Shown piece by piece: positions 1 to 64,000 of a stretch of DNA of 64,000 bases. How positions within the stretch are numbered: position 1 is the stretch's first letter; each line of letters opens with the position of its first letter. Made by a program: the position numbers and the translations under genes. Source of the DNA: an uncultured Eubacteriales bacterium (lineage in GTDB: Bacteria > Bacillota > Clostridia > Lachnospirales > Lachnospiraceae); contig OMWY01000007.1 of assembly GCA_900314885.1 (NCBI GenBank), forward strand, positions 1 through 64,000, in the 5' to 3' direction. Below the pieces are notes generated by a model that was given only the letters and a program-made list of their open reading frames with translations, was not told the DNA's origin and ran no database searches.

Positions 1-1
1 C

Positions 2-139
2 TTCCTTCTGGGCCTGCTTAACTTTTGAATTCATAAATACCGTACATCTTGAACCAAGATCTATAGGTGCTTCGGCAAAAAGAGCGATCTTTGCGAAGTC
101 ACGTACTTCATATCCGAGAGGGCCGTGATCATAATGATC
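2..139 (-). pseudogene. Internal fragment of an acyl-CoA dehydratase activase (BadF/BadG/BcrA/BcrD ATPase family), no start
   Basis: Read on the minus strand, the frame opening after a TAA at 140-142 encodes [12 protein letters not shown], then [20 protein letters not shown], and runs off the window edge. In large activases related to 2-hydroxyglutaryl-CoA dehydratase activators, the block 'D(F)..IAL....P(I/V)DL..RCTVFM' lies deep inside the ATPase domain, with the Cys next to the 4Fe-4S ligand region. There is no ATG, GTG or TTG with a ribosome site in this frame. It overlaps the 3' end of the receiver gene in another frame, so the two genes appear joined by a deletion or an assembly join near 100-125. 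The family call rests on motif memory. Confidence 0.5.
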
Positions 140-396
140 TTAGCCTCGTGCTCTCCGTCGATCTTATTCTTAAGCTCTGCCTCACGGATCTTCGAGAGGA
201 CCTCGATACCGTCCATATTCGGCATGCAGACATCGAGGCAGATGAGGTCATAAGGCTCTCCGTCCTCAAGCGCCAGTTCAAATGCCGCGAAGGCCTCTGC
301 TCCGTCTACCGTGGCGTCGGTAGTGCCAAATTCTGACAGGAGCTTCTGGGTGTACTTGCGGCTCGCGTAATCATCTTCAGCTAGTAATATTTTCAT
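61..396 (-). CDS. CheY-like response regulator receiver protein, C-terminus lost
   Basis: Single receiver domain of 111 residues. Visible are the acidic pair E7/D8-D9, the phospho-acceptor Asp55 in [13 protein letters not shown] and the conserved Thr in MITAL. Receivers usually have about 120 residues and end with a KP motif and helix 5. Here the sequence after [13 protein letters not shown] turns into a non-homologous tail ([10 protein letters not shown]) and stops. The alternative frame across the same bases reads like an activase, so the C-terminus has been replaced. It lies downstream of the CheA-like kinase across a 130-bp repeat-bearing gap and is probably the last member of that signalling operon. 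Without the KP lysine it may not signal normally. Confidence 0.8.
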
Positions 397-528
397 AGAT
401 ACCTCTTCTTTGGTAGAAAATCAACAAGTTGATTTTCTCTTAGTAAAGCCGGTGGATTGAGGATTAGACCTCAATCCCGGGACCCATCACTGCGTGATGC
501 GTCATTCAGCTTGCTGATTTTCTTCAAT
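397..528. repeat. Cluster of small hairpin repeats between receiver and CheA-like genes
   Basis: Three perfect hairpins lie in this gap: GAAAATCAAC/GTTGATTTTC at 416-437, ATTGAGG/CCTCAAT at 456-475 and CATCAC/GTGATG at 485-499. A partial GCTGATTTTC arm follows at about 513-522. The first hairpin matches the end hairpin of the repeats at 17347-17630 and 44050-44071 in shape and most bases, so this is a degenerate member of the same dispersed family. Confidence 0.6.
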
Positions 529-1926
529 CTACAGGAAATTAGCCAGGTCTGATATATGGTCATATGGCAGTTCAAATGTCACGGCAGTCCCCTTTCCAGC
601 CTCGCTGCTCACCTTAATCATGCCATGAATATCACCTATTAACTTACCTGCTGCCTCAGCTCCGGCATTTACGCCGAAGCTTCCGGTCGTCTGTCTGTCA
701 TTTCTTGAATTAAAGCCCGCCTTAAAAGGAAGCTCGAGTATCTCCTCTTCCGTATATTCGTCGGCGGATTTTGTTAAAATGCCTCTCATGGAAGCTCTCT
801 TAAGAAGCTTCGCTGTATCCACTCCCCTGCCATCATCGGAGAGGGATATCATGACTCCCTCGAAGCGGTCAGCGGGACGAATCTTAACGGTAACATTTCC
901 GATGTCCGACTTTCCCGCCTCCTTACGCTCTTCCGGCGACTCTATTCCATGGTCTATGGAGTTCCTGATAATATGCGTCACTGCCTTAGACAGAGGGCTT
1001 ATCTTATACTTCTCAAGGCGACAGGCCCTATAGGTAGCCTCTTCATCATCGCCGCAGTCTACATTAAACATAACCTTCTTACCCTGCTGGTGGGCCATTT
1101 CTATCGCTGCGACACGACACTTCGTGACTATCTGCTTAAGGTCATCAAGTCTCGCGTTATCTACCCAGAGCTTGAGTTGCTCATTTAACTCAGATAGAAT
1201 CGTAGCTATTTCATTGTCCCCGCTTACCTCGGAGAAAACAGACTCAATAATATCGTTAAAGTCGTGACTTATCTGGCGAAGATCCTCCATCTGGTCGTCC
1301 GTAACCGTGTAGTTCGTGAGCTTGTTTTTAAGAGTCACGAGTACTTCATTCGGAGACTTGATTTCAGGGGGAACAGGCTCATTTTTACAAACGGCGCTCT
1401 CTTCTTTTCTGTAGCTCTCAACCTCAGCCTTTACCTCATCGGAAGCCGTCTCCGAAGGAATATAGTAGCGCTTTCTTGCGCCGGCGCTCTCGCCCGGCTT
1501 TCTTGTCGGTGACTTGTCAAAGCCCACGTCTCCCGTATCCATCGACTTTATGAGGTTTATGACATCATCAGCGACACCATCGACGGCAGCGCCTCCCGTG
1601 AGCTTTGCTATCTCATTGTGGACGAAGGCTGAATAGGCCGCCATAACCTCTTCCATCTGGTCGAAATCAGGCTCACTCGCCCGTTGGTCTCTGTAGCTTT
1701 CGAGAAGCTTAATGAGGGCTGTGCTCGCTTCCGAAATATTGTCAAAGAGAAGCGTATCCGCGCTGTTCTGGATCTGGATTACAAGCTTCTCCATATTCGC
1801 CAGCGTATTTTTTGAAAATGTTCCGAGCATCTCAGCAGCTGTCACATAACCATCAACCCTCTGGACGAGCTCTTCCGTGGAATCCGCGAATATCTTAACT
1901 ATAGGTTCAAGATTTGAGACTGACAC
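529..1926 (-). CDS. CheA-like histidine kinase lacking CheW domain
   Basis: 465 residues from a GTG start preceded by GAGGAGG. The C-terminal half resembles the CheA ATPase core: an N box HIIRNSIDHGIE at about 330-342, a G1 box SDDGRGVD, and a closing segment KVSSEAGKGTAVTFELP. The G2 region reads TGSFGVNAGAEAAGKLIG instead of the usual GRGVGMDVV, so ATP-lid chemistry may differ. There is no CheW/P5 domain, and I see no clear HxxKG phosphotransfer motif in the helical N-terminal 130 residues. The start overlaps the end of the HD-GYP gene by 20 bp, implying translational coupling. Probable role: phosphorelay partner of the neighbouring kinase and receivers. It could be catalytically atypical. 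Confidence 0.8.
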   Translation of the reverse strand: MSVSNLEPIVKIFADSTEELVQRVDGYVTAAEMLGTFSKNTLANMEKLVIQIQNSADTLLFDNISEASTALIKLLESYRDQRASEPDFDQMEEVMAAYSAFVHNEIAKLTGGAAVDGVADDVINLIKSMDTGDVGFDKSPTRKPGESAGARKRYYIPSETASDEVKAEVESYRKEESAVCKNEPVPPEIKSPNEVLVTLKNKLTNYTVTDDQMEDLRQISHDFNDIIESVFSEVSGDNEIATILSELNEQLKLWVDNARLDDLKQIVTKCRVAAIEMAHQQGKKVMFNVDCGDDEEATYRACRLEKYKISPLSKAVTHIIRNSIDHGIESPEERKEAGKSDIGNVTVKIRPADRFEGVMISLSDDGRGVDTAKLLKRASMRGILTKSADEYTEEEILELPFKAGFNSRNDRQTTGSFGVNAGAEAAGKLIGDIHGMIKVSSEAGKGTAVTFELPYDHISDLANFL

Positions 1927-2983
1927 TTGCGTTCCTCCTCAACTGATTCTGTATTTTTGTAAAAATATCGATAATATCAGGATCGAAGCTCTTGCCTGAC
2001 TCATCCGTAATAATCTGCATGGCTTCATCATGTGAAAAAGCGTCGCGGTAACATTTATCACGGGTAAGTGTATCATAGACGTCAACGACTGTAAATATTC
2101 TCGCGGCCAGAGGAATCTCATTTCCCTTAAGCCCCTTAGGATAGCCCTTGCCGTTCCATTTTTCATGGTGATAATAGGCTATATCAATCGCCATGGCGAG
2201 GTACCTCGAATATGAGTTCCTTGAGTATATCTCTTTTAGGGTCCTCGCCCCTGTCTCGGTATGAGTCTTCATGATAGCGAATTCATCAGGAGTAAGCTTC
2301 CCCCTCTTGAGGAGGATTCTGTCGCTTATCGTGAGATTTCCAATATCATGAAGGGGAGCCGCAAGCTCTATATCGTCTATGAAGCTGTTGCTGACTTCCT
2401 TCTCGTACTTAGGTGAGAGCTGGAGGCTCTGGGCTAGGAACCTTGCGTTCTCGGAAACATTTATCATATGGGTTCCCGTCGGATCCTCCCTAGTCTCGGC
2501 AAGCTTAACGAGACCGTATATGAGAAATCTCTGGTCATCGGTAATCTTGTCTATCTGGTCCTTCATCATCTTGTGGAGGCGCTTATTATAATCCTCGAGC
2601 TCACGCTGCATGGAAATGTTCTTCATCTGGGTATTCACCCGCATCGTGACCTCATTTACATCGAAGGGCTTTTCTATGAAGTCGGCGGCACCAAGTGAAA
2701 AGCACCTCTTCTTCGTCTCCGGATCAGAAAGCGCAGTCACGAAAATGATGGGAATCTCGGCAGTGCTTGGAACTGCCTTAAGCATATCGCAAAACTCAAA
2801 ACCATCAACTCCCGGCATGGCGATATCGAGAAGTATCAGGTCAGGGAGCTTCGCCTGAATGGCATCCTTCGCCTCATACGCGCTCTGTACCGCTCTCACC
2901 GTATATCCTGCGTTCTTAATGATATTAGCCAATACCGCAAGGTTTGTAACCACATCGTCAACTATAAGGATATTACCTTCCAT
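1907..2983 (-). CDS. Response regulator with HD-GYP cyclic-di-GMP phosphodiesterase domain
   Basis: 358 residues. The N-terminal receiver (1-120) carries D9/D10 and the phospho-acceptor Asp53 in LILLDIAMPG, plus a KP at EKPFDVNE. A short helical linker leads to an HD-GYP domain (about 150-350) with LHDIGN, the later HxE residues, YHHEKWNGKGYP and a DVYDTLTRDKCYR helix. The usual HDIGK lysine is Asn here. HD-GYP enzymes hydrolyse c-di-GMP, typically controlled by receiver phosphorylation. The gene lies 8 bp after the sensor kinase gene, which probably supplies the phosphate, and overlaps the CheA-like gene downstream. Confidence 0.93.
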   Translation of the reverse strand: MEGNILIVDDVVTNLAVLANIIKNAGYTVRAVQSAYEAKDAIQAKLPDLILLDIAMPGVDGFEFCDMLKAVPSTAEIPIIFVTALSDPETKKRCFSLGAADFIEKPFDVNEVTMRVNTQMKNISMQRELEDYNKRLHKMMKDQIDKITDDQRFLIYGLVKLAETREDPTGTHMINVSENARFLAQSLQLSPKYEKEVSNSFIDDIELAAPLHDIGNLTISDRILLKRGKLTPDEFAIMKTHTETGARTLKEIYSRNSYSRYLAMAIDIAYYHHEKWNGKGYPKGLKGNEIPLAARIFTVVDVYDTLTRDKCYRDAFSHDEAMQIITDESGKSFDPDIIDIFTKIQNQLRRNASVSLKS

Positions 2984-2991
2984 TCTCGATC

Positions 2992-4464
2992 TTATCTCCC
3001 CTCTTCCGGAAACATCTCGTCGAATTTCTGCTTGACAAATTTATACTGCTCGAGGGCCTTGTCGTGGTCGCCCCTTCTTACAATTAATTCCAGACGAAAG
3101 GCCTCACGCTTAAGGTCCTTGTCAGCCTCTTCATCTGAGATAAGGTTCTTTACCGTAGCGGAGAAATTCTCAGCCTTCTCCCAGCTGCCTAGCTCTATGC
3201 ATATTAAGAGCTTATCCATGGAAGACCTGATTTCCTTCAGATTATCACGGGTTCCGAACTTATAAATATCGTCAAGCTGCATATTTAAGTCTTCGCTCGA
3301 TGAATATGTCTCGGCTCCCGAATATCTTCCTATGCCTTCATAGACAAAGTTTCCCGATGGGAACTTGATATCCTCGAGGTTGCCCTCTTTGTCGGTAGGC
3401 TTGCCAAGAATCACGGTAAAGGAAAATGAACTGCCCTTGCCCTCCTCACTCTCGACCTTTATTGTGCCGCCCATCATTTCAACGAGCTGCTTGGATATGG
3501 AAAGTCCGAGGCCAGTGCCGCCAAAGCGTCTTGTGATTGACGCGTCAACCTGGGAGAAGCTCTTGAAGAGCTTGCCCATATTATCCTTGGCTATGCCTAT
3601 GCCGGTATCCATAACCATAAAGAATAGTTCAACGTACTTCTCCTCATCCTTCGTCATGGAAACCTCGAGGGCTATATGGCCGACAGAGGTAAATTTCACG
3701 GCGTTACTAATGAGGTTGTTAAGGATCTGGGTGAGACGGAGCTCATCTCCAACCAGGACAGGTGGTATATCTTCGGCTACGTTCATGATGAGCTTCAATC
3801 CCTTCTCATTTACAAGGGCTATATTTCCCGCCATGGTCTTATTTAAGAAATCTCTTACCGCAAATGGCTTATTCTCGAGGACTAATTTGCCCGCGTCAAT
3901 CTTAGAGAAATCAAGGAGCTCGTTAATCATGCGGCTCATATTCACACAACAGCGCTCTATGGTATTAACAGTATCAAGCTGCTGGGGCGTGAGATTCGTA
4001 TCGAGAAGCATATGGGCCATGCCCTGAATTCCATTTACAGGGGTGCGGAGCTCGTGTGTGATATTCGATACAAACTCGTTCTTATATTTCCTTGCCTTCT
4101 CGAGTTCCTTCTTTGTATTCGCAAGCTCGAGGGATACGGCCTTCACATCAGTTCTGTCATCCGCCGCGACAAGGTAGAGGTTATCCTCCTTCAGTTCCTT
4201 TATCTTAAGAAGCACAGGGAAGCAGGTCTCATTCTTCCTGTAAATATCCGCGTGAACCGGATTTCTCCCTGTTTTCGCAAGCTTTACATTTGGGAAAAGA
4301 GATGAGAAGCCGCACATAGGTTCATTTTCAAAATACCCAAGTTCAGTTTTTGCGGAATCGGAACAGTCCAATAAGTTTCCTTTCTCGTCAAAGAGGAAAA
4401 TCATCTCAGTGATGTTCTCCTTCACTAACTGCCAGTCAAGCTGCCTCATCGTTTCTTCTGCCAT
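2992..4464 (-). CDS. PAS-containing sensor histidine kinase
   Basis: The start at 4464 is preferred over the in-frame ATG at 4494: AAAGAGG lies 6 bases upstream, and 4494 is only about 13 bases from the predicted transcription start. It gives 490 residues. Order: a PAS-like N-terminus (ITEMIFLFDEKGNLLDCSD), a coiled linker, HisKA with NITHELRTPVNG as phospho-site, HATPase with NNLISNAVKFT, DTGIGIA and GGTGLGLSIS, then about 130 residues of helical tail with no Hpt HxxKG motif or receiver. No membrane segment is visible, so it is probably cytoplasmic. It heads the operon feeding the HD-GYP regulator. Confidence 0.92.
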   Translation of the reverse strand: MAEETMRQLDWQLVKENITEMIFLFDEKGNLLDCSDSAKTELGYFENEPMCGFSSLFPNVKLAKTGRNPVHADIYRKNETCFPVLLKIKELKEDNLYLVAADDRTDVKAVSLELANTKKELEKARKYKNEFVSNITHELRTPVNGIQGMAHMLLDTNLTPQQLDTVNTIERCCVNMSRMINELLDFSKIDAGKLVLENKPFAVRDFLNKTMAGNIALVNEKGLKLIMNVAEDIPPVLVGDELRLTQILNNLISNAVKFTSVGHIALEVSMTKDEEKYVELFFMVMDTGIGIAKDNMGKLFKSFSQVDASITRRFGGTGLGLSISKQLVEMMGGTIKVESEEGKGSSFSFTVILGKPTDKEGNLEDIKFPSGNFVYEGIGRYSGAETYSSSEDLNMQLDDIYKFGTRDNLKEIRSSMDKLLICIELGSWEKAENFSATVKNLISDEEADKDLKREAFRLELIVRRGDHDKALEQYKFVKQKFDEMFPEEGR

Positions 4465-4513
4465 AACAAGCCTCTTTCGTGTAGTAACTCCCATTCTTAA
4501 CGTCTTTTAAGTT

Positions 4514-4542
4514 ATTATACCATAATCCTGCGTAAATTTCAG
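4514..4542 (-). promoter_or_regulatory. Predicted extended -10 sigma-A promoter for the sensor-kinase operon
   Basis: On the minus strand a perfect TATAAT (plus 4514-4519) is preceded by TGG, giving an extended -10 (TGnTATAAT). A weak -35-like CTGAAA lies 17 bases further upstream. Transcription would start near 4507, which supports the 4464 translation start. Confidence 0.6.
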
Positions 4543-4638
4543 CTTTTTTTGCAACTTTTCTCTTTTTGTGGGTTGAATGAGCTTCACTTGCGTGAGAACA
4601 CGGCAATTCACAAGATTCATGAAAATCGAAGATTTTAC

Positions 4639-4684
4639 TTGACAAAACGAGAAGAAAAGAATATAATCTTTCTAGTACTAGAAA
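4639..4684 (+). promoter_or_regulatory. Consensus promoter with palindromic operator for the XRE regulator
   Basis: TTGACA at 4639-4644, a 17-base spacer and TATAAT at 4662-4667 form a full consensus sigma-A promoter. A perfect 16-bp palindrome, TTTCTAGTACTAGAAA, occupies 4669-4684, directly over the expected transcription start. A dimeric regulator bound there would block initiation. The adjacent XRE gene is the obvious candidate, giving negative autoregulation. The binding itself is inferred. Confidence 0.75.
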
Positions 4685-4733
4685 AGGAATCTTTATATTT
4701 CATCATATTATTATACTACTGAGGAGGCACTCG

Positions 4734-5096
4734 ATGAATTTTAACGTAAGATTAAGAACCCTGCGTCAGAAGCATAAGCTTACACAGAGTGAGCTTGCGG
4801 ATATCTTAGGCCTTAAGCCTACCGCAATCTCTAACTATGAGTCAAAAAGAAATGAGCCGTCTTTCGACAAGCTCATTGCTTTATCCAAGTATTTTGATGT
4901 GTCATGTGACTACCTCTTAGGTGTCAGTGACGCGTATCTTCCTGTGGGCGGTGAAGTTCTTGATAAGGATATAGTAGAGTTCTTCAACCTCTACCAGCAG
5001 CTCTCGCCTGAGAATTCTGCTCTTATGAGAGATTACGCCCAGTATCTTATATACAGGCAGGCTAAGCAGGACGCTGACAGAAAGATCAACGGCTAA
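4734..5096 (+). CDS. XRE-family helix-turn-helix transcriptional regulator
   Basis: 120 residues preceded by GAGGAGG. The N-terminal 65 residues are a Cro/C1-type [21 protein letters not shown], the turn [13 protein letters not shown] as recognition helix, then [22 protein letters not shown]. The C-terminal 50 residues are helical ([27 protein letters not shown]) and probably dimerise. It is the only plus-strand gene in the first 50 kb, with its own strong promoter and palindromic operator. Its 3' end overlaps the convergent dUTPase gene by 4 bp. Targets beyond its own promoter are unknown. Confidence 0.92.
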
Positions 5097-5524
5097 GCTT
5101 TACCGCTTGTTCCGAAACCTCCCCGGTTCTTGCCGGAGAGGTTTTCTACTTCACAGAACTCTATATGCGGCTGGTGCTCTATTATCCGGAACTGGCACAG
5201 GCGGTCGTTAACGTGAACCTCAGTATCCCGGGTAGCGAGTGCCGGCCACATCCATTCGTCATTATTGCCACAGTAGGATTCATCTATGACGCCCATATGG
5301 TTTGTCTGAATGAGGCCAAAGTTCTTGAAGGTAGAACTCCTTGGGACTACCAGGGCTTCATAGCCCCTAGGAAGCTCCATGGCAACGCCTAAGCGGATAA
5401 GCTTAAAATCACCCTTCTTGAAGGCAACATCCTCCGCTGCCCTCAGGTCTATCCAGTCGGAGTTTCCGGCTATATAGGTGAGCTTTTCTATCTTATCTGA
5501 AATATATCTGATTTTAATATCCAT
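5093..5524 (-). CDS. dut: dUTP diphosphatase (trimeric dUTPase family)
   Basis: 143 residues, the usual length. All five family motifs are seen: DLRAAE (1), PRSST (2), [14 protein letters not shown] (3, with the catalytic Asp), RLCQFRI (4) and RGGFGTSG (5, C-terminal lid). The enzyme hydrolyses dUTP to dUMP, keeping uracil out of DNA and feeding dTMP synthesis. No strong ribosome site precedes the ATG. It lies 15 bp downstream of the TPR protein gene on the same strand and may be the last gene of that operon. Motif 3 is a little longer than in E. coli Dut, as in some phage and Firmicute forms. Confidence 0.92.
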
Positions 5525-5539
5525 AAATATTCTAATTTT

Positions 5540-6949
5540 CTATAAGCCAAGCGCCGCCAGTCTGTCCTTTGCTTCGGAGGCTCGGCTTGTATTGCTGTAA
5601 TTGTCTATAAGATTCTGATAATATTTCGCGGCAGTCTTGGCATTTCCCTTCCTGTCGTATGCCCTTCCGAGGAAATAAATGGAATCTACATTGTCAGGAT
5701 TCATCTTAAGCGACTTCTTAAGGAGCTTAATAGCCTCATCATATTTTCCAGCGTTATAGGTATCTCTGCCTTCCACAAAAAGTGAAGCGCTTCTGTCCGC
5801 GAAAACATCATCCGCTATCGTATTATAGAGAGCAAGCGCGCTCTTATCCGTGATATCATCCTTGGACAGCTTCACAAGAGTATCGGCAGCCTTTTCCTTA
5901 TCATTTAAGAAATAATACTGAGCTGCCTGATAGAGAGGATCGTAATCCACAACCGTGACAGCCGACTCGCTTGAAACCGCAGATCCGCTTGCGGTACCGG
6001 TCGACAGCCCTAACTGCTTCTTATAATCATCTATCTGCTTAGAGAGTCTCTCATTCTCGCTCTTAGCGGCATCGAGATCTGAGTTAGCCTTGGCAAGCTG
6101 TTCATTTACCTTTATGAATTCATCCCTGTTGCTCTCAGTAGACTGCTGCCTGATTCCCGGCATAATAACCACTATAGAAAATATAATTCCTACCGCAAGA
6201 CCGGCTATCAGCGTAATCCAAGGCATGAAGTTCGGATGATATTCCTTATAGGTACTTACAGGAGCGAAGGACTCCCTGCCCGACACATATCTGTCCTCGA
6301 CCTGAACAGCCTTCTTCGCCGTCTCGGTTACCTGCTCGGCATGCTTGTTTACCTCTTCTAAATAAAGGCCCGTAATTGGATTGGCGTTATCTATCCTGTA
6401 AGCGCTTTCAAGATAATTCTTTGCCCTTACATAGTCCTTATTTCTTATATAGCATAAAGCCAAAAGCTGAAGCGCCTGAAGATAGTGAGGGGCTTCAGCC
6501 GTAACCTTTTTAAGGGCAATTATCGCTATATCGGGATTGCCGTTTTTAGCAGAACGAAGGGCCGAATTATACTTTTTCACAAGCTGGTTAACTGTGGCCA
6601 ATCTGGTCGGATTATCCTGAACAAGAGAAATGTATTTATCGGCAAGATTATCCTTCTTCTTATAATTCTTACTGATAACCCATTCTGAAAGCGCTGAAAC
6701 AACTTCACCCTCTTCATAATAAATGAGGCCTAAGAGGTTTCTCGCGTCAGTATTTCTCTTATCTATCTTAAGACAGTTCTTTAATTTTTCAGTCGCGCCG
6801 GTAAGGTCTCTTTCTTTGGCCTTAGCAAGCGCCTCATTGTAGCACCTGTTTGAAATATGGTAGAGCCTCTTAAATATCGCGACATCCTCGCCGCATGAAG
6901 GGCAGCGGTTATCGGAATTAAGCTCATTTCCGCAATATGGACACCGCAT
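5540..6949 (-). CDS. Zinc-ribbon, single-membrane-span TPR protein
   Basis: 469 residues. A CxxC...CxxC zinc ribbon (MRCPYCGNE, NRCPSCGE) opens the protein, followed by two or three TPR-like helix pairs (residues 30-200). One membrane span follows near 245-265 (WITLIAGLAVGIIFSIVVI), then a coiled coil (about 270-315), a Ser/Ala-rich linker and C-terminal TPRs (340-469), including YNAGKYDEAIKLLKKSLKMNPDN. TPRs thus lie on both sides of the membrane, suggesting a scaffold. The start overlaps the stop of the 45-residue gene by one base (TAATG), so translation is coupled. Specific function is not known. Confidence 0.82.
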   Translation of the reverse strand: MRCPYCGNELNSDNRCPSCGEDVAIFKRLYHISNRCYNEALAKAKERDLTGATEKLKNCLKIDKRNTDARNLLGLIYYEEGEVVSALSEWVISKNYKKKDNLADKYISLVQDNPTRLATVNQLVKKYNSALRSAKNGNPDIAIIALKKVTAEAPHYLQALQLLALCYIRNKDYVRAKNYLESAYRIDNANPITGLYLEEVNKHAEQVTETAKKAVQVEDRYVSGRESFAPVSTYKEYHPNFMPWITLIAGLAVGIIFSIVVIMPGIRQQSTESNRDEFIKVNEQLAKANSDLDAAKSENERLSKQIDDYKKQLGLSTGTASGSAVSSESAVTVVDYDPLYQAAQYYFLNDKEKAADTLVKLSKDDITDKSALALYNTIADDVFADRSASLFVEGRDTYNAGKYDEAIKLLKKSLKMNPDNVDSIYFLGRAYDRKGNAKTAAKYYQNLIDNYSNTSRASEAKDRLAALGL

Positions 6950-7086
6950 TATTTTTCGTTCTCCTCTATAATCTCCTTAATAAGGTCAGCCACATCCGAC
7001 ATGTCATTTCCCTTGATAGCGTCCTCGGCGTCATCGACCTCAAGGCTCGGCTTGAATTTCTCTAATTCCTTCTCAAAATCTAACAT
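6949..7086 (-). CDS. Small acidic protein of 45 residues, coupled to both neighbours
   Basis: Translation of the minus strand from ATG at 7086 gives MLDFEKELEKFKPS, an acidic middle with VDDAEDAIKG, and a helical end DVADLIKEIIEENEK before TAA. Its start overlaps the stop of the FapA-type gene by one base (TAATG), and its stop overlaps the start of the TPR gene in the same way. Double one-base coupling and a consistently coding-like, strongly acidic composition argue that it is real despite its size. No family recognised. It might be an adaptor between the two flanking proteins. Confidence 0.75.
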   Translation of the reverse strand: MLDFEKELEKFKPSLEVDDAEDAIKGNDMSDVADLIKEIIEENEK

Positions 7087-8543
7087 TAATTTCTCACCAT
7101 TACAGTCTTTCCGTTAAGCATCTTAAAAGTAACATTATTTACAATATCAGGCACACGAAGTTTAGCTCCGTTAACGGTAATGAATGTGCCCGGATAGGCC
7201 TGACCGTCAACTACTACGCATGCGGTCTTCGCTAAATTGATATCTTCCGCGAGCTGTTCGCGTTTCTTTTTGATATCCATAATCTGGCTTGAGATATTTA
7301 CCTTATCCCTGGTTACGATTTTCTTCATTTCAACAATCTTAGGATTGTTGATGCCGTTCATAATAGCCTCGTCAAGAACCTTCATCTTGCCTTCGGTCTT
7401 ATAGAGGTTTTTGGTCGCGGCCTTTAAGTCGTCCTCAAGCTTCTTAAGCATGGCGACAGGATCGCCGTGGGTGCCGACCTCAACCTCGGTCTTAACTTCA
7501 CCGAGGTTTCCTATATATGAAGCCTCGACCTTGGTAGCAGAACGGGTTATGCCACCTACAAGGGCGCCAAGATTCCCGGAAATAAATACCCCCTGCTTTG
7601 CGGTTATATCGCAGTTTAGGATAGCGTTCGCCTTAACAGTTCCCTTTACTTCAAGGGTTGTCTGCTCAAAGAACTTACCCTCTACATCACCATCGCAGAT
7701 TATCTTACCGGTTCCGCCGCCTTGCATACCATTTCTAAGGATAACGCCCTGACCGCTCATAAGCTCGCAGTCTTCGACGTGGCCCTCTACGGTGATAAAG
7801 CCAGTAGTCCTTATATGGAGGCCCGAGAGCACATCCCCGCTTACATGGACATCTCCCGCAAAATCGATATTGCCATAGGCATAGTCGACATCACCATCTA
7901 CCATGAGGACATGGGAAATGATGAGGGAGTTATCGGTAAAGTCAGCTCTTCCGTCAAAGGTCGCGTAGTATTCGGTGTGCTCCTGGTTGGTATAGAAGCC
8001 CTTGCCCTTGAAAGGTCTAAGCTCCTGCCCCTTGAGGGCAACAACCGGCTCACCCTTGATATTCATGCCGTCATCGCCTGTCATACCGCTATGGTAGCGG
8101 GCTAAGAGTTGGTCCTTCTTTACAACGGTTATGGCATCATAATCCGAATAATCCACGCTGCCATCCTCAAGTATACGAGGCTTCCTGCTCTTGGTTCTCT
8201 CTATGAACATCTCAAAGTAGCCGTCTTTACCCTGGGTAGGCTTTTCACCTCTCGCTACACATGTCTCAACAAGATATACGCTTTCATCAAGCATTCTCTG
8301 AATCTCATCCTCAAGGAAGCCGTACTTCACATCCTTGCTGATGAGAAATGCCTTGATATCCTCAAGTGTAACGTGATCCTCTTCGCTGAGCGGCCAGAGC
8401 ATAAGATGAGCCTCCATAGCGTCCTCGCTTATGGACACTATGGACCTGCTCCTCCAGTCCATCTGAAGCTTCTTCTCACTCTCATTATCAGCAGCGGCGC
8501 TCGCGCGCTGTTTTATAAGCTCACGCACATTTATCTCAGACAT
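7086..8543 (-). CDS. FapA-family (DUF342) polymer-forming protein
   Basis: 485 residues from the ATG at 8543; a longer reading to 8597 lacks a good ribosome site. After an N-terminal 170-residue region comes the DUF342 right-handed beta-helix-like core (about 190-350): VDGDVDYAYGNIDFAGDVHVSGDV, VEGHVEDCEL, GDVEGKF, VKGTVKANAILNCDITAKQGVFISG. A coiled coil follows (about 370-440), then a short beta-rich end. Proteins of this family are widespread in Firmicutes and linked to envelope or flagellar/surface processes, but the biochemical role is unsettled. It is the first gene of the coupled trio. Confidence 0.85.
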   Translation of the reverse strand: MSEINVRELIKQRASAAADNESEKKLQMDWRSRSIVSISEDAMEAHLMLWPLSEEDHVTLEDIKAFLISKDVKYGFLEDEIQRMLDESVYLVETCVARGEKPTQGKDGYFEMFIERTKSRKPRILEDGSVDYSDYDAITVVKKDQLLARYHSGMTGDDGMNIKGEPVVALKGQELRPFKGKGFYTNQEHTEYYATFDGRADFTDNSLIISHVLMVDGDVDYAYGNIDFAGDVHVSGDVLSGLHIRTTGFITVEGHVEDCELMSGQGVILRNGMQGGGTGKIICDGDVEGKFFEQTTLEVKGTVKANAILNCDITAKQGVFISGNLGALVGGITRSATKVEASYIGNLGEVKTEVEVGTHGDPVAMLKKLEDDLKAATKNLYKTEGKMKVLDEAIMNGINNPKIVEMKKIVTRDKVNISSQIMDIKKKREQLAEDINLAKTACVVVDGQAYPGTFITVNGAKLRVPDIVNNVTFKMLNGKTVMVRN

Positions 8544-8626
8544 GATACACCTGCCTCTCCACTGTAAATACACTACAGCACATCTGTATAGGTTCATTTT
8601 AGCATATCCGGTCTAAAATGGCAATA

Positions 8627-11320
8627 TCACTTACCGAGTCTGGCTAATTCTTCCTTGACTTTAGCCATCATCTCTTCATACTTCGCAAGTTTGTCTTTCT
8701 CTTCAGCTATCTTCTCGGCAGGAGCCTTGCTCATGAAGCGCTCATTTGAAAGCATGCCGTGAGAACGCTTAAGTTCTCCTTCAAGGCGCTTCTCTTCCTT
8801 GGTGAGACGCTCGATTTCCTTGTCCGTATCAACAAGGTCTGAGAAAGGCATATATACGGTAACCGCACTCGTAACAGCCGATACGGCGTCATCCTCTATG
8901 CCGGTCTTATCAGCCTGAACTACTACCTCTGAAGCATGAGAAAGGGTAGCGAAGAAGAGCTCGCCTTCCTTAAAAATGCTCTGCTTTCCTTCATCCGGAG
9001 AGACAACGTAAACCTTCGCCTTCCTTGAGAGAGGAACGTTCATATTTGTACGGACCGTACGGATAGCCTTGACAGCTTCCTTGATGGTCTCTATATCATT
9101 TTCTTCCTTTTCAAAGTGCCATTCGTCCTTATAAACCGGCCAGTCTGAGATCATGATAGACTCAGGCATAGCTTTCTTTACTTCCTCATTCGGTTCATCT
9201 TCACGAAGTGTGGTGTAGATTTCTTCGGTGATAAATGGCATAAAAGGATGAAGAAGCTTAATGGCGTTAATAAGGACCGTCTTAAGGGTCCAAAGCGCTG
9301 CGGCCTTAGTATTGTCGCCTTCAGCGTAGAGACGAGGCTTAACCATCTCTATATACCAGTCGCAGAACTCTTCCCATATAAAGTCATATACCTTAGAAAC
9401 CGCGATTCCGAGTTCGTAGGAATCCATATTGTCGGTAACATCCTTAGCGAGGGTATTTACACGACTTAGAATCCACTTGTCAGCAGGTGTCAGATTATCA
9501 TAATTTATCTCGGCCGGAACCTCTGCCGCATCAAGGTTCATCATAATGAATCGGCTCGCGTTCCATACCTTGTTAGCGAAATTCCTCGAAGCCTCAACTC
9601 TCTCATCGTAGTAACGCATATCATTTCCCGGAGCGTTACCGGTAATAAGCATGAGACGGAGGGCGTCAGCCCCGTATTTATCTATAACCTCGAGCGGGTC
9701 GATACCGTTTCCGAGGGACTTGCTCATCTTGCGACCCTGGGAATCCCTTACAAGGCCGTGGAAAAGCACGGTTTTAAAAGGAGCCTTGCCTGTCTGCTCG
9801 TAGGAAGAGAAAATCATCCTTATAACCCAGAAGAAGATGATATCATATCCCGTTACAAGTACATCAGTCGGGAAGAAATATTTATATTCATCTGTCTCAG
9901 CAGGCCATCCCTGCGTTGAAAATGGCCAGAGAGCCGACGAGAACCAGGTATCAAGGGTATCAGGATCCTGCGTCAAATGAATGCTTCCGCACTTAGGGCA
10001 TACGTGAGGCGTATCCTTAGATACAATAATCTCGCCGCAGTCATCGCAGTACCAGGCAGGAATCCTGTGGCCCCACCAGAGCTGCCTGCTTATGCACCAG
10101 TCTCTTATATTGTCTGTCCAGTTATAGTAGGTCTTATCCATTCTCGAAGGGATAAGCTTGATTTCGCCATCCTTAACAGCCTTTACGGCAGGCTTAATCA
10201 TCTCATCCATCTTTACAAACCACTGCTTCTTAATCATAGGCTCAACAGTGGTATGACACCTGTAGCAGGTACCTACGTTATGGCTGTAATCCTCGATGCG
10301 GACAAGGAGACCTTCCTTGTCAAGCTCCTTAACGATAGCTTCGCGGGCCTCATAGCGGTCCATGCCCGCGTACTTGAAGCCGTTCTCATTTATGGTCGCG
10401 TCATCATTTAAAATGTTGATCTCAGGTAAATTATGACGCTTACCTACCTCAAAGTCGTTAGGGTCGTGAGCAGGCGTAATCTTAACGACGCCTGTACCGA
10501 ATTCCATATCTACGTATGAATCCTCTACGACAGGAATAGGCTTATTTACGATAGGAAGCCATACATAGCGGCCCTTGAGGTACTTATAGCGCTCATCGTC
10601 AGGGTTTACCGCTACAGCGGTATCACCTAACATAGTCTCCGGACGGGTTGTCGCGAACTCAAGGAATTCAGTCTTGCTAGGCTTTCCATCCTCGTCTACG
10701 AGAGGGTACTTTATATGCCAGAAATGTCCCTTCTGCTCCTCATACTCGACCTCGGCGTCAGATATGGAAGTAAGGCAGTGAGGGCACCAGTTTACGATAC
10801 GTGAACCCTTATAAATCCATCCCTTCCTATAAAGCTTTACAAAGACTTCCTTTACTGCTTCAGAGCAGCCTTCATCCATGGTAAAGCGCTCTCTGTCCCA
10901 GTCGCAGGAAGAGCCTAGCTTCTTAAGCTGGCTTGTAATCCTGTTACCGTACTGTTTCTTCCAGTCCCAGGCACGCTTAAGGAACTCTTCTCTTCCGAGC
11001 TCTTCCTTAGAGGTGCCTTCTTCCTTAAGCTTCGCGACGATTTTCGCTTCAGTCGCTATGGAAGCGTGGTCGGTTCCGGGCTGCCAGAGGGTCTCGTAGC
11101 CCTCCATCCTCTTAAAGCGGACAAGAATATCCTGCATGGTGTTATCGAGGGCGTGGCCCATATGGAGCTGGCCCGTGATATTTGGAGGCGGCATTACTAT
11201 AGTAAATGGTTTCTTATTTGGGTTTACTTCGGCGTGAAAATACTTCTTATCAAGCCAGTTCTTATAGATCCTGTCTTCTATCTGCTTAGGATCATATGTC
11301 TTCTCTAGTTCCTTTTTCAT
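8627..11320 (-). CDS. valS: Valyl-tRNA synthetase
   Basis: 897 residues, normal for ValS. Class I signatures are [17 protein letters not shown] (HIGH) near residue 45 and [14 protein letters not shown] (KMSKS) near 525. Editing-domain segments ([17 protein letters not shown]) and zinc-like CxxC pairs (CPKCGS, CYRCH) lie between. The C-terminal coiled-coil tRNA arm ends the protein ([21 protein letters not shown]). It charges tRNA-Val with valine in the cytoplasm. The 116-base leader from its own promoter is too short for a full T-box, and I saw no T-box motif. Confidence 0.97.
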
Positions 11321-11418
11321 GAAAAAGCTCCTTTAAAAATGCCGGGACAGATTAAACTCCCAGCCATATATTAATCTTTCTTAAATGTCCGAAGCAAAGC
11401 TCACAAACATACCAAATT

Positions 11419-11447
11419 ATTATAGCCATACCCGACCTATTTGTCAA
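11419..11447 (-). promoter_or_regulatory. Consensus sigma-A promoter for valS
   Basis: On the minus strand TTGACA (plus 11442-11447), a 17-base spacer and TATAAT (plus 11419-11424) form a perfect promoter. It overlaps the last codons of the upstream nucleotidyltransferase gene, so valS is transcribed independently. Confidence 0.8.
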
Positions 11448-12366
11448 GGTCCTCATAGAGATTGGCATGGTAAACTCCGCTCGCGATAAGATCGCTGAAA
11501 GATTTTTTAACTACAGGAACGTCTTCCTTGTACGTCATACCAAACCACTTGTCATCTGTCGGTATTACTTTAACAGATATCTCACCCTTTTCAAGAAGTT
11601 CTCCGACAAATACAGGAATTAAATATTCCCCCTTTAAAGCATCCTTTTTTCCTGCCTTAATATCTGCTAAAAATTCGGTAAAACCCTTCTTTAATATAGC
11701 AAGGAAATCAGGTGTAAATGCCCACATGTTCATGGAAGCTATTGATTCGACAGGTATATTCCTTCCATCGCTCTCCGCTCCGGTCGCGGTTTTTATTATA
11801 TTATGTGTTTCGACTACATCAGTTAAATATCCGTTTTTTACTGAACATATTCCCCTTGTAACGCCACCATTATCGGACAAGGTATTCGCTAAAAAAAATC
11901 CCGCCATGGCGTATTCTTTTTCCGCCTTATCGTTTACAAGAAATTCATGCATTAATTTAAAGCAGTTTCTTCCGTAATAATCATCGGCGTTAATTACAAG
12001 AAATGGCTCATTAATAATTTCTGCCGCGGCCAGAACCGCCTGACCGGTTCCCCAGGGCTTTGTTCTTCCTGAAGGAAGCGCAAAGCCATCAGGTAAATCC
12101 TCGAGGCTCTGGAAAGCGTATTTAACTTCAACACCGGCATTTTCACAGGCCTTCTCTATACGAGTTCCGATAACCTCCCTGAAGTCAGCCTCTATTTCTT
12201 TTCGTAATATAATAACAATTTTGTTAAAGCCCGCCTTTATCGCGTCATGGATAGAATAATCTATCACGATTTCCCCGTTAGGTCCCATAGGTGTTAATTG
12301 TTTTATGCCGCCCTTAAAACGGGAACCTATTCCGGCAGCCATAATAACAAGACTGGTCTTTACCAT
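11437..12366 (-). CDS. Sugar-phosphate nucleotidyltransferase (NTP_transferase family)
   Basis: 309 residues. The N-terminus LVIMAAGIGSRFKGGIKQL is the G-x-G-x-R nucleotide-binding loop of NDP-sugar pyrophosphorylases. Further family features are FLVINADDYYG, the metal-binding Asp region, and ESIASMNMWAFTP. Such enzymes make NDP-sugars from NTP and sugar-1-phosphate; the substrate is not clear. The gene starts 1 bp after the EIIC-EAL gene and ends inside the valS promoter, so it closes the PTS-region transcript. Confidence 0.82.
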   Translation of the reverse strand: MVKTSLVIMAAGIGSRFKGGIKQLTPMGPNGEIVIDYSIHDAIKAGFNKIVIILRKEIEADFREVIGTRIEKACENAGVEVKYAFQSLEDLPDGFALPSGRTKPWGTGQAVLAAAEIINEPFLVINADDYYGRNCFKLMHEFLVNDKAEKEYAMAGFFLANTLSDNGGVTRGICSVKNGYLTDVVETHNIIKTATGAESDGRNIPVESIASMNMWAFTPDFLAILKKGFTEFLADIKAGKKDALKGEYLIPVFVGELLEKGEISVKVIPTDDKWFGMTYKEDVPVVKKSFSDLIASGVYHANLYEDLDK

Positions 12367-12367
12367 T

Positions 12368-14491
12368 TCATTTTATCTCCTTATACGTATATGAATTATT
12401 ATAAATATATTCTTCGAAGTCGTCAGCGTCAACCGGTCTTGAAATAAGATACCCCTGAAAATAATTGACACCGAGATTCTCAAGAGCCTTTTTCTGCTCA
12501 TCTGTCTCTACAAATTCCGCCACTACATAGAGACTGAACTTTCTCGCAAGCTCTGTAATATTTTCTATAATGGCCTTATCCGCTTCTGCCTCAGCTCCAT
12601 TTACGATAACCCTTGTGAGTGAGCCATCAAGCTTTATTCCGTCGAACACATCATAACGAAGATACTGAAGGGATGTATGACCCATACCGAAATCATCTAT
12701 TAAGAGATGAAAGCCTGACTTCTTAAGGGCATGAAGTCTCTCAAGCTGGAGAAGTGATGTTGTAATAGCATCCTGTTCCGTGATTTCTATCCAGAAATGA
12801 TTTGGATTAACCCCGTATTTATTTACCACCTTCTGTATATCATCTACAATGCTTTCCCTGAGAAGGCTTTCTCCCGTAATATTAATAGAAATCTTTCCAT
12901 TAAATCCGGCATCCTCCATCCAGGATAATTCCTTAGCGCTCGTCTCGAATATAAATGTTTCTAGTTCTCCCAGGAAGCCACCATATTTCGCAAGCGCTAT
13001 AATTAACGGAGGATAAATAAATCCTATCTCATCGTCATTCCATCTTATAAGAGCTTCCGCCCCGATACAGGTTCCGTTTGTATCGGTCTGCGGCTGATAG
13101 TACATATAAATATTATTTTTTTCAGTGACAGCCTTCTTAAGCCTTGCGAGTAACAGAATCGCTACCTGATAGAGATTTTGAGTGAGCATCCCTATCTCAA
13201 AGTCACGGCCTGAATTTTCACACTCCTTTACAGTCCCCACAATTTTTTCTGTCTGTTTCGAGAGATATAAACTGTTATATTCATCAGCCATTTTTACAAA
13301 GGGTCTGAACATAAATATATCCAATATACTCATGCCAAGCATAAGAAAGAATGACGGAACGCTGTAGGCCGCGAAATAGACAGAGAAAATAAAAATATTT
13401 CCGTTGCCGCCATTATAAAAGAATGCCGGCAGAATTCCTGTCTTCTCGACTAAACGTAAAATAATAAAATTAACAGTCGGAATACATATAAATGGCAAAA
13501 AATATATCGGGTTAAGTATGGTATCAAGACTGTAAATTACAGGCTGACCCACACCGAAAACAGATGGCAGAAGTCCAAGCTCAGCCGATCTCCTCCGCCT
13601 CTTATATTTAGAGAACCACATAATTGAAACAGCGAGAGTAAAAGCTAAAAATCCCGTCGAAGCTACAGCGTACATAGAGAAATAATTTATCTCTTTATAG
13701 AAGTCAGAGCTAGTCTCAAAAGGAATAAAAAGCGCGCTCATCGGACCTAAAAAATCATCGCTGTTTACGCCGAGCCACATCAGCAGCTGCTTATAAATAA
13801 TCAACAGGATCAGCGCAAGAGATGGGCTCTTTATTTTCGCTATACTATCAAAATTAAAGAGGTCATAGAAGAAGAGGATAAGCGGTTCTCCCGTGGTTTT
13901 CATAATTATATAATATACAGCAAAATAAATTAATTCCACGGCAAGAGAAGGAGGAATAATCGCGGCTACGACACTTCCCAGCGTATCATTATTAGAAACG
14001 GTATTATTTTTACATAATACATATTCCGATAATAAACGGAACATATAAGCTGTATATAGGCCTGTAACAATAGCAGTCGGAATTGATATTAAGGAATATT
14101 GCATTTCTATAACCCTGCCATCGCTGATGCCTAAGGCTATAAAATAATTGACAACTGCTGTAATTACACCACCATTCTGCATGGTATAACTATTTTTCAC
14201 AACAAGCGAAAGATAGTGAGCCACAATGCTCATGCATAATATTATACCTAAAGAAAAGAAAGCGAAATTACTAATATCAACAATAATATCAAAAATTATT
14301 CTCTCCGCGCCGTCTCCGTCTAAAAAGCCATATCTGAATTTTAGCTCCTGCAGAATAACCCCTATATACCCAATCACATAAAAGGGGATAGATATAAACA
14401 GCGCCTGTCGGATGGCTATAATCATAGGCGCTTCGGAAAATTTATCATACACCTTAAATAGGGCATTTTTTAAGCCATACAGTCCTTGCAT
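12368..14491 (-). CDS. PTS EIIC-like membrane domain fused to EAL cyclic-di-GMP phosphodiesterase
   Basis: 707 residues. Residues 1 to about 400 have multiple membrane spans and resemble the lactose/cellobiose-type PTS EIIC, with GQPVIYSLDTILNPIYFLPF at 315-334. That block normally reads (N/T)EPVIFG..; here the substrate-contact Glu is Gln316. No EIIA or EIIB domain is attached. After a helical linker an EAL domain (about 455-695) keeps the usual active-site set: E479 (EAL), N537, E569, D599/D600 (DDFG), K620, E659 and Q679. It should therefore hydrolyse c-di-GMP. The start overlaps the cation-efflux gene stop by one base. Probable role: membrane sugar sensor setting c-di-GMP, rather than a transporter. 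Confidence 0.9.
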   Translation of the reverse strand: MQGLYGLKNALFKVYDKFSEAPMIIAIRQALFISIPFYVIGYIGVILQELKFRYGFLDGDGAERIIFDIIVDISNFAFFSLGIILCMSIVAHYLSLVVKNSYTMQNGGVITAVVNYFIALGISDGRVIEMQYSLISIPTAIVTGLYTAYMFRLLSEYVLCKNNTVSNNDTLGSVVAAIIPPSLAVELIYFAVYYIIMKTTGEPLILFFYDLFNFDSIAKIKSPSLALILLIIYKQLLMWLGVNSDDFLGPMSALFIPFETSSDFYKEINYFSMYAVASTGFLAFTLAVSIMWFSKYKRRRRSAELGLLPSVFGVGQPVIYSLDTILNPIYFLPFICIPTVNFIILRLVEKTGILPAFFYNGGNGNIFIFSVYFAAYSVPSFFLMLGMSILDIFMFRPFVKMADEYNSLYLSKQTEKIVGTVKECENSGRDFEIGMLTQNLYQVAILLLARLKKAVTEKNNIYMYYQPQTDTNGTCIGAEALIRWNDDEIGFIYPPLIIALAKYGGFLGELETFIFETSAKELSWMEDAGFNGKISINITGESLLRESIVDDIQKVVNKYGVNPNHFWIEITEQDAITTSLLQLERLHALKKSGFHLLIDDFGMGHTSLQYLRYDVFDGIKLDGSLTRVIVNGAEAEADKAIIENITELARKFSLYVVAEFVETDEQKKALENLGVNYFQGYLISRPVDADDFEEYIYNNSYTYKEIK

Positions 14492-15630
14492 TACTTTTTA
14501 TCTTTTTCCTCTATAATTCCGTGATCAATCGTAATCTTAAACTCGTAGTTCTGATTCATGGTAGATAGCAGTTCACTGACCTGACGTTTCCGCTCATCTG
14601 TAATAGCATGCGAATATGAAAGCGGAACCAGGAGATCAAATGTGACAAGATATTTTCCGGCTTCTTTTTCTTCTACCTGAAAATCGTGAAATGATAATTT
14701 CGGGTCAAGGGCAGTCAATATTTTTGTCACCCTGCTTTTTATTCTCTTTGCCCTCTGGTCATTTATATCAGAGGGGTCTGAATGCGTAACCAGTTGAATA
14801 TTTAATTCATTTAATACGTCATGCTCCACCTTGTCAGCGATTTTATGGGCTTCGGCAAGGGTGAGATTCTTATCGAGTTCAATATGGACTGTCGCCATAT
14901 TTTCATCAGGACCGTAATTATGAATTACCACATCATGGCAGCCGAGGACTCCCGGCTCATTGTCGACAAATTCAGTTAATTCCTTTACCAGATTCTCATC
15001 CATCCTGCCGCCAAGAAGAGGATTCATCATATCGCGAAGCATTCCTGCTCCGGCGATAATAATTATAATCGATACAATAATTCCCGCATAGGCATCAAGA
15101 TTGACTCCGGTTACGGCGTAGATTATCGTAGTCGCAATCGTCATCGACGTCGTAATCATATCAAACATAGAATCGGTCGCCGTCGCGAGAAGTAATTTCG
15201 AACCTGATTTTTTATACAAGGCCCTGTTAAATACGAACATAAAGCATTTTACAAGTACTGACAGGGCAAGCAGAATTATAGCGACCGGGTAGACCGACAT
15301 TTCCTCGGGATGAATTACCCTCTTAATGGAGTCCTGAATAAGTGTCAGACCTACCTGAATTATTAATACAGATACAATCGCTGAAGCGACATATTCAAGT
15401 CTTGCGTGACCGAAAGGATGCTCCTCATCAGCAGACTTTGCCGAAAGCCTTGAGCCAAAGAGCGTAATCAGCGATGAGACAGCATCCGACAGATTATTTA
15501 ACCCGTCGCCCATGACTGCCATGGACGACAGGGTATACCCTACTATAAGCTTCATAACAGCAAGTCCCGTGTTACAGCATACTCCCACTGTACCCGAAAG
15601 CTTACCTGCTCTCTCTCTTGTTTTCTCCAT
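14491..15630 (-). CDS. Cation diffusion facilitator family metal efflux transporter
   Basis: 379 residues with about six membrane spans in the first 220. CDF signatures are DGLNNLSDAVSSL (metal site in helix II), EEHPFGHARLEY, and the cytoplasmic C-terminal domain with VHIELD and HKIADKVEHDVLNEL. These transporters exchange Zn2+, Mn2+ or Fe2+ for protons; the metal cannot be told from sequence alone. The C-terminus extends about 90 residues beyond the usual domain. It lies 1 bp after ptsI and overlaps the EIIC-EAL start, so it is transcribed with the PTS genes. A link to sugar metabolism is not evident. Confidence 0.9.
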   Translation of the reverse strand: MEKTRERAGKLSGTVGVCCNTGLAVMKLIVGYTLSSMAVMGDGLNNLSDAVSSLITLFGSRLSAKSADEEHPFGHARLEYVASAIVSVLIIQVGLTLIQDSIKRVIHPEEMSVYPVAIILLALSVLVKCFMFVFNRALYKKSGSKLLLATATDSMFDMITTSMTIATTIIYAVTGVNLDAYAGIIVSIIIIIAGAGMLRDMMNPLLGGRMDENLVKELTEFVDNEPGVLGCHDVVIHNYGPDENMATVHIELDKNLTLAEAHKIADKVEHDVLNELNIQLVTHSDPSDINDQRAKRIKSRVTKILTALDPKLSFHDFQVEEKEAGKYLVTFDLLVPLSYSHAITDERKRQVSELLSTMNQNYEFKITIDHGIIEEKDKK

Positions 15631-15631
15631 T

Positions 15632-17269
15632 TTACTCCGCTTGCTTCTTAGATAAGTCTATTCCTCTGATAACTTTTCTTAAAGGCAGGATGCTCTTAGG
15701 GTTTACCGAAAGCTCATCGACGCCCATCCGTAAAAATGTCTCGGTGAGCGAGGTATCGGCTCCAAGCTCCCCACAGATACCAACCCAACAGTTGTGCCTG
15801 TGACCTGCCTCTATAGTCATCTGGATTTCCTTAAGGACAGCCGGATGGTGGATATCAAGGAAAGGCTCAAGCTTAGCGTTCTGCCTGTCAATAGCGCATG
15901 TATACTGGGTCAGGTCATTCGTGCCTATTGAGAAGAAATCGCACTCCTCAGCAAGCTCATCCGCTATAAGCACCGCCGCAGGAGTCTCTATCATGGTGCC
16001 GACCTCTACGTAATTTATCTTCTTTCCCTCGGCGATAAGCTCCTTGCTGCATTCATTTAAAAGATCCTTGCACTCGCGAAGTTCTCGAAGGCTGATTATC
16101 ATAGGGAACATGATTCCTATATTTCCGTAATACGAAGCCCGAAGGAGAGCCCGAAGCTGGGTCTTGAAGAAAACCTTTCTCGTAAGACAGATTCTCACAG
16201 CCCGAAGACCAAGCGCAGGATTGGTCTCCTTTTCAAGGCCCATATAGTCTACAGTCTTGTCAGCCCCGATATCGCAGGTTCTTATTATTACCTTCTTAGG
16301 CGCCATTGTCTCGGCTACATGGCGATAGGCCTCGAACTGCTCATCCTCCGTAGGATAATTATGGCTGTTAAGGTAGACAAATTCCGACCGGAAAAGGCCT
16401 ATACCTTCAGCGTCATTCTGCTGAACTACTCCTATATCGGACGGTCCGCCTATATTCGCGTAAACCTTTATGGTCTTCCCATCAATTGTAGTGTTGCTCT
16501 TACCCTTAAGTTCGGTCAGGAGTGCTACCTTCCTCGCGTCCTCTTCCTGCCTCTTCTTAAGGCTCTTGAGGAGGTCGGCAGGCGGATCGACATAGAAGCA
16601 GGAATTATAGCCGTCTATGACGCCCATTTTCCCGTCCCAGTCATCCTTGATCTCACCGGCCTGGACAAGGGCCGGAATATTCATGCTCCTTGCTAAAATG
16701 GCTGTATGACTGTTTGTGCTTCCTTCTGCCGTTACAAAGCCTAAGAGTAGCTTCTTATCAAGCTTCACCGTCTCGCTGGGCGCAAGGTCCTTAGCGACCA
16801 GGATAGATGGCTCCGTCCCCTGAAGTGTAGCGTTATCGGTACCGGTAAGGACATCGATAACGCACTGACCTATATCAATAACGTCGGCGCTCCTCTCCCT
16901 CAGATAAGGATCATCCATATCGGAAAATACCTTGGCCTGGTTAGCGCAGGCCTTCTTTACGGCGTACTCCGCAGGCCTGTGCTGATTTCCGATAATTTCC
17001 TTTATAGCGTCAATGAGGTCGTCATCATCGAGCATCATGGCGTGAACGTCAAAAACCGCAGCTGTATCCTCACCCGACTCATCGAGGGCCTTCTGATAGA
17101 GCTTCTTCTGGTAAGCCTGAGCCTTAAGTCTCGCGTCTTCAAAGCGCTCAAGCTCAGCCTTGGTATTTTCAACAGGCTCATCGCTTATATGAAGCTCAGG
17201 CACCTTATATATCTTAATTTTTCCTATAGCAATACCGTTAAGTATGCTTTTTCCCGTTGCAACAAACAT
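15632..17269 (-). CDS. ptsI: PTS enzyme I (phosphoenolpyruvate-protein phosphotransferase)
   Basis: 545 residues, close to the family norm. The phospho-histidine motif is TAEGSTNSHTAILARSMNIPALV near residue 190. PEP-binding segments follow: GIGLFRSEFVYL, EVGTMIETPAAVL, SIGTNDLTQYT and the catalytic Cys loop GICGELGAD near 500. It takes phosphate from PEP and passes it to His15 of HPr. It lies downstream of ptsH but is separated from it by a terminator hairpin and three 94-bp repeats. No clear promoter is seen in that gap, so expression may depend on partial readthrough. Confidence 0.96.
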   Translation of the reverse strand: MFVATGKSILNGIAIGKIKIYKVPELHISDEPVENTKAELERFEDARLKAQAYQKKLYQKALDESGEDTAAVFDVHAMMLDDDDLIDAIKEIIGNQHRPAEYAVKKACANQAKVFSDMDDPYLRERSADVIDIGQCVIDVLTGTDNATLQGTEPSILVAKDLAPSETVKLDKKLLLGFVTAEGSTNSHTAILARSMNIPALVQAGEIKDDWDGKMGVIDGYNSCFYVDPPADLLKSLKKRQEEDARKVALLTELKGKSNTTIDGKTIKVYANIGGPSDIGVVQQNDAEGIGLFRSEFVYLNSHNYPTEDEQFEAYRHVAETMAPKKVIIRTCDIGADKTVDYMGLEKETNPALGLRAVRICLTRKVFFKTQLRALLRASYYGNIGIMFPMIISLRELRECKDLLNECSKELIAEGKKINYVEVGTMIETPAAVLIADELAEECDFFSIGTNDLTQYTCAIDRQNAKLEPFLDIHHPAVLKEIQMTIEAGHRHNCWVGICGELGADTSLTETFLRMGVDELSVNPKSILPLRKVIRGIDLSKKQAE

Positions 17270-17306
17270 AATCCTACTCCTACTGTCGGTGTTACTTCCT
17301 GCTTTC

Positions 17307-17336
17307 TAAAAAGAAAGCCGGGAAGTTCCCGGCTTT
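17307..17336 (-). terminator. Terminator hairpin between HPr and enzyme I genes
   Basis: AAAGCCGGGAA and TTCCCGGCTTT (17314-17336) form a perfect hairpin, followed on the minus strand by CTTTTT. It should stop transcripts leaving the repeat array after ptsH. The plus-strand side also ends in TTTTT, so it may act both ways. Confidence 0.75.
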
Positions 17337-17346
17337 TTAGCCCCGA

Positions 17347-17630
17347 ATGTAGAAAGTCAGCAAAAGCTGACTTTCTCTGAAGAGAAGCCGATCGATTCGC
17401 ATAGCTCATCGCGGGTCGCATTGCTTCGCAAAGCGACAATATGTAGAAAGTCAGCAAAAGCTGACTTTCTCTGAAGAGAAGCCGATCGATTCGCATAGCT
17501 CATCGCGGGTCGCATTGCTTCGCAAAGCGACAAAATGTAGAAAGTCAGCAAAAGCTGACTTTCTCTGAAGAGAAGCCGATCGATTCGCATAGCTCATCGC
17601 GGGTCGCATTGCTTCGCAAAGCGACAATAT
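17347..17630. repeat. Three tandem copies of a 94-bp hairpin-rich repeat
   Basis: Copies start at 17347, 17441 and 17535 with a 94-bp period and near identity. The only difference noticed is ACAAT versus ACAAA at the unit end. Each unit carries GAAAGTCAGC/GCTGACTTTC with a 4-base loop, and a second hairpin GTCGC-TTGC/GCAA-GCGAC at its end. Apparent ORFs through the array repeat the same peptide and are not credible genes. Related single copies lie at 43961-44071 (reverse orientation), 29083-29112 and 397-528. Confidence 0.93.
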
Positions 17631-17634
17631 GCCA

Positions 17635-17892
17635 TTATAAGTTTGCTTTTAAGAAATCCTCGATTTCCTTTGCGGCCGCGGCTTCGTCATCACCCTCAAC
17701 CTCAACCGTGATGGTGTCGCCCTGCTTGATGCCCAAGCCCATGAGGGCGAGCAGCTTCTTCATCTCGGCCTGCTTGTCGCCAAACTTAACCACTACCTTG
17801 CTTCCGTGAGCCTTAACGAGCTTAACGAGCTCTCCTGCCGGACGCGCGTGGATACCATTTTCATCCTTAATAGTGTAGTCAAAACTTGTCAT
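17635..17892 (-). CDS. ptsH: HPr phosphocarrier protein lacking regulatory Ser46
   Basis: 85 residues, standard HPr length. His15 sits in NGIHARPAG, with Arg17 and Pro18 conserved, so phosphotransfer from enzyme I is expected. Aligned without gaps to B. subtilis HPr, the regulatory site K45-S46-I47-M48 is K45-K46-L47-L48 here. HPr kinase could not phosphorylate it, and classical HPr-Ser-P/CcpA catabolite repression through this protein is therefore unlikely. The gene follows the EIIBCA gene by 50 bp with GGAGG upstream, and precedes the 94-bp repeats. Confidence 0.95.
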   Translation of the reverse strand: MTSFDYTIKDENGIHARPAGELVKLVKAHGSKVVVKFGDKQAEMKKLLALMGLGIKQGDTITVEVEGDDEAAAAKEIEDFLKANL

Positions 17893-17942
17893 TAACGTAT
17901 ACCTCCGAATTATTCTAAATATTAATTACTATTCTATCACAA

Positions 17943-19928
17943 TTATTTCCCGATTTCTACCTTAAAATCTTCAAAATCGTCACTATTTGTCAACAATACC
18001 GCGACAGTGTCAGAATATCCGGCATTTTTAATAGCCTCACGATCAAAGGTCATGAGCTTCTGCCCCTTGGTAATGGTATCGCCTTCCTTTACAAAGAGGG
18101 TAAATGGTCCGCCGTTAAGCTTAACTGTATCTACGCCTACGTGAATCAGAAGCTCCATATCGGCGGGACCCGTGATTCCGAGCGCGTGATGGGCATCGGC
18201 AATTGATGAAATCTCTCCATCAAAAGGAGCGTATACAATGCCCTCTGAAGGCTCAATACCGACACCTCCGCCAAGAACTCCCTGGGCAAATGTCTCGTCA
18301 GGAATTTTCTCTTCAGGTATAACATTTCCGGTTACAGGAGCGTATACATTTGCGCCACCCGCTGTCATAACTACCTTCTGTTCAAACGGAGCAGTAGTCG
18401 CGCCATTTGCCTCTAAAGCCTTATTTTCGGTCTTTGAAGGTGTACTTGCTGCCGCATTTGCAGATATTGCCGCACCGCCCTTTTTATCCGTGCCTTCAAC
18501 AACCGCCTCAGGCTCTTCTTCCTTGAATACGACCATTGTGAGACCAAATGATATTGCAAATGAAACAGCGAGAAGTATGCAGTAAAGGAGTGGATTATTT
18601 ATGGTAAGGAAGCCCGGAATACCGGTAACACCGTAAGCAGTCGCGCCTATTCCCATAAAGGCTCCAACAAGAGCTCCGACACCGCCACCTATCATAGCGC
18701 ATACAAACGGCTTCATGAAGCGGAGGTTGACACCGAAGATAGCCGGTTCCGTAATTCCGAGTGAGGCTGAGAGAGCTGATGGAACAGCAACCGACTTGGT
18801 CTTAGCGTTCTTGCTCTTGACAGCGACAGCGAGGCAGGCGCCAAACTGGGCAAAGTTAGCGGCGCTCGCTATAGGCATCCAGGTATTTAAAGCACCCTCT
18901 GCCAGCATTCCGGCCTCGATTACGTTATACATATGGTGCAAGCCCATGACAACGGTTACAGGGTAGATTACACCTATCGCAAAGGCTCCGAAAGGATTCT
19001 GAACGAGGAACTTAGCTCCCGCGAGAACGCCTGTCTCAAGCCATGCGAATACAGGTCCTATTACCGTAAATGTGAGGAGTGCCGTGCAGAGAACAGTTAC
19101 AAGTGGAGTAACAAAGAGGTCGAGCATCTCTATTACGTGCTTGTGGAGCCAGTTCTCGAGCTTACTCATAAAGTAAACAGAAATCATGACAGGAATTACA
19201 TGTCCCTGGTAGCCGTGACGGCTTATAGACAGGAAGGTATAATCACCTATCTTAAGGTTGCCAAAGAGGTGCCATTCCGGGATTTCGCCGTTCGTGACAC
19301 CAAAGAAGCTGTTTATTGCGTCAGCGCTGCCGACATTCCAACCGTTTAAGAGGGATGTGTGGACCATCATAAGGCCGATAACAGCGCCGAGAAAAATATT
19401 TCCACCGAATACCCTTGCTGCGGAAACTGCTACAATTACAGGGAGAAAGGCAAAGGCGGTATTCGATACCATATCGAGGAACTGGTACCAGTCGCTGTCC
19501 GAGAAGCCCGGAATTGCCTTACCGAGTGCCTCTACGATACCCATCATGAGGCCGGAAGCAACGATGGCAGGAAGGATAGGGACAAATACATCGCCTAATG
19601 ACTTTATCATCCTGTACCATACCGGCTTCTTCGCTGCGGCTGCCGCCTTCACTTCATCCTTAGTAGCCTCAGAGACACCGGTATACTTGAGGAATTCATC
19701 GTAAACCTTATTTACGGTTCCGGTACCGATAATAATCTGAAGCTGGCCGTTGCTCTCAAATACGCCCTTGACTCCGTCGACATTTTCAAGCTTCTTCTTG
19801 TCCACCTTGTTGTTGTCGACTGTCACGAGCCTGAGTCTCGTGGCGCAGTGAGCGGCACTCACTACATTTGCTCCGCCGCCGATAATGTCGGCGATCTCCT
19901 TAGCGCACTTAGTGTAATCCAATGCCAT
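17943..19928 (-). CDS. PTS EIIBCA transporter, sucrose/trehalose/beta-glucoside type
   Basis: 661 residues in B-C-A order. EIIB (1-85) has the phospho-Cys28 in AAHCATRLRLV. EIIC (about 110-470) is polytopic with FGVNLRFMKPFVCAMIGG and GITEPAIFG. A Ser/Ala-rich linker leads to EIIA (about 515-661) with the His region MELLIHVGVDTVKLNG. The protein imports and phosphorylates a glucoside using HPr. The neighbouring amylosucrase-like gene and the sucrose-6-phosphate hydrolase elsewhere favour sucrose, but trehalose or beta-glucosides cannot be excluded. A GGAGG site precedes the ATG. Confidence 0.92.
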   Translation of the reverse strand: MALDYTKCAKEIADIIGGGANVVSAAHCATRLRLVTVDNNKVDKKKLENVDGVKGVFESNGQLQIIIGTGTVNKVYDEFLKYTGVSEATKDEVKAAAAAKKPVWYRMIKSLGDVFVPILPAIVASGLMMGIVEALGKAIPGFSDSDWYQFLDMVSNTAFAFLPVIVAVSAARVFGGNIFLGAVIGLMMVHTSLLNGWNVGSADAINSFFGVTNGEIPEWHLFGNLKIGDYTFLSISRHGYQGHVIPVMISVYFMSKLENWLHKHVIEMLDLFVTPLVTVLCTALLTFTVIGPVFAWLETGVLAGAKFLVQNPFGAFAIGVIYPVTVVMGLHHMYNVIEAGMLAEGALNTWMPIASAANFAQFGACLAVAVKSKNAKTKSVAVPSALSASLGITEPAIFGVNLRFMKPFVCAMIGGGVGALVGAFMGIGATAYGVTGIPGFLTINNPLLYCILLAVSFAISFGLTMVVFKEEEPEAVVEGTDKKGGAAISANAAASTPSKTENKALEANGATTAPFEQKVVMTAGGANVYAPVTGNVIPEEKIPDETFAQGVLGGGVGIEPSEGIVYAPFDGEISSIADAHHALGITGPADMELLIHVGVDTVKLNGGPFTLFVKEGDTITKGQKLMTFDREAIKNAGYSDTVAVLLTNSDDFEDFKVEIGK

Positions 19929-19964
19929 AGGTCTCCTCCTTATGAATTGAGATTAATATATTCT

Positions 19965-20044
19965 GTAAACGCCTAGCTACGCTATGCGTTTACTTAGCCA
20001 CAGAGAACTTTCCCACTGATTACATCAGTGGGTCCCTCTCTGTG
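19965..20044. repeat. Structured repeat with two arms overlapping the amylosucrase stop
   Basis: GTAAACGC/GCGTTTAC (19965-19993) is followed by an outer stem CACAGAG/CTCTGTG (19999-20044) enclosing AACTTT, the hairpin CCCACTGA/TCAGTGGG (20012-20032) and TCCCT. The same design recurs twice at 52006-52142 with different but paired stem bases. The repeat supplies the last residues and the stop codon of the amylosucrase-like gene. Confidence 0.8.
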
Positions 20045-21887
20045 ACAACAGCCAGGCAAAGTCATGAGCCGGTATATTTACACCTCTCGCCGGCCTTATC
20101 TGGCCTGTTATCATGTCATGGTACTCTTCAGGTTCATTTACCCAGGCCGTCTCATCATTATCACTGAAATTGAAGAGGGCTATGAGCTTCTCACCCTTAT
20201 AATATCTTCCGATTCCAAGGATATGATCGTTGTATGTCTCCACAATCCACATGTCAGCGGCGCTGGAAAAGACCATATGCTCACTTCTAAGCTTCATTAT
20301 CTTCTTGAGGCCTGTAAATACCATGCCCTGCCTTGTGCACCTGTCTGTCCGCTTATCGGCGTCGTCCCAGTTAAAATCACCCCTGTGAAGGTAGCGGCTG
20401 TCAGCCTTCTTGAGCGGATCATCATGATACGTGTAGTCATTTAACTGGGCTATCTCATCTCCCGAGTATAGAACCGGCAGGCCGCTCTGGGTAAAGAGAA
20501 ATGCGTGAAGCATGAGGTCAAGCTTGACAGCCCGGCGCATTTTCCACATATCGTCCTCATACTCGGCAGCCTCTATACCGCAGAGTGAAGCAGTCGTGCC
20601 GCAGAGTCTCGCGTCACCAAGCTTCGGGTCATCGTTGTAAAGTTCGCCTCTCGCTTCGCTTCCGTAGTATTTTCCCGTGAGGCAGTCATTTAAATACTTC
20701 TTATGAGGCACCTCGCTCATGCCGAACTGGCTTAAAAATGGGTAGTCGAGGCCCCAGCCTATGTCATCATGACACCTCAGGTAGTTTAAAAATGTGTACT
20801 CGCGCGGAAGGGCGAAAACTGTCTCAAGCTGGTGCTTAAGAAGCCTTACGTCATGGGTCGCCACAGTGTGCCAGGTGCTTGCCATCGTAGTGACATTGTA
20901 GAGCATATGACACTCAGGCTTCTCAACGGTTCCAAAATACGGAACAACCTTAGAAGGCTCCATTACCACTTCGCCAAGAAGGAGGACAGACGGGCAGACA
21001 ACCTCACTCGCCATCCGCATTATGCGGACCATAGTGTGAACCTCAGGAAGGTTCCTGCAGTTGGTGCCGAGCCGCTTCCAGATATAAGGAACCGCGTCAA
21101 GCCTTATGACATCTATTCCCTGATTTGTAAGGAAGAGCATATTGTCGACCATATCGTTAAAGACGGTGGGATTAGAATAATTTAGGTCCCACTGATATGG
21201 GTAAAATGTGGTCATGACGATTTTACCCGTATCCTTTAACTCAGTGAAATTACCGGGTGCGGTCTGCGGAAATACCTCAGGTACTGTCTGCTCGAACTGA
21301 TTCGGGATTTCCCAGTCATCGAAGAAGAAATACCTGTCCTGGTATTCCCTCTCGCCTGCCCTCGCCCGTTTGGCCCACTCGTGGTCCTCGCTCGTATGGT
21401 TCATGACAAAATCGAGGCAGAGATTTATATTCTGCTTGTGGCAGTCCTCCGAGAGCTTGGCAAGGTCTGCCATAGTACCAAGCTTTGGATCAACCTTTCT
21501 GAAGTTGCTGACCGCGTAGCCGCCGTCGCTCCTCCCCTCAGGGCTTTCAAGAAGGGGCATCAGGTGTAAATAGTTGACTCCGCACTCTTCAACGTATGAG
21601 AGCTTCTCATCCACGCCCTTTAAGGTCTTAGCGAAGCAGTTCACATACATGAGCATGCCGGTAAGGCCATCCTTATACCAGGAATTGTCACCCTCGCGCT
21701 TTTCATCAAGCTCCTTAAGCCAGTCTGCCCTTTCATCGTAGTTCCTACGGAGCATCTCAGTGAACTTGTCGTAATCGCTCTCGTTGTGGTAGAGCTCCTT
21801 GTAGAGCCACTTCATCTCATCATTCACACGGGCCAGACGTCTTGTAAATGTATCGCCTGCCGCCTTTGTGGAAGTTTTCTTTCTCAT
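20025..21887 (-). CDS. Amylosucrase-like GH13 enzyme
   Basis: 620 residues from the ATG at 21887, which has GGAGG four bases upstream. The N-terminal helical region (1-90) precedes a GH13 barrel typical of subfamily 4: DGLTGMLMYVNCFAKTL, LHLMPLLESPEGRSDGGYAV, DFVMNHTSEDHEWA, nucleophile region IDVIRLDAVPYIWKRLGTNC, acid/base LLLGEVVM and RCHDDIGW. Family members cleave sucrose and either build alpha-glucan (amylosucrase) or hydrolyse it. No signal peptide, so it acts on sucrose inside the cell. The last residues (SQRGTH) come from an inserted repeat. A TATAAT lies upstream at 21931-21936. Confidence 0.88.
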   Translation of the reverse strand: MRKKTSTKAAGDTFTRRLARVNDEMKWLYKELYHNESDYDKFTEMLRRNYDERADWLKELDEKREGDNSWYKDGLTGMLMYVNCFAKTLKGVDEKLSYVEECGVNYLHLMPLLESPEGRSDGGYAVSNFRKVDPKLGTMADLAKLSEDCHKQNINLCLDFVMNHTSEDHEWAKRARAGEREYQDRYFFFDDWEIPNQFEQTVPEVFPQTAPGNFTELKDTGKIVMTTFYPYQWDLNYSNPTVFNDMVDNMLFLTNQGIDVIRLDAVPYIWKRLGTNCRNLPEVHTMVRIMRMASEVVCPSVLLLGEVVMEPSKVVPYFGTVEKPECHMLYNVTTMASTWHTVATHDVRLLKHQLETVFALPREYTFLNYLRCHDDIGWGLDYPFLSQFGMSEVPHKKYLNDCLTGKYYGSEARGELYNDDPKLGDARLCGTTASLCGIEAAEYEDDMWKMRRAVKLDLMLHAFLFTQSGLPVLYSGDEIAQLNDYTYHDDPLKKADSRYLHRGDFNWDDADKRTDRCTRQGMVFTGLKKIMKLRSEHMVFSSAADMWIVETYNDHILGIGRYYKGEKLIALFNFSDNDETAWVNEPEEYHDMITGQIRPARGVNIPAHDFAWLLSQRGTH

Positions 21888-22001
21888 ATTACCTCCGTTT
21901 TTAGAAAGCACATAATTTATTCTTAGAAATATTATATATCATTATTCTTAAAAAATCTACAGATTTCGGTGGTGAACGCCAAAAAAATCCACTTAATTCC
22001 C

Positions 22002-22124
22002 GTGCCCTTAGTCGTAGCCAACTCTCCCGCAACATTGTTGCGGGAGAGTTGGCTACGACAATAGGTACCATAAAATTTTTATAAACTACTTTGTAGTTTA
22101 TAAAAATTTTACGGGACAAGGCAC
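22002..22124. repeat. Nested perfect palindromes upstream of the amylosucrase gene
   Basis: Two long perfect inverted repeats stand side by side. The first has 24-bp arms at 22011-22034 and 22036-22059 and begins GTCGTAGCCAACT, the same start as the repeat at 52006. The second is AT-rich with 19-bp arms at 22071-22089 and 22093-22111. They are enclosed by an imperfect outer inverted repeat, GTGCC at 22002 against GGCAC at 22120. No coding capacity is seen. Confidence 0.85.
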
Positions 22125-22136
22125 TGGTAAAAGAAT

Positions 22137-22165
22137 AGTGACAGGTACCTATGGTACCTGTCACT
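22137..22165 (-). terminator. Terminator-like hairpin after proC
   Basis: AGTGACAGGTACC and GGTACCTGTCACT form a perfect 13-bp stem with a 3-base loop. On the minus strand it is followed by ATTCTTTT, ten bases beyond the proC stop. It probably ends the icd-proC transcript. Confidence 0.65.
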
Positions 22166-22174
22166 TTATTATAG

Positions 22175-22948
22175 TCACTTTAATATGCTATCTATGCTTT
22201 CTATGCACGCATTGCGGAAGCCGTCTCTTTCAAGGGTCGTAACTCCTCTTATGGTAGTGCCTCCCGGTGAGCACACCTCATCCTTAAGCACTCCCGGATG
22301 CTTTCCCGTAGCAAGCTGCAGGGAAGCCGACCCCTTAATCATAGCTGAGACCAGCCTGTAGGCCTGGTCTCGTTTCAGACCATATTTTACCCCCGCGTCA
22401 GCATAAGCCTCTATGAAGAGGTCAACGAAGGCAGGGCCGCAGCCTGTAAGGGTTCCCGCTATCCCCATCAGGTTCCCGGGAACGGTCTCTACGATTCCCG
22501 TCGACTCAAAATATTTCCTTACTGTCTTAAGTTCATCCTCCGTGAGAGTGTTCTTCTCTTCAAAGAGCACAACTCCCTCGCCGACAGCTACGGGAGTATT
22601 CGGCATTACGGTCTGAATCCTTGTGTCCGGAATCAGGGCTTCATATTTGTCAAAGCCCCACCCGGCAGCGATAGAGACTATTGCCTTCCCCTTCAGAGGG
22701 TCCTTGCATTTTTTCAGCACATCCTCTATCTGATATGGCTTGCAGGCAATGAAAACGAGGTCGCTCTTTTCACAGACCTCCTCATCACTTGCGCATGCGA
22801 TAAATCCTATATTCACAGCATTATGCATGAGCTTCTCACGGCTCGGCGCGTAGGCGAAAACATTTTCCTTCTTGACGCATTTATTGGAAAGGAAACCGCG
22901 CAGGATAGCCTGCGCCATATTCCCCATGCCTATAAATCCTATTTTCAC
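22175..22948 (-). CDS. proC: Pyrroline-5-carboxylate reductase
   Basis: A GTG start at 22948 with AGGAAG upstream puts the Rossmann motif KIGFIGMGNMAQAIL at the very N-terminus, as expected, giving 257 residues. A longer reading to 22981 would start with TTG inside icd. The C-terminal ProC signature TGCGPAFVDLF...AYRLV...GSA and LKDEVCSPGGTTIRG is present. It reduces 1-pyrroline-5-carboxylate to proline with NAD(P)H. The gene follows icd by about 13 bp, so the two are probably co-transcribed. Confidence 0.93.
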   Translation of the reverse strand: MKIGFIGMGNMAQAILRGFLSNKCVKKENVFAYAPSREKLMHNAVNIGFIACASDEEVCEKSDLVFIACKPYQIEDVLKKCKDPLKGKAIVSIAAGWGFDKYEALIPDTRIQTVMPNTPVAVGEGVVLFEEKNTLTEDELKTVRKYFESTGIVETVPGNLMGIAGTLTGCGPAFVDLFIEAYADAGVKYGLKRDQAYRLVSAMIKGSASLQLATGKHPGVLKDEVCSPGGTTIRGVTTLERDGFRNACIESIDSILK

Positions 22949-22961
22949 TCTTCCACTTCCT

Positions 22962-24173
22962 TTAAGCATAGTACTTTTCAAGATGACGTCTTACGGCCTT
23001 GATAAATTCCTCGGTATTGCAGGTCTTGACGTTCTTGGCGGTTGTGATAAGGGCGAGGTCCTTAGTCATCTCTCCGCCTTCAACCGTCTCAATCGTAGCC
23101 TTCTTAAGGTTGGTTCCGAATTTACTAAGCTCAGGAAGGTTATCGAGCTCGCCCCTCTTCTCGAAGGCGCCGGCCCAGGCAAAAATCGTAGCTATTGAGT
23201 TAGTGCTCGTCTCCTCACCCTTCTGATACTTGTAATAATGTCTCTGAACAGTGCCGTGAGCCGCCTCATACTCATAGACACCCTTTGGCGAGACGAGGAC
23301 ACTTGTCATCATCGAAAGTGAACCGAAGGCAGTGGCGAGCATATCGCTCATTACATCGCCGTCATAGTTCTTGCATGCCCAAATGAAGCCGCCTTCAGAG
23401 CGGATTACACGCGCAACCGCGTCATCTATAAGGGTATAGAAATATGTGATTCCCGCCTGCTCAAATTTCTCCTTATATTCCCTATCGTAGATATCCTGGA
23501 AAATATCCTTGAATGTATGGTCATATTTCTTGGAAATGGTATCCTTGCTTGCGAACCACAGGTCCTGCTTAAGCTCAAGAGCGTAGTTAAAGCAGGCATG
23601 AGCAAAATTATCAATAGAGTCATTTAAGTTGTGCATGCCCTGAAGTATGCCCGGCCCCTTGAACTCATGGATAGGCTCACGGCTAACTGTACCGTCGTCC
23701 GCTGTGAAGACAAGCTCAGCCTTACCCGGGCCGGGAACCTTCATTTCAACCGACTTATATACATCGCCGTAAGCGTGACGGGCGATAGTGATAGGCTTCT
23801 TCCATGTTTTTACATATGGTTCTACACCCTTAACGAGGATAGGAGCACGGAAAACAGTTCCGTCGAGGATTGCCCTGATCGTGCCGTTAGGGCTCTTCCA
23901 CATTTCATGAAGATTGTATTCCTTGATACGGGCGGCGTTAGGGGTAATCGTAGCGCATTTTACAGCGACACCGTACTTAAGGGTAGCGTTAGCGCTGTCG
24001 ACTGTTACCTGATCATTCGTCTCATCCCTGTGAGGAAGGCCAAGGTCATAGTACTCGCTCTTAAGGTCTACGAAGGGGTTGATGAGCTCGTCCTTTATCA
24101 TCTTCCAAAGGACTCTCGTCATCTCGTCTCCGTCCATTTCAACAAGTGGTGTGGTCATCTGAATCTTAGACAT
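22962..24173 (-). CDS. icd: NADP-dependent isocitrate dehydrogenase (eukaryotic-like type)
   Basis: 403 residues, with the N-terminus [20 protein letters not shown] and signatures [52 protein letters not shown] and [14 protein letters not shown]. These fit the homodimeric NADP-IDH subfamily shared with eukaryotes rather than the E. coli type. It makes 2-oxoglutarate, which supplies glutamate and proline, fitting the downstream proC. An extended -10 promoter (TGTTATAAT, plus 24220-24225) lies about 45 bases upstream on the minus strand. Confidence 0.95.
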
Positions 24174-24281
24174 AGGTTCTCTCCTTTATCATCGAGATTG
24201 ATTTTTACTTGCCTACGTCATTATAACATAACGTGTACAGGAATTCCATTGCATAGATAACTTTTTATAACAGGTATAACT

Positions 24282-24307
24282 AAAAAAGGGCAGACCGAGG
24301 TCTGCCC
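24282..24307 (-). terminator. Terminator of the broken GH16 gene
   Basis: GGGCAGACC and GGTCTGCCC (24288-24307) form a 9-bp stem with a GA loop, followed on the minus strand by TTTTTT. It sits six bases past the TAA of the residual Ig-like tail. Confidence 0.85.
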
Positions 24308-24313
24308 TTGTAA

Positions 24314-24839
24314 TTACTTTATCTTAATTTTTATCGTTGCTTTTTTGCCTGAGCCGTCAGTAGCATAGGCTCTTATAGTAACAGTCTTGCCCTTTCCGGC
24401 TTTCTTTGTCGTGACAACCCCATTTGAGTTTACCGTGGCATAGGTCTTATTGCCGCTCTTATATAAAAGCGCTTATAACAAGACAATTACTGTTATCTTC
24501 TTTATCAAAAGAAATATTCTCTCCGTCTGTGTAATATTCCTGCTCGTTATTACCCCAGCCGTCACCGGAATATCCGGCTCCTGTGCCGACCATCGAACTC
24601 CACTTGGTGGAATCAAGCGATTTTCCGTTATATTCGTCGCTCCAGACTATGTCCCACCTGTGGCTTTCCTTCGTGTCATCGGTAGTGGTAATTACCCGGT
24701 CATCTTCCGGAGTATCCTTATAGTCTCCATCATTTACCGCGGCCTTCGACCTTACCGGTGGTTTCGCGAGACCCGCAAGCATGGAAAGTGATAATAAAAT
24801 CACTCCTGCCCGCTTTAAGTTAGTGCTTTGCTTTCCCAT
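24314..24839 (-). pseudogene. Broken secreted GH16 beta-glucanase with C-terminal Ig-like (Big_2) tail
   Basis: From the ATG at 24839 (GGAGG five bases upstream) a signal peptide (NLKRAGVILLSLSMLAGLA) leads into the start of a GH16 domain: WDIVWSDEYNGKSLDSTKW and GWGNNEQEYYTDGENI. The frame stops at about 24459, before the catalytic ExDxxE motif. In another frame, from about 24474 to the TAA at 24314, the sequence encodes the end of a Big_2 Ig-like repeat (TYATVNSNGVVTTKKAGKGK, TIRAYATDGSGKKATIKIKI). The middle of the gene, including the active site, is missing. It is either a deletion pseudogene or an assembly join. Confidence 0.8.
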
Positions 24840-24872
24840 AAAAGCCTCCATATATTGTAAACATTTTCCGGC

Positions 24873-24922
24873 AAAAAAAATTACCGGAACCCAACGTCTT
24901 AATAATACAGGTTCCGGTAATT
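24873..24922 (-). terminator. Terminator of the first chemoreceptor gene
   Basis: AATTACCGGAACC (24879-24891) and GGTTCCGGTAATT (24910-24922) are perfectly complementary. On the minus strand the hairpin ends in a run of T, about 40 bases past the chemoreceptor stop. Confidence 0.85.
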
Positions 24923-24962
24923 TAAAATAAGTATTAAATTTTTATATGGGTGGCTTTTTTAA

Positions 24963-26657
24963 TTATCCAACCTTGAAGAATTTTAGTTCATTGTCGAGCT
25001 GCTCGGACAGGCTCTGTAATTCGTCCGCAGCCTTTTTAATAACATTAAATGTTCCCGCAAGCTCATCCATCGAAGCGCTGGTCTCTTCCGCCGCGGCAGC
25101 GTTTTCTTCCGAGATAGCTGACAGACTCTCAGTCTCAGATACAAGGCTGTTCTTAGCCTCATCCATCGAAAGCGAGAGCTTTGATGTCTTATCGGCAGCT
25201 TCAGCGACAACCTCAGCTCCCTCCGTAATCGCCGACAGATGGCTCTTAACTTCATTGATACCATCGTTCTGAGCATTGAAGGCTTCTTTGAGTTTTGTCA
25301 TATTTTCACTTGACTCCGAGCTTGATTCAGTAAGTCTCGCTACTATCTCATTAATACTGTTCGCAGCCTGCTTGCTCTGGCCGGCAAGCTCCTGAATCTC
25401 ATTCGCTACGACGGCGAACCCTCTGCCCGCTTCGCCTGCTCTCGCTGCCTCTATACTTGCATTAAGTGACAGGAGATTTGTCTGGGCGGCTATAGCTTCA
25501 ATAGCCGATGTGCTCTCTTCTATCTGCTTTACGCTCGCCGCTGTTTCGTCAATAACCTCCGCTATGCTGTTAATGGAGCCGGTAACTGCCGCGTTCTGCT
25601 TAAGGAGGTCAGCCATACCCTTATCAGCCTTCTTGCAGGCATCACTCATCTGAGAAGCGGATTCCGAGAGGCTGCCTATGCTGGTATTTAAGTCATTAAG
25701 TCCCGAACCGATATTGGCGGCGTTATCGGCGCTCTTTTGTACGCTCTCAGCCTGATCCTGGGCGCCGCGGGCTATATCCTCAACCGCCTGAGATACCTGT
25801 CCGGTGGCAGCGCTCGCCTTTGCGGTAGAGTTATTGAGCTCGGTTCCGGCGTCTCTCACATTTCCTGACAATTCAGATATATTTGAAATGACATCAGTGA
25901 GCTTCTTAGATATCGACATCATCGAACGGCTTATATCACCGAACTCATCTTTTCTGTCAATAACCCTTTCGTCAGGCTCGATATGTATATTTCCTTCTGA
26001 AATGCTCATTATAGAGCCATTCATTTTGTCAAGAACTTTTCTGAGCCTCTTCGCGAGTACTGCGCTCACCAGGGCAATAAGGACTATAATGAGTGCTACA
26101 ATTACCGATACCTTCCAGATTATGCTGTTAATAGAGCCGTGTATATCGGCGGCCCGTCTTCCAACAAATATCATACCGATGTTATCGGAACCATTTCGCA
26201 GAGGCAGATAATATCCATAATATGTCTCTGACCCTATTTTAATATTCTGATTAAAATAGGCGTTTCCGCCAAGAACGGTCTCCGCAACCTTGTCAGATAC
26301 ATCCGCTCCTATCGTGTCCTTCATGGTTGACACAATTCTCGTCTTCCCATAGATAATCGAATATTCAAGCTTAGTCTGTGTCTTTATGGCTTCGACATCA
26401 CCCTGATATGATTCGGTCACTTCATCGTCGCCCTTATAGAGCTTTCCGTCCTTATAGGACCAGTCGCCATCATACTCGTTTATGGCCTGGCTAAGGAACT
26501 GGTAGGCAGCCACAGACAGCTCTTCCTCCGCCATGCGGTTCAAGCTGACTTTGGTGTTATGGATGCTCACGATATTGACGGCGAGACACGAACACGTGAC
26601 CACGACGATAACAAGTAAAGCGATTTTCGTAATGATACTGCTCTTCTTTTTCTTCAT
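24963..26657 (-). CDS. Methyl-accepting chemotaxis protein
   Basis: 564 residues from the ATG at 26657; a longer reading to 26696 lacks a better site. An N-terminal membrane span ([20 protein letters not shown]) is followed by a 150-residue extracellular domain of the single-Cache type ([21 protein letters not shown]...YYLPLRN), a second span ([20 protein letters not shown]), a HAMP region, and a long signalling coiled coil. Its tip is [35 protein letters not shown]. It reports an external ligand, unidentified, to CheA. A hairpin AAACAGG/CCTGTTT lies in the leader. Confidence 0.93.
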
Positions 26658-27020
26658 AGCCTTTTTCCCTTTCTTATAAAATAAACAGGACCTCAAGTAT
26701 GAAAGCCTGTTTGTGTCCGAGTATTATGCAATGTATGAGGCCTTTTGTGTACAAATACCGCAAGGCTTGATGATATTTGTACTTTCCTTCACGTTCTTAC
26801 AATATTATCGCACACTTATTTCATTTCGTCAATACCGGATTTTAAAAAAATCATTCTGTATAATCCTCACCTTTTTCTATGGAACTATGAGAAATAAACG
26901 CATTATCATTACCATCTAATTAGTCTGTTAAGCCTTTATCTTACTGCGAAGCGTGATAAATTATCTTTGGCGCTGTAGGATTACCAGATCCCAAAAGTTG
27001 CATCATAGGGTATAATAAAT
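26658..27020. other. Intergenic region, little recognisable content
   Basis: About 360 bp between the chemoreceptor start and the DUF4392 terminator. It holds the chemoreceptor leader hairpin near 26685-26715 and AT-rich sequence. I found no convincing gene or RNA family, and no clear sigma-28 motility promoter. Confidence 0.5.
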
Positions 27021-27067
27021 CATCCCGAGTCAGGCACCGCATAAGGTGCGTTGCCTGACTCGGGATG
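27021..27067 (-). terminator. Long terminator hairpin after the DUF4392 gene
   Basis: The arms CATCCCGAGTCAGGCA (27021-27036) and TGCCTGACTCGGGATG (27052-27067) are perfect, with an inner CGC/GCG pair. On the minus strand it is followed by a T-rich but not pure stretch. It lies just past the last gene of the D-glutamate/oxoproline run. The TGCCTGACTC arm recurs at about 51960-51970. Confidence 0.65.
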
Positions 27068-27079
27068 GCCTTCTATGCC

Positions 27080-27898
27080 TTACCTGCTCGCCTTCTTTAA
27101 TTCTGTCGCTATTTCTTCTTCAACCGACTCATCGAAGCCGTCTACGTGGTTAACACGCTCGTGGCTGATGCCGTCAACGCTTCCAATCTTTACGGTTTTT
27201 TCGATAAATAAAGCTATTTCACTATAATCGGGGAAAATATCTTTACCGGTGATTTTCGCAAGATAAGCGGTAATTCCATAAGCTCCCCAGTTTGATACCG
27301 TAGCGATTACAAGTTTGTCGCACTTTACTGTACATGGCACTAGGGAAAGCTTTGATTCAATAATTTCCTTCACATTTCCCATGCCGATCTCATTGCCGCC
27401 ATCGCCCACACCGACTGTTGGAATTTCCCCGGAATAAAGTGTAAACAGCCTGTCTATCGGAGATGTATTTTCCTTTATTGAAATGTTCCGCATATTGGCA
27501 TAATCATTGTTAGCGTTAATGCCACACCGTTCTATGGAAATCATACCCGACGGCTTATATTTGTCAACCAATTCCCTAAAATATGAATCATCAGCGTCAA
27601 GTGGGGCTAATACAGTCTCAAAATCTTCATCGTCAAAGAACCGGTCACAAAACTTATCCGTTACAATCACCGGTTCAAAACCGAGTTCTTTCATGGCTCT
27701 CGCAAGGGTAACCGTTCCCACAGGCCCGTCTGTCTCCGCAAATCCCGCCACGTAGAAACCTGTCGTAAGGAATACATTTTTCTTTTCCCACGAGAGAATA
27801 TATTTCGCCGCATCCTCAGCGTAATTACCGGGCATTTCCTCACGGAGAATATTCATTCCCCTCTTTGAATGCCGTAAAATAATATCTTCTATTGTCAT
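27080..27898 (-). CDS. DUF4392 protein, homologue of the D-glutamate cyclase catalytic region
   Basis: 272 residues. The family signature GVGDGGNEIGMGNVKEII is present near residue 165, preceded by VFLTTGFYVAG..ETDGPVGTVTLARAM and ISIERCGINANNDYANMR. DUF4392 forms the C-terminal part of mammalian D-glutamate cyclase (DGLUCY), which converts D-glutamate to 5-oxo-D-proline. The N-terminal DUF1445 half is encoded separately in this cluster at 35612-36409, beside the 5-oxoprolinase genes. It is 2 bp from the aminotransferase gene. Activity here is inferred from family and context. Confidence 0.88.
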   Translation of the reverse strand: MTIEDIILRHSKRGMNILREEMPGNYAEDAAKYILSWEKKNVFLTTGFYVAGFAETDGPVGTVTLARAMKELGFEPVIVTDKFCDRFFDDEDFETVLAPLDADDSYFRELVDKYKPSGMISIERCGINANNDYANMRNISIKENTSPIDRLFTLYSGEIPTVGVGDGGNEIGMGNVKEIIESKLSLVPCTVKCDKLVIATVSNWGAYGITAYLAKITGKDIFPDYSEIALFIEKTVKIGSVDGISHERVNHVDGFDESVEEEIATELKKASR

Positions 27899-27900
27899 AG

Positions 27901-29067
27901 TTAATCCTCTAAGATCCCTGACTCTTTTATAGCTTTAATCGCCTCGGCGATTTTTTTCGGTGGAAGGACAAGGGCGAAACGGACGTACCCTTCGCCAAGA
28001 GGTCCAAAGCTGTTACCCGGAGTGCAGATAACTCCGGTCTTTTCCATAAGTTCCATACAAAATTCCGTGCTTGAGACTCCTTCCTTCGGAACCTTTGCCC
28101 ATACAAACATAGTCCCGTGGCTGTCATTTACATTCCAGCCTATTTCTCGCAACCCCTTGCATAAGGCATTCCTCCTCTCTTCATAGTCGGCACACTGCTT
28201 TCTTACACCGTCAAGAGGACCTGTCAGGGCAGCAATCGCTGCCTTCTGAATAGGTATAAACATACCGAAATCTATCTGACTTCTTAGCTTCTTAAATGCC
28301 GCCACAATATCACTTCTGCCGACAAGATAGCTTATTCTTGCCCCGGTCACGTCAAAGCTTTTCGAGAGAGAGAAAAATTCGCAACCAACATCCATGGCAC
28401 CGGGATAAGAAAGAAAGCTTCCTCCCTTAACGCCGTCATAGATTATATCAGAATAAGCGTTATCATGGAGAATAATTATATCGTGTTTCTTAGCAAATGC
28501 TATGAGCTCCTCATAGGTCTCAGACCCCGCTACACTTCCGGTAGGGTTTGAAGGAAGAGAAACAACCATATATTTTGCCCTGTCAGCTACATCATCAGGG
28601 ATATCGGAGAGTCTTGGCAGGTAATTTGTCTCTTCATTCATCGGATAATAAAAAGGCTTGGCGCCCGCCATTTTCGCTCCCGCAATAAAAACAGGATAGC
28701 AAGGAGTCGGAAGAATCACGGTATCACCCTCGTTACAGAGAACCATGCCTATATGGCCCATGCCCTCCTCGGTGCCATAACAGCTCTGAACATTTGAAGG
28801 AGTGATTGCAACGCCGAACCGCCTCTTATAGTAGGCACATACTGCTTCTGACATCTCAGACAGATCGTGAAGAGAATATTTCCAGTTGGCCGGATCTGCT
28901 GCCGCGTCAATTAACGCCTTCCTTATGTATTCCGGAGTCTCGAAATCCGGTGTGCCGACGGAAAGGTTGTAAACCTTCCTTCCGGCCGCTATCATCTCCT
29001 GCTTTTTAGTATCAAGCGCCGCAAATATCTCATCGCCGAACCTTGACAAAGTTCTTGAAAATTCCAT
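27901..29067 (-). CDS. Class I/II pyridoxal-phosphate aminotransferase
   Basis: 388 residues. Fold-type I features are SVGTPDFETPEYI near 38, VSLPSNPTGSVAG near 170, the YSD tyrosine region LHDNAYSDIIYDG, and the PLP lysine in SLSKSFDVTGARISY near 235. It resembles the LL-diaminopimelate/aspartate aminotransferase branch, but the substrate is not resolved. Located between the cytidylate-kinase-like gene and the DUF4392 gene, it may move amino groups to or from glutamate released by 5-oxoproline breakdown. Cytoplasmic. Confidence 0.9.
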   Translation of the reverse strand: MEFSRTLSRFGDEIFAALDTKKQEMIAAGRKVYNLSVGTPDFETPEYIRKALIDAAADPANWKYSLHDLSEMSEAVCAYYKRRFGVAITPSNVQSCYGTEEGMGHIGMVLCNEGDTVILPTPCYPVFIAGAKMAGAKPFYYPMNEETNYLPRLSDIPDDVADRAKYMVVSLPSNPTGSVAGSETYEELIAFAKKHDIIILHDNAYSDIIYDGVKGGSFLSYPGAMDVGCEFFSLSKSFDVTGARISYLVGRSDIVAAFKKLRSQIDFGMFIPIQKAAIAALTGPLDGVRKQCADYEERRNALCKGLREIGWNVNDSHGTMFVWAKVPKEGVSSTEFCMELMEKTGVICTPGNSFGPLGEGYVRFALVLPPKKIAEAIKAIKESGILED

Positions 29068-29082
29068 TTTTACTAAATTACC

Positions 29083-29112
29083 CCCATTGTCGCATTGCTT
29101 CGCAAGACGACA
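29083..29112. repeat. Short solo copy of the GTCG-TTGC hairpin repeat
   Basis: TTGTCGCATTGCTTCGCAAG plus ACGACA forms GTCG/CGAC and TTGC/GCAA paired segments, matching the terminal hairpin of the 94-bp repeats at 17347-17630. It fills the gap between the aminotransferase start and the cytidylate-kinase-like stop. Confidence 0.6.
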
Positions 29113-29745
29113 TTACTTACAGTACACCTTCAATAAGTTTAATATAAGATCCACGCTCCCGTCAATACCATATTTTGACGTATCGATAGCGACATCATAA
29201 TTGCTTGCGTCTCTCCACTGATCACCGGTATAATAACGGTAATACTCACTCCTTCTCTTATCGCAGGAATTAATTTTCTTCGTGATTTCCTTTTCGGTCC
29301 AGGTGAGATTCATTTCAGCCATACGGGCCTTCCTCGCCTCCATAGGAGCGTATAAAAAGAGACGCAGCACATTTTCGTGGTCCTTAAGCAGGTAGTTCGC
29401 GCACTTCCCAATGATTATGCAGCTCTCGTGCTCAGCCATCTCCTTGATAACCTTCGCCTGGAAGCTGAAGAGATTCTTCGTGCTCACGTAATCATTTGAA
29501 TCAGGCGGCAATACTTCACCCGTATACACCTTCTTCGCCGCGCTCATCATTTCACGAAAGCCCAGACGCTCGTCCTCACCGTTCGCGGCGTATAATTTCT
29601 CATTAATTCCAGAAACATCTGACGCACGGCGCATGATATCTCTGTCATAATATGGTATAAAAAGGCGGTTTGAGAGCTCTTCGGCTATGAGAAGGCCGCC
29701 TGCGCATTTCTCCCTTGCGATCGTAATAACAAAATGTTCCATCAT
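29113..29745 (-). CDS. Cytidylate-kinase-like P-loop protein
   Basis: 210 residues from the ATG at 29745, which has AAGGAAG upstream. The start HFVITIAREKCAGGLLIAEEL and IPYYDRDIMRRAS match the cytidylate kinase-like family (PF13189), as do IIIGKCANYLL and LRLFLYAPMEARKARM. The usual glycine-rich phosphate loop GSGG is CAGG here. Most members have no known substrate and often sit beside transporters in Clostridia. It lies between livF and the aminotransferase in the same-strand run. It could be a regulator rather than a true CMP kinase. Confidence 0.8.
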   Translation of the reverse strand: MMEHFVITIAREKCAGGLLIAEELSNRLFIPYYDRDIMRRASDVSGINEKLYAANGEDERLGFREMMSAAKKVYTGEVLPPDSNDYVSTKNLFSFQAKVIKEMAEHESCIIIGKCANYLLKDHENVLRLFLYAPMEARKARMAEMNLTWTEKEITKKINSCDKRRSEYYRYYTGDQWRDASNYDVAIDTSKYGIDGSVDLILNLLKVYCK

Positions 29746-29766
29746 AATCACTTCCTTATAATGCGG

Positions 29767-29824
29767 CATAAAATAAAAATGCTAGGCTGTGCGGTAGGCC
29801 TTTAACGAGAATTTTTATTTTATG
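29767..29824 (-). terminator. AT-rich inverted repeat at the livF stop
   Basis: CATAAAATAAAAAT (29767-29780) and ATTTTTATTTTATG (29811-29824) are perfect 14-bp arms spanning the livF stop codon. It may end or attenuate the Liv transcript before the cytidylate-kinase-like gene. Confidence 0.5.
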
Positions 29825-30524
29825 CTCCGAGATATGCCTTTTTCACTCTTTCATCGGCTTCAAGGTCGCTGGCCTTTCCTTCCATCGTTATCTTCCCTGT
29901 CTCAAGTACATATGCCCTGTCGGAAATGGACAGCGCAACCTTCGCGTTCTGTTCAACCAAAAGAATCGTTATCCCCGATTCCTTCAGCTTTTCAATAATT
30001 GAAAATATTTCCTTCACAAGAAGAGGCGAAAGGCCCATGGAAGGCTCATCCATGAGAATAATTTTCGGATTGGTCATAAGGGCTCTTCCGGTCGCAAGCA
30101 TCTGCTGCTCGCCACCCGAAAGAGTTCCAGCAAGCTGTTTTTTACGTTCGAAGAGCCTTGGGAAATGCCCATAGACCATATCAAGATTATCGCGAACCTT
30201 TGCCCTGTCCTTCATGATATAAGCGCCCATCAGAAGATTTTCCTCTACAGTCATCCTCTGAAATACATGCCGTCCCTCAGGGACATGGGCCATTCCCATA
30301 TTAATAATGGTATTAGCGGGAGACTTCAAGAGATCCTTGCCATCAAGCTTTATCTCACCACTTTCGGCTCCGATAAGTCCTGATATAGTATGAAGAGTTG
30401 TTGTCTTTCCCGCTCCGTTCGCGCCTATAAGCGAAACAAGCTCCCCATCATTTACAGTGAGCGAAATTCCTCGTAAGGCATGGACTGCTCCGTAAAATAC
30501 ATTCAAATCTTTTATCTCAAGCAT
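29820..30524 (-). CDS. livF: Branched-chain-type amino acid ABC transporter ATPase (LivF-like)
   Basis: 234 residues from the ATG at 30524, with AGGAGG upstream inside livG. Walker A is GANGAGKTT, the signature LSGGEQQMLATGRAL, Walker B IILMDEPSMGLSP and the H-loop is replaced by LLVEQN, as is usual in LivF. It overlaps livG by reading frame. It powers uptake together with LivG. Liv-type systems carry leucine, isoleucine and valine, but also other amino acids and amides. The surrounding oxoproline and D-amino-acid genes make another substrate plausible. Confidence 0.93.
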   Translation of the reverse strand: MLEIKDLNVFYGAVHALRGISLTVNDGELVSLIGANGAGKTTTLHTISGLIGAESGEIKLDGKDLLKSPANTIINMGMAHVPEGRHVFQRMTVEENLLMGAYIMKDRAKVRDNLDMVYGHFPRLFERKKQLAGTLSGGEQQMLATGRALMTNPKIILMDEPSMGLSPLLVKEIFSIIEKLKESGITILLVEQNAKVALSISDRAYVLETGKITMEGKASDLEADERVKKAYLGA

Positions 30525-30534
30525 ACCTGCCTCC

Positions 30535-31308
30535 TTAAGTTCCGAGATAAGCCTTGATGACATCCGGGTTGTTCGCTATTTCGTCCGGAAGTCCTTCAGC
30601 TATAGTCTGACCGTAATCAATAACCTTAATTCTTTCGCACACATTCATGACAAGCGACATATCATGTTCGATAAGAAGAATCGCTATACCGAACTTGTCT
30701 CTGATGGTATTTATACACTCCATAAGCTCTGAAGTCTCGGTCGGATTCATACCCGCCGCAGGCTCGTCAAGAAGAAGGAGCTTCATATCAGTTCCAAGGG
30801 CTCTGGCTATCTCAAGCTTTCTCTGGGCTCCGTACGGGAGGTTCGCCGCAAGGTAATTTTCCTTATCTGACAAGCCTACTATCTCAAGCAGCTTCCTAGC
30901 CTTATCTATAGCCGCCTCTTCAGCTTCCCAGTACTTCTTCGTGCGAAATGTAGCGTCAAATAAATTGTACTTTATATCCTTTGTAAATGCCGCCTTGACG
31001 TTGTCGAGAACCGTCATCTCCTTAAAGAGCCTGATATTCTGAAATGTTCTCGCTATTCCCGCTTCCACGAACTGGTAGGTCTTCCTGCCATTAAGCGGAA
31101 CTCCGTTAAGAATAACCGTACCCTCTGTCGGCTCATATACGCCGGTAAGCATGTTAAATACAGTCGTCTTCCCTGCTCCGTTAGGTCCGATGAGGCCTAC
31201 AAGTTCCTTCTTGTAAATTTTAATGTTAAAATCCTGCACAGCCTTGAGACCACCGAAGGTAATTCCCAGATTCCTGGTCTCAAGCACAGGTGTCTCAGTT
31301 TTTTCCAT
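30535..31308 (-). CDS. livG: Branched-chain-type amino acid ABC transporter ATPase (LivG-like)
   Basis: 257 residues. Walker A GPNGAGKTT near 38, the LivG-specific segment VEAGIARTFQNIRLFKEMTVLDNV, a signature region LPYGAQRKLEIARALG, Walker B LLLLDEPAAGMNPTE and LLIEHDMSLVMNV. The signature reads PYGAQRKLE, as is typical for LivG. The start overlaps the livM stop by one base (TAATG), so translation is coupled. Confidence 0.94.
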   Translation of the reverse strand: MEKTETPVLETRNLGITFGGLKAVQDFNIKIYKKELVGLIGPNGAGKTTVFNMLTGVYEPTEGTVILNGVPLNGRKTYQFVEAGIARTFQNIRLFKEMTVLDNVKAAFTKDIKYNLFDATFRTKKYWEAEEAAIDKARKLLEIVGLSDKENYLAANLPYGAQRKLEIARALGTDMKLLLLDEPAAGMNPTETSELMECINTIRDKFGIAILLIEHDMSLVMNVCERIKVIDYGQTIAEGLPDEIANNPDVIKAYLGT

Positions 31309-32453
31309 TACGCACTCTCCTTTTCCGCCTTAGCCGCGGCACGCTTTGCTCTGGCCTTAGCTATATCGCTCTTTAGATTTACCAGGGAGAACTCGTATGT
31401 TCCAAAAATTCCATGAGGCCTGAAAATAATAATTACTATAAGGATAAAGGCGTACACAAGCATAGGGTAGGTAAATATTCCCTTCAAAAATCCCGGCAAA
31501 TAATTTACCCATGCGCCGTTTTTAATCTGATAATTCAAGAAAAACATGATAATCGCGGCGAATATAGATCCTGTAAGTGAACCCATGCCACCTAATACTA
31601 CCATTACAACTACGAAGGTAGAGTTAAGGATACCTCCGTTCGTAAAGGCGAAGGATGAGGTCGACAAGGTCGAATTTGTACAGGAATAGAGTGCCCCTGC
31701 GATACCCGCGAAAAAAGCAGAATAGGTAAAAGTCATTACCTTATAGTGGCTTGTGTTTATTCCTGAAGCGGACGCGGCTATTTCATCATCGCGAATCGCC
31801 ATTATTGCCCGTCCATACTTACTTCTAACGAACATAAACATGGCCGTAACGCATAAAATCGTCACAATAAGCGCAAACCATAGATATGTGACCTTTGCCT
31901 TCGAGCCGAAGCCCAGTCCATTTTTATAGAGGGATGCCGAGGCGCTTCCTTCGGCTAGTCCGTTCTGGCCCGCGAATGGAAGGTTATTTATGATATTTAC
32001 GATAATCATACCGAAGCCAAGGGTTATAATCGCAAGGTAATCTCCCTTAAGACGAAGGGCAGGAATACCTACAAGGAAGCCTATAATAGCTGACAGGAGC
32101 CCCGCAAGAAGAACGGAAAGAATAAGAACAAGCATGAAGGCCGCTCCCTTATGGGCTTTATAAACTCCTGCCCTTTCAAAGGCAAGACTCACAAGAGCCG
32201 CAGTGTAGGCTCCTATCGCCATAAAACCGCAGTGGCCGAGTGAAAGCTGGCCTAAGAAGCCAAGCACAAGGTTAAGCGAAGCCGCAAGGATTACCAGATA
32301 ACAGCACTGCCAGAGGCTCGGTGTCAGAACCTGTTTGTAGAAGCCTCCCTTACCGACACCGGAATTAGAGAGGACGAGCATCAGGATAAAAATTCCCGCT
32401 GTCACAAGGGTATTCACGAGATATCCTTTTGCGTTCATTTTTCTTAAATTCAT
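31308..32453 (-). CDS. livM: Branched-chain-type amino acid ABC transporter permease (LivM-like)
   Basis: 381 residues with about nine or ten membrane spans. The conserved LivM blocks are LGFLGQLSLGHCGFMAIGAYTAAL, GFLVGIPALRLKGDYLAIITLGFG and GRAIMAIRDDEIAASASGIN. The last is the coupling helix that touches the ATPases. The C-terminus is a basic Ala/Lys-rich tail (AKARAKRAAAKAEKESA). It is coupled to livG and follows livH by 11 bp. Confidence 0.95.
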   Translation of the reverse strand: MNLRKMNAKGYLVNTLVTAGIFILMLVLSNSGVGKGGFYKQVLTPSLWQCCYLVILAASLNLVLGFLGQLSLGHCGFMAIGAYTAALVSLAFERAGVYKAHKGAAFMLVLILSVLLAGLLSAIIGFLVGIPALRLKGDYLAIITLGFGMIIVNIINNLPFAGQNGLAEGSASASLYKNGLGFGSKAKVTYLWFALIVTILCVTAMFMFVRSKYGRAIMAIRDDEIAASASGINTSHYKVMTFTYSAFFAGIAGALYSCTNSTLSTSSFAFTNGGILNSTFVVVMVVLGGMGSLTGSIFAAIIMFFLNYQIKNGAWVNYLPGFLKGIFTYPMLVYAFILIVIIIFRPHGIFGTYEFSLVNLKSDIAKARAKRAAAKAEKESA

Positions 32454-32464
32454 ACAAGCCTCCC

Positions 32465-33361
32465 TTATACTTTCTCGCCGGTATTCTTACCTAAGAGACC
32501 GGCCGGTTTAATTATAAGAACTATAATAAGAATCAGAAATACGAAGGTATCGGTAAGACTTGAGCTTACGTATGTCGTTGTAAATGATTCAACGATTCCT
32601 ATTACAATTCCTCCAAGCATAGCTCCAGGAAGTATTCCGATACCACCAAGAACCGCTGCTATGAAGGCCTTGAGACCTAAAAGGGTACCCATTGTCGTAT
32701 ATATTTTCGGGTACTGGCTCATATACATAAGGGCCGCAACAGCGGAAAGTCCCGAGCCGATAGCGAAGGTTACAAGAATAGTTTTATTTACATTAATGCC
32801 CATCAGCGTCGCGGCCTCCTTATCCTCGGAGACACACCGCATAGCGCGTCCAAGCTTTGTTTTCTGAGTAAATTCATATAAGAAAAACATGCAGGCAGCA
32901 CCTATTATAATTGTTAGCAGTGTCGCCCATTCCATAGTTACACTTCCGATTTTAATTCCGCTTGGTGGAAATATCTGGTTAGAAACCTTAGGGTTAGGTC
33001 CGATAGCAGGGATGGCCTGCGCCACATTTTCAAGAAAAAGGCTCATAGCGATGGCTGTAATAAGGGCCGTCATAGGTGTTCCGTTCTTACGGACAGGCCT
33101 GTAGGCTACGAGCTCGGTCATCATACCGACAAGAGCGCATATGATAATAGCCGGAATTACGGCGACCCAGAGAGGGAGGCCTAGCATTTTCATTACCGGT
33201 GTCAGAAATATTATGGAATATCCACCGACCATAATGAAATCGCCGTGAGCGAAGTTTATGAGTCGGATGATACCATAGACCATAGTGTAGCCGAGAGCGA
33301 CCAGGGCGTAGATACTGCCTAGTCGCAGGCCTACTATAAGGGTCTGGATAAATGTTGTCAT
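32465..33361 (-). CDS. livH: Branched-chain-type amino acid ABC transporter permease (LivH-like)
   Basis: 298 residues, polytopic. Family blocks are GLRLGSIYALVALGYTMVYGIIRLINFAHGD at the N-terminus, GRAMRCVSEDKEAATLMGINV (EAA-like loop) and LKAFIAAVLGGIGILPGAMLGG. It pairs with LivM to form the channel. A hairpin separates it from the upstream binding-protein gene, which commonly lowers permease expression relative to the binding protein. Confidence 0.95.
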   Translation of the reverse strand: MTTFIQTLIVGLRLGSIYALVALGYTMVYGIIRLINFAHGDFIMVGGYSIIFLTPVMKMLGLPLWVAVIPAIIICALVGMMTELVAYRPVRKNGTPMTALITAIAMSLFLENVAQAIPAIGPNPKVSNQIFPPSGIKIGSVTMEWATLLTIIIGAACMFFLYEFTQKTKLGRAMRCVSEDKEAATLMGINVNKTILVTFAIGSGLSAVAALMYMSQYPKIYTTMGTLLGLKAFIAAVLGGIGILPGAMLGGIVIGIVESFTTTYVSSSLTDTFVFLILIIVLIIKPAGLLGKNTGEKV

Positions 33362-33410
33362 ATAGTCACACCCCTTCTTAGCACAATATTTTCATGTATA
33401 TCTTAATTAG

Positions 33411-33439
33411 TAAGGCAAGCCTTAATGAGGCTTGCCTTA
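33411..33439 (-). promoter_or_regulatory. Hairpin between the binding-protein and permease genes
   Basis: TAAGGCAAGCC and GGCTTGCCTTA form a perfect 11-bp stem with a 7-base loop and no downstream T-run on the minus strand. Such stems between binding-protein and permease genes stabilise the upstream mRNA or cause partial termination. Confidence 0.6.
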
Positions 33440-33467
33440 GCATTATGTTCTCCGAATTATCAGATCA

Positions 33468-34751
33468 TTAATCCGGAAGCTTAGTTACAACGTCTACAAG
33501 CTTTGTATCAACCTTAGAACCATCGGATGTAAAGGCGATGATTGAAGCGCCCTTTACAGGAGTTCCTGACTCATCAAGGTTAAATGAACCTGTTACACAG
33601 TCATAGGTTACGCTCGTATCAGCAAGAGCATCTCTTACAGCTGAGGAATCAGCGCTTCCCGCGCGCTCAATAGCGTTCTTGTACATGTATACGCAGTCAT
33701 AGGCGAGAGCAGCGAATGAACTTGGAGTAGCGTTATATTCAGCTTCGTAAGCCTTAACGAAGCTCTGAACCTTCTCTGAAGTATCGGCAGGGTCATAGTG
33801 GTTTGTCCAATATACGTCATTGAAGGCTGTAAGATCAGCACCATCTACAGTATATCCCGCTGCGCCATCGTAACCGTCCGCACCCATTATGATTCCCTTA
33901 TATCCTGCTGCCCTTGCCTGTGTTACAAGGTACGGGCCGATAACATCATAGTAATATGGGCAGTAAACAAGCTCTACACCTGCCTTAACCATAGATGTGA
34001 ACTGGTTTGTATAATCCTGGACATCCATTGAAGCTGTTGACTCTACAGCGTCAATGCTTACGCCATACTTCTGGCAGGCAGCTGAGAATGAGTCATAGAG
34101 ACCCTTTGAATATGTATCAGCCGCGCAATAAACAACGCCGACGCTCTTATAGCCTGACTGACTTGCGTAAGCCGCAGCTATAGCGCCCTGGAAGGAATCG
34201 GCGTAGCAGGCTCTGAAAATGTAGTCATCCTCAGTCGTAATTGTATCAGCTGTAGCCGAAGGAGAGATAAGGCAAACCTCCTCTTCATTTGCGGAATCGG
34301 TAATCGCACTCGTACAGCCACTCGTTACGGAACCTACTATAAGGTTAATACCGCTCGAGACGAGTGAGTTAAAGGCGTTCAGACACTCGGTAGGGTCTGA
34401 TTGGTCATCCTTGTTTGTCACCTCTATCTGCATGCCGTTAATACCGCCGGCCGCATTTATTTCCTTTACCGCAAGGTTCGCGCCATTTGTAGCGGACTCA
34501 CCGAACGAAGCAAGTGAACCGGTATTAGGAGCTATGGTACCGATCTTAATTACATCACCGCTTGAGGCAGCTCCCGCGCTTCCTGATGAAGCAGAACTTG
34601 TGTTACCCGCAGAAGCAGAACTTGCGCTTCCCGCTGAAGATGCTCCGGCTGATCCGCTGCCTGTAGTTGTCGCGGAAGAACTGCTGCCGCAGGCTGTAAG
34701 CGCTAAGGCTACCGCAGCGGCTGTTAAGACGCTCATTACTTTCTTTCTCAT
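33468..34751 (-). CDS. livJ: Liv-type substrate-binding lipoprotein
   Basis: 427 residues. A lipoprotein signal MRKKVMSVLTAAAVALALTA precedes the Cys21 lipobox, then a long Ser/Ala/Gly-rich linker (22-65) tethers the domain. The mature part is a type I periplasmic-binding fold (Peripla_BP_6): VIKIGTIAPNTGSLASFGES, GGINGMQIEVTNKDDQSDP, LISPSATAD. It would capture the substrate outside the membrane for LivHMGF. It lies 87 bp downstream of pxpA on the same strand. The ligand cannot be told from sequence. Confidence 0.93.
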   Translation of the reverse strand: MRKKVMSVLTAAAVALALTACGSSSSATTTGSGSAGASSAGSASSASAGNTSSASSGSAGAASSGDVIKIGTIAPNTGSLASFGESATNGANLAVKEINAAGGINGMQIEVTNKDDQSDPTECLNAFNSLVSSGINLIVGSVTSGCTSAITDSANEEEVCLISPSATADTITTEDDYIFRACYADSFQGAIAAAYASQSGYKSVGVVYCAADTYSKGLYDSFSAACQKYGVSIDAVESTASMDVQDYTNQFTSMVKAGVELVYCPYYYDVIGPYLVTQARAAGYKGIIMGADGYDGAAGYTVDGADLTAFNDVYWTNHYDPADTSEKVQSFVKAYEAEYNATPSSFAALAYDCVYMYKNAIERAGSADSSAVRDALADTSVTYDCVTGSFNLDESGTPVKGASIIAFTSDGSKVDTKLVDVVTKLPD

Positions 34752-34838
34752 TTGTGTTCCCTCCTTAAATTCTGTTTTTTATGTATGTATTGATACCGAT
34801 GACAGGATATAGGCCACCGAATACCATAGATACCAAGG

Positions 34839-35597
34839 TTAACGCATTGCTTTTACTTCTATTCCTTCACTCGTGAGAGCCTCCCGAATTTTCTTAGCGA
34901 AGAGAAGGGCCTTTTCATTGTCCCCGTGAAGGCAGACACTGCCGGGCTCTACGTGGACTTCCTTTCCGGAATAAGCCGTAACGCTGTGCTCTTTTATCAT
35001 TTTTATGACTCTCTTTATCGCTTCAGCTTCGTCAGTTATAACGGCCCCGGGAAGGCTCCTCGCCCTGAGACTTCCGTCATCCTCATAGGCCCTGTCGGCG
35101 AAAACCTCACTCACAAACATAAGACCGGTCCTTTCGGCGGCTTCAGCGAAGCAGGAGCCCGACAGGCCTAATATAATCAGTTCCTTATCTACCTCTGCGA
35201 TTCCTTCGCATATAGGAATTGCCATATTTATATCTCTCGCCGCCATATTATACATGGCTCCGTGAGGCTTTACATGCTGAAGCTTAAGGCCTTCAGCCTC
35301 AGCGAATGCTTTAAGGGCTCCTACCTGGTAAATGATCATCGCCTTGAGCTCGTCCGCCTTTACCTCCATTTTCCGTCTGCCGAAGCCGACCAGGTCGGGA
35401 AATCCGGGATGGGCGCCAACGGCGACTCCCTTCTCCTTACACATCCTTACCGTCTTCATCATTACAAGCGGGTCGGAAGCGTGGAAGCCGCAGGCGATGT
35501 TCGCTGATGTGACGAAGTCCGCGACTTCGCTGTCCATACCGATTTTGTAGTTACCGAAGCTCTCGCCGCAGTCACAGTTTAAATCAATAGAATACAT
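34839..35597 (-). CDS. pxpA: 5-oxoprolinase subunit A (LamB/YcsF family)
   Basis: 252 residues with the family start IDLNCDCGESFGNYKIGMD, then ANIACGFHASDP, GVAVGAHPGFPDLVGFGRR, LQHVKPHGAMYN and VEPGSVCLHGDN. PxpA with PxpB and PxpC hydrolyses 5-oxoproline to glutamate using ATP. All three subunits are present in this cluster, with the DUF1445 gene between pxpC and pxpA. The ATG has GAGGGG upstream. Confidence 0.95.
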   Translation of the reverse strand: MYSIDLNCDCGESFGNYKIGMDSEVADFVTSANIACGFHASDPLVMMKTVRMCKEKGVAVGAHPGFPDLVGFGRRKMEVKADELKAMIIYQVGALKAFAEAEGLKLQHVKPHGAMYNMAARDINMAIPICEGIAEVDKELIILGLSGSCFAEAAERTGLMFVSEVFADRAYEDDGSLRARSLPGAVITDEAEAIKRVIKMIKEHSVTAYSGKEVHVEPGSVCLHGDNEKALLFAKKIREALTSEGIEVKAMR

Positions 35598-35611
35598 TTT
35601 CCCCTCGATTA

Positions 35612-36409
35612 CTAATATTTCAGATTTACATTCTTGACATCACTTATAAACATATGCCCCGGTGAATGAGTTATTACGAAATCAGGCTTAGAGGCCATAA
35701 TCACGTTCTGTGGAGTGACCCCGCAAGGCCAAAAGACAGGTACCTCTCCGGGCTTTATGGTAACCATGTCGCCGTAATCAGGCTTGTTTATATCCTTAAT
35801 TCCTATCGCTTCCGGAGCCCCTATGTGAACCGGCGCCCCGTGAACCTTTGGCATAGCCCCCGTTATAAGGACAGCCTTTGGAACAAGCTCATATGGGATT
35901 GGTCTCATGGAAACAACCATGTTTCCATGGAAAATGCCTGCGCTCTTACAAGGGATGTTCGTGTTATACATCGGAACATTTTTACCCTCTTCTATCTGCC
36001 GTACCGGCACATCCGCCGCAAGCAGATCTCCTTCAAATGAGAAGCTGCAGCCGATTAAGAAAAATACAAGATCAGGTCGCCAGAGACCTGTTACATTTTC
36101 ATACTCACCTGTGCATACGCCCTTTTCGTATACCCTGTACTTAGGGATGTCAGTAGTTATATCAGCTTCATCAGCTATGAAGTGAACCTTAGTTTCGCCC
36201 GGTTCACTCACCTCGAGAATTGGGCATGGCCTCGGATTTCTTGTCGCAAACAGGAGGAAATCAAAGGCGATATCCTTTGGAAGGGCTACCAGATTCGCCT
36301 GGGCAAATCCATCGCACATACCGCTAGTCTGGCCCCTTATTTTCCCTTCCCTGATAAATCTTCTTACATCCGAGGGCTTAGCCTTGGCGTATTCATTTAT
36401 CTCTTCCAT
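35612..36409 (-). CDS. DUF1445/UPF0317 family protein, homologue of the N-terminal half of D-glutamate cyclase
   Basis: 265 residues with the family blocks ASDVRRFIREG-like PSDVRRFIREGKIRGQTSG, GFAQANLVALP, FLLFATRNPRPCPILEV, FLIGCSFSFEGDLL and GAMPKVHGAPVHIG, ending VITHSPGHMFISD. Often annotated as a putative hydro-lyase (YcsI). UPF0317 is also the N-terminal domain of mammalian DGLUCY, whose C-terminal DUF4392 domain has its homologue at 27080-27898. It overlaps pxpC by 13 bp and precedes pxpA by 14 bp, so it belongs to the same translation unit. Its biochemical role is inferred. Confidence 0.9.
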   Translation of the reverse strand: MEEINEYAKAKPSDVRRFIREGKIRGQTSGMCDGFAQANLVALPKDIAFDFLLFATRNPRPCPILEVSEPGETKVHFIADEADITTDIPKYRVYEKGVCTGEYENVTGLWRPDLVFFLIGCSFSFEGDLLAADVPVRQIEEGKNVPMYNTNIPCKSAGIFHGNMVVSMRPIPYELVPKAVLITGAMPKVHGAPVHIGAPEAIGIKDINKPDYGDMVTIKPGEVPVFWPCGVTPQNVIMASKPDFVITHSPGHMFISDVKNVNLKY

Positions 36410-37371
36410 CCGTGACGCTCCTTAAATCTCTTTTTTTCGTGTCTCACAGGAATTATTACTGTTTCACGAAGCTTAGGGTCAAAATACATTTTCTCCGCAT
36501 CCTCTATGGATGTCCTTATAAATCTCACCGTGCTTCCCGGCCTCGCCTGTCCTAAGAGGGGCAGGTCAAAGGAGCAAACCGTCGCGATCTTCGCGTAGCC
36601 TCCTGTAGTCTGGTGGTCAGCCATCATTATGACAGGCTTTCCGTTACCGGGAATCTGAATCGATCCAAAGACAATGCCGTCGCTTACTATATCGCTTCCA
36701 TTCAGGGTTTCAATCTCAATCCCATCAAGCCTCAGCCCCATCCGGTCGCTCTTATCGGTAACCGAATAGGTATGGCTGTAGAAATCATTAATTCCCTTTT
36801 CTGTAAAATATTCCTCCTGCGGCCCCGGAACGACATGGACCGCTATATCTCTCTCAAATACCGCAGGTGAGAAACTTTCTTTACTCTCTTCTTCAACAAA
36901 ATCAGTTCCGGTCTCAAGCACGTCTCCGCTCTTAAGGGCCCTTCCCTCTATTCCCCCGAGGTGGGCCTTAATATCAGTCGAACGGCTGCCTAAAACCATC
37001 GGAACATTTATACCGCCGTGAAAGGCTATATAGCTTCTAATTCCCTTGCCGGCGGCGTCACTCATATCTAATACTGAGCCTGCCTTTACGTTAAGCTTCT
37101 CATAGTTCTTTACAGGCTCTCCGTCAATTTTCGGGTTCATGTCAGCTCCCGTAATCGCCATAAGGCATTCACTTGTAAATGTGAGGACAGGCCCGGTGTA
37201 GGTACACTCAAGAACAGCGGCGTTTTCGGAATTACCCGCCAATATGTTCGCCTTACTGTATGCGTCAGTATCCATAACGCCACTCTGACCGATGCCATCG
37301 GCAAGATACCCAAATCTTCCCCTATCCTGAACAGTTGTATATATTCCGGGACTCTCTACATTTATTCTCAT
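36397..37371 (-). CDS. pxpC: 5-oxoprolinase subunit C (biotin-dependent carboxyltransferase-like)
   Basis: 324 residues. The start INVESPGIYTTVQDRGRFGYLADGIGQSGVMD is the hallmark of the AHS2/PxpC domain, followed by NAAVLECTYTGP, YIAFHGGINVPMVLGSRST and MADHQTTGGYAKIATV. With PxpB it forms the part of the complex resembling urea amidolyase. It overlaps pxpB by 4 bp and the DUF1445 gene by 13 bp. Confidence 0.95.
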   Translation of the reverse strand: MRINVESPGIYTTVQDRGRFGYLADGIGQSGVMDTDAYSKANILAGNSENAAVLECTYTGPVLTFTSECLMAITGADMNPKIDGEPVKNYEKLNVKAGSVLDMSDAAGKGIRSYIAFHGGINVPMVLGSRSTDIKAHLGGIEGRALKSGDVLETGTDFVEEESKESFSPAVFERDIAVHVVPGPQEEYFTEKGINDFYSHTYSVTDKSDRMGLRLDGIEIETLNGSDIVSDGIVFGSIQIPGNGKPVIMMADHQTTGGYAKIATVCSFDLPLLGQARPGSTVRFIRTSIEDAEKMYFDPKLRETVIIPVRHEKKRFKERHGWKR

Positions 37372-38105
37372 GAAAATGTCACTTCCACCTTATAACGTTT
37401 TGCCTCTGTGTCTCTTTCTATCGCCTTATATTCTTCCTCACTCACCGGTTCAAATTTTACGAACTCTCCTGCATGGCAGAGAATCGGTTTCTCGGCTTCC
37501 GGGTCGTAGAACATCACCGGAGTCCTTCCTATGAGACGCCATCCTCCGGGCGCTTCAACAGGATATACACCTGTCTGGGCTCCTCCTATAGCGACGCTTC
37601 CCTTAGGGATTTTCACCCTTGGACTTGCTAGCCTCGCCGCATGGATTCTCTCATCAAGGCCTCCAAGATATACAAATCCGGGTAAGAAGCCTAACATATA
37701 TATCCTGTACTCAGGTCCCGAATGAATATCTATAATATCCTTCTTGCTGAGACCTGTGAGCTTTTCCATATCGCCTAAGTCTTCACCATAGTCGTTACCA
37801 TAGCATACCGGGATGTGAAGAACCTTCTTCTTTTCATCAGCGTCCCGGCCACTTTCATGTTCCGAAAGGCTCCTTACCTTCGTTGAAAGCTCTTCATAGG
37901 TAACCATAGACGGCTCATAGTAAATGAGGAGCGACCGGTATGTTGGAACCATGGTTATGATTCCCGGAAGATCGGATTTTCTTAATGAATCTGACAGTCT
38001 TTTTACCGATTCATTAATTTCCGGTCCTATCTCATTTCCAAAGTCCGCGACAAGAGCCATATCACCGGCGGGAAGTATCTTAAGCTGTTGCTTCATAGAA
38101 TTCAT
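37368..38105 (-). CDS. pxpB: 5-oxoprolinase subunit B (KipI-like)
   Basis: 245 residues, or 242 if the ATG at codon 4 is used. AHS1/KipI-family signatures are LPAGDMALVADFGNEI, VPTYRSLLIYYEP, IPVCYGNDYGEDL, IHSGPEYRIYMLGFLPGFVYLGGLD and GGWRLIGRTPVMFYDP. In B. subtilis the homologue was first described as the kinase inhibitor KipI; the enzymatic role with PxpA and PxpC is now established for the family. The start lies 26 bp inside the D-amino-acid transaminase gene. Confidence 0.94.
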   Translation of the reverse strand: MNSMKQQLKILPAGDMALVADFGNEIGPEINESVKRLSDSLRKSDLPGIITMVPTYRSLLIYYEPSMVTYEELSTKVRSLSEHESGRDADEKKKVLHIPVCYGNDYGEDLGDMEKLTGLSKKDIIDIHSGPEYRIYMLGFLPGFVYLGGLDERIHAARLASPRVKIPKGSVAIGGAQTGVYPVEAPGGWRLIGRTPVMFYDPEAEKPILCHAGEFVKFEPVSEEEYKAIERDTEAKRYKVEVTFS

Positions 38106-38925
38106 CCAGGAGGTGAGCTCTTATATCTTCAAGCATCTCAGGCGCCTTGCCTCCGCAGGTTTTACCATCGAGTTCATTTGCGTAGAGACAGAGATTAGAA
38201 GAGCTTGTAACCAGAACCTCATCAGCATCTCGAAGATCTTCAAGATAATAAGGCGTCTCACTTACAGCGTATCCCAGCTTCTTACACATTTTTATGAGAT
38301 GAGCCCTTGCGATTCCCGGTAAGATAAGTTCATCTGTCGGTGCCGTATAGAGCTTGCCATCCTTAATGATATGGCAGTTGCTGTGGGCGCACTCTGTAAT
38401 TCTTCCACCCGGCCTGTAGAGAATCGTCTCATCGGCTCCGGCCTTATGAGCCTTCTCAGCGTACATTACGGAAGGCAGCAGGTTCAATGTCTTAATGTCG
38501 CAATGATAAAATCTCGTATCCTTCGCTGTAATAACCTTTATTGGCGTCTTGCCATCTTTTATTTCCGCGCTCTTAAATGTAATCCAGAGGTTTCCCGGAA
38601 CCCCGTCCTGCCATACATGATCTCTGACATCGTACCCGCCTCTTGTTACCTGATAATATACGAACAGATTGCCAGTATCAAGCTTCTTAACGAGCTCGTA
38701 GAGCTTATCCTTTAGTTCATCCTTAGTTACCGGCATTATGATATCCGCAAGAGCGGCGCTGTTAAAGAACCTGTCTATATGCTCATCAAGAGCGAATATT
38801 TTATAATTCCGGCACGGTCCCGCGTCATACACTCCATCGCCAAACCAGTGAACTCTGTCATTCATCGGTATCATCATCTCATCAAGCTCTCCGTATTTTC
38901 CGTTGTAGTAGCCTAACGTTTTCAT
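38080..38925 (-). CDS. Class IV aminotransferase, D-amino-acid transaminase-like
   Basis: 281 residues of fold-type IV. The segment HWFGDGVYDAGPC near 27-39, YYQVTRGGYDVRDH and the PLP lysine in LLPSVMYAEKAHKAG fit D-amino-acid transaminase, as does GGRITECAHSNCHII. Such enzymes interconvert D-alanine plus 2-oxoglutarate and D-glutamate plus pyruvate. It overlaps pxpB by 26 bp, tying it to the D-glutamate/oxoproline genes. A branched-chain aminotransferase or aminodeoxychorismate lyase is less likely from the context. Confidence 0.85.
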   Translation of the reverse strand: MKTLGYYNGKYGELDEMMIPMNDRVHWFGDGVYDAGPCRNYKIFALDEHIDRFFNSAALADIIMPVTKDELKDKLYELVKKLDTGNLFVYYQVTRGGYDVRDHVWQDGVPGNLWITFKSAEIKDGKTPIKVITAKDTRFYHCDIKTLNLLPSVMYAEKAHKAGADETILYRPGGRITECAHSNCHIIKDGKLYTAPTDELILPGIARAHLIKMCKKLGYAVSETPYYLEDLRDADEVLVTSSSNLCLYANELDGKTCGGKAPEMLEDIRAHLLDEFYEATA

Positions 38926-38956
38926 TTTACCCCTTCTTTCTACCTATAAATTCTGT

Positions 38957-38998
38957 AAAATAAAACAGAGCAAAGTTCCTTTTACAGTAACTTTGCTC
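38957..38998 (-). terminator. Terminator of the amino acid symporter gene
   Basis: GAGCAAAGTT (38968-38977) and AACTTTGCTC (38989-38998) pair, and the minus-strand sequence continues TGTTTTATTTT. It separates the symporter transcript from the downstream transaminase-oxoprolinase run. Confidence 0.8.
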
Positions 38999-39024
38999 CG
39001 TTGCAAATCTGATTCATATTAAGT

Positions 39025-40467
39025 TTAGGCGACAGACTCGCCTTCAAGCTTTTCACTCTTGTTTTTTTTACTCTTGTAAGCCCTTCTCTCAGCGTCTACA
39101 GTAGGCTGGAATCTCTCAACCTCCTGCTTGATTACTCCTGAAAGGGCAATCATGGTAATAAGGTTAGGAATAGCCATCAGGGCGTTCATAACATCCGAGA
39201 AGTTCCATACAACCTCAAGAGTCTGTGTGCAGCCTACATACACAATAAGTGAAAATGCTATTCTGTAAATGAGAACAGCCTTTGGACTTTTTACAAGATA
39301 TTCGAAAGCCTTCTCTCCATGATATTCCCAACCGATTATGGTTGAAAACGCGAAGAGAAGAATTCCGATAGCGACTATAGCAGCACCAACAGCACCTAAA
39401 GCACTTGAAAAAGCAGCCATTGTAAGCTGAACGCCCTTAAGTGGCGTTCCGTCGGAAGCAGTATTTCCAAGCACTCCCGATGAAGCGATTACAAGACCTG
39501 TTATAGTGCAGACACATGTGGTATCAAAGAAGGTACCTGTCATGTTGATATAGCCCTGACGTACAGGATCATCCGTAACGGCTGCAGCTGCCGTTATTGC
39601 CGCAGAACCCATACCGGCTTCATTTGAGAAGCATCCGCGGGCTACGCCGTAACGCATGGCGTTCATGACTGAAGCTGTAATAGCGCCAAGCACGCCGCCA
39701 CCGAGAGCCTTAGGATTGAAGGCCATGATAAATATCTGGGCTAAGCCTGTCGGAACATTTCTATAATTGATTACTATGCAGACGACTCCGGCTATAACGT
39801 ATAGGATAGCCATTGCCGGAACTACAACCGACGATACCTTTGATATGCTCTTGATACCGCCTACAATTATAAGAAACGCAAGAACAGTTATCACGATGCC
39901 TGTAACTCTCGGGTCTACATTGAATGTAGTCTGCATTGCGCTTGATATTGAGTTGCCCTGCGTCATATTTCCGATTCCGAATGAGGCAAGAACGGCAAAT
40001 AATGCGAAGAGGAAGCCCATGACAACGCCAAACTTATTCTTGAAGGCGTTCTTCATGGTATACATTGGTCCGCCGCACATCTCGCCTTTTTCGTTCTTCT
40101 CACGGTATTTGACTGCGAGCATACACTCCGAAAACTTAGATGTGAGTCCGAAGAGAGCCGCAATCTCCATCCACACGAGGGCTCCCGGACCGCCTGAGAA
40201 CATTGCGGTAGCGACACCGACTATATTACCGGTTCCTATTGTAGCGGCAAGCGCTGTCATAAGTGTCGCGAAGGGACTTACGTCACCACTGCCTCTTGTA
40301 GTCTTCCTTGAATCCTTGCCAAGAACAGAATGAAGCGCGTAACCTAGGTTACGCCAGGTCCGAAACTTAAGCTTCACTGTAAGGAATACACCTGTTCCGA
40401 CAAGAAGTATGAGCATCACGGGGCCCCATACGATGTCATCGACCTTTGCTATAAAATCTCCTATCAT
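39025..40467 (-). CDS. Sodium/alanine symporter family transporter (AgcS)
   Basis: 480 residues with about ten or eleven membrane spans. Family signatures are ATLMTALAATIGTGNIVGVATAMFSGGPGALVWM near 70-103 in two parts, KYREKNEKGEMCGGPMYTM, and GVARGCFSNEAGMGSAAITAAAA. AgcS proteins take up L- or D-alanine or glycine with Na+. Next to a D-amino-acid transaminase, D-alanine would be a sensible substrate, but this is inference. The C-terminus is lysine-rich and cytoplasmic. A GGAGG site precedes the ATG. Confidence 0.93.
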   Translation of the reverse strand: MIGDFIAKVDDIVWGPVMLILLVGTGVFLTVKLKFRTWRNLGYALHSVLGKDSRKTTRGSGDVSPFATLMTALAATIGTGNIVGVATAMFSGGPGALVWMEIAALFGLTSKFSECMLAVKYREKNEKGEMCGGPMYTMKNAFKNKFGVVMGFLFALFAVLASFGIGNMTQGNSISSAMQTTFNVDPRVTGIVITVLAFLIIVGGIKSISKVSSVVVPAMAILYVIAGVVCIVINYRNVPTGLAQIFIMAFNPKALGGGVLGAITASVMNAMRYGVARGCFSNEAGMGSAAITAAAAVTDDPVRQGYINMTGTFFDTTCVCTITGLVIASSGVLGNTASDGTPLKGVQLTMAAFSSALGAVGAAIVAIGILLFAFSTIIGWEYHGEKAFEYLVKSPKAVLIYRIAFSLIVYVGCTQTLEVVWNFSDVMNALMAIPNLITMIALSGVIKQEVERFQPTVDAERRAYKSKKNKSEKLEGESVA

Positions 40468-40510
40468 GCCTTTTCCTCCTTCATTGAGAGAAATTTCCCT
40501 TTTTAACGAG

Positions 40511-40540
40511 AAAGAGGTGGCAATAACTTGTCACCTCTTT
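40511..40540 (-). terminator. Hairpin between miaB and the symporter gene
   Basis: AAAGAGGTG and CACCTCTTT pair around a 12-base loop, with a short TTTCTCGTT following on the minus strand. Probably a weak terminator for miaB transcripts. Confidence 0.5.
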
Positions 40541-40611
40541 GTGATAAATACAATATAAACTATTGGTAAACATTTGTAAAGAGACTATTACGGAATGTTT
40601 GGTATAACTGT

Positions 40612-40776
40612 AGGTTATAGTTACTGTTCACGCCCACAAATTCGAGATGCTAACGCATCTCTCATGTAGTGGGCTCAAGGGGCTAGCGCCCCTCATAACC
40701 CAACAAATATATGAAGCAATTACAACAAGCTGTATTGCTTCACAATTTGTTGGGTCTGAACAGTAACAGGTTATAG
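40612..40776. mobile_element. MITE-like element with terminal inverted repeats and direct-repeat flanks
   Basis: TTACTGTTCA (40621-40630) and TGAACAGTAA (40757-40766) form terminal inverted repeats. The direct repeat AGGTTATAG flanks them at 40612-40620 and 40768-40776, like an 8-9 bp target duplication. Inside are stems GCCCAC/GTGGGC enclosing GAGATGC/GCATCTC, then GGGGC/GCCCC, and CCCAACAAAT/ATTTGTTGGG enclosing GAAGCAAT/ATTGCTTC. No ORF. The right flank contains the miaB stop codon. Confidence 0.7.
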
Positions 40777-42315
40777 TGCCTCACCAAGCAGGTAGAATCC
40801 CTTGTTTTCGGTGACCCTTACAGATACGAGTTTTCCTATGTAATCAGCCGGTTTACGACTTCCCGGCACTGTAAAATGTATAAGTATGTTGTTCTTAAGC
40901 CTGCCCGTAACGAGATTCTCATCATCCTTATCGATTTCTTCGGCAAGAGCCTCAACGCAAGAACCCGGAAGATCCGAGAGACCCGCGTCAGAGCACTCCG
41001 CCACGCAGTCCATAAGGCGCTTAAATCTATCCTTCACTACATCAGGCCTTACCTGGTCAGGCATAGAGGCGGCCTTAGTTCCGGTTCGCTTAGAGTATTC
41101 AAACATGTAGGCTGCCTGATATTTAACCTTCTTGATGACATCCAGTGTATCGAGGAAATCCTCTTCCGTCTCACCCGGAAAGCCCACAATTATGTCGGTC
41201 GTAAGGGCGACATCCGGAATTTTCTCCTTAATTTTATCCGCGAGAGCAAGATATTTTTCCTTGGTATAACGCCTGTTCATAGCGGTTAGGACCCTTGTAC
41301 TTCCTGACTGGAGGGGCAGATGGATGTGATGGCAGATTTTATCTGAAGCCGCGATTACATCTATAACCTCATCTGAAAAATCCTTGGGATGTGGAGTCAT
41401 AAACCTGATACGCTTTATGCCATCTACCTCTTCCACAAGCTTCAAGAGCTTAGCGAATGTGGCGGGACTGCCATCAGGCATAGAAATTCCCTTCCCGTAA
41501 GAATTTACGTTCTGTCCTAAGAGCATTACCTCTATTACACCGTCATCCGCCAGCTTCTTAACCTCATTTACGATGTCCATTGGCGCACGGCTTCTCTCAC
41601 GTCCGCGGACATAAGGCACTATGCAGTAGGAGCAGAAGTTGTCACAGCCGTAGGTTATATTTACGCTAGCCTTAAATGGAAACTTCCTGTCATCGGGAAG
41701 GTTTTCAACAATTTTATCAGAATCCTTCCAGATATCGATAAGCATAGTGTGCTTTATCTTTAATTTCTTGTTCTTCTTAATCGGATGACTGGCATTGTAG
41801 GCCTTGTCAGCGAAAAGCTCGAATATAAGCTCCCCTAGCTTGTAAATGTTGTGAGTGCCATAAATCAGATCAATAAAAGGGTAGCTTGCCTTAAGCTTCT
41901 CTACATTAGTAGCCTCCTGCATCATGCAGCCGCAGAGGGCCACAAGTAAATCAGGGTTAGTCTCCTTTCTCTTCTTCAGGTATCCAAGATTACCGAATAC
42001 CCTGTCGTCAGCGTTTTCGCGAACTGTACATGTATTTATTATTACAAAATCAGCATCGCTTTCGGCCTTTACAAAACCAATTTTCTCAAGGATTCCCGCG
42101 ATTTTTTCGGAATCCCTCGCGTTCATCTGACAGCCGAAGGTTATGCACTGAAAAGTGAGCTTCCTTCCATAATTTTCCGCTATTTTATTAAGAGCCTCTC
42201 CGGCCCTCTCGCAGAACCAGAGCTGCCTTGCGGGCTCTTCTGTCGGGGCCTCGGGCCTTGCGCTTTCAAAATTATAATCAATATTGTAAATCGTATGTAA
42301 TTCACTGCTTTCCAT
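40771..42315 (-). CDS. miaB: tRNA-2-methylthio-N6-dimethylallyladenosine synthase
   Basis: 514 residues, with about 50 extra at the N-terminus. The MTTase domain has three cluster-binding cysteines in TFGCQMNARDSEK, INTCTVREN and ALCGCMMQ. The radical SAM site is YGCDNFCSYCIVPYVRGRERSR split as CxxxCxxC near 225, followed by GQNVNSYG and HLPLQSGSTRVL. A TRAM-like C-terminus closes it. It methylthiolates position 37 of tRNAs reading UNN codons. The ribosome site is weak. The stop codon lies in the flanking repeat of a MITE-like element, so an insertion just missed the gene. Confidence 0.95.
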   Translation of the reverse strand: MESSELHTIYNIDYNFESARPEAPTEEPARQLWFCERAGEALNKIAENYGRKLTFQCITFGCQMNARDSEKIAGILEKIGFVKAESDADFVIINTCTVRENADDRVFGNLGYLKKRKETNPDLLVALCGCMMQEATNVEKLKASYPFIDLIYGTHNIYKLGELIFELFADKAYNASHPIKKNKKLKIKHTMLIDIWKDSDKIVENLPDDRKFPFKASVNITYGCDNFCSYCIVPYVRGRERSRAPMDIVNEVKKLADDGVIEVMLLGQNVNSYGKGISMPDGSPATFAKLLKLVEEVDGIKRIRFMTPHPKDFSDEVIDVIAASDKICHHIHLPLQSGSTRVLTAMNRRYTKEKYLALADKIKEKIPDVALTTDIIVGFPGETEEDFLDTLDVIKKVKYQAAYMFEYSKRTGTKAASMPDQVRPDVVKDRFKRLMDCVAECSDAGLSDLPGSCVEALAEEIDKDDENLVTGRLKNNILIHFTVPGSRKPADYIGKLVSVRVTENKGFYLLGEAL

Positions 42316-42336
42316 AAAAAATCCTAACTGTAATTA

Positions 42337-43011
42337 TTATTGAACAGGTTCAGTCATTGATAAATATGTTACCTTCAAAATACCTTCAAGGTGAGAGAGC
42401 CATTTTACCGACTCGGGCGGAACCTCCTGGTCGCACTCAATAACCATGACAGCCTTTCCGCCGCGATTGCTCCTATATAACTGCATGGTAGCTATATTTA
42501 CAGACTTATGCTCAAGCATCGTGGTAACCTCAGCCACATGGCCAGGCTGGTCGAGGTTCTGCACTATAAGTGTCGGGTGATCACCTGAAAAGTTCGCCGT
42601 AAGGCCATCTATCTTATCTATCATAATCCGGCCACCGCCTATTGAAGACGCGATAATCTCCATACTGCGGCCGCTCTTCCCTGAGATGTTTAGCTTCGCC
42701 GAATTAGGGTGGGCATCGTCTCCAAGGTCAACCGTATAGAAATGAAACTTAAGTCCTTCCTTCTCCGCCCAGGAAAATGAATCGGGAATCCTCGTATCAT
42801 CGACAGCCATATTTAAGAGGCCGGCAATTATAGCCCTGTCAGTCCCATGGCCGCGACCTGTGGTCGCGAATGAGCCGTGCAGGCCTATCTCGGCCTCGAC
42901 AGGGGCTTCTCCCAAAAGCTTACGGCTTACTTCACCGATTTTTACAGCTCCGGCCGTATGGGAGCTCGAAGGGCCAACCATGACGGGGCCGATAATATCA
43001 CTTAGAGTCAT
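42337..43011 (-). CDS. sdaAB: L-serine dehydratase, beta subunit
   Basis: 224 residues. The N-terminal domain begins LSDIIGPVMVGPSSSHTAGAVKIGE, the substrate-binding motif of iron-sulfur serine dehydratases, with GSFATTGRGHGTDRA. A C-terminal ACT domain (about 145-220) reads TLIVQNLDQPGHVAEVTTML and probably binds serine or stabilises the dimer. Together with SdaAA it converts L-serine to pyruvate and ammonia. Its start overlaps the sdaAA end by 4 bp (minus order: sdaAA then sdaAB). Confidence 0.95.
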   Translation of the reverse strand: MTLSDIIGPVMVGPSSSHTAGAVKIGEVSRKLLGEAPVEAEIGLHGSFATTGRGHGTDRAIIAGLLNMAVDDTRIPDSFSWAEKEGLKFHFYTVDLGDDAHPNSAKLNISGKSGRSMEIIASSIGGGRIMIDKIDGLTANFSGDHPTLIVQNLDQPGHVAEVTTMLEHKSVNIATMQLYRSNRGGKAVMVIECDQEVPPESVKWLSHLEGILKVTYLSMTEPVQ

Positions 43012-43886
43012 CTCTCTTTACCTTTCTTTAGTTCATCCCTTATGCGGCAACCTGAGAGCGTGCCCGCGAGACCACCTTTTCCTGTCTCCTTTAGCTCCGG
43101 CACCATGCAGCGGCCGACAGCCCTCATGGCGTCAATCACTTCATCAGGCGGAATCTTACTTTCAATTCCCGCAAGAGTCATATCGGTACAGGTCACCGCG
43201 TTTACAGCGCCTATCACATTTCTCTTGACACAGGGAACCTCCACAAGACCGGCGACAGGGTCGCAGACAAGCCCCATAAGTCCCTTAAGAGCGAGCGCCG
43301 CTGAATTAGCTATTTTCCTAGCGTCATTATCAAATAAAAATGTTAAGGCTCCGGCTGCCATCGCGGACGCTGACCCTATCTCAGCCTGGCAGCCTCCTGT
43401 AGCTCCGGCAAGGCTTGCCCGACACGCTATAACGCCGCCTATGCCGCCTGCCACAAAGAGAGCCTCGACCATTTTATCTTCGTCAAAGTCGTAGGTCTCT
43501 TCAGCTGTAACGAGTACAGCCGGCATGACTCCGCATGAACCTGCCGTAGGCGCCGCCACTATCCTCTTCATACAGGCGTTAGACTCGGCTACCATAAGGG
43601 CACGCTCCATGACCTTAGAAATGAGTGGACCGCAAATCATTTTCCCCTCTGTGATACGCTTGGTGATTTTAGCGCCGTCTGTCCCTGTCATGCCGCTGTG
43701 AGACTTAAGTTCCGGGTTATAATTAAATATGGAATCCTTCATGGCCCGGTACATGTCCCTCATATCAGAGAAAGACTCATCACGGGATTTTCCTGTCTCC
43801 TTCATATCTTCTTCGATAACAATATCAAAGAAATCCCGTCCGCTTCTCTCCGATTCGGAAATTATATAAGATAATGAATCTGTCAT
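43008..43886 (-). CDS. sdaAA: L-serine dehydratase, iron-sulfur alpha subunit
   Basis: 292 residues. Signatures are KIVAAPTAGSCGVMPAVL-like RIVAAPTAGSCGVMPAVL near 110, GGIGGVIACRASLAGATGGCQAEIGSASAMAA and LVCDPVAGLVEVPCVKRN. The cysteines in these blocks hold the 4Fe-4S cluster that activates serine. It is the first gene of the pair, with repeat-rich DNA upstream. Confidence 0.95.
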   Translation of the reverse strand: MTDSLSYIISESERSGRDFFDIVIEEDMKETGKSRDESFSDMRDMYRAMKDSIFNYNPELKSHSGMTGTDGAKITKRITEGKMICGPLISKVMERALMVAESNACMKRIVAAPTAGSCGVMPAVLVTAEETYDFDEDKMVEALFVAGGIGGVIACRASLAGATGGCQAEIGSASAMAAGALTFLFDNDARKIANSAALALKGLMGLVCDPVAGLVEVPCVKRNVIGAVNAVTCTDMTLAGIESKIPPDEVIDAMRAVGRCMVPELKETGKGGLAGTLSGCRIRDELKKGKER

Positions 43887-43960
43887 GTAAACCTCGTATT
43901 ATAAAAAGCTCATCAAAATCGCAACGCTCTAATTATACAATCACAGAAGAATTTTGTCAA

Positions 43961-44071
43961 TTGTCGTGCTGCGAAGCAGTACGACCCGCGATGAGCGAAG
44001 CGAATATTGTCGCTTTGCGAAGCAATGCGACCCACGGCTTCTCTTCAAAGAAAATCAGCTAGCTGATTTTC
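43961..44071. repeat. Reverse-orientation relative of the 94-bp repeat
   Basis: TTGTCGCTTTGCGAAGCAAT and the following GCGACCC match the reverse complement of the repeat unit at 17347-17630, then CGGCTTCTCTTCA and the hairpin GAAAATCAGC/GCTGATTTTC (44050-44071). A middle part of the unit is missing, and an extra diverged TTGTCGTGCTGCGAAGCAG block lies in front. Confidence 0.75.
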
Positions 44072-44077
44072 TTCTAT

Positions 44078-44106
44078 AAAAAAAGAAGGGCAGCTTCTGC
44101 CGCCCT
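44078..44106 (-). terminator. Terminator of the second chemoreceptor gene
   Basis: AGGGCAGC and GCCGCCCT pair (one G-U), with CTTCTTTTTTT following on the minus strand, just past the chemoreceptor stop. Confidence 0.8.
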
Positions 44107-44118
44107 CCCTTATAATTT

Positions 44119-45930
44119 TTACAGCTTAAATGTCTTAACTATCTCATCAAGCTCTCCGGTAGCCGTCTTGCAATCCTCTGCCTTCTCGGTCGCTCCGCTT
44201 GTCTCACCAACCATATCGGTTGTCTTCTGTGCTATATCGGTAACGCCCTTAGCTGACTCATTGATAGTCGTGGAGATTCCATCAACAGCCTCAGATACCT
44301 GACCGACGCTCTCATTCAGGCTGTCCATGCTGTTCTGGATATTCGTAAGGCTCTCCTTAAAATGCATAGTATCAGAATTATACTGGTCCATAACCTCTGA
44401 GAAGTGAGCGTAATCAGGCTTAATTTTCTTCTCAAGGAAGTCGCTCGTGGTTGAAATGCAGTCAGTCATTTCGGCAACTGCCTTATCTACTTCACCGATG
44501 ATATCCTCAATCTTGCTAACAGTATCACCTGTCTGGCTTGCGAGCTTACTGATCTCATCAGCGACAACCGCGAAACCGCGTCCTGCTTCACCGGCCCTTG
44601 CCGCCTCGATACTTGCGTTAAGTGAAAGAAGACTTGTCTGGCTCGCGATCTCCTTAATGGAATTAGTGAGCTCATTAATCTTGCTTACTGCCTTAGAATC
44701 CTCTATAGCCTTGTCAGAACGCTTTCTTACCTCAACGAGCATCTTGTCTGTCTCGGCAGCGGACTTGTCAGTGCCTGCCTTGAGATCAACCACACGGGTC
44801 ATAATCTCATCACTTGCGGCAGTACCTTTTCCCGCAAGGTCACTTACGTTTGTAGCGTCCTCACGCATCTGCTTAATCTGCTCATTGATATTCTCGGTAG
44901 TAGCGCTTGTCTCTTCCATCTCGGCCGCAAGCTCCTCGCTCGTAGCTGAATTGTCGGTACACATAACATTTACCTTGTTCGTGGCTTCAGTAAGAGAATC
45001 AATACCGTTGTTGATATTTATAGAGCTCACGTTGATCTTGTTTACAATATCTGTAAGAGACCTTCTCATGCTCATTACTGACTTAACTATGGCCGCAATC
45101 TCATCATTTCTCTTCTCAAGTCTCCTAGCCTCTGACATTGTAGCCTGATCGGATGAGAAGTCAAATCTCGCGGTCTTATCAATAGCCGCGGCAACACCGG
45201 TAAGAGGCTTGATGCTTCTATACATAACAAATGCAAGAATAGCAGCCGCTATAAGTGTGATAACTATGCCGATAATAATCATTGCGGTAGCCGCGTGCTG
45301 TACAGGTGCCATAGTCTTATCGTAGTCAGCTCCTACAATTACGATATTTCCCGCGCTTGTAAAGGCGTAGCCTGCGTACTTCTTCGCTCCGTTAAAGGTA
45401 TAAATAACAGCCCCAGAACCTATCTGTTCAGGAGTCTCACCTGCCTTAAGCCTTGCCACAAGGTTAAGGACAGCTTCATTTTCAACACGCTCACCTATCT
45501 TCTCTGTAGTAGGGTGATAGAGCATCGTGCCATCACTTGCTACCAGGTAAGCGTAAGAGCCATCGACACCGCTTAATGTAACGTCACCAAGAGTCTTGGA
45601 AAAGGTATCAGCCTGAGCCTGTCTCGCTTCATCCTCAGTCACGCCTGTCTTGCCGGTAAGCTGCTCCGCAAGAGCCTCGGCAGTGTTAGCCTTTCCTCCG
45701 TCAGGCGGTGCCTGGAATCGCCTCATCTCAGCGTCTACTGCCTTCGCCGCTGCCTGAGCTACATCCTGAACGTATGACTTATAGGTATTGCCTATCTGCC
45801 CCTTCATACGTTCAACACCAACAGTTACAAGAATTGTAGCTGTTGCCAGAACAAAAACTACAGTAATCAGAAGCAATCTCGTGATCAGCGAGTGCTTCTT
45901 TGATGACTTAGTTCCTTCCTTGGTTCCCAT
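44119..45930 (-). CDS. Methyl-accepting chemotaxis protein
   Basis: 603 residues, with GGAGG upstream. An N-terminal span ([24 protein letters not shown]) is followed by a 190-residue extracellular region with a Cache-like end ([23 protein letters not shown] and [18 protein letters not shown]), a second span ([25 protein letters not shown]), HAMP, and a signalling coil with the tip [32 protein letters not shown]. The extracellular domain differs from that of the other receptor in this window, so the ligand probably differs. Confidence 0.94.
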
Positions 45931-46047
45931 ACTGCCTCCTTCTATGCGCGGAAAAACGCTAAGTCTCTCCGTCCATGCTTAAAAAAGTTTTATGTACATA
46001 TTATATCATATATATAACAAAAAAGAAAGAGTAATTGGCTAATTTCG

Positions 46048-46102
46048 CAAAAAAAATAGTACTTTCATTTAGCGCAAAGAAATATGAAAGTACCATTTTT
46101 TT
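46048..46102 (-). terminator. Terminator after the amidase gene, possibly bidirectional
   Basis: GTACTTTCAT (46059-46068) and ATGAAAGTAC (46084-46093) pair, with T-runs on both strands beyond the stem. It lies about 35 bp past the amidase stop. Confidence 0.7.
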
Positions 46103-46135
46103 GATGAAGTGTCATTTGTATAGAGTCAAATTCGG

Positions 46136-46870
46136 TTAGAAGCCAAAATAGTCATCTATTCCGTCAGCGATACCCGCAGCCATTGTCTTACGGTTTGCCT
46201 TCTGATTCATGTAGCTGTCATCACTATAATTTGTCATGAATCCCATCTCTATCAATGTGGACGGAACGCTGCACCAGTTGAGGCCTGTCATGGTATCCGT
46301 ATAGATGGTTCCCCGCTTAGAGATTCCTGTCTTATCGCAATAAGCGCTAAGGACACACTGTGAAAGGTTATTGCTCTTCTTATAGAGTTCTGAGTGATAT
46401 GGATTCCCGGACGTTATGCAGAGGACGCTAGCCCCATTGGCAGATGAACTTTCAGATCCGTCACAATGAAGACGAACCATGATGTCAGCGCCCTTCTTGC
46501 TTGCGTACTGAGCCCGCTCCTTGTTGCTGATATCGACCTTATTTTTGGTTCTTGTCATTACGACATTGTAGCCTCGGCGCTCGAGCTCCTTCTTAAGATA
46601 CTTGCCTACGGATAGAGTCACCTTATATTCCGGATACTTTGACCCATGCGTACCGCCGCTCACCTTCATTTTCATGGTGGAGCTTCCCGGACCGTTCGGT
46701 TCCTTGTTGGAATTCGCATACTGCTGGTGGCCAGGGTCTATGCAGATCGTGTACCGGCTTCTCTTATTAGCGGCCTTCGCTTCGCGAGTATCTATGCCTG
46801 CGAAGCAAAGTATGGTTAGCGCTAACGTAAGAATTATCGTAAATATTCTCTTAGATCTTATAAATTTCAT
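46136..46870 (-). CDS. N-acetylmuramoyl-L-alanine amidase (Amidase_3), secreted
   Basis: 244 residues. A signal peptide (FTIILTLALTILCFAGIDTREAKA) precedes a catalytic domain starting YTICIDPGHQQY. The zinc ligands are expected at His of DPGH, the Glu of YPEYKVTLSVG, and His of VRLHCDGS; the catalytic Glu is in LIEMGFMTNYSD. It cleaves the bond between muramic acid and L-alanine in peptidoglycan. No wall-binding repeats are attached. It follows the YARHG protein gene by 23 bp. Confidence 0.92.
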   Translation of the reverse strand: MKFIRSKRIFTIILTLALTILCFAGIDTREAKAANKRSRYTICIDPGHQQYANSNKEPNGPGSSTMKMKVSGGTHGSKYPEYKVTLSVGKYLKKELERRGYNVVMTRTKNKVDISNKERAQYASKKGADIMVRLHCDGSESSSANGASVLCITSGNPYHSELYKKSNNLSQCVLSAYCDKTGISKRGTIYTDTMTGLNWCSVPSTLIEMGFMTNYSDDSYMNQKANRKTMAAGIADGIDDYFGF

Positions 46871-46893
46871 GATATAACTGACTTCCTTTTAGA

Positions 46894-48750
46894 TTATTTC
46901 CTGCTGTCACGTTCCTTTTCCATACGTGAAATATTTGTCTGCTCAGTGCTGTTAAATGAATCCTTCACAGCCTGCTGGTCGCTCTCTGTCGGTTCGTACC
47001 AGTCATATTTACTGTAGTACTCAAGCAAGTCCTTGTTGTTGAACTTATAGCCGTGACGGGCATAAATCTCATTTATAGCCTTACGAAGCTTGCTGTCTGA
47101 GAGAGCCGCAATCTTCTTCTTGCTGATAACCTTCGTAGAGCTTGTCGGGAAAATGATTCCCTTCTCTTTGGTTGTAGTGCCTGACGAATCAGAGACTGAA
47201 GTCGAATCGTGATCGGTATCATCCGTGTGATCAGAATCTTCATCGTGATGGGTTACGTCTGTAGTGGTTTCAGTGTTATCTGCGGTATTGTCGCCGTTAT
47301 CAGCGACATTGTCTTCGTGGTTAAAGCGATCTATATACTGAGTAACACAGGTGCTGTACAGGTCCGAAAGGTCCTCAAATCCATAGTAGTACCAGCTCTT
47401 ATAGACACCATCTTCATCTATAGTCGAATAGAATGTATTCGACGGTGTTGAATAATTGGTGGTATCTACGTAAACGCTGCCATCCCCGTCCGCTATGATA
47501 TTTCTGAACATGCAATACCAATAATAGGTTACGGTCTTTTTCTTTGTAACGGTATTATCGTAGTTAGAAGCCGTCTCTTTTGACTTTACCTGATAAACAA
47601 GATATATATCGTTACTATCATACCCGGCATCGGAGGACTTAGGAGTCAGCATATATTCGCCAAGATAGGTCATGCCCTTGAATTCTACATCGCTGTCAAA
47701 ATATTGAGCGACATGAGCATTAAGGGCGTCTTCCGCCTGCTGCTTCATAACGCTAAGGGTATCATCAGGTATTTCACTTAATTTCTCTACGTAATTAGCC
47801 AGTCCCGATACAGTGAATTCCTTTGTTTCGGAGGAAGGAACCTTACCATAATTCTGTATGCAGTAGTCACTCAGCTCACTGCCGTCGTAAGACCTGACAG
47901 TAACTGTAACGGTATTTCCGTTTGACAGACCGTCATACTTGTCTAATTCGAATGAAAGGCTGTCTGCCCACGAAGCATTGCTTGTATCCAGCTCGGCAGT
48001 TCCGTTTGGCGCTATCCCGCTGAAATTAACCTCAAGTCCTTCAAACGGGTCAAAGCTTTCAACCTTCTCAAGTCCTTCTACTTTGAATTCCTTATCCTCG
48101 TGCAGAAGCTTTATACCCGTAATTTTCTCAAAATCGTCATCGACGATCCATGTTACGGTAACTGTGTCACCGCTATTAAGCCCTTCTGTCTTGTCAAACG
48201 AATAGTCTATTGATCCCGATACAAGCTCTCTAACGCCCTCATTGCCAAGACCCGCTAAGAGCTTCATCTCGTAGTCATCTGAATTGGCATACTTCTTAAG
48301 CCTCTTCGTCACCTGTTTCATGTTGTCAGAGATAAACCTATCACTGTCAAATGACGACTCCGCCTTTCCATAACCCTCATAGCCGCTGAAGGTGACAGTC
48401 ATATAGTCATTGAGATCAACCCTCTTCGCAAGCATTCCCGGGAAAAAGGTCTTCATAATCAAATATATTATAAGAACAGCCACCAGGCCACAGGCTACCC
48501 CGATTCCTACCTTCGCGCCGGTTGAAAGAGGCTTCCTTGGAGGCTTTGTGGCATAAGCCTTGGGCATACCATTAAACTGTGCCTGACCCTGATACTGATA
48601 GCCATAGCCTCCCTGAGGTCCTTGTGGTGGAGGTGTCATACCCTGATTATTACCCTGTTCATTAGCAGATTCACTGTTAAGCTTCGTCCCGCAGTATTTG
48701 CAGAACTTAGCTCCCTCCGCGTTTTCCTTGCCGCAATTTGGACAAATCAT
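46894..48750 (-). CDS. Zinc-ribbon membrane protein with YARHG domain
   Basis: 618 residues from the ATG at 48750, which has AGAAGGGAG upstream. It opens with a zinc ribbon (MICPNCGKENAEGAKFCKYCG), then a Gln/Gly/Pro-rich linker and one span (VGIGVACGLVAVLIIYLIM). The extracellular part has two repeats built like VDLNDYMTVTFSGYEGYGKA and FEGLEVNFSGIAPNGTAEL, an Asp/Thr/His-rich linker, and a C-terminal YARHG domain (INEIYARHGYKFNNKDLLEYY). Such proteins are common in Clostridia; the function is unknown. The esterase gene upstream overlaps this start by 4 bp. Confidence 0.85.
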   Translation of the reverse strand: MICPNCGKENAEGAKFCKYCGTKLNSESANEQGNNQGMTPPPQGPQGGYGYQYQGQAQFNGMPKAYATKPPRKPLSTGAKVGIGVACGLVAVLIIYLIMKTFFPGMLAKRVDLNDYMTVTFSGYEGYGKAESSFDSDRFISDNMKQVTKRLKKYANSDDYEMKLLAGLGNEGVRELVSGSIDYSFDKTEGLNSGDTVTVTWIVDDDFEKITGIKLLHEDKEFKVEGLEKVESFDPFEGLEVNFSGIAPNGTAELDTSNASWADSLSFELDKYDGLSNGNTVTVTVRSYDGSELSDYCIQNYGKVPSSETKEFTVSGLANYVEKLSEIPDDTLSVMKQQAEDALNAHVAQYFDSDVEFKGMTYLGEYMLTPKSSDAGYDSNDIYLVYQVKSKETASNYDNTVTKKKTVTYYWYCMFRNIIADGDGSVYVDTTNYSTPSNTFYSTIDEDGVYKSWYYYGFEDLSDLYSTCVTQYIDRFNHEDNVADNGDNTADNTETTTDVTHHDEDSDHTDDTDHDSTSVSDSSGTTTKEKGIIFPTSSTKVISKKKIAALSDSKLRKAINEIYARHGYKFNNKDLLEYYSKYDWYEPTESDQQAVKDSFNSTEQTNISRMEKERDSRK

Positions 48751-49412
48751 ATATTTTCTCCCTTCTGATTTAATAACCATTCAATTCCCTTGGCGCACCT
48801 CTTGTCACTGTCTACAAAGTGATTTCCCTCATTCCATTCAAGAATGCAGTTCTTTCCGTGCTCCTTTAAAATGTCATACTGGGTTCTTATACAGTCTCCC
48901 ACGGCCGCCATAATTTTATTCCTCGCCTTCTCTTCCTTCCTGCCAAGGCTAAGGTAAACATTATCGCACATGAGAGGCTTCTCCTTAGCGTAATCTATCC
49001 ACCCCGGATACCAGACGGATGGCGATACGGCGGCGATTCCCGCGAATATATCACATTTTCCCGCCATCCATAGAGCAAAAAGACCCGCAAGAGAATATCC
49101 GATCAGATATATCTTTTTATTAGCAGCGCGGAAATTCTTCGGAATTTCATTAAGGATTGAGATAACCTCATCATATGCCACATCGATATGACCGGCGAAG
49201 TTTTCCTTGCCGAATACCGGCTCCGTATACCATGGCGATAAGTCAGAAAACCAGTCATTTACGCAATAGGCTATAAGGCAGAAGTCATCCGCGGCATTTT
49301 TCCTCGCTTCAGAAACCTCGTCCTCCATAAGCTCAAGATCATGCTCGTCGACCGGCTGAATGAAGATATTCCTCGACTCTCTGTTTCCAAAAATCAGTCT
49401 GTCCTCTGTCAA
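48747..49412 (-). CDS. Alpha/beta-hydrolase fold esterase-like protein
   Basis: 221 residues from a TTG start at 49412 with GGGAGCGGGA upstream. The nucleophile elbow is IGYSLAGLFALW (Ser in G-x-S-x-A-G), an acid may lie in NVYLSLGRKEEKARN, and the catalytic His in WNEGNHFVDSDKR. No signal peptide. It resembles esterases of the enterochelin/YbbA type in motif order. The substrate is unknown. It overlaps the YARHG gene start. Confidence 0.78.
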   Translation of the reverse strand: MTEDRLIFGNRESRNIFIQPVDEHDLELMEDEVSEARKNAADDFCLIAYCVNDWFSDLSPWYTEPVFGKENFAGHIDVAYDEVISILNEIPKNFRAANKKIYLIGYSLAGLFALWMAGKCDIFAGIAAVSPSVWYPGWIDYAKEKPLMCDNVYLSLGRKEEKARNKIMAAVGDCIRTQYDILKEHGKNCILEWNEGNHFVDSDKRCAKGIEWLLNQKGENI

Positions 49413-49474
49413 TGTCCCGCTCCCTCTATTTATTATTAAAACCTAATCAATGATAATTCATAAAACTCACTTTG

Positions 49475-50278
49475 TCAAGGCAAATATGCCAAAGACGCCC
49501 CAAAGAGAAAACATGGTATCAGTATGATCAGAGTAATTATTCTTCTTCTGATTCTATTTTTATGGAGTACCTTCGGGTCGACAACCTTCTTCTCAGGTAA
49601 ATCCATTAGATATAATATTATCTCTGAAGAACCGAAAATGAAATAGGAATTAATCAGGAAGAGATATGCCGCTCCTCCAAGCATGCGCCAGTTTCCACTC
49701 GCAAGCGAATATCCGCATGTGCAGAGCGGCGGCATAAGGGCTGTCGCAATAGCAACCCCCGGTATTACATTATTTGCCTTATCCTTACGTGTGTTTCCTA
49801 TAATTCCCGCAACGCCACCGAAAATAGCTATCAGCACATCATAAAAGGACGGCGAAGTCCTCGCAAGCAGCTCGCTCGTGGGAGTCTTAATCGGCGCCAG
49901 CAGGAAAAATATTGTTGATGTCAGAAGGCTAATAATTATCTGCACCGCGAAGCCTATGCCATGAATAACAAGCATATCTTTATTTCCGGTAACCGTGCCA
50001 TAGGCAAGAGCCAGGATACTTCCCATAAGTGGGCTTATAAGCATCGCTCCGATTATAACTGCCGTTGAGTTATTTAAGAGTCCGATTGAAGCTATCATAA
50101 TCGCGCATACAAGGATTACAGCGTTAGTACCGGTCACCCTGCCTCCGTCGGCTATGCGCTGCTTTATATCCTCAGGGTCCGCCTGGTCACCCTTAATGGA
50201 AAATATTATTTCAAAAGCCCTCCGTGCCCGGCTTTTCTTCTTGCTAAGATTTTCCTTCTCTTCCTTTAAGTCTGTCAT
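49475..50278 (-). CDS. DUF389 family membrane protein
   Basis: 267 residues from the ATG at 50278, with GGAGG upstream; the longer reading would run into a terminator hairpin. About 6 spans. The DUF389 core is GTNAVILVCAIMIASIGLLNNSTAVIIGAMLISPLMGSI in two parts, plus GVAIATALMPPLCTCGYSLASGNW. The family is widespread and has no agreed transport or signalling role. No regulatory domain is attached. Confidence 0.88.
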   Translation of the reverse strand: MTDLKEEKENLSKKKSRARRAFEIIFSIKGDQADPEDIKQRIADGGRVTGTNAVILVCAIMIASIGLLNNSTAVIIGAMLISPLMGSILALAYGTVTGNKDMLVIHGIGFAVQIIISLLTSTIFFLLAPIKTPTSELLARTSPSFYDVLIAIFGGVAGIIGNTRKDKANNVIPGVAIATALMPPLCTCGYSLASGNWRMLGGAAYLFLINSYFIFGSSEIILYLMDLPEKKVVDPKVLHKNRIRRRIITLIILIPCFLFGASLAYLP

Positions 50279-50333
50279 TTCTTTATACCTCCATCCCGAC
50301 CATTCTATCACAACGAATACCCTGTTGCAAGCA

Positions 50334-50362
50334 AAAGAGAGCATACATTGTATGCTCTCTTT
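50334..50362 (-). terminator. Palindromic terminator downstream of the antitoxin-like fragment
   Basis: AAAGAGAGCATACA and TGTATGCTCTCTTT form a perfect 14-bp stem around one base, followed by TTTGC on the minus strand. It isolates the DUF389 gene from the upstream toxin-antitoxin region. Confidence 0.7.
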
Positions 50363-50393
50363 ATATTATTGTTACCGATAAACATTCTCAAGA

Positions 50394-50486
50394 CTATAGA
50401 GCCCGCATCTCTTCCACACTAAATTCGTGTTGCTCGATCCGCTTGCGAAACCTCCGGTCTAGTTTTCTGATATAGATTGTTGTCAT
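50394..50486 (-). CDS. 30-residue ribbon-helix-helix antitoxin-like peptide
   Basis: The ATG at 50486 has a strong site (AAGGGGG, five bases upstream) and encodes MTTIYIRKLDRRFRKRIEQH then EFSVEEMRAL before TAG. The start TIYIRKLD...RKRI and SVEEMRAL is laid out like a FitA-type ribbon-helix-helix antitoxin N-terminus (TIRNLD...L...SMEEE.R.L). The rest of such a protein is missing. It lies 70 bp downstream of vapC. It may be a truncated remnant or a very short DNA-binding peptide. Confidence 0.5.
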   Translation of the reverse strand: MTTIYIRKLDRRFRKRIEQHEFSVEEMRAL

Positions 50487-50555
50487 AAAATCCCCCTTGT
50501 TTTGTAAATTCTTTTACAGTTTAGCGCACGATTTGCGATATGTCAAGTTTATTTT

Positions 50556-50981
50556 CTAATCGTTTGTCAGATCCCCGGGTGTACGCCAATTTTCGACATG
50601 AAGCCTGTCAACATCTTCGAAATCCTTAATATTATCAGTCACTAATGTGAATCCATATGCTCGAGCATGAGCTGCTATCATCCTGTCACGATCATGAGTG
50701 GGCTGATAACTGCATTTTTTCTTAAGTTCAGCTAAAAGAAGTCCAAATTCATTGGCGACAGCCATATCGAAATCATAGATACGGATACCTGATAAGAAAA
50801 GTTGTATAGCTATTCGATTTCCTGCAGGATTTGTACTGTTTTCTATACCATAAGCAAGTTCCGCATATGTAACTACCGATATGCAGATGTTCTTTCCTAC
50901 ATGATCGGCCACTCTCATGGCACATGCTGAATTTGGATGTCTTATGCAAAATATAATGATGTTTGTGTCGAGCATATACAT
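50556..50981 (-). CDS. vapC: VapC-type PIN-domain ribonuclease toxin
   Basis: 141 residues. The PIN active site is complete: Asp5 (MLDTN), Glu41 (TYAELAYG), Asp99 (DRMIAAHA) and Asp116 (LVTDN). Such toxins cleave RNA, often initiator tRNA, when not bound by VapB. The gene follows vapB by 2 bp. The tRNA-fMet-type VapC is suggested by the IENSTNP..NR segment, but the target is not proven. Confidence 0.92.
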   Translation of the reverse strand: MYMLDTNIIIFCIRHPNSACAMRVADHVGKNICISVVTYAELAYGIENSTNPAGNRIAIQLFLSGIRIYDFDMAVANEFGLLLAELKKKCSYQPTHDRDRMIAAHARAYGFTLVTDNIKDFEDVDRLHVENWRTPGDLTND

Positions 50982-50983
50982 GG

Positions 50984-51229
50984 TCAGAGATCTATCCTTT
51001 CGTTTGGCAATTCCTCCGGTCTGCCATCAACCATAAAATCCTCGGTAAACATGTTAAGTCCCCGCAAATAAGAATCCTTGAGTGAATCGACCGGAGTAAT
51101 AATTAATGTATTGCCGATTTTGTTAATATAAAGCTTATCGTCCATATCGGGGAAGCGATATTCTTTTGGTATCCTTACAGCCTGGCTTCTGCCTGACATA
51201 AAAGGTTTCGTTAGTGTAATTTCACTCAT
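50984..51229 (-). CDS. vapB: VapB-type AbrB-fold antitoxin
   Basis: 81 residues from the ATG at 51229 with GGAGG eight bases upstream. The swapped-hairpin AbrB/SpoVT-like N-terminus reads SGRSQAVRIPKEYRFP and KLYINKIGNTLIITP; the C-terminal region (DSYLRGLNMFTEDFMVDGR) would wrap the toxin. A perfect palindrome sits in its promoter, the usual site of VapBC autoregulation. Confidence 0.92.
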   Translation of the reverse strand: MSEITLTKPFMSGRSQAVRIPKEYRFPDMDDKLYINKIGNTLIITPVDSLKDSYLRGLNMFTEDFMVDGRPEELPNERIDL

Positions 51230-51251
51230 AATCTGTACCTCCTGTAAAAAT

Positions 51252-51280
51252 AATATATCATGATATATCTCGTCTGTCAA
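51252..51280 (-). promoter_or_regulatory. vapBC promoter with palindromic operator
   Basis: On the minus strand TTGACA (plus 51275-51280), a 17-base spacer and TATATT form the promoter. The perfect palindrome ATATATCATGATATAT (51253-51268) covers the spacer and the -10. This matches autorepression by the VapBC complex. Confidence 0.75.
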
Positions 51281-51332
51281 TACCTCATAACTTTCGACCT
51301 AATAATATATTTTTAAAAAAATGCTTGCATTT

Positions 51333-51420
51333 TGGAAACATTTGTGTTAGAATAAACACAATTAATGGTAGTCGCAGAGAGAATCGAGACAAAAGTTTCG
51401 GTTCTCTCTTTTTGCGTTTT
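51333..51420 (+). promoter_or_regulatory. Promoter and leader terminator hairpin of the DUF2798 gene
   Basis: TTGCAT, a 17-base spacer and TAGAAT give a promoter ending near 51355. In the leader, AGAGAGAATCGAGAC and GTTTCGGTTCTCTCT (51376-51409) form a long stem with G-U pairs, followed by TTTTTG, 20 bases before the ATG. This is an intrinsic-terminator shape in the untranslated leader, suggesting attenuation. No known riboswitch was recognised. Confidence 0.6.
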
Positions 51421-51434
51421 GAAAGGAGTTTTAT

Positions 51435-51902
51435 ATGCCAAAGACAAAATTAGAGAACCTCGTATTTACTGCCGTTATGGCCTTTGTAATGGTCTATGGA
51501 ATGATATGCTATAACATTTCCATAGACAGAGGAGCATGCACAAATGATGTATTCCTCTTGGCTTTTCATGAACTAATCATCATGTGGCCAATAGCGATTT
51601 TCTTAGAACTGTTTGTAGTCGGGAAAATCGCTCCAAAGCTCGCCTTCTCTTTTATGAGACCTTCAGACAGGCCGGAATTGATTACATATGCTGTATCATT
51701 CTGCATCTGCGCCCTTATGTGTCCTATGATGAGTCTCATTGCGACAATTCTTTTTAAGGAACCTAGCCTTGGAGCTTACGCTGAAACCTGGGCTATGAAC
51801 CTGCCTGCCGCCTACGCCATGCAGTTCATTATAGCCGGCCCGCTTGTGCGCTTCCTCTTCAGAGCAATATTCAGACGTAATGAAGCGAGACCTGAAGCGT
51901 AA
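51435..51902 (+). CDS. DUF2798 family membrane protein
   Basis: 155 residues with GGAGT upstream and four membrane spans in two related halves: LENLVFTAVMAFVMVYGMICYN...WPIAIFLELFVVGKIAPK and ITYAVSFCICALMCPMMSLIATILF...YAMQFIIAGPLVRFLFRAIF. This internal duplication is typical of DUF2798. Function unknown. The gene is on the opposite strand to its neighbours, with its own promoter and terminator. Confidence 0.85.
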   Translation: MPKTKLENLVFTAVMAFVMVYGMICYNISIDRGACTNDVFLLAFHELIIMWPIAIFLELFVVGKIAPKLAFSFMRPSDRPELITYAVSFCICALMCPMMSLIATILFKEPSLGAYAETWAMNLPAAYAMQFIIAGPLVRFLFRAIFRRNEARPEA

Positions 51903-51905
51903 GTA

Positions 51906-51935
51906 AAGGCTCCCTCTTTGTGGGAGCCTTAATAT
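51906..51935 (+). terminator. Terminator of the DUF2798 gene
   Basis: AAGGCTCCC (51907-51915) and GGGAGCCTT (51923-51931) pair around a 7-base loop, a few bases past the stop; the trailing sequence is TAATATT. Confidence 0.75.
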
Positions 51936-52005
51936 TCCGTGTCCGGCTCCACGTCAGTGGTGCCTGACTCAAAATAGAAAAGAACAAAGATAAGATTAGA
52001 TTTTT

Positions 52006-52142
52006 GTCGTAGCCAACTATAGTAAGCGTCTTTACAGACGCTTACAGTTCCCACGGAATAGCCGTGGGTCCCTCTCTACGACTATCTTTTATCTTAGCCA
52101 ACTTTCCCACTGCCCGTTGGGCAGCGGGCCCCTCTCTAAGAT
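52006..52142. repeat. Two adjacent structured repeats with paired outer stems
   Basis: Unit A: outer GTCGTAG/CTACGAC (52006-52012, 52076-52082) enclosing TAAGCGTC/GACGCTTA and CCCACGG/CCGTGGG. Unit B: outer ATCTTAG/CTAAGAT (52091-52097, 52136-52142) enclosing CCCACTGCCC/GGGCAGCGGG. Both share GCCAAC before and TCCCTCTC or CCCCTCTC after the inner hairpin. The outer stems differ yet stay paired, as does the related unit at 19999-20044. Unit B ends at the stop of the 105-residue gene. Confidence 0.85.
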
Positions 52143-52459
52143 TATCCGTGTAATCCCTCTGACTGTCTTTCCATGTCTTCTACGACTATATCGTAGATCT
52201 CACCGAGGGTCCTGCAGTAGGCGAGGGTATCCCAAGGCTCGTTTGTGTGGTAGTGAAGCTTAATCGTCGCCTTTGCGCCACCCACCTCATCTTCAGCGGT
52301 ATCACCGGCTACAATCAGGCTGTCACCGTGAAATGTTCCGATAATGTGATCTCTTATCTCATCTACGAGATCATCACACTCATCCTCGTCAGCTCCGTAG
52401 ACATCAAGCAAGAGCTGGGTGTCGTACCTGAATTCGATTTTCTGTTCTCTCTGTATCAT
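52142..52459 (-). CDS. Stand-alone domain resembling the central FakA/DegV-associated region
   Basis: 105 residues. FHGDSLIVAGD and KATIKLHYHTNEPWDTLAYC, then GEIYDIVVEDMERQSEGL, follow the pattern of the domain between the DAK2 kinase domain and the C-terminus of fatty-acid-kinase FakA/YloV and DegV-kinase fusions (GDSL.V.GD..VKVH.HTN.PG..L). No kinase or DegV domain is attached. The full length from IQREQKIEFRYDTQLLLD suggests a complete small protein rather than a fragment. It lies 58 bp after the racemase gene. Confidence 0.65.
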   Translation of the reverse strand: MIQREQKIEFRYDTQLLLDVYGADEDECDDLVDEIRDHIIGTFHGDSLIVAGDTAEDEVGGAKATIKLHYHTNEPWDTLAYCRTLGEIYDIVVEDMERQSEGLHG

Positions 52460-52517
52460 ATATTTTCCCCTTTCATGAAGCCCACGCAGGTAGACATAAT
52501 CCGCGAAAGGCTAAAAT

Positions 52518-53240
52518 CTACTTTGTAATAAGGTGTTCGTATTCTTCTCTTAGCGGCGCTCCGCATTCCTCTACAGAACGCTTCGCAAGGACCTCCATTG
52601 CATCAAGGAATCCCGGACCGGTCATTTTATTTCTCTTGAGTATGGAAAGCTCTGTGCAACCAAGGATTATTACTTCACATCCCTTTTCCTTAAGCTCGCT
52701 TCTAACCCTGTTAAAAGGCTCAGTCTCAGGATCCTTTCCAACCTTCACATCTTCGTAAATGATATGCATGACATCCTTCTGACGGTCAGGCGAAGGAATT
52801 TCCGACTCTATTCCTTCAGCGCTTAATGCCTTCTGGAAGAGGCCGCTTTCTATCGTTCCGTCAGTAGCCATAATTCCTGCCTTCTTGATTCCCTCGCTTT
52901 TAAGGTATTTCGCCACCTCGACCGGGAGATTCAGTATAGGCACCGGAATAATATTATCAAGGTCATGGTGAAAGAAATGAGCCGTAATACAAGGAATAGC
53001 GATAAGCTCAGCTCCGTTAACAGCAAGCTCCTTGCCGATTTCAGCCATCCTAGGGAGCGGATTCTCATCGCTTTTTCCCAAAATATAGGCGGTTCTGTCA
53101 GGTATAGAAGGCGCTGAGTGAATCAGTATTTCGAGATGGTCCTGATCCCTCGCAACCTCGGTCATATTGGTTATAAGTTCATAAAAGTAGGCGGTGGCAA
53201 GTGGCCCCAGGCCGCCTATTATTCCTAAAGTCTTGTACAA
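52518..53240 (-). CDS. Aspartate/glutamate racemase family protein
   Basis: 240 residues from a TTG start with AAGGAT upstream. The family start TLGIIGGLGPLATAYFYELI is clear. The two catalytic cysteines lie in AIPCITAHFF near 83 and ILGCTELSIL near 195. The usual CNTAH Asn is Ile here, which may shift substrate preference or activity. These enzymes swap L- and D-aspartate or glutamate without cofactor. It could feed D-glutamate or D-aspartate to the D-amino-acid genes elsewhere in the window. Confidence 0.86.
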   Translation of the reverse strand: MYKTLGIIGGLGPLATAYFYELITNMTEVARDQDHLEILIHSAPSIPDRTAYILGKSDENPLPRMAEIGKELAVNGAELIAIPCITAHFFHHDLDNIIPVPILNLPVEVAKYLKSEGIKKAGIMATDGTIESGLFQKALSAEGIESEIPSPDRQKDVMHIIYEDVKVGKDPETEPFNRVRSELKEKGCEVIILGCTELSILKRNKMTGPGFLDAMEVLAKRSVEECGAPLREEYEHLITK

Positions 53241-53258
53241 AAAAGAATCCTTCTTCCG

Positions 53259-54713
53259 TTAAATTTTAAATTCTTCCTTAACTCCGTGAATCAAAGAAAA
53301 TAGCTTTATTTCGCCCTTGCCGTCAAAATGAAAATGATGCTCATTCTCACGAGGGAATAGGCGGCTAGTGAATACCTCGTCGCCATCATTTACAAATATC
53401 TCAACGCTGCTTCTGTCAATAAATACGCGAAGTCTCGTAACAGCGCTGACAGCAGTGTGAGTTCTTACGTTTCCGTATTGCTCATTTAACTTCTGACTTA
53501 ATCCTGAACGGTCAAATGTAAGGGATTTCTTTCTCGCGTCGTAGGTAAATAAAATACCACCCTTTCCATCCTCATCAGATAAAAGTCTCAACGCAAAATC
53601 TTTGCCATCCGTATCTATGACAAGCTCCGCGCCATCAGGCAAGGTTTCCTTCGTCGCGTCAACCGCATGGTGGCGGAGACCGGCTAGCTCTACCACAGGA
53701 GCCTGAGTGAGGCGGCTTCCCTTAACGTGAAGTTCGCGAGGAAGGGTGAGACAGCCTGACCAGTCCTCATCATCGGTCGGATATTCGCTGTCAGGCAATC
53801 CCATCCAGGCCGAAAGAATCTTCCTGTCAGAATTCGCGGCGCACTGGGCGGCGTAAAAATCAAATCCCTCGTCAAGCACGTGAAAATGTCCCGCCGGTTT
53901 AAATGTAAGCATCTCGTAATCGAGATCGCCGACTACATAGCCGTTGTGATCCTTGGCGTCTCCGCTATTAGGAAGGTGGATATTCTGTGGGCAGAATATA
54001 AGGACATCCTTCCCATCAATTCTCTCAACAGAAGGACATTCCCACATTTCCCCGAAATCCTCATAGCCTTCTACCTTAAGCTCACCGGCGAAATCATATT
54101 TTCCAAGAATATCCTTCGAAGAATAAGCTATAATCCTTCCCTTTTTATCCTTAGTTTGCGCGCCAAGGAAAATGAAATATTTCTTTAATTCCTCGTTATA
54201 GACAATCTTCGGGTCACGCACATTATCGGTGTAGTCGGGATTTGGCTTGATAAGCGGCTTGTCAAGTTTCCTCGCCGTATTCGCCATAGTAATCTCGGCA
54301 GCGCATGTATATGGTCGCCTCGTCCAGTCCTCGTCACGGTGGTTTCCTGTGTAGAATATATAATACCTGTCATCGTAGGCAAAGCCCGAACCTGAGTAAA
54401 CGCCCTTATTGTCATAATCAGTATCAGGCTTTACACAGAGCCCTACATTTTCCCAATGGGCAAGGTCGGTGCTCACAAGGTGATACCAGTGCTTCAGGCC
54501 ATGTACAGCTCCCCACGGACACCACTGGTAAAAGAGGTGCCAGAGGCCTCCCATGTAAATGAAGCCGTTTGGATCATTTAGAAGCCCTGTAACAGGCATG
54601 ATGTGATATTTCTGCCTGTAAGGGCTATCTTTTATCTTATCATAAAGAGGGGCGATCTCGGATTCATCCGTGAAGACCTTATATCGCTCTTCCTTAGTCC
54701 ACTCTCTGCTCAT
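53259..54713 (-). CDS. scrB: Sucrose-6-phosphate hydrolase (GH32)
   Basis: 484 residues. The nucleophile motif is GLLNDPNGFIY near 43, the RDP motif NVRDPKIVYNEE near 167, and the acid/base region GEMWECPSVERIDG near 225. The C-terminal beta-sandwich includes LRVFIDRSSVEIFVNDGDEVFTSRLFP. No signal peptide, so it acts inside on PTS-delivered sucrose-6-phosphate, giving glucose-6-phosphate and fructose. It lies downstream of the HPr-dehydrogenase gene behind a terminator. A TGAAGCTTTTACA half-palindromic site precedes the start and could bind a LacI-type regulator. Confidence 0.92.
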   Translation of the reverse strand: MSREWTKEERYKVFTDESEIAPLYDKIKDSPYRQKYHIMPVTGLLNDPNGFIYMGGLWHLFYQWCPWGAVHGLKHWYHLVSTDLAHWENVGLCVKPDTDYDNKGVYSGSGFAYDDRYYIFYTGNHRDEDWTRRPYTCAAEITMANTARKLDKPLIKPNPDYTDNVRDPKIVYNEELKKYFIFLGAQTKDKKGRIIAYSSKDILGKYDFAGELKVEGYEDFGEMWECPSVERIDGKDVLIFCPQNIHLPNSGDAKDHNGYVVGDLDYEMLTFKPAGHFHVLDEGFDFYAAQCAANSDRKILSAWMGLPDSEYPTDDEDWSGCLTLPRELHVKGSRLTQAPVVELAGLRHHAVDATKETLPDGAELVIDTDGKDFALRLLSDEDGKGGILFTYDARKKSLTFDRSGLSQKLNEQYGNVRTHTAVSAVTRLRVFIDRSSVEIFVNDGDEVFTSRLFPRENEHHFHFDGKGEIKLFSLIHGVKEEFKI

Positions 54714-54794
54714 TTTTCGCCTTTCTTTTATGTAAAAGCTTCACTCAAATCTGAGTACTATCTTAGTGTAGCAGATAAGAGGGTAGATTTCAAG

Positions 54795-54821
54795 CAAAAA
54801 AACAGGGGCTATAGCCCCTGT
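54795..54821 (-). terminator. Terminator of the HPr-dehydrogenase gene
   Basis: ACAGGGGCTATAGCCCCTGT (54802-54821) is a perfect hairpin, followed on the minus strand by TTTTTTT, eight bases after the stop codon. Confidence 0.9.
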
Positions 54822-54828
54822 TCCATTA

Positions 54829-56136
54829 TTAACCGGTATACTTTACTTCCGCATTGCCGAGGTCCCTGCCCTCGTTGAAGTTTCTCGCGTTCTCCATGGT
54901 TACAACCGCTATAGCCTGCATTGCCTCTCTCGTAAAGAAAGCCTGGTGAGAAGTAAGAATCAGATTCGGGAACATGGTGAGCCTTGCGGTTACACTGTGA
55001 GGAAGCGGGTCGCTTGAATGGTCCGTATATACGTTCGGGTCCTCGCCCTCGTATACGTCAAGCGCTACAGCATGGAATTTGCCTGCCTTAAGGGCATCTA
55101 TAAGAGCTTCGGTATCAATAAGGGGACCACGGGCTGTATTTACAAGCATCGCGTCATCCTTCATAAGGTCAATCGCCGCTTTATCTATAAGGTGATAGGT
55201 ACCGCCCTCTCCCATTATAAGCGGAGCGTGAAGGGAAATGAGGTCTGCCTTAGAAAGTACCTCCTCCTTCGTTCCGTATGTAAGAAGTCCTTCATCCACA
55301 AGCTTCTGGTTAGGGTACGCATCCCACCCTATAACAGTCATACCGTAGCCCTTGCAGATTCTCGCCATGCACTGACCTATCTTGCCTGTGCCCATTATTC
55401 CGGCTACCTTGTTGTGAAGATCTACACCCATAAGACCACTCAGGGCGAAATTATTATCTCTTACCTTGTTGTATGCCTTGTGGATATGCCTGTTAGCCGC
55501 CTGGATAAGAGCCATGGCGTGCTCAGCTACAGCGTACGGAGAATAAGCCGGCACTCTGAGTACTGTAATTCCGCACTCCTTTGCCGCCTTGAGGTCGACA
55601 TTATTAAATCCGGCGCAACGAAGGAGGATAAGCCTTACTCCATTATCCTTGAGAGCCCTTACTATAGAACCATCGCAGTCATCATTTACGAAAATGCAAA
55701 CTGCGTCATAGCCCTTCGCAAGAGCTACTGTCTCATCGGTAAGCCTTGCGGCGAAATAATGGATATCGCAGTTATATGTATTCTCTCCTACCTCCTGGCT
55801 CAACTGGTCAAAGAAGGTACGGTCGTAATCCTTGGTTCCGAAGAAGGCTATCTTAAGGACGCTGACTGCGGCATGCTCTTCGAATTTCTCATGCAGGACC
55901 TTATCTACGGCTTCAAGAGCGTCATCCTCGTCCGGGCCTTCAACCGTGACCTTTATATTGTCACCGTTCTTGGCGTGAAGTCCTAAGATGTCAAGGACAT
56001 TTCCGGCACTTGCGGTCTTACCATTGCAGGTGAGAGTAACCTGTGATTTAAATGATACACAGGTTTGCGCCAGTTGGGCTGCCGGGCGGGCGTGAACGCC
56101 AAGCGGATTAGTGATGACATAATCAAGTTCTCTCAT
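54829..56136 (-). CDS. HPr domain fused to a D-lactate-type 2-hydroxyacid dehydrogenase
   Basis: 435 residues from the ATG at 56136, ten bases after TTGGAGG; one open frame without interruption. Residues 1-88 are an HPr: His15 in NPLGVHARPAAQL, Arg17 and Pro18 conserved, Asn46 in place of regulatory Ser46. Residues about 92-435 are a D-isomer dehydrogenase of the LdhA type: Arg near 173 (LLRCAGFNNVDL), NAD loop G249-T-G251-K-I-G254, catalytic Arg336 (NTARG), Glu365 (DVYEGED) and His397 (LTSHQAFFT). It should reduce pyruvate to D-lactate with NADH. The HPr part suggests phosphorylation by enzyme I tunes the enzyme or its partners. Cytoplasmic; monocistronic, next to scrB. Confidence 0.93.
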   Translation of the reverse strand: MRELDYVITNPLGVHARPAAQLAQTCVSFKSQVTLTCNGKTASAGNVLDILGLHAKNGDNIKVTVEGPDEDDALEAVDKVLHEKFEEHAAVSVLKIAFFGTKDYDRTFFDQLSQEVGENTYNCDIHYFAARLTDETVALAKGYDAVCIFVNDDCDGSIVRALKDNGVRLILLRCAGFNNVDLKAAKECGITVLRVPAYSPYAVAEHAMALIQAANRHIHKAYNKVRDNNFALSGLMGVDLHNKVAGIMGTGKIGQCMARICKGYGMTVIGWDAYPNQKLVDEGLLTYGTKEEVLSKADLISLHAPLIMGEGGTYHLIDKAAIDLMKDDAMLVNTARGPLIDTEALIDALKAGKFHAVALDVYEGEDPNVYTDHSSDPLPHSVTARLTMFPNLILTSHQAFFTREAMQAIAVVTMENARNFNEGRDLGNAEVKYTG

Positions 56137-56196
56137 GATAAATATACCTCCAATCAAAATTTTACTGTTACATCTGTGAATATTGTATCACATATT

Positions 56197-56859
56197 TCAC
56201 CCTTTGTATATTCTTTTTCTCTTTTTGAGATTTTTTCTCCTGTGTTGTCCATGCTCGACACGATATTTATTTATTCTTTCACCTATCGTGCTGTAATCAC
56301 GTTCAAAGAGCTCATCTGTCATCTCACTATAGAGTCTCTCAGGTTCAACCGAATCTATCACATAATCACGAACATATTCCTTACTCTTGCCTGCGTATTT
56401 GTGAAGACCGTTCAACTCCTGGATATGGGCTAATTCCGGCCTCCAGAGAATGGTAAGCTTCTTTGATGGTATTACATTAGGATTATCGGAAGGCTCACGT
56501 AGAACATAAAAATCAAGCGACTCAGCTTCGTTATCATCACCCGAAACCGGCTCGACGGTAATTATGCCCCAGTATGGCGGCACATGCTCCTCTATATGGC
56601 CGGCATGCCTCGTTCCCACCACGACATAATTTCTGTCATAATATTTGTCGTAATTTTCCACCTGTCCCGAAAGCCTTGTATATGTGTCAGCGTCGCTTTT
56701 TATCTCTATGCCGTATAGGACTGAGTCGGTTATCATAACTGCGTCAACCCTCGCTTCACCGGTCCGCTTTTCCTCCAATATCCTGACCTTGCCGTATTTC
56801 TCTTCGAGAAATTCAAAGAGAGGTTCCCTTATATCCCTGTCATATATCTTCTTGTTCAT
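56197..56859 (-). CDS. sce7726-like putative nuclease
   Basis: 220 residues. It starts IYDRDIREPLFEFLEEKYG, and the core RVDAVMITDSVLYGIEIKSDADTYTRL holds a D...ExK arrangement of the PD-(D/E)XK nuclease fold, followed by QVENYDKYYDRNYVVVG. This matches the sce7726 family as remembered, whose role is unproven. The C-terminus is very basic (HRRKNLKKRKRIYKG) and may bind nucleic acid. It lies 8 bp after the sensor-GGDEF gene. Confidence 0.72.
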   Translation of the reverse strand: MNKKIYDRDIREPLFEFLEEKYGKVRILEEKRTGEARVDAVMITDSVLYGIEIKSDADTYTRLSGQVENYDKYYDRNYVVVGTRHAGHIEEHVPPYWGIITVEPVSGDDNEAESLDFYVLREPSDNPNVIPSKKLTILWRPELAHIQELNGLHKYAGKSKEYVRDYVIDSVEPERLYSEMTDELFERDYSTIGERINKYRVEHGQHRRKNLKKRKRIYKG

Positions 56860-56867
56860 TTAAATAA

Positions 56868-58916
56868 TCACAAAATCCTTCTGTCAGTATTTCTGAATTT
56901 TTTCATATCATCATCCGCGTTCTTATAAAATTCGAGTTTATCATCATACATCTTTCTGTCAGCGTCAAGCATCATATTGTCAAATGAATTGCCTTCTTTT
57001 ATTATTCCTGTTTTTATGCCTATACTTACAGAAACATTATATGGCTTCTCTGACATGGAATTATAAACCTCAAGGTTCTTCTTTATGTTATCTGCTATTT
57101 CTTTTGCCCTATCATTTCCGATATTATACGCAGCAATAACAAATTCATCACCGCCGAATCTCGCGCCTACAATATCCGTGTCACATACAGATATAATTGC
57201 GTCAGCAGCTGTTTTGATAGCGCTGTCACCTTCATTATGACCATAATTGTCGTTAATATATTTTAAACCATTTAAATCAAGTGAAAATACAGAAAGCTCG
57301 ACCTTGTTCTCCCTGCTGCTAGCTATAAGCGGAGATATCTGCTCCATAAAACCACTTCTGTTGCATAAGCCTGTAAGGAAATCCTCACCGGTCATATTCT
57401 GAAGACGTTCAATAAGCGAATTCTGAATAATCCTAAGACGCACCGTATCAAGTATAGTCCCCATGTTTGAAGTAAAGAGGTAGAACCTGTTGAAATTCCT
57501 GTAGGGAATTTTAGGAGCGTAAGCTAAAAAGGCTGTCAGACCCTCAGCTCCTGTAATAGGCGAAATTACTATTGAACCATATTTTTCAAGGGCATCATCG
57601 AGATCAGGTATAACCTCACTCCTATCATATTCCATAACATTATGGGTTTCAACCTTTACCTCATCAGGATTCGCCACACCCATGATCCTAGGGTTATCGG
57701 ACTCTAAGAATTTCTCCTTATCTCCCTCATATTCTCTGTATGGAATCTTGTAGGTCCTGATATTAGCCGCAAGGAGCTCAAGCTTATCCTCATCCGGGAC
57801 CGTATCCATAAAGAGGGAGCTATCACCATTTTTCATAAACTGCTCGGAGAAAAATCCCTTCTTCATAGAGAGCATAATCATAGGATCATTTAAATTGCCT
57901 ATGTATTTATCTAATTTTTCACACATTGTCTCAAGGTCATCGACCCCGATAAACGCTGATGACATGTCATTTAAAAATTCAAAAAATCCCCTGTTAAAAG
58001 CCTCCCTCTCAAGTACATCCTGAATATCCTTATTTGAAATGACCCTCTCTGTCTCGTGACACCCACAAGAGCCGTTTATCAAAATGTCAAGCGGAACAAG
58101 GCTGTCATCGTTGTCACAGCCATCTGTCATATTTATTATTTTATCAATTAATAATTTTCCTGTCTCTTTATAATTCCTCTTTGCGGTAGTTAAGAGAGGC
58201 TTATGAGAATAAATGCTGTCAACGCCATCTATTCCTGTAACAATAATATCCTCAGGGCATTTGATGCCATGCTCTTCAAGTACCTCAAATGTCGCGAAGG
58301 CCATTTCATCATTCGCGCAGATAATAGCGTCAATCTCTTTCCCCGATTCAAGGAAATTCTCAACCGCCTTCTTAGCCGGAATGCGCCAATAGTCACCATA
58401 CGCGACCCTTTCCTCATCATAGGGAAGGCCGTGCCTTATCATTTCCTCCCTGTAGATAGCAAGACGTTCCTCTGAATTCGGTTCATCATGCATACCGGTA
58501 AGAAAATTAATATTCCTTTTTCCATGATGCTCGATGACATGCCTGATTATCGTCCTTAAGGCGCCGGAGTAGTCCATAGTGACATTCGCGCAGCCATCCT
58601 CTTTCCTGTCAAATGAAATCACAGGTATACCGACTGCCTTAGCGTTCGTGACGAGCTCAGAAATCACTTCTTCATCCTTGATGGATTCCGCGCACATTAT
58701 TAAACCGTCTATTTTATCATAGGGTATATATGAAAATATCTCGACACCGTTATGCCAGGTCCTCCAGTTAGAAGACCCCTTCTCCCCATAGGAGTAGCTG
58801 AGTACTTCAAAAAAGAGAAGCCTCGCGTCCTTCTTCTCAGCTTCCACTCTCATGCTCTCCATGAGCTCGATGTTCTCGTACTCGTCTATTCCGGACATAC
58901 ATACTGCAAATGTCAT
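56868..58916 (-). CDS. LacI-type sugar-binding domain fused to GGDEF diguanylate cyclase
   Basis: 682 residues from the ATG at 58916, which has AAGGAG at good spacing. Residues 1-290 are a periplasmic-binding/LacI-type ligand domain without HTH: DGLIMCAESI, IPVISFDRKEDGCANVTMDY, EIDAIICANDEMAFATFEVL, DIIVTGIDGVDS. There is no signal peptide, so it senses a cytoplasmic ligand. A 200-residue helical middle is followed by a GGDEF domain (about 520-680) with the intact motif GARFGGDEFVIAAY and LTGLCNRSGF; no RxxD inhibitory site is seen before it. It should make c-di-GMP under ligand control. Confidence 0.9.
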   Translation of the reverse strand: MTFAVCMSGIDEYENIELMESMRVEAEKKDARLLFFEVLSYSYGEKGSSNWRTWHNGVEIFSYIPYDKIDGLIMCAESIKDEEVISELVTNAKAVGIPVISFDRKEDGCANVTMDYSGALRTIIRHVIEHHGKRNINFLTGMHDEPNSEERLAIYREEMIRHGLPYDEERVAYGDYWRIPAKKAVENFLESGKEIDAIICANDEMAFATFEVLEEHGIKCPEDIIVTGIDGVDSIYSHKPLLTTAKRNYKETGKLLIDKIINMTDGCDNDDSLVPLDILINGSCGCHETERVISNKDIQDVLEREAFNRGFFEFLNDMSSAFIGVDDLETMCEKLDKYIGNLNDPMIMLSMKKGFFSEQFMKNGDSSLFMDTVPDEDKLELLAANIRTYKIPYREYEGDKEKFLESDNPRIMGVANPDEVKVETHNVMEYDRSEVIPDLDDALEKYGSIVISPITGAEGLTAFLAYAPKIPYRNFNRFYLFTSNMGTILDTVRLRIIQNSLIERLQNMTGEDFLTGLCNRSGFMEQISPLIASSRENKVELSVFSLDLNGLKYINDNYGHNEGDSAIKTAADAIISVCDTDIVGARFGGDEFVIAAYNIGNDRAKEIADNIKKNLEVYNSMSEKPYNVSVSIGIKTGIIKEGNSFDNMMLDADRKMYDDKLEFYKNADDDMKKFRNTDRRIL

Positions 58917-59060
58917 GGGCATACTCCTTCTGAAGCGTAAACTTCACCCTAAAAAAATTTTATCACAACACTTGTCAAAATACAATGATAAAATAAATAA
59001 AAAATTGTGATTTCTCACAAAGTTCACATTTACTAAAAGTCTTCATATCTCACTCTTTGG

Positions 59061-59089
59061 TTGACAAATCGTTTCGAAGCGCTTACAAT
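59061..59089 (+). promoter_or_regulatory. Promoter of the ABC-F gene with overlapping palindromic site
   Basis: TTGACA at 59061-59066, a 17-base spacer and TACAAT at 59084-59089. The palindrome AAGCGCTT (59077-59084) within TCGAAGCGCTTACA resembles a LacI/CcpA-family operator and overlaps the -10. The region is shared with the divergent sensor-GGDEF gene. Confidence 0.65.
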
Positions 59090-59143
59090 AGTAACCGTTG
59101 TTTATGAATATTGATTGTAATTTATTGTAAATAAGGAGCCAAT

Positions 59144-61132
59144 ATGATACTCCAGGTCAGTAACCTTTCAAAGGAATTTGTCACGGGACCTGTCTTAAAG
59201 CAGGTCTCTTTTCATGTAGAAGAGCATGAGAAGGCGGCTATAGTCGGCATTAACGGGGCCGGCAAGTCTACCCTTCTTAAGATAATTATGGGCGAGGAAG
59301 GAGCCGATGAGGGCCAGGTCACCTTCGCGAAGGATACCAGTATAGGGTATCTCGCTCAAAATCCGGACCTCTCAAGCACCGAATCCATATGGGATGTACT
59401 TCTTGACAGCAAGAAGGATGTCATAGAGCTTGGCGACCGCATGCGGGACCTTGAAGCGAACATGAAGACCGCCTCAGGGGATGAGTTAAAGAAGCTATAT
59501 GATGAATACTCAAGAGTTACCCACCAATATGAGCAGGCTAACGGCTACGCCCTAAAGAGTCAGATAACCGGTATCCTTAAGGGCTTAGGCTTCACCGAAG
59601 AGGAATTCGCTACCCCTGTAAACACCCTGTCCGGAGGCCAGAAAACCCGTGTCTATCTAGGTCGTATCCTCCTCACCGAGCCTGACATCATTTTCCTCGA
59701 TGAGCCGACGAACCACCTCGATATGAACTCTATCACCTGGCTTGAGGGATTTCTCCGCTCCTATAAGGGAGCCGTTGTAATCGTCGCCCACGACAGATAT
59801 TTCCTCGACAGGGTCGTAACTAAGGTTGTCGAGCTTGATAACGGAAACGCTACGACCTACAGGGGTAATTATAGCGATTACGCCGAGAAGAAAAAGGCCC
59901 TTCGCGACGCAGAGCTTAAGGCATATTTAAACCAGCAGAGGGAAATAGCCCACGAGGAAGCAGTAATAGATAAGCTAAAGTCATTCAATCGGGAGAAGTC
60001 CATTAGACGTGCTGAAAGTCGCGAGAAAAAGCTTGATAAGATAGAACGCCTCGACAAGCCTATGGAGATAGATGACAAGATGCGCATAGCCCTTACGCCT
60101 CATATCGAAAGCGGAAATGATGTGCTCACGGTTAAGGGGCTCACGAAGGGCTTTGATGGCAAGGAGCTTTTTAACGATGTTGACTTCGAGATAAAGAAGG
60201 GCGAGAGGGTCGCAATTATCGGAAATAATGGTACAGGGAAGACCACCATTTTAAAAATGATTAACGGTCTTCTTAAACCCGACAGCGGTTCTATAGAGCT
60301 TGGCGTTAAGGTTCAGATAGGCTACTATGATCAGGAGCACCAGGTACTCGATTATTCTAAGACATTATTTGACGAACTTCAGAGCACTTATCCGTATTTA
60401 AATAATACGGAGGTAAGGAACGCTCTCGCCGCGTTTTTATTTACGGGTGATGATGTATTTAAGTTAATTGGCAGCCTGTCGGGTGGCGAGCGAGGTCGAG
60501 TATCTCTTGCTAAATTAATGCTCTCAGAAGCGAATTTCTTAATCCTCGATGAGCCGACTAACCACCTTGATATAACGTCAAAGGAAATTCTTGAGGAGGC
60601 GCTTAATAATTATACCGGAACAGTTCTCTACGTAAGCCACGACAGGTATTTTATAAATAAAACAGCCACAAGAATTCTTGATCTTACTAATGGGAAGTTA
60701 CTTAATTACATTGGAAATTACGACTATTACCTTGAGAAAAAGGGTGATATCGAAGCGGCTGCGGGAATTATCAATACTGATAATGCGCAGGGAAATAATC
60801 CATGGACTAATAACGCTTCGAATTCAGCGAACGTAAATTCTTCGCCTTCTACCGAGAGTTCAACTAACGCCGGTAACGCAAGTTCAGGCAAGCTCTCCTA
60901 TGAAGAGCAGAAGGCTATAGAGCGTGAAAAGCGTAAGAAGGAAAATGCCCTAAAGTCAGTCGAAGAAAAGATAAATAAGCTCGATGAGCGCATGGCAGAG
61001 ATTGATAAGATGCTCTCCGACCCTGCCCTGGGTACTGACCTGGCCAAATTAACCTCGCTTACAAAGGAAAAGGCGGAAATTGAAGAAAAGCTATCGTCTC
61101 TTATGGAGCAGTGGGAAGAATTATCAGAATGA
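59144..61132 (+). CDS. ABC-F family ribosome-associated ATPase
   Basis: 662 residues with two ABC domains and no membrane spans. Walker A loops are GINGAGKST and GNNGTGKTT; signatures LSGGQKTRVYLGRIL and LSGGERGRVSLAKLM; Walker B FLDEPTNHLD and ILDEPTNHLD. The inter-domain linker (about 235-315) is charged and helical, with a short arm. A Ser/Asn-rich stretch (540-580) and a C-terminal coiled coil (LSYEEQKAIEREKRKKE onward) resemble the YdiF/Uup branch. ABC-F proteins act on stalled ribosomes or protect against antibiotics; the exact role is unclear. It overlaps the downstream gene by ATGA. Confidence 0.93.
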   Translation: MILQVSNLSKEFVTGPVLKQVSFHVEEHEKAAIVGINGAGKSTLLKIIMGEEGADEGQVTFAKDTSIGYLAQNPDLSSTESIWDVLLDSKKDVIELGDRMRDLEANMKTASGDELKKLYDEYSRVTHQYEQANGYALKSQITGILKGLGFTEEEFATPVNTLSGGQKTRVYLGRILLTEPDIIFLDEPTNHLDMNSITWLEGFLRSYKGAVVIVAHDRYFLDRVVTKVVELDNGNATTYRGNYSDYAEKKKALRDAELKAYLNQQREIAHEEAVIDKLKSFNREKSIRRAESREKKLDKIERLDKPMEIDDKMRIALTPHIESGNDVLTVKGLTKGFDGKELFNDVDFEIKKGERVAIIGNNGTGKTTILKMINGLLKPDSGSIELGVKVQIGYYDQEHQVLDYSKTLFDELQSTYPYLNNTEVRNALAAFLFTGDDVFKLIGSLSGGERGRVSLAKLMLSEANFLILDEPTNHLDITSKEILEEALNNYTGTVLYVSHDRYFINKTATRILDLTNGKLLNYIGNYDYYLEKKGDIEAAAGIINTDNAQGNNPWTNNASNSANVNSSPSTESSTNAGNASSGKLSYEEQKAIEREKRKKENALKSVEEKINKLDERMAEIDKMLSDPALGTDLAKLTSLTKEKAEIEEKLSSLMEQWEELSE

Positions 61133-62376
61133 GCATGGAATTAACAGTCACAGAGCAGCATGAATTCGATGAAATGATGAATTACTGCCGCTTGGTAAAA
61201 ACCAATGCTGATGTTGAGACTCTGTTAGAGACTGCGAAGCATTCGGTTAATGAAAAGCATCCATTAAAGCTTCGCCGCAGGGAATTCTTAGATTCTCTGC
61301 GGGAGCTTATTTACACTGAAGCACTGCCAAATACTGACCTTAACATTAATTATGATTCGGATTATTCGGCAACTTTTAGTGAGATCTATATAGAAAATAA
61401 GGTATGCGACAATGAGATGGCAAAAAATATATTATCTCATTTTAATAAGGCGGAAATTAAATATATAAATCACTATAAGGATATATTCACTCCCGCGGGT
61501 CAGGATATAATTAGTCAGAAGAAAAATCCGGCTCTGATTCTCGCTTCGAAGGAAGGGCGTCTTATATATAAAGGTTCAAGGCAGTGCGAGGATTTTGGTA
61601 ATGACTATTTCTATTATACCTCATCAGTCATGAACTGCTGCTATGACTGCGAATACTGCTATCTCTTAGGCATGTATCCGAGCGGAAATGTAGTTGTTTT
61701 CGTAAACCTTGACGATATTTTTTCTGAGCTTGAGGAAATGCTTAATGACCACCCTGTATATCTCTGTATATCCTACGATACAGACCTCCTCGCCCTCGAA
61801 GGAATTACGGGATACGTAAAGCGGTGGATAGAATTTACGAACGTCCATAATAATCTCACCGTAGAATGCAGGACCAAGTCAGCTAATATAGGAATAATAG
61901 AGAAATATTTAGACGAGGGACTATGCATTCCTGACCGATTTATTTTCGCCTGGACCCTGTCGCCGGACGAAATTTCAAGACGGTTCGAGCATAAAGCTCC
62001 GGCATTTTCTTCAAGACTGGGCGCGCTTAAAAGGGCCTGCGAGCTTGATCTATCTACAAGAATCTGCCTTGATCCTGTTCTCTTGGTCGATAATTATGAG
62101 ACATTATATTCTGACATGATTAAGAGTATATTTACTGAGATTGATAGCAGAAAAATATCAGATGTCTCCCTTGGAGGCTTCCGCATACCCAAGAATTACC
62201 TAACTAAGATGAGAAAAGCAAGGACAGGTTCACTGGCCCTTTTTCCTTACATTAACACTAATAATTCATGCTCCTACGGTCCGACAAAGGACAAGCGCCT
62301 TACGGAATTTGTCTTCAATGAATTGCTAAATTATATACCAAAAGAAAAAATTTTTGTCTGGAAAGAAAGCTCGTAA
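61129..62376 (+). CDS. Spore photoproduct lyase-like radical SAM protein
   Basis: 415 residues from the ATG at 61129, which overlaps the ABC-F stop (ATGA). The cluster motif CCYDCEYC (C-x3-C-x2-C) lies near 165 in VMNCCYDCEYCYLLGMYP. Further SPL-like blocks are IYKGSRQCEDFG, NLTVECRTKSANI, FAWTLSPDEISRRFEHKAPAF in parts, and RICLDPVLLVDNYETLY. SPL repairs the spore photoproduct in DNA. Size and order fit, but the Cys used for hydrogen transfer in SPL is not obvious here, so another substrate is possible. Translational coupling to an ABC-F gene is unusual. Confidence 0.8.
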   Translation: MSMELTVTEQHEFDEMMNYCRLVKTNADVETLLETAKHSVNEKHPLKLRRREFLDSLRELIYTEALPNTDLNINYDSDYSATFSEIYIENKVCDNEMAKNILSHFNKAEIKYINHYKDIFTPAGQDIISQKKNPALILASKEGRLIYKGSRQCEDFGNDYFYYTSSVMNCCYDCEYCYLLGMYPSGNVVVFVNLDDIFSELEEMLNDHPVYLCISYDTDLLALEGITGYVKRWIEFTNVHNNLTVECRTKSANIGIIEKYLDEGLCIPDRFIFAWTLSPDEISRRFEHKAPAFSSRLGALKRACELDLSTRICLDPVLLVDNYETLYSDMIKSIFTEIDSRKISDVSLGGFRIPKNYLTKMRKARTGSLALFPYINTNNSCSYGPTKDKRLTEFVFNELLNYIPKEKIFVWKESS

Positions 62377-62380
62377 TAAA

Positions 62381-62408
62381 AAAAGCCGTGGAATATTCCA
62401 CGGCTTTT
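62381..62408. terminator. Bidirectional terminator between convergent genes
   Basis: AAAAGCCGTGGAAT and ATTCCACGGCTTTT form a perfect palindrome with T-runs on both strands, between the SPL-like gene and the flippase gene. Confidence 0.92.
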
Positions 62409-62423
62409 ACTAAAGCTGTTGAT

Positions 62424-64000
62424 TCACATCAGTTTCAGCCTCTTGGCGAAATTGACGATAAACTGGCCCTTTGGAGTACTTATAAGTTCATGTTCAGTTA
62501 CGCCCCTTAGCTTTATCTCGCAGACAAAGTAGACAAACATGCCAAGGAGAATGGAAGCTATAACTCCTATAGCGTACTGTCCGGTAAGGGCGTCTATCAG
62601 GAAATACGTGAGCGCAACCACTATGCTCATAATAATAGACGATATCAAGGGTATTATTACCGATGTCCTTAGTTCAAACCTCATCCCGAGGGTCTTCACA
62701 AGGATTTTTCCATCAAGGATAATTACAACAGCCGGAAGAATAAGATTCCCTATTACCAAGGCATAAATTCCCATATTTAAGAACTTCAGCATGATAAATA
62801 ACGCTACGACATCAATAATAATAGCAATCGCGGAATTCCTTACCGGAAGCATCATCTTATATATACTCTGAATTATCGTGTTAAATAATACTGACAAGGT
62901 ATATAATAATGCCGCCGAAGCGCCGATCAGCATAACATTTTTAACTACAGGCTCATTCTCACCGAAAAGAAGTCTTATAACAGGGGCACCGACTACCGCT
63001 AAACCGAATGAAGCGGGAATCGCTATCATCAGATTAAACTTTAAGCACATGTTCGCCTTGTGCTCTACCTCCTCAAATGTCCCCGCCTCATTTGCCGAAA
63101 CAATCGAAGGAATCATAGCCATGGTAATAGCGCTCGTAATGCCGATGATAATATTCTCAAGTACCAGGTACATACTGCTGTAAATACCGTACATGGATGT
63201 ATAATCTTCGCTGCTGACTCCCTTTCCTGCCATTACATTATTATATAAAGCTATAGCTATAAGGCCGTTGCTTCTTGTAAGAATCTGGCTTAGCATGACA
63301 GGAATGACAGTGACAAGGAGGAGCTTAATCAGGTCAGTCATACCCTCGTCGGCATGCTCATCATTTCTCATCTGCCTGCTGAACATAGGTAAATTTATGA
63401 CAAATATAAATACCAATAAAGCAAGGCCGAATATTCCACCTACAAGAGTTCCCGTAACTCCACCCTTAGCGCCAAATGCCGCTATATTCTTAGAAGCGCT
63501 GTGTGAAACCTCAAGAGCATAGGCAGCCGCGACACTTACGATAGCATTTACAATCTGCTCGACAAGCTGTGACATCGCTGTTGGCACCATGGTTCCCTTA
63601 CCCTGGAAAAATCCTCTCACAACTCCTAGCAGTGAGCAGATAAGTATCGTAGGAGCAACCACCTTAAGCGGTATAGCAATAGCGCTGTTAGCAAGGAGCC
63701 TGGTCGCGATTACGTCAGCTCCAAAGTATACTAACAGGCATAGTGTAAGTCCAATGACAGTAGCAACTATAAGGCCACCTATAAATGTCTTAAAGGCGCT
63801 CTTATACTCCTTCTTAGCTGTATACCCGGCTACAAGCTTGCTAACAGCCATCGGCATACCATAGGATGAAATGATAAAGCAAAAGTTATAGACCTCGAAG
63901 GCATAGTCATAATAACCCATGCCCTCCTTGCCTATAAGTCTCGTCATCGGAATTCTGTAAATGAGTCCGATAATTCTTACTAAGATTGAAGCGACAGCAA
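62424..64000 (-). CDS. SpoVB/MATE-like polysaccharide flippase, 5' end outside the window
   Basis: At least 525 residues; the frame stays open to the window edge and continues upstream of the ATG at 63947 (SILVRIIGLIYRIP), so that ATG is internal. About 13 membrane spans. The block RIPMTRLIGKEGMGYYDYAFEVYNF and later GVVRGFFQGKGTMVPTAMSQLVEQIVNA are typical of stage V sporulation protein B and related MOP flippases. Such proteins move lipid-linked cell-wall or cortex precursors across the membrane. Confidence 0.88.
   Translation of the reverse strand, partial: AVASILVRIIGLIYRIPMTRLIGKEGMGYYDYAFEVYNFCFIISSYGMPMAVSKLVAGYTAKKEYKSAFKTFIGGLIVATVIGLTLCLLVYFGADVIATRLLANSAIAIPLKVVAPTILICSLLGVVRGFFQGKGTMVPTAMSQLVEQIVNAIVSVAAAYALEVSHSASKNIAAFGAKGGVTGTLVGGIFGLALLVFIFVINLPMFSRQMRNDEHADEGMTDLIKLLLVTVIPVMLSQILTRSNGLIAIALYNNVMAGKGVSSEDYTSMYGIYSSMYLVLENIIIGITSAITMAMIPSIVSANEAGTFEEVEHKANMCLKFNLMIAIPASFGLAVVGAPVIRLLFGENEPVVKNVMLIGASAALLYTLSVLFNTIIQSIYKMMLPVRNSAIAIIIDVVALFIMLKFLNMGIYALVIGNLILPAVVIILDGKILVKTLGMRFELRTSVIIPLISSIIMSIVVALTYFLIDALTGQYAIGVIASILLGMFVYFVCEIKLRGVTEHELISTPKGQFIVNFAKRLKLM

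What the first reader, a model, noticed from the sequence alone, without database searches (positions are those of the whole stretch)
54829..56136. HPr phosphocarrier domain fused to a D-lactate-type dehydrogenase
One uninterrupted frame joins a complete HPr (His15, Arg17, Pro18 intact) to a complete LdhA-type dehydrogenase with NAD loop and Arg336/Glu365/His397. I know of no described protein coupling PTS phosphorylation directly to lactate formation. When sugar flows, HPr is drained of phosphate; when PEP is high, His15 is phosphorylated. The enzyme could thus read PEP:pyruvate directly and gate pyruvate reduction. Its neighbour is sucrose-6-phosphate hydrolase, consistent with a sugar-flux role. 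The regulatory effect is inference; the fusion is seen.
Basis: partly seen in the sequence, partly recalled or inferred. Interest (0 to 1): 0.88.

Follow-up and report, generated by a model that had tools for sequence, protein, structure and literature searches.

The report
Sugar-uptake phosphocarrier fused to lactate enzyme
Many gut and rumen bacteria make one protein that joins the phosphate-carrying HPr domain of their sugar-uptake system to the enzyme that turns pyruvate into D-lactate, so the state of sugar uptake could be wired directly into lactate production, although the wiring itself has not been tested.

Summary
One 435-residue frame (54829-56136, minus strand) joins a complete HPr (His15, Arg17, Pro18) to a complete LdhA-type D-lactate dehydrogenase. 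It is not an assembly artefact: the same architecture, with a near-constant 12-residue linker, is in about 90 loci from many projects, including isolates (Sharpea, Eggerthia, Faecalibacillus, Mitsuokella). Among sampled genomes that have an LdhA-type enzyme, the fused form is 27 of 29 in Erysipelotrichales and 11 of 133 in Lachnospiraceae. The fused LDHs form one clade. His15 and Arg17 never vary and the docking face is the most conserved part of the HPr. Ser46, the HPr-kinase site, is replaced (mostly Asn). Two related genomes carry the same dedicated HPr as a separate gene directly upstream of the LDH gene. The best reading is a built-in PTS phosphorylation-state input to a fermentative D-LDH; the phosphorylation, the effect on kinetics and its direction are inferred, not shown. 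I found no published description in the open-access library searched.

The parts
54829..56136 (-). HPr-D-LDH fusion gene, 435 aa
55891..56136 (-). HPr domain, residues 1-82
   Evidence: PF00381 residues 5-81, 85 bits; AlphaFold2 HPr-like secondary structure
56092..56094 (-). His15 codon, predicted Enzyme I phosphorylation site
   Evidence: invariant in the 87 homologues counted plus the window protein
55999..56001 (-). Asn46, at the place of the HPr-kinase Ser46
   Evidence: N 77, D 8, S 2, E 1 of 88 homologues
55858..55893 (-). linker, residues 82-93
   Evidence: length 12 in 82 of 88, no in-frame ATG at the junction in 81 of 88
54832..55857 (-). LdhA-type D-lactate dehydrogenase domain, residues 94-435
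   Evidence: PF00389, PF02826; PDB relatives
55375..55392 (-). GTGKIG NAD-binding loop, residues 249-254
55129..55131 (-). catalytic Arg336
   Evidence: invariant in 123 fused and unfused LDHs
55042..55044 (-). catalytic Glu365
   Evidence: invariant
54946..54948 (-). catalytic His397
   Evidence: invariant
55207..55215 (-). three-residue insertion (MGE, residues 308-310) in the LDH domain; present in the fused sequences displayed, absent from the split and unfused relatives displayed
56147..56151 (-). Shine-Dalgarno GGAGG of the fusion gene
   Evidence: sequence
54799..54824 (-). intrinsic terminator directly after the fusion gene
   Evidence: 11-pair stem, U tract, z -3.9
53259..54713 (-). 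sucrose-6-phosphate hydrolase neighbour, beyond the terminator
   Evidence: TIGR01322 444 bits
15632..17269 (-). Enzyme I, likely phosphate donor
   Evidence: TIGR01417 568 bits
17635..17892 (-). stand-alone HPr (His15, Lys46) beside Enzyme I
17943..19928 (-). sucrose/beta-glucoside-type PTS EIIBCA beside HPr and Enzyme I

Best explanation
The gene encodes a fermentative D-lactate dehydrogenase of the tetrameric LdhA type that carries its own HPr domain as a sensor of PTS phosphorylation state. Enzyme I would phosphorylate His15 from PEP. When PTS sugars flow in and PEP is drained, His15 would be mostly unphosphorylated and the LDH would be favoured; when PEP is high, phospho-His15 would hold it back. 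Shown: the fusion, its conservation, invariance of His15 and conservation of the docking face, loss of Ser46, an intact catalytic site, Enzyme I in the genome, and a two-gene form with the same dedicated HPr. Inferred: phosphorylation by Enzyme I, any effect on kinetics, and the direction of that effect.
For: His15, Ala16 and Arg17 are invariant in 83 of 83 sequences and His15/Arg17 in 88 of 88. Presumed Enzyme I/EIIA-docking positions are far less variable than the rest of the HPr (mean entropy 0.68 vs 1.71 bits, p 9e-5). HPr-domain dN/dS is about 0.08, so it is not decaying. Ser46 is lost in 86 of 88 although HPr kinase is present in 11 of 11 fused Lachnospiraceae genomes, so the input left is His15. 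Enzyme I is in 11 of 11 fused Lachnospiraceae and 25 of 27 fused Erysipelotrichales genomes. The fused LDHs are one clade, SH-aLRT 100. The fused HPrs group with the HPr of a separate HPr-LDH gene pair, support 94/85. The fusion is the only LdhA-type enzyme in nearly all its genomes and 7 of 11 have no L-LDH/MDH-type gene. Seven Coprobacillaceae-type loci have a lactate permease beside it, divergently placed. Precedents: dephospho-HPr lowers the Km of V. vulnificus PykA for PEP (PMC5987630); E. coli HPr binds PykF and PfkB (PMC8167557); LdhA-type D-LDHs are allosteric tetramers (PMC4230899).
Against: No biochemical data. Conservation of His15 and the docking face is equally expected if the domain only passes phosphate or only binds Enzyme I. 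Two of 27 fused Erysipelotrichales genomes show no Enzyme I (G400, G478; completeness unknown). Enzyme I is near-universal in these groups, so co-occurrence says little. Loss of Ser46 is not special to the fusion: the catabolic HPr in the same genomes is mostly Lys46 or Arg46. The docking-residue list used in the entropy test is from memory. The AlphaFold2 tool returned no inter-domain geometry, so no contact between HPr and active site was shown.
Confidence: 0.55

Rival explanations
1. Docking or channelling: the HPr domain brings LDH to Enzyme I, whose reaction releases pyruvate, so LDH consumes pyruvate where the PTS makes it; His15 is kept because docking and phosphate transfer go together, and there is no allosteric switch.
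For: Pyruvate is both Enzyme I product and LDH substrate (established biochemistry). The Enzyme I docking face is the most conserved part of the HPr. LDH catalytic residues are unchanged.
Against: Pyruvate diffuses fast and pyruvate kinase also makes it; docking alone would tolerate changes at His15 better than 88 of 88.
Confidence: 0.17
2. The domain works mainly as an extra PTS phosphocarrier that passes phosphate to an EIIA; the LDH partner only sets its expression level or place.
For: His15 and the face shared by Enzyme I and EIIA are conserved.
Against: The genomes have other His15 HPrs beside Enzyme I, so a further carrier is not needed; the dedicated HPr is coupled to LDH in two arrangements, which speaks for a link to LDH.
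Confidence: 0.13
3. Control runs the other way: the HPr domain, joined to LDH, alters how much Enzyme I or other PTS partner is free, so pyruvate or redox state feeds back on the PTS.
For: The same facts do not fix the direction of control.
Against: No precedent found; needs the fusion to be abundant relative to Enzyme I.
Confidence: 0.08
4. The HPr domain is a passive leftover of a gene fusion, or only aids folding or oligomerisation.
For: The HPr domain evolves about twice as fast as the LDH domain.
Against: His15 and Arg17 are invariant over many genera, dN/dS about 0.08, and linker length is near constant.
Confidence: 0.05
5. Assembly or frameshift artefact.
For: None.
Against: Seen intact in about 90 loci from many projects including isolate genomes.
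Confidence: 0.005

Closest known systems
LdhA-type allosteric D-lactate dehydrogenases (E. coli LdhA, F. nucleatum and P. aeruginosa D-LDH; PDB 3wx0, 5z21, 5z20)
   Same: Whole catalytic and NAD domain, 42-46% identity on the fold alignment, same Arg/Glu/His and GxGxxG; that group is tetrameric and allosteric (PMC4230899).
   Different: None of the solved relatives listed matched outside the LDH part of the query. The fused clade has its own signatures (YSPY loop, Trp271, Gly364, Asn419, an MGE insertion) against unfused relatives.
HPr (PtsH), PTS phosphocarrier
   Same: Fold, His15-Ala-Arg-Pro site, docking face.
   Different: Covalently joined to an enzyme; Asn, less often Asp, at the Ser46 position; separate subfamily in the tree.
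Regulation of enzymes by free HPr: V. vulnificus PykA (PMC5987630), E. coli PykF and PfkB (cited in PMC8167557)
   Same: HPr changes the activity of an enzyme at or near the PEP-pyruvate node, for PykA in a phosphorylation-dependent way.
   Different: There the two proteins are separate and the target is pyruvate kinase or phosphofructokinase; here the HPr is part of the pyruvate-consuming enzyme.
PTS domains fused to non-PTS proteins (LacS with an EIIA domain, PRD regulators with EIIB/EIIA domains, GAF-Enzyme I PtsP; from memory)
   Same: A PTS phosphorylation domain used as a regulatory module in cis.
   Different: Those are transporters, transcription regulators or PTS proteins; here the partner is a fermentative dehydrogenase.

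Membership tests
HPr family (PF00381) | profile match over the curated cut-off | tested here: met
   85 bits against cut-off 23; TIGR01003 77.6 against 47.9
HPr family (PF00381) | phosphorylatable His15 with Arg17 and Pro18 | tested here: met
HPr family (PF00381) | phosphorylated by Enzyme I and PEP | not testable with these tools
   Enzyme I is encoded at 15632-17269; no assay possible
HPr-kinase-regulated Gram-positive HPr | Ser46 | tested here: not met
   Asn46 here; Ser in 2 of 88 fusions
Crh | His15 replaced, Ser46 kept | tested here: not met
   His15 present, Ser46 absent; Crh-like Glu15/Ser46 proteins exist separately in related genomes
LdhA-type D-lactate dehydrogenase | PF00389 and PF02826, NAD loop, Arg/Glu/His site | tested here: met
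LdhA-type D-lactate dehydrogenase | nearest solved relatives are D-LDHs | tested here: met
LdhA-type D-lactate dehydrogenase | reduces pyruvate to D-lactate with NADH | not testable with these tools
   F. nucleatum D-LDH prefers 2-ketobutyrate (PMC4230899), so the substrate needs an assay; a lactate permease neighbour in 7 loci fits lactate
LdhA-type D-lactate dehydrogenase | tetramer with allosteric kinetics | not testable with these tools
   known for homologues (PMC4230899)

The most novel reading that the evidence does not exclude
A covalent, phosphorylation-state-dependent coupling of PTS sugar uptake to fermentative lactate formation: the enzyme reads the PEP:pyruvate balance through its own HPr domain, independently of HPr kinase, and this is the usual form of LdhA-type D-LDH in Erysipelotrichales, found also in Lachnospiraceae and Selenomonadaceae.
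Probability: 0.5. Interest if true: 0.85.

Novelty: new variant of a known kind. Interest (0 to 1): 0.68.

Why it matters
If the HPr domain gates the enzyme, these gut and rumen bacteria set lactate output directly from sugar-uptake state by one protein, without transcription or HPr kinase. The carriers include lactate formers such as Sharpea, linked to low-methane sheep rumens, in which PTS genes and the D-LDH gene are highly transcribed (PMC5069950; that this D-LDH is the fusion is inferred, since it is the only LdhA-type gene in the related genome G326; the reported 12-fold rise equals the rise in total Sharpea reads, so it is no sign of regulation). It also gives a ready-made tethered system to test how HPr controls enzymes at the pyruvate node.

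Tried and rejected
Operon with sucrose-6-phosphate hydrolase: rejected, intrinsic terminator between and no conserved neighbourhood in 61 loci. Independent translation of LDH from the junction: unlikely here, no in-frame start at the junction in the window and no in-frame ATG in 81 of 88 homologues. Ser46 loss as a mark of the fusion: rejected as specific, since stand-alone HPrs of the same genomes are mostly Lys46/Arg46. Enzyme I co-occurrence as a test: uninformative, 265 of 299 and 142 of 148 genomes have it. Gain or loss polarity of the split form: not resolved; the LDH tree leaves that fork open. Rfam: no RNA element. Literature: searches aimed at the fusion found no description of it, but most subscription papers are not held.

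Full report
The minus-strand frame 54829-56136 encodes 435 residues from an ATG with a GGAGG box. Pfam finds PTS-HPr at residues 5-81 and both domains of D-isomer-specific 2-hydroxyacid dehydrogenase after it. The named residues are present: His15, Arg17, Pro18, GTGKIG 249-254, Arg336, Glu365, His397. The closest solved structures are LdhA-type D-LDHs. AlphaFold2 on 88 sequences gives two confident domains (mean pLDDT 84, pTM 0.72) with lower confidence at the linker; no inter-domain geometry was returned.

It is not an artefact. A scan of one-per-species genomes kept 80 loci, nearly all covering residues 1-432 in one frame, from Lachnospiraceae, Erysipelotrichales and Selenomonadaceae, among them the isolates Sharpea azabuensis, Sharpea porci, Eggerthia catenaformis, Faecalibacillus, Mitsuokella multacida, Selenomonas montiformis, Lactimicrobium massiliense and Floccifex porci. 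Linker length is 12 in 82 of 88. In 299 Lachnospiraceae genomes (about one per genus), 133 have an LdhA-type enzyme and 11 of these are fused. In 148 genomes of the order of Sharpea, 29 have an LdhA-type enzyme and 27 are fused. The fused LDH domains form one side of a branch with SH-aLRT 100; taxa are mixed within it, which suggests horizontal spread (inference).

The HPr domain is selected as a working HPr. His15, Ala16 and Arg17 are invariant (His15 and Arg17 88 of 88). Presumed docking positions are much less variable than the rest (0.68 vs 1.71 bits; the position list is from memory). dN/dS in close pairs is about 0.08 for HPr and 0.03 for LDH. Ser46 is replaced in 86 of 88 although HPr kinase is present in the 11 fused Lachnospiraceae genomes. 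This is not unique: stand-alone catabolic HPrs of these genomes are mostly Lys46 or Arg46, and a Crh-like group has Glu15 and Ser46.

A two-gene form supports the coupling. In G034 and in G335 of the same genus, an HPr gene of the fused subfamily (His15, Gln46) lies directly upstream of a separate LDH gene, about 102 and 80 nt apart. The HPr tree groups these with the fused HPrs (94/85), apart from catabolic and Crh-like HPrs. The split LDH shares the GEGTYN segment with fused ones but lacks the MGE insertion. Whether the split form is ancestral is open.

Surroundings. The fusion gene is followed by a strong intrinsic terminator, so scrB is probably a separate unit, and no neighbour is widely conserved in 61 loci; the commonest is a divergent lactate permease, in 7. 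The same window carries an Enzyme I, HPr and sucrose-type EIIBCA cluster at 15632-19928, so the phosphate donor is present. Seven of 11 fused Lachnospiraceae genomes lack any L-LDH/MDH-type gene, which makes the fusion their likely main LDH.

Mechanism. Most likely the HPr domain is a cis-acting sensor that passes PTS phosphorylation state to an allosteric D-LDH. Precedents: dephospho-HPr stimulates V. vulnificus PykA by lowering Km for PEP (PMC5987630), E. coli HPr binds PykF and PfkB (PMC8167557), and LdhA-type enzymes are allosteric tetramers (PMC4230899). By analogy, dephospho-His15 should favour activity, but the direction is a guess. Rivals are docking to Enzyme I for pyruvate capture, service as a PTS carrier, and control in the opposite direction; present data do not separate them. 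Enzyme I is missing from 2 of 27 fused Erysipelotrichales genomes of unknown completeness.

Novelty. Free HPr acting on enzymes is known, and PTS domains fused to transporters or regulators are known; an HPr fused to a fermentative dehydrogenase was not found in the open-access library searched, which is incomplete. I rate it a new variant of a known kind, of high interest because it is widespread and directly testable.

Noticed in passing
window 12368-14491 (-): A 707-residue protein joins a PTS EIIC-like membrane domain (37 bits) to an EAL c-di-GMP phosphodiesterase domain (186 bits), two genes downstream of Enzyme I.
   Followed up: partly
G000:C17:24950-25189 (L003, L160) and related loci L131, L134, L137, L141, L143, L147, L150: Lachnospiraceae seem to divide HPr roles: a His15/Lys46-type HPr beside Enzyme I and a Crh-like protein with Ser46 but no His15 (often Glu15); in this genome the latter lies about 4 kb from HPr kinase.
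   Followed up: partly
L145, L152, L153, L154, L155: A further HPr subfamily with GLHLRPAG or a close variant and Ser46, forming its own clade; role not examined.
   Followed up: no
L030, L038, L040, L042, L044, L048, L055: Lactate permease (PF02652) encoded divergently next to the fusion.
   Followed up: partly
window 53880-54188, 55018-55986 (+): Long antisense open frames (102 and 322 codons) over scrB and the fusion gene; most likely chance from codon bias.
   Followed up: no
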